IMG/VR virus record: IMGVR_UViG_3300006874_000043
Coordinates: 1 to 36,819 of that record
Source of the DNA: a virus
Reading direction: 5' to 3' (one strand)
Length of the DNA: 36,819 bases
Positions 1 through 36,819 of the stretch are shown here, in pieces (the stretch's first letter is position 1; every line of letters begins with the position of its first letter). The notes beneath the pieces are model-generated. The model saw nothing but the letters and a program-made list of their open reading frames with translations, was not told the origin of the DNA and ran no database searches. Made by a program: the position numbers and the translations under genes.

Positions 1-265
1 ACCAGGAATCATTTTCGACATATCTATATGCCTTAAGATCAACATAAGCAGTATTTGCTGTTGTGTTACAAAGAATCAATGGTGAAATAACTTCACCAAC
101 ACCTGGTTCAACCGTAGTTGATCCACCAAATACAAGTTCAGGAACTTCGTAGTTAGGGACCTCGATGATTATTTGCCAGTTTGTAGACAACGTTAAATTT
201 TTATAAACCGGTTTTGCGTCCGGTGCCTGTGTCGTTGTAATAGTTGTAATAGTTGTATTTGCCAT
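1..265 (-). CDS. Small putative virion protein, C-terminus cut by window edge
   Basis: The reading frame opens at the ATG whose bases lie at 265-263 and runs off the left edge after 88 complete codons. The start overlaps the stop of the giant upstream gene by one base (TAATG), so it is probably translated by coupling. The visible part begins with a Thr/Ile-rich stretch (TTITTITTT) and continues with a predicted beta-rich segment containing VPNYEVPELVFGG and AYVDLKAYRY. No signal peptide or membrane segment is seen. I do not recognise a named family. The position directly after a giant fibre-like gene, with no gap, suggests a small structural or fibre-associated protein; this is inference from context only. 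Confidence 0.7.
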   Translation of the reverse strand, partial: MANTTITTITTTQAPDAKPVYKNLTLSTNWQIIIEVPNYEVPELVFGGSTTVEPGVGEVISPLILCNTTANTAYVDLKAYRYVENDSW

Positions 266-3200
266 TATACGATCGCCCTACTGTTAGATGCTCTTCTTGC
301 GAGTTTTCTCACCGATGATGTAAACGGTCTACCTTCAATCCGTCCTGTTCTACCATTAATTCTCAATCCTCTAGCAAAGTATTGGTTGTTCAATTCGTCA
401 GCACCTGACCAACGAACCCTACCACCTTCTTCAGAGGAAACAGAAGCCAAGGCCGAAATTGGAAGACCAATGTTTCTAAAGTTCAGAGGTAGAGCCGTTC
501 TATTTACACCAGCCGAAGCACCGTTAAACTGGTGAGCAATAGATTCAACCAACGAACCGAATACCAATGTGTCAGGTCTCAAAACATTTCCTAATATAAT
601 GTCATTAAATAGACCGTTAATCATGTTATTCTCGTCCGTTCCTCCGTTCAAATTACCTGTAATATAATCTCTCATTCTTTCCCATGATTTATAGAATGCA
701 TACAAGAGTTGATCATTATTAGCACCGTCATTTACCCAAATTGTACCGTTCCAATAATATACTGTTCCTGAGTATCTATTTCCATTATTATCCGTCGGTA
801 CTATGTAAGCATCATTCCTCTTGATTGCAGTTGTATCAACACTATTTATATCCGTAGTAGTGCCCTTAAAGTTCAATCCTCTCGTTACAGGATTAAATAC
901 AGGGAATACATGAGTACCATCATAATTAAAGAATGATGCAACAAATGTTCTTGTTGCCTTGGATGAACCTTTACCTTCAACACCACCATATCCTGGAGCA
1001 CTTGTGATTGCAGTATTAATGAATCTGAAATCATTAGCAATTGTATACAATAGATTTAGAGCATCACGTCTTGTCAGATTTATATCAATAAAGTTATATT
1101 CTTTATTAACAAATCTTACAATCTCTGACTGCAATTCATTTCTCTTAGCAACCAAAACATCTCTTGTAAATGAGTAAACCTGATCCGTAGCATAGCTGAA
1201 GTCTGGATATTCAAGTGCAGGTAATCTCTTTGTATCATTATTTAGGAGTGTTTCATACAAGATATTAGCAAGATCTTGAACCTTAGCACCTTCAACTGTT
1301 GTTGCTAATTCTTCGAATGCATTAACCTCTGGATCATTACCTAGAATAACATCCTTACAAATATTGCCTAATTCACGATATGCCTTTGCAGTTGGAATTC
1401 TCTGGTTTTCAGGAAGTCTCAAAATATTGTTCCAGTAGTAGAAATCAGCATTCCATCTTGTTGCTGCATTACCACCGTAGTTTAGGTCGAAGCTAAATGC
1501 AGGAATAATATATTGTGTAACATCTCTGCGACACTTAGCCTTATTATAATCCAGAACCGTAAATTCTTCTCTGAGCCAATCTTGTACATCATCAGCCAAC
1601 ATATCAGCATTATCATCAATAGTATCAGCTGCCCATATCTTATCTGCATTAACCCAGGTCAAGTCTGGCTGTATCAATTCCGGAATTACAGCAGTACTGT
1701 CTGCTCTAATTACATCCTCAACAATACCAATTAGATTTTTAACCTCTGCTGCGGTTGTGCCATCTGATGGTTCAAAGTCAAAGTTTTGAGTAAGACCAGT
1801 ATTTGCAGATGTATCAACCTCAAGAACAATATCAGACATAAGGTCAGCCATTTCACGGTATACCTCAGCAGTCTGGATTCTTGTATCAACTGGTAGAACA
1901 CTAACACCATTTTCAAAGTAAATTTGAGCAGATATTCTTGATGCGTGGTTTGTCTGATAGTTAATGTCGTGTGACACAGCATCAACAAGATAACCCATAT
2001 CTCTGCGACATTTCTCTCTTGGGAAACTCAAGCCGTTATATGTATCAGAAATATATCTGATCATATCTTCTACCAATGTTCCTGTATTATCCTCAATAAG
2101 ATCTTTTGAGGCAACAAAGTGTGAATCAACCCAAGTAATAATAGGATCAACTCTCACTGGTATATTTGATGGATCCTCATCATCCGCAATTGCAGAAATA
2201 ATCCAAGCCAAATTTCTAGCCTCTATTGCAATATCAGTTCTGACAGGATTACCACCTGGCAGACCAACAAGATCAACTGTTTCTGAGTTACCGTTTGTTG
2301 GTGTTACAGTTTCACGTTTAATGAGTTTTTCAATTACCTCACCAAGATGGGCAAATGCTCTTCTTGTAGGTTCTCTTTGATCTCTATCAAGAACATTAAT
2401 TGCGTTTTCAAAGTAGATACCAGCACAATTATGAATTGCTGCATTGCCACCGTACTGAATATCATGTGAAATTGCATCAACAATATACCCAGTATCTCTG
2501 CGGCATTTTGCCTCATCATACTCAAGGAAATTGTACTTTTCATTTAGGAATTGTACGACTGTGGTCTGAACCTTGGCCTTAACATCATCGTTAATTTTGT
2601 TATAAGCAATTTGATATTCCAAATCATATCCAGTAGCATTTGCATTTGTAATATCAAGCGCGGTTGCTGCCGGCATTTCAATTAGACTATCTGCTGTAAT
2701 AACATCTGAAACAATATTAAATAATTCTTCTACCCGAATACCAACTGCGGCATTTACAGCACCAAATGAAACCGTATCTTGTGTTTCTGGGTTACCAGCA
2801 CTCTTAGCAACTGGTTGTTTCAATACAATTTGTTCCGCCACTGCTGCAAGATGAATAAACGCCGCGGCGGTTGGTGCTTTCTGATCCGGAGGAAGTACAC
2901 TTACTGCATTTTCAAAATACAGTCTAGCAACATCACGGATACCTACATTTGTATTATGTCTGATATCATACGATACTGCATCAACCATATATCCAACATC
3001 ACGGTAGCACTTGTTTTGATCATATGTTAATGATGGGTAGTTAATTCCAAGCCAGGCAAGTACCTCAGCTTGCATGAATGTTCTATTTGCCTGAAGCCCT
3101 TGTTGTGCGCTCAGGTTAGATGTGCTTGCTTGTGCAGATCCAAATACATAAGCTGGAGCCGTATCAACACCATTTGATAGCACATCAAACAGATTACCAA

Positions 3201-6200
3201 AATATGTTCTTGATCTGTCGAGTGCATTACCAGTTAATTGATTTTCGATTTGGCGTTGTACATATCTGAAACCTTCAATTGTTTCTGAAAGTTGATCATT
3301 AATTACGATATCAGAACCAACGGTACCTGATCTGTATGCTCTGCCGGCATAAATTGAATTATAGTTACTACCAGAAAGAATATCTCTGGCAACTGCATCT
3401 ACAATATAACCAGCATCTCTAGCACATTTGCCTTCCTCAAATGTGAAGAATACATCGTTGATATAGGCAACCACTTCCTCTTGTAGGAATTTTCTATTTC
3501 TTTGAAGTGTTTGTCTAGCAAATGTTCTCTTCGGTTCATATGAAGGATTGCCAGAAATTATAGGTAAATCACTAGGTTCTTTATATTCATCTACTGCATT
3601 TGCAATGGTCAATACAAGATTCTTAGCAGCAAGTGCAGTTGTAGCATCCGCGGCATCTCCATCTGTATTTTGTACGATAGGTGTAGTATTTGCAAATGGA
3701 GTTTCCGCAATGACATCCTCAACCAAATCAGCCATATGGATATATGCCGCTTTGGTTGGCTCTCGTTGATCCTTAGGCAAAATATTAATTGACTTGATAT
3801 AATCAACATAGTTTGTAGTATTTGGATTTGTATCCAATGTCGAAGCAGGTCTTGTCTGCTTCTCTGGATAGCCTTCACTCAATTCTAGTGCAGCCTCGAA
3901 GTATTCCTTGGCAGCAGTAATTGTTGCTTCATTACCACCGTATTCAATATCCTGAGCAATTGCATCGACGATGTATCCTACATCACGGCTACACTTAGCC
4001 TCATTATAGGCAAGTCCGTTATATGTTTCTGAAATGAATGTAATTATTTCATACGCATATTTCTCTCTTGCACCATTGATATATTCAAACGCATCCTGTT
4101 CTGGTGCAGCAACCGTAACTGTTGGTTCCTCAACTGCAGGAAGATCATTGAAATCATCACCACGGATCATATCTGAAACTATTCCAAACAGATCTTGTGT
4201 TCTTTGAGAAATTGCAAGAGCAGAATCCTTAATTGCATCTGCTGTTGCCGAAATAAATGTATGAGCACCTTCATAACCACCAGCATCGCCAACATCCACT
4301 GTAATTGTAGTTGATGTTACGGCAATAATTGGCAGAGCCTGGTCATATGCAGGATCTGTTGGTCGTGGGTGAGAAATTTGTTGTGCAGGTGAACCACATT
4401 CCCATGTAATACTTTCCTGTGCAATATTAATTCTATCACCAACCACAAAATTATGAGCACCGATAGTTGCAACCATAATACCAGTCAATGGATCATATGT
4501 GGCATCTGTTGGTGTGAATCCACCTGGAACTGTTAAGTCCGCATTTTGTGGGTTTGTGCTTGTCTTTTCTACTGGTTGTCCACGGACAATTCTACCAGCA
4601 AGTGCAGCAATTCTTTCAAATGCTTCTGCTGTAATTACCTTTTGATTTTCTGGCAATACACTTACTGCATTATCAAAATAAAGTCTTGCATTATTTACAG
4701 CCGCAGAATTTGATCCATGCTGGATATCAAACGAAATTGAGTCAACAAGATAACCCACATCTCTTTCACATTTTGCAGCATCGTATGTAAATGTTGGATG
4801 ATTTGCAGCCATCCATGCTGTAACCTCAGCCTGCAGGAATGCCTTATTATTCTGAAGTGCAATTCTAGCATTTGTATGTGCAGCACTTACAGAGGCAGAA
4901 CCAAATGTAATAGCATCAGCATTTCCTTGACCGTTATTCATAATATCAATAATTTCATCAAATGCTGCATTAGATCTTGTTAGGGCAGTTCCACTTAGGT
5001 TACCACCTATCTCACCCTTCAGCCAAGTGATAGCACCAACAGTTTCTGTAAGTTGGTCGGTTACCACAAGGTCAGTACTTGTGTTTCCTGAGCGATAAGC
5101 TAGACCAGCAAACACTGAACTAAAGTTAGAGCCTGTCAGTACATCACGCTTAACTGCATCAAGGATTAAACCTGTGTCACGTGAGCATTTTGCCCCATCG
5201 TAAGTGAAGTAATTTGAATTAAGATATGAAACAACCTCAGCTTGAATAAATTCCTTATTCGCCAATAGTTGTTGTCTAGCTTGGACACCGCCTCTAGTTG
5301 CTTGTGTATGGATAACACTACCTGGTCTAGCACTTACAAATGTATGAGTACCTGAGTAACCAGCGGCACCAGCATCAAACGTAATTGATGTTGCAGTAAC
5401 ATTTGTAATCTCAATTGGAACACCGTAGTTTGGTTCTCCAACACGAGGGTTGGAAATATATTCTACTGGTGAGCCACAGGACCAAGTGATACCGTAAGGT
5501 GCGATTTCTACAAATTCGCCAATCTGAATATTGTGAGTTCCAATTTCAAGAACGGTTGTACCTGTAACTGGATCATATGTGCCGTTTGTTGGAGTATGTG
5601 TTTCGATTATTTTAGCAGGATCACTCCAAACAAGAGCATCAGCATTAATTGCCCCGGCATCAGCACGAATAAATGTATGTGCTCCAGTATAACCACCGGC
5701 ATTACCAACATAAACTTTAATTGTTGTTGCATCACTTTCGTGAATTCTTACTGGTGTTTTGTATGCAGGATCACCTGGTCTTGGATGTGATATTTCTTCC
5801 GCAGGACTACCACATTCAAATGTCATACTTCCTGGAGCAATTTGGATCCAGTCGCCAGCATTAAGATTATGTTGACCAAGATCAACCACCATTTCTCCAT
5901 TTACAGGATCATATGTTGCTGTTCTAGGTGTATATGAACCAGAGTATGTTGCCAATTTAATTGCATTTGCATTAGCACTGATAAATGTATGAGCACCTGT
6001 GTAACCACCAGCGTCACCAACGTTTAATTTAATTGTGGTGGCGGTTACCTCGAGAATTGTTTGGGGTGTTCTATACGCTGGGTCAGTCGGTCTTGGATGT
6101 GTTATCTGAACAGCAGGTGATCCACATTCAAATGTCATACTTTCGTCAGCAATAAGTACCTGTTGACCGACAACCATATCATGCTCACCAATTGTAACTT

Positions 6201-9200
6201 CCATAACACCAGTTACTGGATCATATGTAGCCGCTGTTGGTGTGTATAGTCTGCCAGCATTTTCCATAATACTAACAATTTCATCAAATGCAGCATCTGT
6301 TCTTGCAATTGATTCGGCATCAGTAAGAACATTATTAGCAACTTGATCTTTTAGATATCTTACCGCACCAGCCGTTTCGGTTAATTGTTCACCAATAACT
6401 TCACTTGCGGTGGCAGAATAATATGCGATACCAGATTGGATTGCATTGAAGTTTGTTCCAAGAAGCATGTCACGTTCAACCGCTGGTAAAATATATTCAG
6501 CAGTATCACGGCGGCATTTGTCACTGTCGTATAGGAAATAATTATTATCAATCCATTGTAACATATAATCTTGGATATATGTTCTATTAGCTTGAAGTTG
6601 CTTTCTAGCATTTCTATTTACTGCAGGAATTCCTGCGTTATCACTATAGTAAATTGCGGAACCTACAACTGAAATAGCTTTCTTAGATGATCTTTCAAAT
6701 TTGTGTCTTGATGTTTCAGCAGATACACCAACATTTACAGTAAATCCGGTCAACGATACTGCTTTAATTGGTAATGGCCGTTGGTAAGCAACCTTATCTG
6801 TAGGTCTAGGATGTGCCAATTCAGTTTGGAATCCATCTGAATCACAAGTAAATACCATACTACCTGGTTCAATAAGAATTCTTGTTCCTACAGTAAGATC
6901 ATGGAAGCCGATTGTGACTACCATGTCACCAGTAACTGGGTTATAGCTTGCATCAACTGGTGTATATTTTTTACCTGCATTATCTAAGATATTAATTATT
7001 TCATTAATTGAATCAGACGCACCAATCTCTGCTGCAGATGAATTTGCAGATAACAAATCAGCGGTTTGTGTTCTTAATCTTTGGTATGAGGATACGGTTT
7101 CATTTCTTTGTTGACCAATAACCTTTCTTGCAGTACCCATGTAATAGGCATTACCTGCAGTCACCGCATTATAGTTTGTATCCAACAGCATATCATATTT
7201 TGCCGCTGGAAGAATGTATTCCTGAATATCACGGCGACATTTATTGCTATCGTATGCATAGAATTGATCGTTATCTTCGATCCAGTCAATAAACTTGTTA
7301 GTAATGTGATCTGTATTATCCATCAAAAGTTTACGAGCTGCGGTTCTTGCCACCACTCCAGTATCATCAAATGTCAATGGTGCTGCATAATCCTCACCAT
7401 ATTCAAGGATGTCAAGCGTTGCATTAAATGATGTATTTGCTCTTTCAAGAACAGATGTGTCTGAATTTCTAAAGATATAAGCCACTTCATCCTTAAGATG
7501 TCTAATGGCACCTGCGGTTTCATTTAACTGTTCGCCGTAAACACGTTGTGAAATTGGACTACGATATGTGAGACCGTTTAGACGACCCCAGTAGTTTGTA
7601 TTAAGTGCCACATCATAACCGACACTATCAATAATGATGCCTGTATCACGCTTACATTTATCTGAATCATATTCTTGTAGGCCCAAACCACCGTTTGCAG
7701 TATTTGCGGTTAGGTATTCGACCATATCCTCAATGATTTCAGGTGATCTTTCTTCCAACGAATCCGCAAAGGTAGTATTACCTACCAATGTTGCGGTTGT
7801 ATCTTGTGGAGCAAAGATTGTCGTAGAACCTTTTGCTCTCATTGAGATGTCGCCGAACTGAGTACCTGAGTTGTTCAATGTCATCTGACCGCCGTTCAGG
7901 GCATAGAATGCCACGCGGACAAAAATTGACAATGAACCAATACCGTTTACACCAGCACCGTCTCTAGCAACATACCCTATACCGTTTTGTGTACGAGGTG
8001 TAGCACCAAATGCAAGGAAATATGTATATAACGAGTCTGTATCAAGAACACGTCTATCCGCAAGAATAACACCACCGCCTCGGCCAACCAATGGGTTGGG
8101 GAAATCATCAATTCCTAATTCTTTAACTTGACCTGTACCACCTGATTGTGAGTAAACATAATCACCAACCTCGACAGTACCTTTTAGATTTCGTACGAAT
8201 ATTTTATTATTTGTTGCAAGATCTGGATCTATACCTTTAGCAGTATCCAGAGAATCATCCCATGAAATATAACCATACGCACCGTTTGAGAATGTAACCT
8301 CATCATTGATATTAAAGTCACCAGAATGACCAACCTCAAGGATAACGTGCTGTCCAAGGTCGGCAATTGTGCCTTTTGTATTAAATGGCTGCAGTGGTGG
8401 TTCAACATCAAGACGTAAGAAGTTTGACAACTGAGATGAGTCACGTACATATGGAGAACGTAAGATTTTTGCACCAGCGCGATATGCATAAGCAAATCCG
8501 CCTTCAGGGTAATCAAAGTTATCTACTTTCCAGTTGAAGAATGAGAAACCTTGAGCATAACAACCAGAACCTAGTAGGAAACAGTTCTCAGATTCATAAC
8601 CAGGTAATGCTTGGACAACAGTTGCGTATTGACCAGATGTTGATGTAATCGAACAATCGTCAGGTATTTTAATATTACCTTTGGTATAGTGGGTACCTGG
8701 CCCAACCGAGATATGAACTGCATCATTTAAACCGTTTCTATTATATGAACCGCCTGCCTTCTCAAGTGCTAGTTCTGCAGCTCTTTCCAGTGTTGCCACT
8801 GGTTGCAGGATTGTTCCAGGATTTTTGTCATCGCCATCCACGGCGACATGAACCTTGAGTGCTTTTTCTGTTTTGCGAGCAATCTCATCAAAGAATTGTC
8901 TATATGAAATCTTTTCCGTTTCGCCGGTTTGGACATTTTTAAGGGCAAAATAGTTGTCCTCGTCCATATTTGGTTCCCACTGTTTAGTGAGCTCCATATC
9001 AAAGTCTTTAATTTCAGAATCAAGAATTTTTGAATTTCTTATTACAACATTATCAAGATCAAGATCTTCAATAACTGAATTCGCAATTGTTGAATCCTCA
9101 ATCCGACCTTGGAAGGTTGATTCAGTAATACCTGTGTTTGATGCACGTGAGCTTGTAATTACAGCATCGTTAATTGTTACGTCATTCAGACCACCTTGGA

Positions 9201-10113
9201 AATCTGTATTAGCAATTACAGAATTCTGAATTAAACTATTATCGATGGTTGAGTTTGTAAGTGTTACATTATTACCCGTGCCGTCATTAAATTCAGAGCT
9301 TGTGATAACAATGTTATTTGCAATTGAATTTGTAATAGTACCTGCAGTAAATGTTGACTCACCAATCTGTGCGTTGGTAATTGCACCGTTTGCAAAATTT
9401 GTATCAACAATTTCACTGTTTGAAATAATTACATCTTCAAGTGTTAATCCGTCAATCTGTACGTTTGTAAGAATAGTACCGTTCGCAACACCACCTTCAA
9501 TCGTAGGATTATTAAATAATGAATCATCAATACGAGAGTTAGTGAATACGTCGTTATTACCAGTACTGTTACTTAGATCGGAACTGGTAATCGTAAGATT
9601 ATTTGCGGTAGAATCTTTAAGAATACCAGCATCAAATGTGGTATCGGTAATGTAACTTGATACAACGTTTGATGTACCAAGTACTGAATTTTGGATATCG
9701 AGAGTATCGCCAGTCGAATTGGTTAAGGAACCGTTATCAAATGTTGAATCGGTAATATCGCCGCCATCAAAGGTTGAGGCGGTGATTGTAAGATTGTTTG
9801 CATTACTGTCTCTAATATCACCATCATTAAAATCTGATCTTGTGATAATGGAACGATCAATTTCGCCAGCAATAAAATCGGAAGTGTTAATTATAACATT
9901 ATTTAAGGTAGAGTTAAACATCGTGACATTACTGATAGACCCACCAGTAATTGTGATGCGCGAGAATATCTCGTATTGGATAGCCTCTACAAGTTCCTTC
10001 CGGGTGATGTTTTTAGTACCATCATCACCTTGTACCAAATTAACAATAACAAAAAGATCTTCAGTTCTGGTATTGGCACCGGTAATAGGACCTAATTCTG
10101 AAATCTTTGACAT
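265..10113 (-). CDS. Giant mosaic fibre-like virion protein (3282 aa)
   Basis: Order from the N-terminus: a short region (1-48) resembling start segments of marine T4-like phage fibre proteins; a pentapeptide-like beta-helix (about 50-385) of Ser/Asn/Thr/Ile/Phe-rich strands; a pectin-lyase-like segment (about 400-560) with GDDKNPGT, VGPGTHY and DDCSITS; then a mosaic of two repeat types. About eleven copies centre on KCxRDxGYIxDAxxxD (near residues 821, 960, 1199, 1641, 1781, 2041, 2229, 2369, 2536, 2701, 2861), with a worn copy near 3014. Five copies of a roughly 95-residue unit contain YDPVTG, CGSP and HPRP (about 1050-1960). The last 240 residues are unique and end in an Arg-rich tail. 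No signal peptide, membrane segment or enzyme motif was seen. It is the last large gene of the tail operon, which suggests a host-contact or decoration protein. The start ATG has an AAAGGTAG ribosome site and a late-promoter-like box upstream. The frame is uninterrupted over 9.8 kb. Confidence 0.9.
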   Translation of the reverse strand: MSKISELGPITGANTRTEDLFVIVNLVQGDDGTKNITRKELVEAIQYEIFSRITITGGSISNVTMFNSTLNNVIINTSDFIAGEIDRSIITRSDFNDGDIRDSNANNLTITASTFDGGDITDSTFDNGSLTNSTGDTLDIQNSVLGTSNVVSSYITDTTFDAGILKDSTANNLTITSSDLSNSTGNNDVFTNSRIDDSLFNNPTIEGGVANGTILTNVQIDGLTLEDVIISNSEIVDTNFANGAITNAQIGESTFTAGTITNSIANNIVITSSEFNDGTGNNVTLTNSTIDNSLIQNSVIANTDFQGGLNDVTINDAVITSSRASNTGITESTFQGRIEDSTIANSVIEDLDLDNVVIRNSKILDSEIKDFDMELTKQWEPNMDEDNYFALKNVQTGETEKISYRQFFDEIARKTEKALKVHVAVDGDDKNPGTILQPVATLERAAELALEKAGGSYNRNGLNDAVHISVGPGTHYTKGNIKIPDDCSITSTSGQYATVVQALPGYESENCFLLGSGCYAQGFSFFNWKVDNFDYPEGGFAYAYRAGAKILRSPYVRDSSQLSNFLRLDVEPPLQPFNTKGTIADLGQHVILEVGHSGDFNINDEVTFSNGAYGYISWDDSLDTAKGIDPDLATNNKIFVRNLKGTVEVGDYVYSQSGGTGQVKELGIDDFPNPLVGRGGGVILADRRVLDTDSLYTYFLAFGATPRTQNGIGYVARDGAGVNGIGSLSIFVRVAFYALNGGQMTLNNSGTQFGDISMRAKGSTTIFAPQDTTATLVGNTTFADSLEERSPEIIEDMVEYLTANTANGGLGLQEYDSDKCKRDTGIIIDSVGYDVALNTNYWGRLNGLTYRSPISQRVYGEQLNETAGAIRHLKDEVAYIFRNSDTSVLERANTSFNATLDILEYGEDYAAPLTFDDTGVVARTAARKLLMDNTDHITNKFIDWIEDNDQFYAYDSNKCRRDIQEYILPAAKYDMLLDTNYNAVTAGNAYYMGTARKVIGQQRNETVSSYQRLRTQTADLLSANSSAAEIGASDSINEIINILDNAGKKYTPVDASYNPVTGDMVVTIGFHDLTVGTRILIEPGSMVFTCDSDGFQTELAHPRPTDKVAYQRPLPIKAVSLTGFTVNVGVSAETSRHKFERSSKKAISVVGSAIYYSDNAGIPAVNRNARKQLQANRTYIQDYMLQWIDNNYFLYDSDKCRRDTAEYILPAVERDMLLGTNFNAIQSGIAYYSATASEVIGEQLTETAGAVRYLKDQVANNVLTDAESIARTDAAFDEIVSIMENAGRLYTPTAATYDPVTGVMEVTIGEHDMVVGQQVLIADESMTFECGSPAVQITHPRPTDPAYRTPQTILEVTATTIKLNVGDAGGYTGAHTFISANANAIKLATYSGSYTPRTATYDPVNGEMVVDLGQHNLNAGDWIQIAPGSMTFECGSPAEEISHPRPGDPAYKTPVRIHESDATTIKVYVGNAGGYTGAHTFIRADAGAINADALVWSDPAKIIETHTPTNGTYDPVTGTTVLEIGTHNIQIGEFVEIAPYGITWSCGSPVEYISNPRVGEPNYGVPIEITNVTATSITFDAGAAGYSGTHTFVSARPGSVIHTQATRGGVQARQQLLANKEFIQAEVVSYLNSNYFTYDGAKCSRDTGLILDAVKRDVLTGSNFSSVFAGLAYRSGNTSTDLVVTDQLTETVGAITWLKGEIGGNLSGTALTRSNAAFDEIIDIMNNGQGNADAITFGSASVSAAHTNARIALQNNKAFLQAEVTAWMAANHPTFTYDAAKCERDVGYLVDSISFDIQHGSNSAAVNNARLYFDNAVSVLPENQKVITAEAFERIAALAGRIVRGQPVEKTSTNPQNADLTVPGGFTPTDATYDPLTGIMVATIGAHNFVVGDRINIAQESITWECGSPAQQISHPRPTDPAYDQALPIIAVTSTTITVDVGDAGGYEGAHTFISATADAIKDSALAISQRTQDLFGIVSDMIRGDDFNDLPAVEEPTVTVAAPEQDAFEYINGAREKYAYEIITFISETYNGLAYNEAKCSRDVGYIVDAIAQDIEYGGNEATITAAKEYFEAALELSEGYPEKQTRPASTLDTNPNTTNYVDYIKSINILPKDQREPTKAAYIHMADLVEDVIAETPFANTTPIVQNTDGDAADATTALAAKNLVLTIANAVDEYKEPSDLPIISGNPSYEPKRTFARQTLQRNRKFLQEEVVAYINDVFFTFEEGKCARDAGYIVDAVARDILSGSNYNSIYAGRAYRSGTVGSDIVINDQLSETIEGFRYVQRQIENQLTGNALDRSRTYFGNLFDVLSNGVDTAPAYVFGSAQASTSNLSAQQGLQANRTFMQAEVLAWLGINYPSLTYDQNKCYRDVGYMVDAVSYDIRHNTNVGIRDVARLYFENAVSVLPPDQKAPTAAAFIHLAAVAEQIVLKQPVAKSAGNPETQDTVSFGAVNAAVGIRVEELFNIVSDVITADSLIEMPAATALDITNANATGYDLEYQIAYNKINDDVKAKVQTTVVQFLNEKYNFLEYDEAKCRRDTGYIVDAISHDIQYGGNAAIHNCAGIYFENAINVLDRDQREPTRRAFAHLGEVIEKLIKRETVTPTNGNSETVDLVGLPGGNPVRTDIAIEARNLAWIISAIADDEDPSNIPVRVDPIITWVDSHFVASKDLIEDNTGTLVEDMIRYISDTYNGLSFPREKCRRDMGYLVDAVSHDINYQTNHASRISAQIYFENGVSVLPVDTRIQTAEVYREMADLMSDIVLEVDTSANTGLTQNFDFEPSDGTTAAEVKNLIGIVEDVIRADSTAVIPELIQPDLTWVNADKIWAADTIDDNADMLADDVQDWLREEFTVLDYNKAKCRRDVTQYIIPAFSFDLNYGGNAATRWNADFYYWNNILRLPENQRIPTAKAYRELGNICKDVILGNDPEVNAFEELATTVEGAKVQDLANILYETLLNNDTKRLPALEYPDFSYATDQVYSFTRDVLVAKRNELQSEIVRFVNKEYNFIDINLTRRDALNLLYTIANDFRFINTAITSAPGYGGVEGKGSSKATRTFVASFFNYDGTHVFPVFNPVTRGLNFKGTTTDINSVDTTAIKRNDAYIVPTDNNGNRYSGTVYYWNGTIWVNDGANNDQLLYAFYKSWERMRDYITGNLNGGTDENNMINGLFNDIILGNVLRPDTLVFGSLVESIAHQFNGASAGVNRTALPLNFRNIGLPISALASVSSEEGGRVRWSGADELNNQYFARGLRINGRTGRIEGRPFTSSVRKLARRASNSRAIV
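1060..7680 (-). repeat. KCxRD repeat family in giant protein (about 11 copies plus one degenerate)
   Basis: A motif of the form YDxxKCxRDxGYIxDAxxxDIxxGxN recurs with centres near plus-strand positions 7650, 7235, 6515, 5190, 4770, 3990, 3425, 3005, 2505, 2010 and 1530. A degenerate copy near 1070 keeps RRD but has lost the Lys-Cys. Many copies are followed by a helix-like stretch with VLPxxQxxPTxxAF. The Cys and the RD pair are the most constant residues. Similar motifs occur in large structural proteins of marine T4-like phages; their role is unknown to me. Confidence 0.8.
4230..6966 (-). repeat. Five copies of a ~95-residue CGSP/HPRP module in giant protein
   Basis: Copies begin near plus-strand positions 6966, 6243, 5932, 5598 and 4515, each about 285 bases long. 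Each starts TPxxATYDPVTG, continues with a beta-rich IGxHxLxVG segment, a Cys-Gly-Ser-Pro element (CDSDG in copy 1), xISHPRPxDPAY, and ends GAHTFIxAxAxAI. Copies 2, 3 and 4 are nearly contiguous, while copies 1 and 5 are separated by KCxRD repeats. The DNA is also clearly similar between copies, suggesting fairly recent duplication or gene conversion. Confidence 0.8.
8998..9960 (-). repeat. Pentapeptide-like beta-helix repeats in giant protein
   Basis: Residues about 50-370 of the giant protein repeat short strands such as ITxSxF, DGGDITDS, NNLTITAS and NSxIxDS roughly every 5 or 10 residues. The pattern resembles right-handed beta-helix or pentapeptide-type coils, although the classical A(D/N)LxX motif is not exact. 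The DNA shows the same rhythm, which produces long antisense open frames that are not genes. Confidence 0.75.
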
Positions 10114-10134
10114 ATATGTCTACCTTTTTCTTTT

Positions 10135-10142
10135 TATTTATG
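10135..10142 (-). promoter_or_regulatory. Possible T4-type late promoter for the giant gene
   Basis: The minus strand reads CATAAATA, one base from the T4 late consensus TATAAATA. It lies in the 45-bp gap between the S74 fibre gene and the giant gene, about 22 bases before the giant gene's ATG. Such boxes occur by chance in AT-rich DNA; the intergenic placement is the main support. Confidence 0.4.
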
Positions 10143-10158
10143 AATATCAATTCAAGAA

Positions 10159-11559
10159 TTATTTATCACAAGCGCACTGACATGTTTTATTTTCTAATTT
10201 TTCAATTTTTGCATTTAATTCTTTAATCGCTTCTACCAGCACGGGAACAATATTCCCATAAGCTACATGTTTATAACCGTCTTCATTTTCAGTAATTACT
10301 TGAGGTAAAATGGTTTCTAATTCTTGAGCAATAAAACCAATTTTTTCCTCTGTGTCTCCAACCTTATTGTAAGAAACACCACGCATTTGATCTACTTTAT
10401 TTAATGAATCTGAAAGATCCTGAACATTTTCCTTGACACGGATATCTGATAATGATATAAGGTCACCAGTAGCGGTAACATTTCCTGATGCAACAAGATT
10501 AACACAATTCAAATTACCTGTAAATGATCCATCACCAGTTTCGCCATATAATGCTATGGTAACATTATCACTAGAGTCTAAAAGTTCTATTCGACCATCA
10601 TTTTGAACCTGAAGTCCGTTACCTGCGCTACCATCAGAATTTACAACCATGTCAAGACCAGCGGTAATGATACCTTCGACTGTCATGGATGCTTTACCAA
10701 CATCTGTACCTAAACCATTGGTTTGCTGGTACATTTGAATTGAAGGTACAGTAGCATTGCCAGTCAGATCATTTTTTAAAATAAAATCAATCCGACGATC
10801 TGTAGATCTTTCCTCACCATGAATGTACATCATTACATGGCCGTTATTTTCAAAATATGTCTGACCGTTTCTTGCGCCCGTCTCTGACATATGATCAAAA
10901 CGAATTCTAGTATCGGCATCGCTTTGGTGAGAAACTTGTCTAGGAACCACAATGTCTAAGCCCGTACCATCGTATGATTGACCAGCAGAAATTGTAATCT
11001 GATTATTTGCATCAGGCCCAGTAAAGACAATATTATCACCAGCCTTAAATGCCTCGTGCGCAACCTCAGCTACACCACCACTTGTACCAAATGATGTATT
11101 TCCAGTAACTGTAAGATCTTGTACGACAAGCTCACCTTGCGGGGAAAGAGCAAATGGAGTAGTTGTAGATGTTTTAATAACAAAATTAGCATCAGTATTA
11201 TTATCTAAACCAATATCCCAGTTAAAAACATTATTTGTAAATCTTGCCTGCCCACCACTCGCACCATATGCAAAAATAGCGGTAACCTTTTGGCCCGAGC
11301 TAAATTCACCAGGTTGTTCAAATGTAATATTTCCAGCAGGATCAGCTGCACCAATATTATCAGCTGCCAATAAAGTGGTAGCAGTAATATTAGTTGCTGT
11401 AAAATCACCAACAAGAGTTGCATCACCTGTGGTGGTATCCCCTGAACCAGAGGCCGTCACAATTTCCGTCTTGAGTATATCAACTACTTCGTTGGTTTTG
11501 TCAAACCAATTCTGAAACGTTTGTGACGTTTGTAAATTTGTTATTCCAGGTTTAGCCAT
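10159..11559 (-). CDS. Tail fibre with C-terminal S74 self-cleaving chaperone domain (466 aa)
   Basis: The N-terminus (FQNWFDKTNEVVDIL) resembles attachment segments of other phage fibres. Residues 50-360 are a Thr/Asn/Gly-rich beta region typical of trimeric fibres. From about residue 368 there is an intramolecular chaperone of the Peptidase S74 (endosialidase-type) family: SLSDIRVKENV carries the cleavage-site Ser and conserved Arg/Lys, followed by GVSYN, GFIAQELE and a C-terminal helix (VEAIKELNAKIEKLENK). In this family the domain trimerises the fibre and then cuts itself off. The protein ends in CQCACDK, an unusual CxCxC tail. The start overlaps the end of the 63-aa coiled-coil gene by 8 bases, implying coupled translation. 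It is probably a host-recognition or side-fibre protein; the receptor is unknown. Confidence 0.88.
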   Translation of the reverse strand: MAKPGITNLQTSQTFQNWFDKTNEVVDILKTEIVTASGSGDTTTGDATLVGDFTATNITATTLLAADNIGAADPAGNITFEQPGEFSSGQKVTAIFAYGASGGQARFTNNVFNWDIGLDNNTDANFVIKTSTTTPFALSPQGELVVQDLTVTGNTSFGTSGGVAEVAHEAFKAGDNIVFTGPDANNQITISAGQSYDGTGLDIVVPRQVSHQSDADTRIRFDHMSETGARNGQTYFENNGHVMMYIHGEERSTDRRIDFILKNDLTGNATVPSIQMYQQTNGLGTDVGKASMTVEGIITAGLDMVVNSDGSAGNGLQVQNDGRIELLDSSDNVTIALYGETGDGSFTGNLNCVNLVASGNVTATGDLISLSDIRVKENVQDLSDSLNKVDQMRGVSYNKVGDTEEKIGFIAQELETILPQVITENEDGYKHVAYGNIVPVLVEAIKELNAKIEKLENKTCQCACDK

Positions 11560-11743
11560 TTTTGTGCTTCTTTTCCAATGCGTCTATTTTTTCGCAGATC
11601 CTAATCAGAGTCGATTGTATTTCACCAACATCACTTTGAAGTTTATCAACTCGCTTGTAATAAAGCCTTTCCATTTTATATTTATTCAAAGCTTCCAGGT
11701 CTTTATTAATAACCGCTCTACTATTAGGATCTCGTGTGATCAT
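11552..11743 (-). CDS. Small coiled-coil protein (63 aa)
   Basis: This short gene begins in an ATGA overlap with the stop of the 1790-aa gene and ends 8 bases inside the S74 fibre gene, so both junctions look translationally coupled. The N-terminus MITRDPNSRAVINKD is followed by a charged heptad-rich stretch (EALNKYKMERLYYKRVDKL, then IQSTLIRICEKIDALEKK) that should form a coiled coil. Similar tiny coiled-coil proteins occur beside fibre genes in marine T4-like phages. A role as a fibre connector or trimerisation partner is inference from position and shape. Confidence 0.75.
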   Translation of the reverse strand: MITRDPNSRAVINKDLEALNKYKMERLYYKRVDKLQSDVGEIQSTLIRICEKIDALEKKHKNG

Positions 11744-14700
11744 GTCAATGCAATGCCTCTATAATCTCTTAATCTTGGTGCGTTATAAATGGTAGAGGAT
11801 AGTAATTCTACTTTAACAGCAAATCTTCTGTATCCGGTAAAATCACCAGCTTCACTTGTATATTCTAGCACACCGTCCACATTTTTGGCCGAAGAAGGAA
11901 CTGCATATTTAAATTCTCTGTAATCGTTAACATTTGATTTTGACGAGAATGTATTGATACCTTCAATTAATTCAAGTTCAACCCATCCTAGAGTTTCAAA
12001 TGAATCACTATCATATACATTCTGTGGTTTAATGTAAACTTTAATATCCGTACCTTCAGGTCTATAACCAGTCAAAATAAGTTGGAAGTCCTCTGCATCA
12101 AAGTTTTCAGCAAGTTCAACCTTTTTGGAAATATATTTTGATGTAGTTGCAGATGTATTTGTTATATTCCATTGATAAGCAATTAATTTGGAAAGCTCAA
12201 CATCAATAATAGGTGACGATGTATTTAATCCCGATTGCTTTTTCATATCAACTGCAAGTATAAATTTCTTATCAGCATTTAAATCATTTGATCTACTGTA
12301 AATTACAGCACCCTTGTTTGAGAAATAATTGTTATCATTAAATCTCAATGGCTGTTCATAATATACATTTATATTATTAGGCGATGTGAAGCGTCCGTAT
12401 AACGACGTAGAGGTCGTGCCATCGTTGGTTCTATTAATGAATGGTTGAATATAACTCAAATTAATATTGTCGATGGATGCAGTATTTGCTTGTGATCCAG
12501 AATCAAAGCCATATACAAATGTGCCCGGATCAAATTTTCTACCAGTTCTAGCAGAACTTCCTTCTACGTGCATTTCACTTGGATTTCTCAGATCATAATA
12601 TGATAACTTACCTGCAACCACCGGTTGGCCAGAACTTGCGACAAAATCAAATGGTGAATTTTTATGAGCGACCATTCTTGTGGCTGACGTTACATCAGTA
12701 ATTGTAAATATATCTTTATTTACACCATCATTAACAAAAATCATGTCATCAATAGCATAAGTGGAATCAAGACCAGATCCTGTAATTACATTATTGCCAA
12801 CTTCCATTGACACAACATTACTAGTTCCTGAAGCCTCATCTTTTATCTGATAAATCCATTCGTCGTAATTAAATCTACCAGAAATATCATTAACGGTTAG
12901 GAATTCATGATCTTTATTCTTTAAAAATACAGTTCCCTGATTGGAGTTAAAATTGTGTCGTTTAAGATTAAATTTAACATCCTCATCCTGATACGCTTTC
13001 CATGCTCTGTTGTTTGTTGATGTGAACAGAAGACCGTCACCCCAGTCTTGAACAACCGCTGCACCTTGTGTTGGTCCAGGAGTTAAGTCTGTACCACCTA
13101 CTTTAGATGTAAAGATAAGATAATCTGGATCAGCTGCATCTGGCATTACAACAAACGCATATTCTCTTTCAGCTTGAAGTCTTACAGGAGCCTCAAATTG
13201 AATTGTAGTTGCTGCACTAGCATCATCTGATACGTTTACTTCATCCTTTGTATAGTGAACTTTTGAAAAAGGAATAATATTACCTGAAGGATATCCATTA
13301 TCTGTCTCCGACAAATAAACTGTAACACCATTGACATCTGATTTACGTTTAAAATATAAATCAAGTTCTGAAACCATTACAGTATCTGAGCCTTGAGCCA
13401 TACCTTTTCTTACATAGAATGTTTGTGCCAGTGGATCACCACCCACGCGCTGTGTTACTGACCGAGAAACAATTTCAGTGTTTATATTAAATACTGGTTC
13501 TCTTGTTGAAAGTTCTGTTTTCTCGATTGAAAAATTATAAGCTCTATATGTAAGTGATGTACCAGAAGTTCCAGCTGAATCAATAGATTCATATTGATCA
13601 ACATCAGAAATCTTTAAGACTCTATCGCCGACAAAGAATGTAGCCTCTGGTATTTTAAAGATTGCTCTAAGAACACCATTAGCATCAGAATTAATACCAG
13701 TTCCAGCAATACCATAATCACCGAAACGTTCTATTTCATTCACCTGACTTGCTGCAGTACCTGGTGCGATATGTGCATTTACATCATCACCATCAAAGAA
13801 GAAATAATGAGGTGTGTTTGGTCTTAATCCAGCAACCCAAACCTTAATTTCGCGGGATGCAATAAATGGATTAAATTCAATATTTGTAACAAAATCACCG
13901 ACCTGTTCGGCTGCTGATCCTACCTCTAAACTTGATAAGGTATCTTCAAAGGTTGTGGTTAAGAATCTACCTTGCCTTACAGAGGATACCACCTCTGTGT
14001 CCATTAATACATCAGTAAGAGGAATGAACGTTTGAAGATTATCAACAAAATCTTCAAACATCGATGCTGTATCAATTGTCAATGGATCCGGATTTTGTGT
14101 AAAGTCATATGCAACATCATATTCTGGAGATAATGCTCCAAGACCCTTATAATTGTAATAATTACTTACACAGTTTCTAAACTCAGTAGCAAAAGGTTGA
14201 TTTATTATTGATACATTTGAATCTCTACTTAATGATACAACATCAGGATTATTTGTAGGAGGATATAATTGAGAACCTTCGGCGTCTGCATATACCAAAT
14301 CCAATGAAAATTGCTTTACAGCCGGTGTTAATATTTTCTGGCCGTGTAAAACGGCTGCATTATATTCTGGATTATTAACATCGGCAAAAGAAAGATCATT
14401 AAACGGATCTACTATAAATCCATTTTTAAATCTATTTCTACCATTTTCATCAAGTACACTAAGATTTTGAGTGGCAGCTTCAAGCTGACTTAATGAAATG
14501 TAATAATTTAAATTGTCAATTTTATCTTCAATTCTCTTAATGTCCTTCATTTTATATCCCTTGTGGGATTTTTTACGGACAGTTATACCATAATCTCTAA
14601 GACCTTTAGCAGCTGCCTCGGCGGGTGATAATGCCGGTGAGCCAGGAATTGTAATTTCAGCCAACACCATTTGATCTGGTGATAGTGTAGGAGGTATTGC

Positions 14701-17112
14701 AAATCTTTCCTCACGACCTTGAGTCAAATTAAATCTACCAAATGAGTCAACAGTCAATGAGTCAACTCTTGATAGGAACGATTCAATGTCTACAGTAGCC
14801 CTTTCATTGACTGCTGGCGTAATAGGTGTAATCGATGCAAATGTTGGTGCCAACCCAACAGCTGCATTAACTGTAGGAGCAGTTGCTGGATTTGTTGCAT
14901 TATAATCGGCCGCTGCAGCAGGATCTGCATAAGGTCTAAAATCAAAACATTCTCTTAGATAAAATTTACGACCAGACGATGTTGTATATGAAGGAATGTC
15001 GTCATAACCTATTGTGGTAGGATAACTGCTTACGTCAAAATAATAACTTCTACCTGCTATAGCATTTAATTCAAATACTTTTAATTCAACAGTAATTACT
15101 TCATTAATTGGAATTGGTCGCCCTTGGATATATTCAATAAATGAAATATCATAATAAGTGTCTTTTTGGTTTGGTACCAATCTAAAACTATTTGTATAAT
15201 CATTACCAGAAGCACCGGTAATACTAACAATCTCGTACACATCAGGGAATCCTAGACTCCATCTATTATTTTGTGTATCAAACACATGATTAATTTTAAT
15301 ATGTGTTTGTTTGCTCAATTTGCCATATGGTCTTGGCGCAGTATTACCAGTTCTATTTCTGTTATAATAAACATGAGCGGCCGCGCCTCCTGCACCATCT
15401 GCGGGATCAATTTGGATTCTTAACTGTGTGCCTGAGTTTTCTACTGCAACACTTTGTACTGTTAATTTTGTACCAGTATCCTCGATTACCAATATGTCAT
15501 CTTGATCAAGGAAAAAGTCACCGTCAGCACCTGCAGAAACTATAATTTGATCGGTCCCTGAATCAACAGTTGCAGTAGTAACCTCTCTGATAGGAAGTTT
15601 TACACAGGTTGTATCCTTAAGGCTTCGCATTCCTGTATCAAAGATAAGAGCCTGTTCCGCAGTATTCTTTAGAACAGCTGGTTGAACAGCAGTATTTGCA
15701 ACCTGAATATAACCAGTAGGAACATCAATAATTTCCGTTTCGGCAAAATTACTACCTGGGTTCATTCTTACGCCGCTGAGATGTACCTTGGTATCAGTAA
15801 TGTTGTGAACAAAAACTTCACCAATTTTTGTACCGCCTACGTTTTTAAGATCCGCAGTAGTTGCTCTATCGAGTTCTACGTAACCTTGAAAATCCAATAC
15901 ATCAACATATTGCCCATAATTAAAACTAACTGTTTGATCTTCTATAATTTCACTATTAGAAATAGGATCAACCGTTATTAATCTTTCGGCTAAATTTTCA
16001 ATTCTATATCCACGGATATATGCCGTACCTGGCCCAACGGCAATTTTGAGATCATTGCCTCTACGTGTTGGTGTGATCTTAAAATTCTTTACGATATAAT
16101 TTCCTGACTCTTCATAAGTACGTCGAGCCATTTCATCACCAAGAGCATTATATTCACTTACATCTCTGATTGATACCGCATTACCATTACTATATCTAAT
16201 TAAACTAAAGAATGATGAGTCGGCATCTGCTTCAGTTTGTTCTTTTACTACAAGAGTAGGTACAAGTTTAAGTCTATCAGCACCGGGTGCATTAAAGTTA
16301 CTAGATCCGTTTGCATTATCATATAAGCTAGGATCCTCAAATGCATTTACAAGTGTTTCATTAACCTGATAACCAACTGCTAATTGATCTGGAAATTTTG
16401 TATATTTACTTACGATAAGGGTTTGAGCTTCAGCAAATAGAAAATGCCCTTTTTGGAAAATAACACCAGACTCTGATCTGATACCAAACGACTGACCTAC
16501 ATGATTCGATAGATCACTGACATCTATTTCAGTAGCAACAGCTGTCGTTTGAATGGGATTTGTTTCACCAATATCCAATTCACCAACTTTAAATTTCTTT
16601 TCTGATACTGTGAGTTTTTCACCAGCAATAAAGCGCTTATATTGATTAACCGATACATCAGTATTTGTATAACCAATAAAGAATGTATTCAGATTTGGAG
16701 GTGCGGATGAAAAACCTCTTACACCGGCAATAACAATTGCCTTGAGTCCACTAGTTTCACCCGTAATTTCATATACATAATCAATTTCAGTATCAACGCC
16801 ATTAATATTTTCGACATCACGTCTACTCACATATGCGGTCGGATCAAAGTTTGTAGTAGTTGCATTTCCGTCTACGAGTTTTACATATTCCAAACCGTTG
16901 ATCTGAGTGAAGTTACAGCCTTTAATAATACTACCTTCTTGGTAGATATTATCACCGAACTGTTCAATCTGATTTTGTAAAACTGTTTGAAGCTGAGTAA
17001 GTTCTCTGGCCTGAACTGCATAGCCAGGTTTAAACAATACTCTGTAGTATTGAGCTTCCTGACTATAGTCATCAAAATATGGAGCAGTGCTTAAATTTGT
17101 GTTAATTGGCAT
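11740..17112 (-). CDS. DUF4815-type large virion structural protein (1790 aa)
   Basis: The N-terminus contains APYFDDYSQ, YYRVLFKPGYAVQARELTQL and QNQIEQFGDNIYQEGSII. This matches what I recall of the DUF4815 domain found near the start of large structural proteins of marine T4-like phages. The rest is beta-rich with scattered repeats of fibre character, including GLRPNTPHYFFFDG near residue 1100 and a following VLRAIFKIPEATFFVGDRVLK segment, and it ends RLRDYRGIALT. A predicted helical stretch near residue 860 (MKDIKRIEDKIDNLNYYISL) could trimerise. It follows gp8 with an 11-base gap and a good AAGGAA ribosome site. Position after gp8, where T4 has genes 9-12, suggests a baseplate-periphery or fibre-linking role. 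Exact equivalence to any T4 protein is not established here. Confidence 0.85.
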   Translation of the reverse strand: MPINTNLSTAPYFDDYSQEAQYYRVLFKPGYAVQARELTQLQTVLQNQIEQFGDNIYQEGSIIKGCNFTQINGLEYVKLVDGNATTTNFDPTAYVSRRDVENINGVDTEIDYVYEITGETSGLKAIVIAGVRGFSSAPPNLNTFFIGYTNTDVSVNQYKRFIAGEKLTVSEKKFKVGELDIGETNPIQTTAVATEIDVSDLSNHVGQSFGIRSESGVIFQKGHFLFAEAQTLIVSKYTKFPDQLAVGYQVNETLVNAFEDPSLYDNANGSSNFNAPGADRLKLVPTLVVKEQTEADADSSFFSLIRYSNGNAVSIRDVSEYNALGDEMARRTYEESGNYIVKNFKITPTRRGNDLKIAVGPGTAYIRGYRIENLAERLITVDPISNSEIIEDQTVSFNYGQYVDVLDFQGYVELDRATTADLKNVGGTKIGEVFVHNITDTKVHLSGVRMNPGSNFAETEIIDVPTGYIQVANTAVQPAVLKNTAEQALIFDTGMRSLKDTTCVKLPIREVTTATVDSGTDQIIVSAGADGDFFLDQDDILVIEDTGTKLTVQSVAVENSGTQLRIQIDPADGAGGAAAHVYYNRNRTGNTAPRPYGKLSKQTHIKINHVFDTQNNRWSLGFPDVYEIVSITGASGNDYTNSFRLVPNQKDTYYDISFIEYIQGRPIPINEVITVELKVFELNAIAGRSYYFDVSSYPTTIGYDDIPSYTTSSGRKFYLRECFDFRPYADPAAAADYNATNPATAPTVNAAVGLAPTFASITPITPAVNERATVDIESFLSRVDSLTVDSFGRFNLTQGREERFAIPPTLSPDQMVLAEITIPGSPALSPAEAAAKGLRDYGITVRKKSHKGYKMKDIKRIEDKIDNLNYYISLSQLEAATQNLSVLDENGRNRFKNGFIVDPFNDLSFADVNNPEYNAAVLHGQKILTPAVKQFSLDLVYADAEGSQLYPPTNNPDVVSLSRDSNVSIINQPFATEFRNCVSNYYNYKGLGALSPEYDVAYDFTQNPDPLTIDTASMFEDFVDNLQTFIPLTDVLMDTEVVSSVRQGRFLTTTFEDTLSSLEVGSAAEQVGDFVTNIEFNPFIASREIKVWVAGLRPNTPHYFFFDGDDVNAHIAPGTAASQVNEIERFGDYGIAGTGINSDANGVLRAIFKIPEATFFVGDRVLKISDVDQYESIDSAGTSGTSLTYRAYNFSIEKTELSTREPVFNINTEIVSRSVTQRVGGDPLAQTFYVRKGMAQGSDTVMVSELDLYFKRKSDVNGVTVYLSETDNGYPSGNIIPFSKVHYTKDEVNVSDDASAATTIQFEAPVRLQAEREYAFVVMPDAADPDYLIFTSKVGGTDLTPGPTQGAAVVQDWGDGLLFTSTNNRAWKAYQDEDVKFNLKRHNFNSNQGTVFLKNKDHEFLTVNDISGRFNYDEWIYQIKDEASGTSNVVSMEVGNNVITGSGLDSTYAIDDMIFVNDGVNKDIFTITDVTSATRMVAHKNSPFDFVASSGQPVVAGKLSYYDLRNPSEMHVEGSSARTGRKFDPGTFVYGFDSGSQANTASIDNINLSYIQPFINRTNDGTTSTSLYGRFTSPNNINVYYEQPLRFNDNNYFSNKGAVIYSRSNDLNADKKFILAVDMKKQSGLNTSSPIIDVELSKLIAYQWNITNTSATTSKYISKKVELAENFDAEDFQLILTGYRPEGTDIKVYIKPQNVYDSDSFETLGWVELELIEGINTFSSKSNVNDYREFKYAVPSSAKNVDGVLEYTSEAGDFTGYRRFAVKVELLSSTIYNAPRLRDYRGIALT

Positions 17113-17123
17113 CTATCTATTCC

Positions 17124-19136
17124 TTAAAATTCCATGACGAACTTAAATTCTTCTCTCGAATTTTCTGTTCTTTCCAGAGGGAAAAAGTCTTCCATATAAT
17201 ATACCTTCCCGGATCTCTGTACGTATGTTGACTCTATAATGTTATTTGCCACAGGAGTATTTATTCTAATAATTTGGCCGTTTGATCTTCTAAAATTCAA
17301 ACTGTCGTCAAATGAAATATCAGAATTTGCTTGATTTTCTGCCGCGCCTGAATATTCAACTAGCCAAACTGTATTACTTGTGTAATCAAGATCAAATACC
17401 TTACCCTGGAATACTGTCACATTTGATCCATTAATTTGATAAAGTATTTCATTCTTTTGAACACCCGCAATTTCATCAGTGACAAAACCAAATCTATTAT
17501 CAAAAATATTAGGATTTGCTGGAAGAGCATATTGATCTGTATTTGCCTGCCCTCCCATACCGCTATGAACAGTACAGTAATAATGTAATATAGGCGCAGG
17601 ATCCTCAACTACTATTTGAGTGTATGCTCCAGCACTTCCTGGGGTACCGTTGGTGGTCACACCAGTGGTATATTCGACACCACCGCCGTGTGTTCCATTA
17701 CCAGTTTCTGAGAATCTCAGTGGGTGTGTGGCGTTTGACGCATCTGATTGATCAAATACATATGTCTGACCTTCCACAAGTGTAAGTTGTGGGCTTACTG
17801 AACCGTTAATATAATACTTATTACCAGCACCATAATCATTTGTGCCAGTGGCCACTGTTACTGTAAACGTAGTTGTTTCGGTGGTAGGATCGTAAATATC
17901 AAAGGTAGGATTTCTAACAATACCAACCTTTGAATATGTATTATTATAACCTATTTGAGTATTATCTGCACCAGTAATATATCCATATAGCAAAACATGT
18001 CTACATTTTAGTTCATCTAATAAATTAGTTCCGTGTCCATCAACAGGAGCAAGAACAGGTCTGATAATTGCTCTCACATCAACTGTATTTGGATTATCTG
18101 GATCAAAATCATAAATTGGATCTCTTACCTCGGCAACTGCATTATTATAACCTTGCCCAGGATTATGTAAAACAATATCAGTAATTGAGCCATTATCAAT
18201 AATAGGGTAACCAATAGCACCTGTCCCATCGCCACTTATTATAACTCTTGGCAATACTTTAAATTTTGCATTACTTCCGAAACCAGTATAACCAGAAAAT
18301 TGTGAGTTTGGCTTTACTCTATTTTGTACAATAAATCTTGCCCTGTTTGTATTTTCATCATATGTATAAACCAGAATGGTAAAAATATCTGTAAAATTAT
18401 CTACCGGGTTCGTAAGAAGTATTGTTTGGCCAACATAATAACCGACCGATGAGCCAAAAGTTTCGCTTGTAAATTTTGCATAAAAAGATGAAATATTTGA
18501 TGTGGGGTTGTCTGATGGTACTGAATCCAAATTACCAGTAACGGTTTTATATCCATTACTTGATTCTGCGTTTTCAACAATAATATCTGAAAATGGTGAC
18601 CCACCAGTGGTTGAAGTAGGATTCGAATCAAATGTTCCAATTATAGGAATATAGCCCAGCGCGTTATATGCATCAAATTCTATTCTTGTCATTGAATACA
18701 TAAATTTCCAGATATATCCATCTTGTGTATCATATAACTGATCTGGAGTATCTGCGTTCCACTGAGGGGCATTTATTGATGGAGACCCATCGCCGTTGTC
18801 TAGGCATTTATATACTCGGTAGTCACCTGTATTGTGATTTGTTGGACCGACTACGGAATAAAAGTTTACTCCTCCCAAATCGGTAGTATCATCAAATTTA
18901 TTATATACCGTTTCTCTTTGCCAAGGGTAATATTTAATCATGAATTTTACATCACTATTATATACCTTCTTGCCGAATATTGTTTTTTCTAGAAATTCCA
19001 TTTTTGAGCGAATGGAATTTTCAGCATCATCCTGAGTAGTCCCAGAAACGAATACATAATAATCGTTCGACAATACATCGTCTACGAAGCGTCTCGCATT
19101 ATCGGTTTTAAAATTTGTGGTCAAAATTTCTGGCAT
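17124..19136 (-). CDS. 8: Baseplate wedge protein gp8 with inserted cupredoxin-like domain (670 aa)
   Basis: Landmarks of T4 gp8 are present. KYYPWQRETVY matches the Pro-Trp element near the start, YRVYKCLDN and DGYIWKFMYSM match the T4 YRCLD and DGYVWEYLF segments, and the C-terminus SGKVYYMEDFFPLERT ending in EFKFVMEF parallels T4 GEMIYMENRPPI ending in INILFTF. gp8 links wedge components in the baseplate periphery. The protein is about twice the length of T4 gp8 (334 aa). Part of the excess is a beta-sandwich domain at about residues 434-532 with FDQSDASNATHPLRFSETG and YYCTVHSGMGG, which gives the His, Cys, His, Met pattern of copper-binding cupredoxins. A late-promoter box lies 30 bases upstream. 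gp8 identity is firm; copper binding is inferred. Confidence 0.88.
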   Translation of the reverse strand: MPEILTTNFKTDNARRFVDDVLSNDYYVFVSGTTQDDAENSIRSKMEFLEKTIFGKKVYNSDVKFMIKYYPWQRETVYNKFDDTTDLGGVNFYSVVGPTNHNTGDYRVYKCLDNGDGSPSINAPQWNADTPDQLYDTQDGYIWKFMYSMTRIEFDAYNALGYIPIIGTFDSNPTSTTGGSPFSDIIVENAESSNGYKTVTGNLDSVPSDNPTSNISSFYAKFTSETFGSSVGYYVGQTILLTNPVDNFTDIFTILVYTYDENTNRARFIVQNRVKPNSQFSGYTGFGSNAKFKVLPRVIISGDGTGAIGYPIIDNGSITDIVLHNPGQGYNNAVAEVRDPIYDFDPDNPNTVDVRAIIRPVLAPVDGHGTNLLDELKCRHVLLYGYITGADNTQIGYNNTYSKVGIVRNPTFDIYDPTTETTTFTVTVATGTNDYGAGNKYYINGSVSPQLTLVEGQTYVFDQSDASNATHPLRFSETGNGTHGGGVEYTTGVTTNGTPGSAGAYTQIVVEDPAPILHYYCTVHSGMGGQANTDQYALPANPNIFDNRFGFVTDEIAGVQKNEILYQINGSNVTVFQGKVFDLDYTSNTVWLVEYSGAAENQANSDISFDDSLNFRRSNGQIIRINTPVANNIIESTYVQRSGKVYYMEDFFPLERTENSREEFKFVMEF

Positions 19137-19166
19137 GCTAATCCCACTAAAATAGATTTTATTTTT

Positions 19167-19174
19167 TATTTATA
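19167..19174 (-). promoter_or_regulatory. T4-type late promoter box before gp8
   Basis: An exact TATAAATA octamer reads on the minus strand in the 46-bp gap between the protease gene and gp8. A transcript starting about six bases downstream would have a leader of roughly 25 bases before the gp8 ATG. Exact octamer plus intergenic position supports it; no -35 element is expected for this promoter class. Confidence 0.6.
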
Positions 19175-19182
19175 TCAAAGTT

Positions 19183-20955
19183 CTAACCCCTACGCCTAAT
19201 TCTAGGCCTAGGATATTTAATTGAAGACTTTTCTCTTCGTCCTGCTGTTTTTAACGGATAAGTTGAACCCGATTCTTTTCGTTGATTTTTCCAGAAGAGC
19301 ATCAAGTTATCTGCTGTTCCTAGATTATATAATTGTGTTGGGTCAATAGTCCCAGATTCGTATAATTTATCAACTAATGCATTTTCTCTTACCCAAGCCT
19401 GAGCATCGGCTTGAGTCATTCCCTGCCATGTTTCAGCCAATAATGCTAAAATACCAGTAACCTGAGGTGAAGCCATACTTGTACCTGGATATTTACTCTG
19501 GCCATAGGCATCACCCAGCGGATTTGTACCGCCTCTTGAATCTGCAGCAGTTGATAAACCGGTTGAAACTCTTGCTGTATCATTTACAGCACTTTGAATG
19601 TAGTCTCCAGCAGCAAATATATCAACTGCACTTCCCCAATTACTGTAACTTGTTTTGCGATGGTCGTTACCTTGCATATAATTATCGACACAACCAACAA
19701 CAATTGTATTATCAACACCTTGGCCAGAGGAACTGCCTCTATTGTAAGGTAGATCATATGTGAATAGATTTAAATAAAGCCATTTGTGTCTATTATCATA
19801 ATCAACATCACCTGCCTTTGTAATTAGCGCATTTTCATTACCTGCAGCATAGCATATAATAATTCCGTCGTCAATTGCATCCTGAATATCAGCAAATCTT
19901 GCTGTATCATAATATTGTGTATCGCAGGCATCAACTACTGTATCCGCAATGCCATCACCATCAGTATCGACTGATGTCTGATAACAATTAATCCCTCTAG
20001 CTTCCAACTGAGCAGTTGTTAATTCCTGATTTGTTGGAACGGATACTGTTGTCCCTCTATATGTAATTTCATAAGGAAATGCAATCGAGCCATAGCCACC
20101 TCTAATATGAGTAAGAGAAGAACCATAACTGTGATTTGATACTGTTGGATTTCTACGACCAGTTTCTGTATTGATAGGCTTTGAATTATGCCAGGCTCTA
20201 ATATAATCCCACATCGTACTACTTATATTACCATTGGGATTAGTACCATAGGGGCTTATATTATAAATGTCTGAATCCCTAGCCCATCCTTGAGTATTTC
20301 CGGCAACAGTACCGGCACAATGAGCACCGTGGTTATTATCTCCAGATAATCCACCACCTGGAGGATCCGAAACCTGAGAATATGGCGTATATACATATGT
20401 TCCAGAACCACCATAATTAAACCAATTAATTTGCTGTACTCGTGAACCACCACTACCATCAGCAGATCTTGCAAACTCAGGATGGTTTGGATCAATATGA
20501 CCGTCAACTATAAGAACATCCACATTTTTACCTGATGCTGTTATGGTGAGATCAACTCCTGTTAATGATGACGTACCGAGGGACGACCATGTAGGTCTAA
20601 GAGTATCGTCTGAATGTGTGACAAACCCCCATTGGGTGTGGTCTGTGTTTGTAGTACTTGATTTGCTAAAATTTTTATTTTCAATTTTATAACCTAGAGG
20701 TTTTGGTGTGGCAAGTATCATAAGTTCATGTAATGTCACATCCCAAACTCTATCGTCGTTTTTTACAAGCTCGGCCTCATCGTAGGTCAACATATAATGT
20801 GTATTACGACTTATTGGTCTTTTATTAGCAACATCAACGGCTCTGTTAGGAATGAATAAATTCCCACCAGGGGTTTCCATGTCATCATAAAAAGACTCTA
20901 AATCTTCTTTACGATGCAGAGTAACAACCCATTCATGTAGAGCCTTGGGATCCAT
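19183..20955 (-). CDS. Subtilisin-like serine protease (peptidase S8 family, 590 aa)
   Basis: The S8 triad is intact: Asp near residue 150 in VDVLIVDGHIDPNHPEF, His near 208 in NNHGAHCAGTVAG, the oxyanion Asn near 370 in YAAGNEN, and Ser near 493 in GTSMASPQVTG. Residues 1-85 (HEWVVTLHRKEDLESFYDD, later THYMLTYDEAELVKNDDRVWDV) look like an I9-type inhibitor propeptide, so the enzyme may be made as a zymogen. There is no signal peptide. The C-terminal 22 residues are strongly basic (RPRIRRRG). The gene sits between a fibre gene and gp8, with three bases to the fibre gene and a strong GGAGG ribosome site, so it is co-expressed with the baseplate. Possible roles are maturation of baseplate or fibre proteins, or digestion of host surface proteins on the virion. 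The substrate cannot be read from sequence. Confidence 0.92.
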   Translation of the reverse strand: MDPKALHEWVVTLHRKEDLESFYDDMETPGGNLFIPNRAVDVANKRPISRNTHYMLTYDEAELVKNDDRVWDVTLHELMILATPKPLGYKIENKNFSKSSTTNTDHTQWGFVTHSDDTLRPTWSSLGTSSLTGVDLTITASGKNVDVLIVDGHIDPNHPEFARSADGSGGSRVQQINWFNYGGSGTYVYTPYSQVSDPPGGGLSGDNNHGAHCAGTVAGNTQGWARDSDIYNISPYGTNPNGNISSTMWDYIRAWHNSKPINTETGRRNPTVSNHSYGSSLTHIRGGYGSIAFPYEITYRGTTVSVPTNQELTTAQLEARGINCYQTSVDTDGDGIADTVVDACDTQYYDTARFADIQDAIDDGIIICYAAGNENALITKAGDVDYDNRHKWLYLNLFTYDLPYNRGSSSGQGVDNTIVVGCVDNYMQGNDHRKTSYSNWGSAVDIFAAGDYIQSAVNDTARVSTGLSTAADSRGGTNPLGDAYGQSKYPGTSMASPQVTGILALLAETWQGMTQADAQAWVRENALVDKLYESGTIDPTQLYNLGTADNLMLFWKNQRKESGSTYPLKTAGRREKSSIKYPRPRIRRRG

Positions 20956-20958
20956 GTA

Positions 20959-22071
20959 TTAGGCCTCCAACTGGATTAGGGTTAGAGTCACGGTAATTGA
21001 AGCTAACCCACCACTTAGGTTTGTAATGGCAATAGGAATATTTGTATTTGGTGTGGATTCATTATTAAAGCCTACAACACCAGGAGACATTCTAATAACC
21101 TCGGCACCAGCAGTTACAACCTCGGCAATAACACCTGAATCTGGTGTAGGATCTTCTAGCTGAGGTCTTGAGGCATCTGCTGTTCTTGCCGCAGTATCAG
21201 TATAAATTCTTACCCAAGCTGCAGTATCAACCTCAATTTTGAGTAATGCATATCCTTTAAACCCAATAATATTTTGATATGATGTTGTCGTGTCAGCAAT
21301 ATTTGCCGCTGTAACTTGTGCTGTTGATCTAGAGGTTAAGCCAACACCACCGCCACCGCTACCACTTGATGTGATAATTAATGTATCGTTTGTTGCGTTT
21401 GTGGAAAGAAGAATACCTGCTCCATTTGCAACATTCAAAACATCTCCTTGGGTATCGGCAACAACATCGGCTGCTCCAGCCACTCTAATTGTACCAAAAG
21501 CATTACCACCACTAGCACCACCAGCGGCCTCGATTGTTATTGATTCTGAAGCTGCATTTGCTGTAAGAGTAATATTATTTCCAGCAACAAATGTAAGCAT
21601 AGAATTTGATGTTGCTGCAACTATATTATCTTCACCCGCAACGGCAAACATTGAGTACGCATTAGCCTCATCGGTAGAACCACCACCACCACCAACACCT
21701 GGATATGTTGGAAGACTATCTTGATAACCAAGAATATCACCGGCGGAATTATCCGAAAGTAATTTTTTCCAGCCCTGAGAACCATGTGAATAGTAAACTG
21801 CAGCCTCATTCTCTACATAAGCAAGAGCACCTTGATTTAAAATTGAATTAGGGAGATCTGTAAGTGCTTCATACCAGAAGGAGATTTTATTTGCTTCACC
21901 CAGAGCCTGGATTTCACCATCTACATTGACGAGGTCAGTAAGCTCGTCACCATTACCGATAGCGTTATAAATTTCATTTATATTATCATTGATTTTATCC
22001 ATTGCATCGCGCAATGGATCGCCCGTGCCGTCGTTGGGCGCTGCACCAATGTTAACTAATTGCTTTGCCAT
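20959..22071 (-). CDS. Short tail-fibre/adhesin-like structural protein (370 aa)
   Basis: The N-terminus NIGAAPNDGTGDPLRDAMDKINDNINEIYNAI is a motif common at the start of phage fibre proteins and probably forms the attachment part. A GGGGG linker near residue 126 separates it from a Gly/Ala/Thr/Asn-rich shaft with repeated LTFVAGNNITLTAN-like strands. The last 120 residues form a beta-rich tip (TPDSGVIAEVV, SPGVVGFNNE, IPIAITNLSGG, TLTLIQLEA) of a kind I associate with marine T4-like phage fibres. The start has an AGGAGA ribosome site and a late-promoter box 25 bases upstream. It lies between gp7 and the protease, where T4-like genomes place wedge and fibre genes. Receptor unknown. Confidence 0.78.
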   Translation of the reverse strand: MAKQLVNIGAAPNDGTGDPLRDAMDKINDNINEIYNAIGNGDELTDLVNVDGEIQALGEANKISFWYEALTDLPNSILNQGALAYVENEAAVYYSHGSQGWKKLLSDNSAGDILGYQDSLPTYPGVGGGGGSTDEANAYSMFAVAGEDNIVAATSNSMLTFVAGNNITLTANAASESITIEAAGGASGGNAFGTIRVAGAADVVADTQGDVLNVANGAGILLSTNATNDTLIITSSGSGGGGVGLTSRSTAQVTAANIADTTTSYQNIIGFKGYALLKIEVDTAAWVRIYTDTAARTADASRPQLEDPTPDSGVIAEVVTAGAEVIRMSPGVVGFNNESTPNTNIPIAITNLSGGLASITVTLTLIQLEA

Positions 22072-22095
22072 GTTGTCTCCTACAACTTTTTAAAT

Positions 22096-22103
22096 TATTT
22101 ATA
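22096..22103 (-). promoter_or_regulatory. T4-type late promoter box before the short fibre gene
   Basis: An exact minus-strand TATAAATA lies in the 32-bp gap between the gp7 stop and the fibre ATG. A start about six bases downstream would give a leader of roughly 20 bases containing the AGGAGA ribosome site. Spacing is short but typical of compact late genes. Confidence 0.55.
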
Positions 22104-24722
22104 TTATGCCGTTGACGTGTCATTGATTGTAATTTCCGGGGATGTTGCGACGACCGGACCAGTTCCACTGCCGGTGTGTAGCGTAACCGTAAATGTTTCT
22201 GAACCTTCTGTCGTGCTATCGGCGGTTGGTATAATTTGAAAATAGCCATTATCACCACTCATAATCACATTACCAGAATCAAACGTAAAGTCCTCTATGC
22301 GAGAAACGTGCCAATAAAGAGTTCCTCCTGGATGGTTGGAGGTATTTACCACAAATGTTAATGCCGTTCCTTCATTAATACTAGTAACACCACCCTGTGG
22401 ACCTATTGAATACGAAGTCTGTCCGCTTCTAAGAATTCTATTATCTGAGGTAATTTCCGTACTGTCAACATAAAGATTGGTAATATCAGTTGAAATGGCC
22501 TGCGGATCTTGTTGATCCAAAGGTGTGCCTTTTCCATTATCATTAAATAATCTAGTAAAATTAATACCTAATGTGCTTTCATTTTTATATCTAAAATAAA
22601 ATTCACTGAATAGTTTTGTACCAGCAAGATGGACATTTTCTTTTAGAGCTTTTTCATAATTTTGTAATGGTAGTGTCGATTTAATTTGATATGAAAATTC
22701 CTGGTAAAAATCACTATCTTGAACTTTCATGCCGCCATCATAGTACTCATCCTCACCGTCATCAGCCAATGTTTTCCTATAGCCATTTAGATGAGAAGAA
22801 AAATCAGCCCAGTAGCCAGAGGTGATGCCCTGCGAAACAACATTTATCTGTCCTCTAGTTATAACCGCACCGTCATCATCGGCAAGATATGCATCAGCAA
22901 GATCCACATAACCATATCCTGAATTATATATTGCCGCAGTTTCTACTCTACCTTCAGCAAAATCTGTAATTGATTCGATAACCGCATTATCACCAAACTG
23001 TTTAGAATTATAATCTGTTGAAACATCTAGTACAGCAAATTGTCCAGCAAGGGTACCAATTATATCATTCCCAGTAAAGCCGTAATAGCTATATGGGCGA
23101 ACTTTAATTGTCCCTTTATCCTGGTCAATCTCCAAAATCTTACCGGATTTACCGGTCACATCCTCGGTAATAATTTCATCAACCGAAAATGCACTGGCAG
23201 ATTCTGGAGGATCAAAAGATATGATTTGGTCATATCTATCAAAGTTTTGCATTACCTCATCTCTGGCTAATGCAAAAACATCGTTTCTGTAATCATTACC
23301 TGGACTTGTATTAATGAACTCATCTATACGACCAATATTAAATGGTGTAAGATCAAATGCATCACTTAATACAGTAAAGAAATTAGGTGCTGGTTCTGAA
23401 CCAGACATCGTACCTGAGCCAGAATTATAGTCAACAAGATTTGTGCTAGTTCCACCAGACGCAATATCTTCACCAAGAAGCTGAACATTTAAAAAGTCAG
23501 CAATAGGATCCGTTATAAGACTTACCACTTCCGGATTTAAGAGAGGACTTATCTTTACATCACTTTGGACCCCAGTATCAGCAAAATTGTTTCCAGGTGA
23601 AGTATTATTGACTGGTGTTATATCAGTAATTGCTACTGCCTGAGATCCTAAATTGGTAATAATTATATTGGGATTACGATCGTCAGTTGAAATGTTTGGT
23701 CCTATTACAAACTCATCACCTGGATCCATAAGAACACCAACTGAAAAATCGTTCTGACCAATTACAATACCTGAATTGCCATTTGTATCTCTTAATCTCT
23801 CACCAACCACAAATACTCTTTCAGTATTATCCATAATAATAGATTGGTTTGATACAATTAATTTTGTATTTTCTACTGTATAGCCAAAACCACCATCCAA
23901 TACGTTATATTCTACTTGGCCAGTTGGATTTGTTGATACACCAGTGACAATGGCTTTACCACCGCGGCCGCCATCACTCACGACATCAAAAATGGATCCT
24001 TTTCTGATGTTTGTTTGTCCAGCAGGATCATTAACATTAAAGCCACTTAACGATCCGTTTACTCTACCAAATGTAACCACTTTACCATCAATGAGAGTAT
24101 TAATATCATCATATTTTGTAAAATTGCCTTGTAATGCATCAACGAACAGAACGGGTGTGGGGGTGCCTTTAATTTGTACAAGGTTGATACTATTAACAGC
24201 TGCTCGAGCACCAGATAAAGTTCCTACAATATTTCTACTTGTAAGATCTGCATATGTATATTCATTCCCATCAACATCTAAAAATTTATTATCGTTTGGA
24301 AATAGTTGAAGATAAACGCCTGTTTGCCATTTTGACGAAGACGGCTTTAATATTTGTTGTGCTGGATAATAAACCTCAGCATCCTCTTGGTAGAAGATTC
24401 TGAAAAATAGAATAATACCTTCCTTGGTTCCTTTTCTGTTATACAGATCAAGTATATTACGAACAAGGAAGCTTACATTTTCCTCATCCAATGGAAGGTC
24501 TGCTAAATATTTGTTTTTAAAGAATATAAGCATACTATTTAAAGTGGTGCTTATATCTCTATATTCAAATAATCTTCTATTATTATAATGAGATTGGCGT
24601 GAATCATCCTCAAGGAATCTATAATATTCCTCTACAAGTTTTACAAGCTCAGGACCATATTCCCTGTAAATGGCAGGGAATTGCTTTTCAATAAAAAATG
24701 CAACTTTCTTTTGGATGTCCAT
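22104..24722 (-). CDS. 7: Baseplate wedge protein gp7, shortened, with C-terminal Calx-beta-like domain (872 aa)
   Basis: The first 120 residues align by eye with the T4 gp7 segment around residues 750-850: LVEEYYRFLED, NNRRLFEYRDI, FFKNKYLADLP, then RKGTKEGIILFFRIFYQEDAEVYYP against T4 STKGIEASYKFLFKVLYNEEVEIEI. Near residue 680, YQEFSYQIKSTLP matches T4 SYYVMKIKSNLP. The large N-terminal beta-rich part of T4 gp7 (1032 aa) is therefore missing and the protein starts at the conserved core. The middle (about 180-650) is a beta-rich region with Gly-rich turns. Residues about 775-872 look like a Calx-beta fold (SINEGTALTFVV, TADSTTEGSETFTVTL, EITINDTST). It follows gp6 with a 13-base gap, in the T4 order 6-7-8. 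gp7 nucleates the wedge in T4. Confidence 0.85.
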   Translation of the reverse strand: MDIQKKVAFFIEKQFPAIYREYGPELVKLVEEYYRFLEDDSRQSHYNNRRLFEYRDISTTLNSMLIFFKNKYLADLPLDEENVSFLVRNILDLYNRKGTKEGIILFFRIFYQEDAEVYYPAQQILKPSSSKWQTGVYLQLFPNDNKFLDVDGNEYTYADLTSRNIVGTLSGARAAVNSINLVQIKGTPTPVLFVDALQGNFTKYDDINTLIDGKVVTFGRVNGSLSGFNVNDPAGQTNIRKGSIFDVVSDGGRGGKAIVTGVSTNPTGQVEYNVLDGGFGYTVENTKLIVSNQSIIMDNTERVFVVGERLRDTNGNSGIVIGQNDFSVGVLMDPGDEFVIGPNISTDDRNPNIIITNLGSQAVAITDITPVNNTSPGNNFADTGVQSDVKISPLLNPEVVSLITDPIADFLNVQLLGEDIASGGTSTNLVDYNSGSGTMSGSEPAPNFFTVLSDAFDLTPFNIGRIDEFINTSPGNDYRNDVFALARDEVMQNFDRYDQIISFDPPESASAFSVDEIITEDVTGKSGKILEIDQDKGTIKVRPYSYYGFTGNDIIGTLAGQFAVLDVSTDYNSKQFGDNAVIESITDFAEGRVETAAIYNSGYGYVDLADAYLADDDGAVITRGQINVVSQGITSGYWADFSSHLNGYRKTLADDGEDEYYDGGMKVQDSDFYQEFSYQIKSTLPLQNYEKALKENVHLAGTKLFSEFYFRYKNESTLGINFTRLFNDNGKGTPLDQQDPQAISTDITNLYVDSTEITSDNRILRSGQTSYSIGPQGGVTSINEGTALTFVVNTSNHPGGTLYWHVSRIEDFTFDSGNVIMSGDNGYFQIIPTADSTTEGSETFTVTLHTGSGTGPVVATSPEITINDTSTA

Positions 24723-24735
24723 TGCCTAAAACCTT

Positions 24736-26619
24736 TTAATAATTAGTAATCACTGTGCCGCCAGCGGTACCTACATTTGATGATGCCTGTTCTCTTTCCA
24801 AATCTTCCTCTGAGATAATTTGAACATGCAGATCATCATCGCGTAATAGAAATACTCTACTTGTCGGTGCGGTAATATCACGCCGTATTGTGTTAACCAT
24901 AACCTGAATTGCATTACCCTCATACGAATCCACTGTAAAGTCGACAAGTTTAATTTCACCTTTCTTATAATCAATGGTCCCAATATCAATGAAAAGAACC
25001 TGCGGTGCACTAGCACTGTCTGTGACAACTTGTATTCGGCCCATACCATCATCCTGTAAATAAACAGGAACACCTTCTGAACCATTACCTTTAATTTTGA
25101 ATACTGATGATTTAAATGCCGGTTTATAATCTGTAAAACCATTTGTTGCTTTATATGCATATGGTTTTATCAATTCAGCTTGGAATCTAAATACAGGGCT
25201 TCCAGAAACCTTAACAGTAGGTGACCATTCAATAACAGGGCACACATCAAGGAATGTACTTTGAATTGCTGTATCCAGATTATCAATTTGGCCTGTTAGT
25301 TTTGATACTCTTAATGTCGTGTCAAAATTATTTAAATTAGCAGTCGAGTAATTCGCAATAGTTGTTCTGATTTTTGATTCGATCTCATCTGGAGACATGC
25401 TTGTAAGTTTTCTCGTATAATAAACCTTTGCAGTAATGCACGCATATATGAATTCAGTTTGAACAAATATAGGTTCAATACCTAATGGTGTCTTGTCCTT
25501 GAGATATTCCAAATATTGATTTGCCACAGACGAGGAAAGCAAATCTGCACCATCTCTGAGATAAACTGCTAGTGCAACCTTACCAAACTGAGGTGGTTCC
25601 AATTCCTCACCACCATATGCTGACACCGCAGAAATTTCTGGAAATCTTTGTTTGAGTAAAACTTCATAATCATTTGTGGTGATTGCTCTTTCCTGAATCT
25701 GTAATGCCTTCGGTGCAAATGTTCTAATGCTTTCCAATGATTCTCTTTCAGAACCACCAACTGCCGGACTAATTGTATCCACTGTAATTGTAACTGTTTC
25801 AAGAAATGTAGTTGTAAATTGTGATGCACCGTTTGGCTCATTTCCTGAGCAAATTCTATATCGTACTCTTACATCCTCAAATTCTGATGGCTGTTCGCCA
25901 TAAACGTTGCCACCAAAATAGATTGAATATCTATCATCTAGATAAGGTTCAACATAAAACACTTTATCAGTAGGACCTACTCCGAAAATATCTTTTTGGA
26001 AGATATATACATTTTCGTTATCTGTTGCTTCGGCATCAACAAACACCTCCAACGAATCGGTATCAACATTATCGTTTGTAAGAGCAACTCTTAAAATACC
26101 ATCCTCATCAACAATAAAGCCTTCTCTTTCAAAACTTGTTAGCATTTCGCCTTCAAAAATTTCAATATTTTCTGTACGATAAACGCCAGGTGCAATCTTT
26201 CTAGCAACATATTGCTGCATGGTAACAAAATTAAAATTGGTGCCCTGGAATGCAGTTCTGAAATCCGTATACGCAGGTATCGCGACCGTTTGTCCTTGTA
26301 ACACACCGTCAGTATCAGAAATTGTTAAGCTTACAACTGCTTTTGCAGATCTTCTTGAACGAGGTAAATAATTCAATTCCTTAGCGTGTGATACAACCGA
26401 ATTACGCAGAACTGCGGAATCAAGGAACATTTCGTTAATTGCCATGTTCGTATAAAAGTTATTATGATAGGTATTATAAGCAAGGACATCCAAGAGAACA
26501 TTCATATTGGACCCTTCAAAGTTATAATCCTTGAATTGAGTTTGCTGCCTCAAATAAGTTTTGAGTTGCGATTTAATCAACTCAAAATCTAATTCAGTGA
26601 TGGGCGTTTGAGTAGCCAT
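24736..26619 (-). CDS. 6: Baseplate wedge protein gp6 (627 aa)
   Basis: The N-terminal region has the conserved gp6 pattern: FKDYNFEGSNMNVLLDVLAYNTYHNN and NEMFLDSAVLRNSVVSHAKELNYLPRSRRSA (about residues 28-92). Around residues 300-350 is a baseplate-J-like element (FAPKALQIQERAITTNDYEVLL, then GGEELEPPQFGKVALAV). Length is close to T4 gp6 (660 aa). gp6 dimers form the inner ring that joins the wedges and closes the baseplate around the hub. The gene starts three bases after the gp25 stop, matching the 25-6 pairing common in T4-like and other contractile systems. Confidence 0.93.
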   Translation of the reverse strand: MATQTPITELDFELIKSQLKTYLRQQTQFKDYNFEGSNMNVLLDVLAYNTYHNNFYTNMAINEMFLDSAVLRNSVVSHAKELNYLPRSRRSAKAVVSLTISDTDGVLQGQTVAIPAYTDFRTAFQGTNFNFVTMQQYVARKIAPGVYRTENIEIFEGEMLTSFEREGFIVDEDGILRVALTNDNVDTDSLEVFVDAEATDNENVYIFQKDIFGVGPTDKVFYVEPYLDDRYSIYFGGNVYGEQPSEFEDVRVRYRICSGNEPNGASQFTTTFLETVTITVDTISPAVGGSERESLESIRTFAPKALQIQERAITTNDYEVLLKQRFPEISAVSAYGGEELEPPQFGKVALAVYLRDGADLLSSSVANQYLEYLKDKTPLGIEPIFVQTEFIYACITAKVYYTRKLTSMSPDEIESKIRTTIANYSTANLNNFDTTLRVSKLTGQIDNLDTAIQSTFLDVCPVIEWSPTVKVSGSPVFRFQAELIKPYAYKATNGFTDYKPAFKSSVFKIKGNGSEGVPVYLQDDGMGRIQVVTDSASAPQVLFIDIGTIDYKKGEIKLVDFTVDSYEGNAIQVMVNTIRRDITAPTSRVFLLRDDDLHVQIISEEDLEREQASSNVGTAGGTVITNY

Positions 26620-26622
26620 ATC

Positions 26623-27039
26623 TTATCTCGTCCTTTCTAGAATAACATCTAGTGTAATAGGTTGTTCCTGATTTCGCACATAAAAAGTTATTTTTGCTGA
26701 AACGTTACTACTATCCATATCCGCAGCAACAGTGACATCAATTAATTCAGCTCTCGGCTCATATAATTTAACTGTTTCCTCAATCTGTGTTTTAATCATC
26801 TGCAATACGGCAGGTGTTAAATTTTCAAATAGTAATGATCTAATATTTCCACCAAGATTTGGTTGCATCAATCTTTCACCGCGATCGGTTAAAAGCAAAT
26901 TTTTAAGTGCATCCTTCACCGCATCATCATTTTTTAAAACCGTCAGATCACTTGACAGTGGGCTGATAGCAAGATCTTTTCTCAAATCAGAATATAGATC
27001 TAATTTTTTGGTTCTTGGTGTAAAAACTGTAATAGGCAT
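26623..27039 (-). CDS. 25: Baseplate wedge protein gp25 (138 aa)
   Basis: This is a GPW/gp25-family protein. It has DDAVKDALKNLLLTDRGERLMQPNLGGNIRSLLFE followed by the conserved YEPRAELIDV element (EPR at about residue 94), and it ends in a beta hairpin ITFYVRNQ..ITLDVILER. Length matches T4 gp25 (132 aa). It contacts the sheath start and bridges gp6 and gp53 in the wedge core. The start overlaps the stop of the M15 peptidase gene by one base (TAATG). Confidence 0.95.
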   Translation of the reverse strand: MPITVFTPRTKKLDLYSDLRKDLAISPLSSDLTVLKNDDAVKDALKNLLLTDRGERLMQPNLGGNIRSLLFENLTPAVLQMIKTQIEETVKLYEPRAELIDVTVAADMDSSNVSAKITFYVRNQEQPITLDVILERTR

Positions 27040-28649
27040 TATTCTGATCCTGACGGCGCTGGTTCGATATGTATGTGCGAATTATAAGAAATTATTTCAA
27101 AATTATATAATGAAACAAGACCTCTTAAGGTTACTATATCAGTATTATTTAGGCCTGTAATATCGAGAGCTTTTCCTTCGGTGTGCCACGAATTATCCAC
27201 ACCACCTGCTTTTTTATTTCCTTGTTGACTTCTCCAAGCACTTGTGATACCAAATGGTTTTCCAATAACGGATTGTATCCGCATAATTTTAACTAAGAAA
27301 TTGCAATCCATTTCCTTCCAGGCACTCTCGCCGTCGTAAAACCCTTCTTTACCATTAGGGAACGTAAATACATTTGAACCACCGTTAACAATTGTTTTAA
27401 ATGATGGTATATTATTAATTTCTTTGCAAGTAACTGCTGGCGGATTTTTTGGTTTATTACCACTTGGAGTTGGATAGCTATTTTCTTGTGGTGTATCTCC
27501 AGACTCAGCCTCATCAACACCCGCCTTCCACTTTTCCTTTAAAATCTCAGCATTTTGTTTTCTTACAGTGGTTGGGTATCTTTTGGCACCTTTTTTAACA
27601 AACAATGCAGATGCAGCATTTGATGCCCTTCCTAATCTGTTTACAATTCTCTCATATTTTAATGCAAAATTTTGTGATGGTGTTTTAACATCATTAATTA
27701 ATGCTTCAACGTTTGAAATAAAAGAACAGAATCGTAATACCAAAAATTGAATTTCAGCAAGACCTTTTCTATCAAATAGACTTACAGCATAATCAAATAA
27801 TTTTATCAAACGATCTTTAATTGTTTCTTTATTTTCATCATTCATAATAGCATTTGCGTCGTCTTGAATTTTTCTAGCACGTTTTGCTACATTTTCGTTA
27901 ATAAAATTTTCAGCACAATTAATAAAGTTTAAAAGATTAAAATTATCTAATGTTTGAACTACCTTGGTCCATACTGCTTCGATGACGTTTCCTATTTTTT
28001 CCTTGATTAAATTAATGAGTGCCTTTGCCAAACCTTCCTCTGCAGCATCCACAAAGAATTTACCACTACGAAGACGATTAATAAAGCTTATAGCATCCTG
28101 AATAAAACCTTGAATAGTATCAACGATATCAAAAAATGCATCAATGGCACCAAATACACCTTCTATCTGTTTACAGAACCCACCTAAAATGCTATTTGAA
28201 AACGTATTTTTATAATATCCATCCAACATGAATAAAAGATTATCATTATTACCAGCTATTTGACCGTCAATAATTGTAGGAGTATAATTTGATTCGTTCA
28301 TAAAATCAACAAATTCTAATGCACCAATTTGACCTCTATTTACTCTATCTGATAAATCAGAATATTGAGATATATTTGTTGCACTAAGAAGTTTATTTAA
28401 ATCGTTCAACGTAAGATATAATGAATCACCATATAATGCCTCAGCTCTAACAATAGGATTATCTGCAGCCTCATTAGAATATGAATTAATAAATTCATCA
28501 GCCCAAGCATCAATCTGGTGTAATGTATATGAACCATCATTATGATTAAGTGGAAGATTATCTGATACTCTTGCCTTGTTCAAGGTAGTTTTATCTACCA
28601 GGCATTGACCATTTATTGACGGCGAATATGTAAGACAAGTATTAGACAT
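27039..28649 (-). CDS. Hub-associated protein with C-terminal M15-type zinc peptidase domain (536 aa)
   Basis: The first 370 residues are mostly helical with no motif I recognise; they include amphipathic stretches and possible coiled coils (KALINLIKEKIGNVIEAVW). A Pro/Ser/Asn-rich linker (about 380-405) leads to a C-terminal domain with the Peptidase M15 signature: SAWRSQQGNKKAGGVDNS, WHTEGKALDI (HxxGxAxD, near 487) and a late HIHIEP (near 528). These supply the zinc ligands and catalytic residue positions of peptidoglycan carboxypeptidases and endopeptidases. The gene lies between gp5 and gp25, so the enzyme is probably part of the baseplate hub and opens peptide cross-links while gp5 cuts glycan. 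An AGGAGG ribosome site and a late-promoter-like box precede it. The peptidase family is clear; substrate and virion location are inferred. Confidence 0.85.
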   Translation of the reverse strand: MSNTCLTYSPSINGQCLVDKTTLNKARVSDNLPLNHNDGSYTLHQIDAWADEFINSYSNEAADNPIVRAEALYGDSLYLTLNDLNKLLSATNISQYSDLSDRVNRGQIGALEFVDFMNESNYTPTIIDGQIAGNNDNLLFMLDGYYKNTFSNSILGGFCKQIEGVFGAIDAFFDIVDTIQGFIQDAISFINRLRSGKFFVDAAEEGLAKALINLIKEKIGNVIEAVWTKVVQTLDNFNLLNFINCAENFINENVAKRARKIQDDANAIMNDENKETIKDRLIKLFDYAVSLFDRKGLAEIQFLVLRFCSFISNVEALINDVKTPSQNFALKYERIVNRLGRASNAASALFVKKGAKRYPTTVRKQNAEILKEKWKAGVDEAESGDTPQENSYPTPSGNKPKNPPAVTCKEINNIPSFKTIVNGGSNVFTFPNGKEGFYDGESAWKEMDCNFLVKIMRIQSVIGKPFGITSAWRSQQGNKKAGGVDNSWHTEGKALDITGLNNTDIVTLRGLVSLYNFEIISYNSHIHIEPAPSGSE

Positions 28650-28653
28650 AAGT

Positions 28654-28659
28654 CCTCCT
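28654..28659 (-). promoter_or_regulatory. Strong Shine-Dalgarno before the M15 hub gene
   Basis: A full AGGAGG lies on the minus strand four bases before the ATG at 28649. It is the strongest ribosome site in the left arm and fixes the start codon of this gene. Confidence 0.7.
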
Positions 28660-28666
28660 AATAAAA

Positions 28667-28674
28667 TATTTATC
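28667..28674 (-). promoter_or_regulatory. Possible late promoter box before the M15 hub gene
   Basis: Minus-strand GATAAATA, one base from the T4 late consensus, overlaps the end of gp5. It is about 18 bases before the next gene's ATG and just upstream of its AGGAGG. Chance matches are frequent in this composition. Confidence 0.35.
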
Positions 28675-30787
28675 CAATGTCATTAAACACACTAGGCAAA
28701 TTAACAGCTATATGTTTATCAAATGCGTCAGCTGATGCCTGTTGCGATTCCAAAAGTGCGTTATATCTGCCTCGAGCATCACCTAATGAAAGTAAAACGG
28801 GCGAAGTAGTAATTGTGGACTTATTTGGTCCAACACCTTCATATCTACTCTTTCCAGTTCTAGGGTTAGGAATACCTGCCCAAATGCCTGAAAGATTGTA
28901 TGCAAATGACTCATCAGTAATATCTCCATCTAGCCATTGATTGAGGCCTCCGTCCATTTCCATGAGACCAATTGCCAATTTATCCTGAGTTGCAGAATCA
29001 AATCTATCATTTCTGGACGCATATCCAGAGTTCACCACTCTTTTCAGTGTTCCACTAATAAATTGGTATCTACCAACCGCAGTACTAATACTTTCACATT
29101 TGGGCGGTCCTTCAATACAAGCAACACCACGGTCAATGAGATCCTGTTGATAGTCTATGACTTCGCCTACTGTCATTTCGGACAATGGTTTACCTGGTCT
29201 ATTATTTGATTTAATTTGACCGAATATTGCATTATAACCATCCGCTTCAGATTCAGCTGAATTTATCATATCAAGTATAGGTTTCATCGAATCGGCTTTA
29301 TTTGCAACAATGTCCGCTTTATTAGTATTCCTTACGGCGTCCTTTATTTTATCGGTACCAGTTCTATTTCTACCACTATGACCAGCACCAGCAGTTACAC
29401 CAGTAGAACCAGAGGATCCTTGTCTGGCAACAAAGGCTGTATTCTTTGAAGGTGGTTCTGGCATTGCTGGTACAGTACTCAATTCTGCAAAATCAAGTGT
29501 CTCTAAGAATCCGCCGACTACTCCTGCAGCAAAAGTTGGTCCTCTGAGTCTACCAGCAAGATTGACCAGGTTATCAACTTCAACCAAAACACCACCATAG
29601 ATTTCAGTATATGTGCTTGATCGTAATTTTGCCGGTCCAACCAAACTGTCCAATTGTATACCAAGACCACCAAATTTTGTTGGAACTGAGCCAGCGGCAT
29701 CAACAAAATAGTTATTTACAGCAGCATTATAGTCGCCGGCGACAAATAAATTATAACCTTCAGGGCCGACTGATGTATTATGTGATAAAAGACTTGTTTG
29801 TTTTGTATAAGGTGCAACTTGATTCCAAGACTCACCAGCTTGAAGTTTCATATTTCGTCTGGAATAAAGTGACATATTACTGACATTAGCTGCCATTCTT
29901 ATTTCAGCTGCACGAGCAGATAGCTGGTCACTAGCATTAAGTGCTAACTGGCCGCCAATCCCAAACTCGGCGTTACCGTGAACAAGTAATTTATAATCAC
30001 CAAGAACCTCGGTTGTCATATTGCCTTTTACATACATTGTAGCATCACTGGCAATATGAACGTGGCTTTGGCCGCCGACATAAACATGACTGTTCTTTAT
30101 GGATACATCAAATTTATCTTGATTTGATTTATATGTAACATTTCCTTTGGAGTCCATTTGAATATATGAACCCTCTTTGTGCCAAATCATAATACGTTCA
30201 CTGTCAGGTGTATCGTCCATCTCAATGACGTGCTTTCCTGTTTCCCATATTTTATTGTGTGGCCACTTAGCATTATATGCTGGAGCTGGTTCGTCCCAAT
30301 CATCTTCTGAATTTGCTATTTTAACATTTTCTACTCTATTCATTTCCTGAGCAAGAATGTAGGTTTCGTCTAAGTTTTCACCACGCAATAATCTTGATGT
30401 GGGTGCCTGGCCCCAGCTGTCAGGATCTGCTCCCTTTGCAACCAATTCACCATCCTTATCTGGATATACACCCCATTTAGCAGTTTCTGGATGGTCTGGT
30501 GATACATCAAAACTTGTAGGTATGAGACCAAGGACCATAGGTTGTTGTGCGTCTCTACCATCAAGAAACATTCCCCATACGAATGAATTTAATGGTGGCA
30601 AGGAAATATTTGGATCATAATTGCCGGCTACACATTTTGCCCAAGGAAGAAATTTTGTAGGGACTTCATCATTACCACCATGAACACCAAAGGCGCGAAC
30701 TCTCACACGAGGCTCACCTGTGTCATCTTGAGCCTCAACGACACCTATAAAGAATAAAGGATTTTTAATTCCGCCTGCTTCAAACAT
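28670..30787 (-). CDS. 5: gp5-like hub/needle protein with C-terminal lambda-R-like lytic domain (705 aa)
   Basis: Residues 1-115 form an OB-fold-like N-domain (GVVEAQDD, VRVRAFGVHG, LPWAKCV, LPPLNSFVWGMFLDGRDAQQPMVLGL), as in gp5 and VgrG proteins. From about 185 to 330 (TGKHVIEMDDTP, GSYIQMDSKGNVTYKS, DATMYVKGNM) runs the beta-helix needle. T4 gp5 has its T4-type lysozyme between these two parts; here nothing enzymatic sits there. Instead the C-terminus (about 495-680) carries ILDMINSAESEADGYNAIFG, STAVGRYQFISGTL and LSGIWAGIP. These match landmarks of the phage lambda R transglycosylase (WSEG, GAGRYQ, CSNIWASLP), with the Glu of SAES as candidate catalytic residue. The protein would pierce the outer membrane and cut the glycan strands. 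The start shares a TAATG with the upstream gp27-like gene, its expected partner in the hub. Confidence 0.88.
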   Translation of the reverse strand: MFEAGGIKNPLFFIGVVEAQDDTGEPRVRVRAFGVHGGNDEVPTKFLPWAKCVAGNYDPNISLPPLNSFVWGMFLDGRDAQQPMVLGLIPTSFDVSPDHPETAKWGVYPDKDGELVAKGADPDSWGQAPTSRLLRGENLDETYILAQEMNRVENVKIANSEDDWDEPAPAYNAKWPHNKIWETGKHVIEMDDTPDSERIMIWHKEGSYIQMDSKGNVTYKSNQDKFDVSIKNSHVYVGGQSHVHIASDATMYVKGNMTTEVLGDYKLLVHGNAEFGIGGQLALNASDQLSARAAEIRMAANVSNMSLYSRRNMKLQAGESWNQVAPYTKQTSLLSHNTSVGPEGYNLFVAGDYNAAVNNYFVDAAGSVPTKFGGLGIQLDSLVGPAKLRSSTYTEIYGGVLVEVDNLVNLAGRLRGPTFAAGVVGGFLETLDFAELSTVPAMPEPPSKNTAFVARQGSSGSTGVTAGAGHSGRNRTGTDKIKDAVRNTNKADIVANKADSMKPILDMINSAESEADGYNAIFGQIKSNNRPGKPLSEMTVGEVIDYQQDLIDRGVACIEGPPKCESISTAVGRYQFISGTLKRVVNSGYASRNDRFDSATQDKLAIGLMEMDGGLNQWLDGDITDESFAYNLSGIWAGIPNPRTGKSRYEGVGPNKSTITTSPVLLSLGDARGRYNALLESQQASADAFDKHIAVNLPSVFNDIG

Positions 30788-32250
30788 TATGTACTCCAGT
30801 CAAATTTAGTTACCGACAGTCTAGTGGAAAGAATATTGTCCTCTATGGAGTGGAGTGTTTCCTTTACCAAATATTTTCCAGATAACTGTTCATGTTGATG
30901 TTTTTGAGTTCCGCTTAATGCAGATAAATCTGGCATAGTGATATTGACCACCTTTCCAGGTTTTATATCCAATCTACCTTTTAATTCCAGTGTAAGAGGG
31001 GTTCTGTTTAAGTGATGGTTATATGCTACTCGATTTGAAACTATTTCAGAAAAATGTTGTTCATTTTTTACTATGATACTGGCATTCGGCTGAGTTCCGT
31101 AATCTCGTACTACCATAAAAGTTCTTTCACTATCTCGGTCAAAATTATCTTGTATAAATGGTAACGAATGAACATCGTCCTCTATTATAGATTTTTTATC
31201 AGCATTCATATTTAAAAAATTACCAATTTCCTGATAATTGAATCTTTGATTTATAACACGTTTTCTATTAATGTCAACCTCAATAACATTATTTCTATAT
31301 CCACCAGAATAAAAATCTGCTGATGTATCTACTCTGGATGGATAACTTAATTTTTCAATAGTTTGAATTTGAGCCTCTGTTTGTGTGCCAACATTAGAAC
31401 CATATGGATTAAAAACCAAATCAATTATTCCAGATTCGGTTTTATCCTCATTTAAATTTGCAAGTTCAATTAACCACTCATCAGTTACAAAATAATATCC
31501 ATCCACCGTCTCAAAAAATCTAAATGTACAAGATGGTGATCTTGAACTGAAAGATTCTCTTGCAAGAAAATTCATAGTCTGCGCAGGGTTATAATTAGGA
31601 ATAACCAACCGCTTTATACCTTCAGTGCGTTGTAGGTAAAAATGTCTTTCTGATTCCGATTTCAAATCATATCGGGCAGATCTAGGTGGTACTTTTTCAC
31701 TATCCTTACCGGTACTATAATTTGCACCATCATTTAATCTATCAAAATATTCTTCAAAAACTCTTTTTGCCGCTGTTGAAGCAAATACATCATAAAATGG
31801 CTTTACGACCCTTTTACCAATTGTTTTAAATGATGAAGTTGATGTAAAATGCATTGCAAATGTTTTACCATCAAGACTTGATGTGGGTGTTATGCCATCA
31901 ATTTTATATATTCGAACATCCATATTAACGATAGTTCCAAGATCGTATCCTTTAATACTCAACTGCAGTCGTTCCTCTCCGCGCAGTGGTGATAGATTTC
32001 TTGCAGATGATCCACCAGCTTCAGCATCTTCTTTTGTTCTAGGCATTGCGTTTTCTAGCAAACCTACGCGATCCTCAATAAGTATTGTTCCTGTATAACT
32101 ATTCTGTGCTATGGATTGTGTCAGGCTAAACCCCGTCACCATGGATGTGATATTTACACCCTCACCACCAGGAGGTGTGCCATATGTAAATAGCACAGCT
32201 CTATCTATAGTGGCCCTAGATGGGTTATAGTCCTTAGTATTAAGTGCCAC
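30787..32250 (-). CDS. 27: gp27-like baseplate hub protein (487 aa)
   Basis: The protein is beta-rich, with NITSMVTGFSLTQSIAQNSYTGTILIED at the start and IKRLVIPNYNPAQTMNFLARES near residue 225, a pattern typical of tail-hub proteins of the gp27/gpD class. It ends SGKYLVKETLHSIEDNILSTRLSVTK, a common hub C-terminus. T4 gp27 is 391 aa. The gene is immediately upstream of and one base overlapped with gp5, the partner with which gp27 forms the trimeric hub, which strongly supports the call. Direct identity to T4 gp27 is not obvious by eye, so the name reflects role and position. Confidence 0.75.
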   Translation of the reverse strand: MALNTKDYNPSRATIDRAVLFTYGTPPGGEGVNITSMVTGFSLTQSIAQNSYTGTILIEDRVGLLENAMPRTKEDAEAGGSSARNLSPLRGEERLQLSIKGYDLGTIVNMDVRIYKIDGITPTSSLDGKTFAMHFTSTSSFKTIGKRVVKPFYDVFASTAAKRVFEEYFDRLNDGANYSTGKDSEKVPPRSARYDLKSESERHFYLQRTEGIKRLVIPNYNPAQTMNFLARESFSSRSPSCTFRFFETVDGYYFVTDEWLIELANLNEDKTESGIIDLVFNPYGSNVGTQTEAQIQTIEKLSYPSRVDTSADFYSGGYRNNVIEVDINRKRVINQRFNYQEIGNFLNMNADKKSIIEDDVHSLPFIQDNFDRDSERTFMVVRDYGTQPNASIIVKNEQHFSEIVSNRVAYNHHLNRTPLTLELKGRLDIKPGKVVNITMPDLSALSGTQKHQHEQLSGKYLVKETLHSIEDNILSTRLSVTKFDWST

Positions 32251-32253
32251 CTT

Positions 32254-32514
32254 TTACTTCCTGACTCTCATTTTTGCAATAAACTCATCTTCAATCTGAC
32301 CAATAAAGTCACTATCAAAAAGAAAAATTTCCTTTTTATTTTCATTCATATCATTTTCGAAATCAATAATTCTGTATGGTTTCCATTCTTCTGGAATAAT
32401 ACGTTTAATAATAATTTTACGGCCTGCTTCTGTACGAAGAATAATTCTATCCTCTTTACGAAGATAAATTGTTCTAAATGATTCAGGTGCTAGTTTTACA
32501 ATATCAACTGCCAT
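32254..32514 (-). CDS. Small conserved-looking protein of unknown function (86 aa)
   Basis: The start ATG abuts the gp53 stop with no gap (TAAATG) and the stop is three bases from the gp27-like gene, so it is clearly part of the operon. The sequence is rich in charged and Ile residues (LRKEDRIILRTEAGRKIIIKRIIPEEWKPYRIIDFE) and probably forms a small beta-rich domain with a C-terminal helix ending in KMRVRK. No signal peptide or membrane segment. I do not recognise the family; the place between gp53 and the hub suggests a small baseplate component or assembly factor. Confidence 0.75.
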   Translation of the reverse strand: MAVDIVKLAPESFRTIYLRKEDRIILRTEAGRKIIIKRIIPEEWKPYRIIDFENDMNENKKEIFLFDSDFIGQIEDEFIAKMRVRK

Positions 32515-32892
32515 TTAGACCTCTTTATAGTAATATAAAATATTTTCATCATTGTCCTGGTCCCTTACCCAATCGACTACATCCTGACCAGTAAGACCAG
32601 ACTGTTCTGAATATTTTTCAATTAAATAGTTATTGAATGTATATTCATCCATAGGCCACTCGTGATATGGATCAACAATATTATTTGCTAGATAAACAAG
32701 CCAAACATAATCAACGGATCCATAGTAAAATAATGCAATATCTTCTGCTCTTTCATTTTCTGCTACGGTATATGGTAAAAACAATAATGGATTTGTAGAT
32801 ACACTTTTTAAAAACTGATTTCGACGTGTAATATCTCTTACCTTTTTTCCTTGGTAATCAATAATTGGAAAATTTTGAAAATAACTAGCCAT
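32515..32892 (-). CDS. 53: Baseplate wedge protein gp53 (125 aa)
   Basis: The core ERAEDIALFYYGSVDYVWLVYLANNIVDPYHEWPMDE matches the T4 gp53 element RPEELANAIYGNPQLYWVLLMCN with DPYYGWI. gp53 clips wedges together and shares this LysM-like element with related contractile-tail proteins. It is shorter than T4 gp53 (196 aa), lacking much of the C-terminal part. The start overlaps the gp48 stop by one base (TAATG). Confidence 0.9.
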   Translation of the reverse strand: MASYFQNFPIIDYQGKKVRDITRRNQFLKSVSTNPLLFLPYTVAENERAEDIALFYYGSVDYVWLVYLANNIVDPYHEWPMDEYTFNNYLIEKYSEQSGLTGQDVVDWVRDQDNDENILYYYKEV

Positions 32893-33953
32893 TAGCCTTG
32901 CCCTCCTGCATCCGCTTGTGGCGGAGGAGCAGTAATAGTTTCAGTGGTAACAGCTTCTGCCGCACCTGAATAATCATTTGCTGTATGAATTTCAAGTTCT
33001 TGTAATTGAATGCCTAATTGAACTGCTCCAGGTTTACCATCAGTCATAATTGGAATATTACCAGTAGCACCATAATCAACATTAACTGATTGAATCATAC
33101 ATGGCTTAAATCTTGGGAAGTGTGTTTGATCCACACCTAAAAGATGTATTTCAACTACACTCGGATATCTTAAAAATGCTCGACTGATTACCTCTTCGCC
33201 GTTGATATTAACACCTTGAGTTTCCGGTAATGCTTTTGTCTTTAAAAAATGCACTATCTGTTTAATAGTTTCAGAATCTGTTTTATCAAAAGGATACAAT
33301 TCCCATGTAAATTGATGTGATTTAAGATTCACACCTTCAAACGCCAATGTCTCCTTTGGGTTTACCACATTACCAGCATATACACCAACACTACGGCCGA
33401 TGTCGCCGGGTAAAAAATTTCTTAATAGATATGAAGCACCAGCTGCGGCATCTCGTAAGCCTATTTGCTGTAATTGTGCTCCAATATCCTCTAGCGATTT
33501 TTTAAACCCCTTTGATGCAAAACCAGAACCAACATTTTGCATGAGTGTCGCCATTGAACTGGTAATATTACCTGCGGCGGTTGATATTGCATTTATACTA
33601 GCATCGCCAGCGCCAGTTTGGTTAGTCAGATATGAGGCAATTTTCTCAGAAATAAGACTTCTTTCAAATCCGTTTAAACGTAAGTCCGTTTGATCTTGTA
33701 ATTGTTTTGGAAATGGTAGTTCTATTCCTGACGAACTATTCAATGCCTTATTAATCTGGCCTTGTGTTTGAAATACTCGTGATGCGCCTAGGATGGGTGT
33801 CAGCCCTTCATAGGTTCTTCGGTCCTTGTAGGCATAATCTTTAAATACTAAAAGAATACTGTGAGCCTCGGTGCGATTAGGAAAAGACATAAATTTTCCA
33901 TCGGATGTGGATCTCTTATGCTGTTCCTTCTTCACCTGCGGTTTTGATGACAT
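32892..33953 (-). CDS. 48: Baseplate tail-tube cap protein gp48 (353 aa)
   Basis: I take the ATG at 33953 (protein MSSKPQVKKEQHK) rather than the in-frame ATG at 34001, because a GAGG ribosome site lies five bases before it and the late promoter at 33991-33998 would start the RNA downstream of the longer start. The middle has a Gly/Ala-rich helical segment. The C-terminal half carries FTWELYPFDKTDSETIKQIVHFLK, RFKPCMIQSVNVDYGATGN and IQLQELEIHT. These parallel T4 gp48 (FTWDLTPRSTEDLMAI, GPCQIQSIRFDKTPNGNF, LEITMREI). Length matches T4 gp48 (364 aa). It caps the hub and forms the platform on which gp54 and the tube assemble. It is the first gene of the leftward operon. Confidence 0.88.
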   Translation of the reverse strand: MSSKPQVKKEQHKRSTSDGKFMSFPNRTEAHSILLVFKDYAYKDRRTYEGLTPILGASRVFQTQGQINKALNSSSGIELPFPKQLQDQTDLRLNGFERSLISEKIASYLTNQTGAGDASINAISTAAGNITSSMATLMQNVGSGFASKGFKKSLEDIGAQLQQIGLRDAAAGASYLLRNFLPGDIGRSVGVYAGNVVNPKETLAFEGVNLKSHQFTWELYPFDKTDSETIKQIVHFLKTKALPETQGVNINGEEVISRAFLRYPSVVEIHLLGVDQTHFPRFKPCMIQSVNVDYGATGNIPIMTDGKPGAVQLGIQLQELEIHTANDYSGAAEAVTTETITAPPPQADAGGQG

Positions 33954-33970
33954 ATTAGCCTCGTTTTCTA

Positions 33971-33978
33971 TATAAATA
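33971..33978 (+). promoter_or_regulatory. T4-type late promoter box, rightward
   Basis: Exact TATAAATA on the plus strand in the divergent gap, about 40 bases before the gp4 ATG at 34019. A start near 33984 would give a 35-base leader. It faces the leftward box at 33991-33998. Confidence 0.65.
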
Positions 33979-33990
33979 GCTTTACAGAGA

Positions 33991-33998
33991 TATTTATA
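33991..33998 (-). promoter_or_regulatory. T4-type late promoter box, leftward
   Basis: Exact TATAAATA on the minus strand, 38 bases before the gp48 ATG at 33953. A start near 33985 would give a leader of about 32 bases. The two opposing boxes are only 12 bases apart, so their predicted start points nearly coincide. Confidence 0.65.
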
Positions 33999-34018
33999 CA
34001 AAAAAATGTGATTTAGGA

Positions 34019-34477
34019 ATGGCTTATAAAGGAAGGTTTCGACCTAAAAATCCTGGTAAATATAAGGGTGATCCAACAAGAATTATTTACAGATCCTTGT
34101 GGGAATTTAAATTTTTTAGATATGTTGATGAGCACCCTGATGTTATATGGTGGCAGTCGGAGGAGGTCGTTGTTCCGTATTTTTCTCCAGTGGATGGAAA
34201 ACGGCACAGATATTTTCCGGACGTTATTGTAAACAGAAAGATGCCAGATGGTACGACCAGGACAATAATGATTGAAATTAAACCATTTAAACAAACATTG
34301 CCACCAGATCCGAGGAAGAAAAATAATACTCCGACGGGTCGGATATCTAGGAGATATTTGAACGAGGTGAAAACATATGGTGTCAATACAGCAAAATGGA
34401 AAGCGGCAAGAAATTACTGTGCTGACAGAGGATGGGAATTTCAGATTATGACAGAAAAAGAACTAGGAATAAAATAA
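34019..34477 (+). CDS. 4: Head completion protein gp4 (152 aa)
   Basis: The sequence follows T4 gp4 closely: MAYKGRFRPKNPGKYKGDPTRIIYRSLWEFKFF against T4 MAYSGKWVPKNISKYRGDPKKITYRSNWEKFFF; then YFSPVDGKRHRYFPDVIV and MIEIKPFKQTLPP against YFMDIW and FIEIKPKKETQPP; and a shared VNTAKWKAARNYC end. Length is near T4 gp4 (150 aa). The D-x(n)-E-x-K arrangement (FPDVIV, IEIKP) resembles restriction-endonuclease-like nuclease cores, consistent with action on the packaged DNA end before tail joining. It is the first gene of the rightward arm. Confidence 0.95.
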   Translation: MAYKGRFRPKNPGKYKGDPTRIIYRSLWEFKFFRYVDEHPDVIWWQSEEVVVPYFSPVDGKRHRYFPDVIVNRKMPDGTTRTIMIEIKPFKQTLPPDPRKKNNTPTGRISRRYLNEVKTYGVNTAKWKAARNYCADRGWEFQIMTEKELGIK

Positions 34478-35092
34478 ATGGTTGCAAAGGTATTCGATGA
34501 TATTCTTCTACGAGGCATTCGCTCTGGTCAGGCTCCAGCGCGGTCCGATGAAGCAAGAAAATGGTATCGAACTCAAGCCGCAGATGTTGCAAAGGCAGCA
34601 GCAAAAGGCGATAGGATTGTAAGAGAAACAAGTTCCGACAGATTGAAGGCAAAAAGTAGATTTCGTATTGGTAGTATGTATATGTTTGTATATGATCCAA
34701 AGCACAAAGAAACTTTACCATATTACGATAGATTCCCTTTGGTGATTCCAATTGGACCAGCAAAGGATGGATTTTTAGGAATTAATTTTCATTATTTACC
34801 ACCTAGACTTAGAGCAAAATTAATGGATGCATTGTATGATACAGCAACAAATGATAGATTTGATGAGTCTACCAGATTGAGAGTTAACTATAGAATTTTG
34901 AGTGCAGCAACAAAATTTAAGGAATTTAAACCTTGTATTAAGCATTATCTCACACCACATATTCGCACAAGATTGGTTTATGTAAACCCTGCGGAATGGG
35001 ATATTGCATTATTCCTGCCAAGTGCAAACTTCTACGGGGCCGCAAGAAGCAAGGTTTACGCAGAATCACGCCAGACAATCAGAGGATTATAA
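34478..35092 (+). CDS. Probable gp2-type DNA-end protector/head-completion protein (204 aa)
   Basis: The gene starts directly after the gp4 stop (TAAATG). The core RIGSMYMFVYDPKHKETLPYYDRFPLVIPIG, followed by DGFLGINFHYLPPRLRAKLMDALYD, is a motif I associate with T4-like proteins annotated as the gp2 DNA end protector; the rest is basic and mixed alpha/beta. In T4 genes 2 and 4 are neighbours. gp2 binds the ends of packaged DNA and shields them from RecBCD after injection. T4 gp2 is longer (274 aa) and I could not align it in full, so the name is tentative. A neck or tail-completion protein is the alternative. Confidence 0.6.
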   Translation: MVAKVFDDILLRGIRSGQAPARSDEARKWYRTQAADVAKAAAKGDRIVRETSSDRLKAKSRFRIGSMYMFVYDPKHKETLPYYDRFPLVIPIGPAKDGFLGINFHYLPPRLRAKLMDALYDTATNDRFDESTRLRVNYRILSAATKFKEFKPCIKHYLTPHIRTRLVYVNPAEWDIALFLPSANFYGAARSKVYAESRQTIRGL

Positions 35093-35095
35093 TAA

Positions 35096-35881
35096 ATGGC
35101 TTTTAACATCTCACAATTTAAAGGGCAGCTCAATCAATTTGGTGGGGCCGCAAGAGCAAATATATTTGAGGTGCAAGTAATTAATCCTCCAACTTTTGGC
35201 ACAAAGGTTAATGCAACAAACTTTCATTTCTTTTGCCAGACAGCAACGGTTCCTGGTATTGCACTAGAAACACAAATGTATATGCCAGTTGCAGGACGGC
35301 CTGTTCAATTCCCTACGGGTGTTGTACCAACATCATTTAATTCAGTTTTTCTAATGGATTCCGAACACCAATTGCTTACATTTTTCCATAGATGGATTCA
35401 ACAGGTGGTAAATTATGGTGTTGGTGGTGGCAAGTTTTCATCAATTCAGTCGAGAACAGGCGGTACAATGTTACCTTTTGAAATAGGTTACATGTCTGAT
35501 TATGCAGCTGATATTATAATTAAACATTATACTACAGATTCAAATGAAAACAAATATTATGAAACAAAATTACAGAATGCATATCCAGTGGCAATTGGCG
35601 ACATTGATCTTGCATGGGAAACAAACGATTCATATTTAACATTACCAGTTTCGTTTGCATATGAGCAGATCGTCTATGCTGGTGAGGAACTTGGTAATCC
35701 ATTGTCGGGTCTCGGCAGGGGTTCTGGTTTCTTAGACGCACTTGGTGCAATCGCAGGATTTGTAGGTACGGTCCAACAAACCGTAAAACAAGGAACAAAA
35801 TTTGACTCCGTACAGGATGCAGTGAATAGAATATACAGAGTTAGAAACTCATTTAATAGGATGGCGAATACGCTTGGCTAA
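35096..35881 (+). CDS. 54: Tail-tube initiator gp54 (gp19-fold, 261 aa)
   Basis: Residues 1-190 have the tail-tube fold pattern: RANIFEVQVINPP, FFCQTATVPGIAL, PVAGRPVQFPTG, LLTFFHRWIQQVV and ENKYYETKLQNAYPVAIGDIDLAWETNDSYLTLPVSFAYEQI. This is the gp19/gp54 family. A C-terminal extension of about 65 residues (GLGRGSGFLDALGAIAGFVG, then a helix) makes it longer than gp19 tube proteins (about 163 aa in T4) and suits gp54, the first tube ring on gp48. Place next to gp26 and the putative tape measure supports gp54. A ribosome site GAGGA precedes the ATG. A tube protein gp19 is the less likely alternative. Confidence 0.78.
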   Translation: MAFNISQFKGQLNQFGGAARANIFEVQVINPPTFGTKVNATNFHFFCQTATVPGIALETQMYMPVAGRPVQFPTGVVPTSFNSVFLMDSEHQLLTFFHRWIQQVVNYGVGGGKFSSIQSRTGGTMLPFEIGYMSDYAADIIIKHYTTDSNENKYYETKLQNAYPVAIGDIDLAWETNDSYLTLPVSFAYEQIVYAGEELGNPLSGLGRGSGFLDALGAIAGFVGTVQQTVKQGTKFDSVQDAVNRIYRVRNSFNRMANTLG

Positions 35882-35899
35882 ATTATAGGAGATTATAGT

Positions 35900-36601
35900 A
35901 TGGGATTACCTAAAATTGATCTTCCGCTATTTGAGGTGTCACTACCTTCGGATGGCAGAAAGATAAAATACAGAGGATTTACTGTAAAGGAAGAAAAAAT
36001 TCTTTTGGTTGCTCAAGAATCCGAAGATCCAACACAGGAAATTTTAGCAACTAAACAGGTACTGAATAATTGTATTTATGATATTGACGTATCAGAATTG
36101 GCTATGTTCGATTTGGAATATATCCTTCTTTTGCTAAGAGCAAGGTCAGTTAATAACACACTTTCATTTGCCATAAAAGATCCAGATACAGGTGAAACTG
36201 TTGAATTAGAATTTGATATTGACGAGTTGGAACTAAACAGAAATCCGGAACACAGTAATAAAATTAAAATCAATGATGATTGGACTCTATTTCTAAAATA
36301 TCCAACGATTGATGAATTTATTAATATTTCAGAATATGACAGTGATGATCCTTTGGTTAATTATTTTGTTATGACATCATGTTTGGATAAAGTTGCATCG
36401 GAGGATGAGGTTCACGATTTTAAGGACTACTCGCCTGAACAAATTGATGAATTTATGGATAACATGTCACCAGAGGTGATACGAGGAGTCCAAAATTTCT
36501 TCACAACCATGCCACGGCTAAGACAAGAAATGAAATATACAAATAAGGATGGGAAAGAGAAAACATTCGTAATGGAGGGTATGAAGACTTTTTTTATCTA
36601 G
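35900..36601 (+). CDS. 26: Baseplate hub/tail-assembly protein gp26, zero-frame product (233 aa)
   Basis: The protein has the gp26-family pattern: an N-terminal beta segment LPLFEVSLPSDGRKIKYRGFTVKEEKILLVA, a helical stretch (QEILATKQVLNNCI) and an acidic C-terminal half with TLFLKYPTIDEFINI and VRNFFT-like VQNFFTTMPRL. Length is close to T4 gp26 (208 aa). gp26 is an assembly factor of the baseplate hub. The strong ribosome site TAGGAG lies 12 bases before the ATG. The frame ends at TAG 36599-36601, directly at a -1 frameshift signal (see next entries), so a longer product is also expected. It sits immediately upstream of the probable tape-measure gene, the usual place of tail-assembly chaperones. 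Confidence 0.85.
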   Translation: MGLPKIDLPLFEVSLPSDGRKIKYRGFTVKEEKILLVAQESEDPTQEILATKQVLNNCIYDIDVSELAMFDLEYILLLLRARSVNNTLSFAIKDPDTGETVELEFDIDELELNRNPEHSNKIKINDDWTLFLKYPTIDEFINISEYDSDDPLVNYFVMTSCLDKVASEDEVHDFKDYSPEQIDEFMDNMSPEVIRGVQNFFTTMPRLRQEMKYTNKDGKEKTFVMEGMKTFFI

Positions 36602-36660
36602 TGCTGAGTCATATTACGCTCGGTGAATATTATCAGATGACGTTCGCTTTGGCTCAGCAC
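36574..36660 (+). promoter_or_regulatory. Programmed -1 ribosomal frameshift signal at end of gp26
   Basis: Elements in order: SD-like GGAGGG at 36574-36579; nine bases later the slippery heptamer T_TTT_TTT at 36589-36595 in the gp26 reading frame; a five-base spacer; then a stem of GTGCTGAGTC (36601-36610) with GGCTCAGCAC (36651-36660). The stem is ten pairs, one of them G-U, and closes a 40-base loop that itself can form a small hairpin (36611-36615 with 36626-36630). The zero-frame stop TAG (36599-36601) lies between slip site and stem. This is the arrangement of stimulated -1 sites such as dnaX and many tail-chaperone genes. Confidence 0.82.
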
Positions 36661-36765
36661 CATAAATACTCAATAAGTGATATTGAAAATCTGATGCCCT
36701 ATGAAAGAGACTTGTATTTCCAAATGTTAATTAACTATATTGAAAAACAAAACGAAGGTAACTAA
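36595..36765 (+). CDS. -1-frame extension of gp26 (gp26-gp51-like fusion tail, 56 aa)
   Basis: After slippage the -1 frame reads YLVLSHITLGEYYQMTFAL, then QHHKYSISDIENLMPYERDLYF and ends IEKQNEGN at stop 36763-36765. Joined to gp26 residues 1-232 it would make a protein of about 288 aa. The pattern ITLGEYY, HHKYS, MPYERDLY is one I know from small T4-like phage proteins encoded right after gp26 and often labelled tail-assembly or gp51-like. An alternative is separate initiation at GTG 36601, but no ribosome site is properly spaced (GGAGGG is 21 bases away). Internal initiation at ATG 36637 would lose the conserved start. The position before the tape-measure gene fits a G/GT-type chaperone. 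Confidence 0.75.
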   Translation, partial: YLVLSHITLGEYYQMTFALAQHHKYSISDIENLMPYERDLYFQMLINYIEKQNEGN

Positions 36766-36767
36766 AC

Positions 36768-36819
36768 ATGGCTAAATTGTCGGACGAAACTCAGGCCATT
36801 ATTGATAGACTAAAAAAGG
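36768..36819 (+). CDS. 29: Start of putative tape-measure / hub protein gp29 (truncated by window)
   Basis: The ATG at 36768 is two bases after the stop of the gp26 extension. Only MAKLSDETQAIIDRLKK is visible. This start resembles what I recall of gp29-type tape-measure proteins of marine T4-like phages (SDETQAIIDRLK), and the position after the gp26 pair is the normal place for the tape-measure gene. With 17 codons the identity is provisional. Confidence 0.55.
   Translation, partial: MAKLSDETQAIIDRLKK

Follow-up and report, generated by a model that had tools for sequence, protein, structure and literature searches.

The window analysed here comprises the whole stretch of 36,819 nucleotides (positions 1 to 36,819 of IMG/VR virus record IMGVR_UViG_3300006874_000043), comes from a marine phage related to T4, and carries near its 3′ end a plus-strand open reading frame (ORF; 35900–36601) for a gp26-like protein of 233 aa, the short form of a tail assembly chaperone (TAC-N). 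The ORF ends with ACT TTT TTT ATC TAG, its stop codon being the TAG at 36599–36601. Its assignment draws on a predicted fold (described below) and on matches to PF12322 (T4_baseplate, the gp26 family; E = 8.5e-52, 176.4 bits against a gathering cut-off of 24.5) and phrog_150 (1.8e-57). A tail tube gene lies upstream (phrog_45, 2.4e-35), and downstream begins a putative tape measure gene on the same strand, of which the window holds only the start (36768–36819) before its end cuts the gene. In a 99% identical contig (L001, ORF 1148–3166), this putative tape measure protein is 672 aa long, and its matches to PHROG tape measure families are weak (3.4e-4 and 4.3e-4). The chaperone locus thus has a tail tube gene on one side and a tape measure gene on the other, the latter called from its position together with the weak profile matches.

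In some cyanophages, the gene in the tape measure position has enzyme domains. The large S-PM2 gene directly after the frameshift pair (S-PM2p207; 2386–3711 of locus L081) has ADP-ribosyltransferase-like domains (PF01129, 3.1e-6; PF03496, 1.7e-5). At two loci where this position follows gp51 (L266 and L268), the gene is annotated as an endolysin in S-CREM2 and as a SleB hydrolase in S-SCSM2R.

Overlapping the end of the gp26-like ORF, the −1 frame of the plus strand is open from 36595 to 36762 and stops at TAA (36763–36765), two bases before the ATG at 36768. This region (36595–36765) consists of 56 codons plus the stop and encodes a gp51-like C-terminal segment that would belong to the long form of the chaperone (TAC-NC); it matches phrog_634, a family named for the baseplate hub assembly catalyst gp51, with E = 4.3e-21. 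For comparison we sampled 80 close relatives as well as sets around S-PM2, Pelagibacter phage HTVC008M, and Sinorhizobium phage phiM19, and collapsed the loci at 85% gp26 identity into 102 clusters, which share ancestry, so that counts among them cannot be taken as wholly separate events. In all 102 clusters the −1 frame stays open over 55–73 codons, and every cluster retains a conserved domain around HHKYS and PxER, and pN/pS is 0.20–0.35 in the −1 frame only. This selection was observed directly, as were the signals described next and their conservation and covariation.

A slippery heptamer, T_TTT_TTT, occupies 36589–36595 in the gp26-like frame. The motif T_TTT_TTY was found in frame near the gp26 3′ end in 247 of the 251 loci whose stop could be read; three of the four exceptions carry G_TTT_TTT and belong to a single lineage, and the fourth is a broken ORF. 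Counted by cluster, the motif is present at the 3′ end in 101 of 102 (248 loci). The base preceding TTT TTY is T in these 101 clusters, where codon usage in these genes would predict about 55, and the first Phe codon is TTT in all 102, compared with a TTT share of 69% elsewhere. Elsewhere in these genes, just 2 of 104 Phe-Phe pairs read T_TTT_TTY. At several loci where the 0-frame stop has shifted 21–24 nt downstream, the heptamer has kept its position, the one that the −1 ORF requires.

Two observations concern slippery runs more generally. Across the entire window, TTTTTTY runs are depleted (nine sites, whereas shuffles predict 41) while the slip site is kept, which looks as if such runs were avoided elsewhere in the window. 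The lineage with the altered heptamer (L048–L050) reads ACG TTT TTT, with G_TTT_TTT at 3690–3696 of L048, and retains both a 10-bp stem and an open −1 frame; it may slip more weakly or use another pairing.

Upstream of the heptamer, separated from it by 9 nt, is an internal Shine–Dalgarno (SD)-like sequence, GGAGGG (36574–36579), a probable stimulator. Anti-SD pairing at the Glu-Gly codons before the slip site averaged −6.25 kcal/mol over the 102 clusters, compared with −4.70 kcal/mol in synonymous shuffles (t = −9), indicating at the sequence level that the SD-like site is kept beyond what the protein needs. Its spacing fits that of known −1 stimulators such as the one in dnaX.

On the downstream side, a 5-nt spacer (36596–36600), equal in length throughout the close clade, separates the heptamer from a predicted stimulatory stem whose arms lie at 36601–36611 and 36650–36660. 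Positions 36601–36610 pair with 36651–36660 through nine Watson–Crick pairs and one G-U pair around a 40-nt loop; an additional A-U pair (36611/36650) extends the stem to 11 bp and reduces the loop to 38 nt. The region has a minimum free energy of −23.2 kcal/mol (z = −3.7), which none of 200 shuffles equalled. At its fixed spacing, the 11-bp stem was 91.9% paired among the 36 close clusters, compared with 22–53% when slid, and its covariation score was 0.241, compared with 0.141 in shuffled alignments (reached in 0 of 500). One pair occurs as UA, AU, UG, GC, and CG within the close clade, evidence of compensatory changes. Taking the 102 clusters together, the 72 nt that follow the slip site had a mean z of −2.1 relative to synonymous shuffles of the −1 frame, while the internal control gave −0.31. 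Hairpins outside the close clade stand at similar spacing: the S-PM2 group has a different, AU-rich one of up to 17 bp, the P-SSM2 group has another (AGTATGGCTCA), and further lineages again have long-range stems. A chance origin of the junction layout was considered and rejected: the pattern GGAGGG-N9-TTTTTTY occurs once in the window and in none of 100 shuffles, the stem stands out by the z value given above, and the layout is common to all close relatives.

These features are most readily understood if a single gene yields short and long tail assembly chaperones through a −1 programmed frameshift, a reading that we hold with high confidence. An earlier note, made from the letters of the window, had proposed a −1 frameshift in the manner of lambda G/GT that joins the gp26-like protein to a gp51-like tail, and the comparison now strongly supports this proposal through the near-universal heptamer, the stem covariation, and the selection on the −1 frame. 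What that note had read from the bases held up base for base (GGAGGG, the 9-nt gap, the in-frame T_TTT_TTT, the 5-nt spacer, the 10-bp stem, and the 40-nt loop), as did its coordinates for a −1 frame of 56 codons ending two bases before the putative tape measure start, and the domain that it called conserved-looking proved to match phrog_634 and to be conserved in all clusters. The alignment of the junction that it suggested revealed a heptamer kept in 101 of 102 clusters, a spacer and stem kept in the close clade, and other hairpins elsewhere. Relatives that lack the heptamer and instead offer a clean ribosome site and an ATG for gp51 were also looked for, and this search did not refute the frameshift.

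The gp51-like segment could alternatively be made as a free peptide if ribosomes terminated at the TAG and restarted at the GTG that overlaps it (TAGTG, 36599–36603). A GTG or ATG overlaps the gp26 stop in many relatives as well as in the window, and annotators of T4-like phages mostly give gp51 as its own gene. However, several relatives have ACG or GCG at the overlap, and 31 of the 102 clusters contain no ATG, GTG, or TTG before residue 14 of the −1 frame, even when the open −1 stretch upstream is included. Codons 3–13 of those 31 clusters are nonetheless under protein-level selection, with a pN/pS of 0.32 in the −1 frame compared with 1.07 and 1.46 in the other frames; a separately started protein therefore does not explain the −1 segment. 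The SD-like site, 21 nt from the GTG, is too distant for ordinary initiation, and reinitiation would leave the conservation of heptamer and stem unexplained. We consider this explanation very unlikely, while some reinitiation at TAGTG may occur alongside frameshifting in some species.

The run of seven Ts in the window also brings to mind slippage by RNA polymerase, which would generate mRNAs of altered length and thereby a fusion at the level of transcription. In 65 of the 102 clusters, however, the slip site consists of six Ts followed by C, which is short for polymerase slippage, and a conserved stem at fixed spacing combined with an upstream SD-like site corresponds to stimulators of translational slippage, making a transcriptional origin extremely improbable. 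It might finally be argued that the T run merely encodes a conserved Phe-Phe motif, invariant in the short protein, next to a −1 ORF that is a separate gene. Against this, the synonymous third base of the preceding codon and the choice of TTT for the first Phe are far more constant than codon usage predicts, and T4 gp26, which requires no frameshift, has TTC TTT for the same two Phe residues; we find this account scarcely credible.

Under the frameshift reading, most ribosomes would stay in the gp26-like frame, terminate at the TAG, and yield the 233-aa short form. The remaining, smaller share would pause at T_TTT_TTT, held by the hairpin 5 nt downstream, with anti-SD pairing to the upstream GGAGGG probably adding to the pause. 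The paused ribosomes would slip back by one base and read 56 more codons, producing a long form of about 288 aa with a gp51-like tail. If lambda gpG/gpGT is a guide, the short form could coat the tape measure protein, whose gene follows, and the tail of the long form could recruit tail tube subunits. That ribosomes slip here, how often they do so, and what the two forms do are inferred.

To evaluate the fold of the short form, we used an AlphaFold2 model built from 86 relatives (mean pLDDT of 85.9). Structural realignment of residues 1–86 placed RBSTP2171 (PDB: 3FGX; Z = 7.8), HK97 gp13 (PDB: 2OB9; 7.5), and YqbN (PDB: 3KLU; 6.4) at the top, and the next, unrelated chain scored 2.7; the top Z values are moderate, but the gap to the rest is clear. 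Among these three PDB titles, one (HK97) names a tail assembly chaperone; YqbN is a prophage tail-region protein. The modelled N-terminus of the gp26-like protein appears to share the HK97 tail assembly chaperone fold at these moderate Z values. HK97 gp13 and YqbN have the same predicted N-terminal domain fold, but their sequence identity to the gp26-like protein is just 11–16%, and the latter is about twice as long. A sequence search of the PDB with the gp26 alignment found no relative, and a Foldseek search of the model against the PDB returned nothing significant by E-value (HK97 gp13 at E of about 1); the chaperones were set apart from other chains by the realignment and not by the Foldseek E-value.

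The lambda gpG/gpGT system, and tail assembly chaperone frameshifting more widely, was reportedly described by Xu, Hendrix and Duda in 2004. The lambda locus likewise combines a short protein with a −1 extension just before the tape measure gene, an in-frame heptamer, and a stem. It differs in its heptamer, G_GGA_AAG compared with T_TTT_TTY here, and the window has a larger short form (PF12322) and the additional SD-like element. In a 2010 review, gp26 and gp51 appear as hub assembly chaperones (PMC3004832). According to the PRFect paper (PMC10885494), which refers to Vladimirov, Gautam and Davidson 2022 (Virology 566:9–15), some T4-like phages do without frameshifting and have two copies, a short one and a fused long one. 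The 2025 paper on phage Adele (PMC12846349), referring to the same 2022 work, states that T4-like phages are known to have poly-T slip sites in their TAC-N genes. Together these two statements indicate that the principle of a T4-like tail chaperone frameshift is already published; the dual-chaperone idea that the earlier note presented as new for T4-like phages was, as these citing passages have it, described in 2022, with poly-T slip sites cited as known. The locus reported for Vandenendeviridae and Andersonviridae in the Adele paper similarly has a poly-T near the TAC-N end and a −1 extension before the tape measure gene and is usually misannotated, but its motif is GTTTTT and these are other phage families than that of the window phage (PMC12846349). 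In the literature searched, which included Vladimirov 2022 through its citing papers, covarying stems, lineage-specific stems, and the SD-like element were not found stated.

The T_TTT_TTY motif was also present in Kyanoviridae, in Pelagibacter, Methylophilales, and Sinorhizobium phages, and in Straboviridae outside the T4 core (AS-zj, Cronobacter S13, and KVP40-like phages), and Rhizobium phage RHph_I1_9 has T_TTT_TTG at the slip position. The more distant Vibrio phages Kuja and K452 (L261 and L262) have C_CTT_TTT or G_CTT_TTT with an open −1 frame and a related tail; these sites resemble the GTTTTT reported for Vandenendeviridae.

The earlier note had further suggested that T4-like gp26/gp51 would enter the same scheme, which for T4 itself proved wrong in mechanism. 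T4 gene 26 ends with GAG TTC TTT GAG TTA CTA TAA, which has no slip site, and its −1 frame is closed. The minus strand encodes this gene and the plus strand encodes gene 51; the two form a divergent rather than adjacent, co-directional pair, which recurred in 10 of 10 T4-type loci. T4 gp51 matches PF12322 over residues 1–201 (3.9e-52) and phrog_150 over nearly its whole length, in addition to phrog_634, and BLASTP detects the paralogy between gp26 and gp51 (3e-6). As divergent paralogues in which gp51 combines a gp26-type domain with phrog_634, T4 gp26 and gp51 are hard-wired versions of the short and the long form, respectively. The protein families are the same as in the window pair, gp26 corresponding to the short form and gp51 to the long form, but T4 uses two divergently transcribed paralogous genes without a frameshift, whereas the window has one gene and a slip site. 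The two-gene arrangement of T4 was not found in the window: the source contig, a fragment, holds one PF12322 domain, and the −1 ORF has only 56 codons.

In a tree, the short, long, and frameshift forms made three clean groups; its root is arbitrary, and the direction of change therefore rests on taxonomic spread. The wide spread of frameshifting suggests that it is ancestral. We lean slightly towards a history in which the heptamer and SD-like stimulator stayed near-invariant across several phage families while the hairpin was replaced by non-homologous hairpins in different lineages, and in which a duplication later cost the T4 lineage its frameshift, with the long form hard-wired as gp51.

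None of 20 annotated frameshift-type records contained a joined two-frame gene. gp51 was annotated as a separate gene in S-PM2, P-SSM2, and others, annotated from an internal ATG in S-RIM8, HTVC008M, and Melnitz-1, and left unannotated in S-CAM8, ACG-2014d, S-BM3, AS-zj, and S13. The internal-ATG calls (L256 1255–1392, L082 2253–2390, and L269 1555–1698) drop conserved residues that the −1 frame supplies, and the gp51 segment is unannotated in L281, L282, and L283.

For marine T4-like phages, an abundant group in viral metagenomes, this analysis settles the relation between gp26 and gp51: the "baseplate hub assembly catalyst" gp51 of these phages would be the frameshifted tail of gp26 and not a gene of its own. 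These loci also provide a natural series for the evolution of a frameshift stimulator and for the replacement of frameshifting by gene duplication in the T4 lineage.
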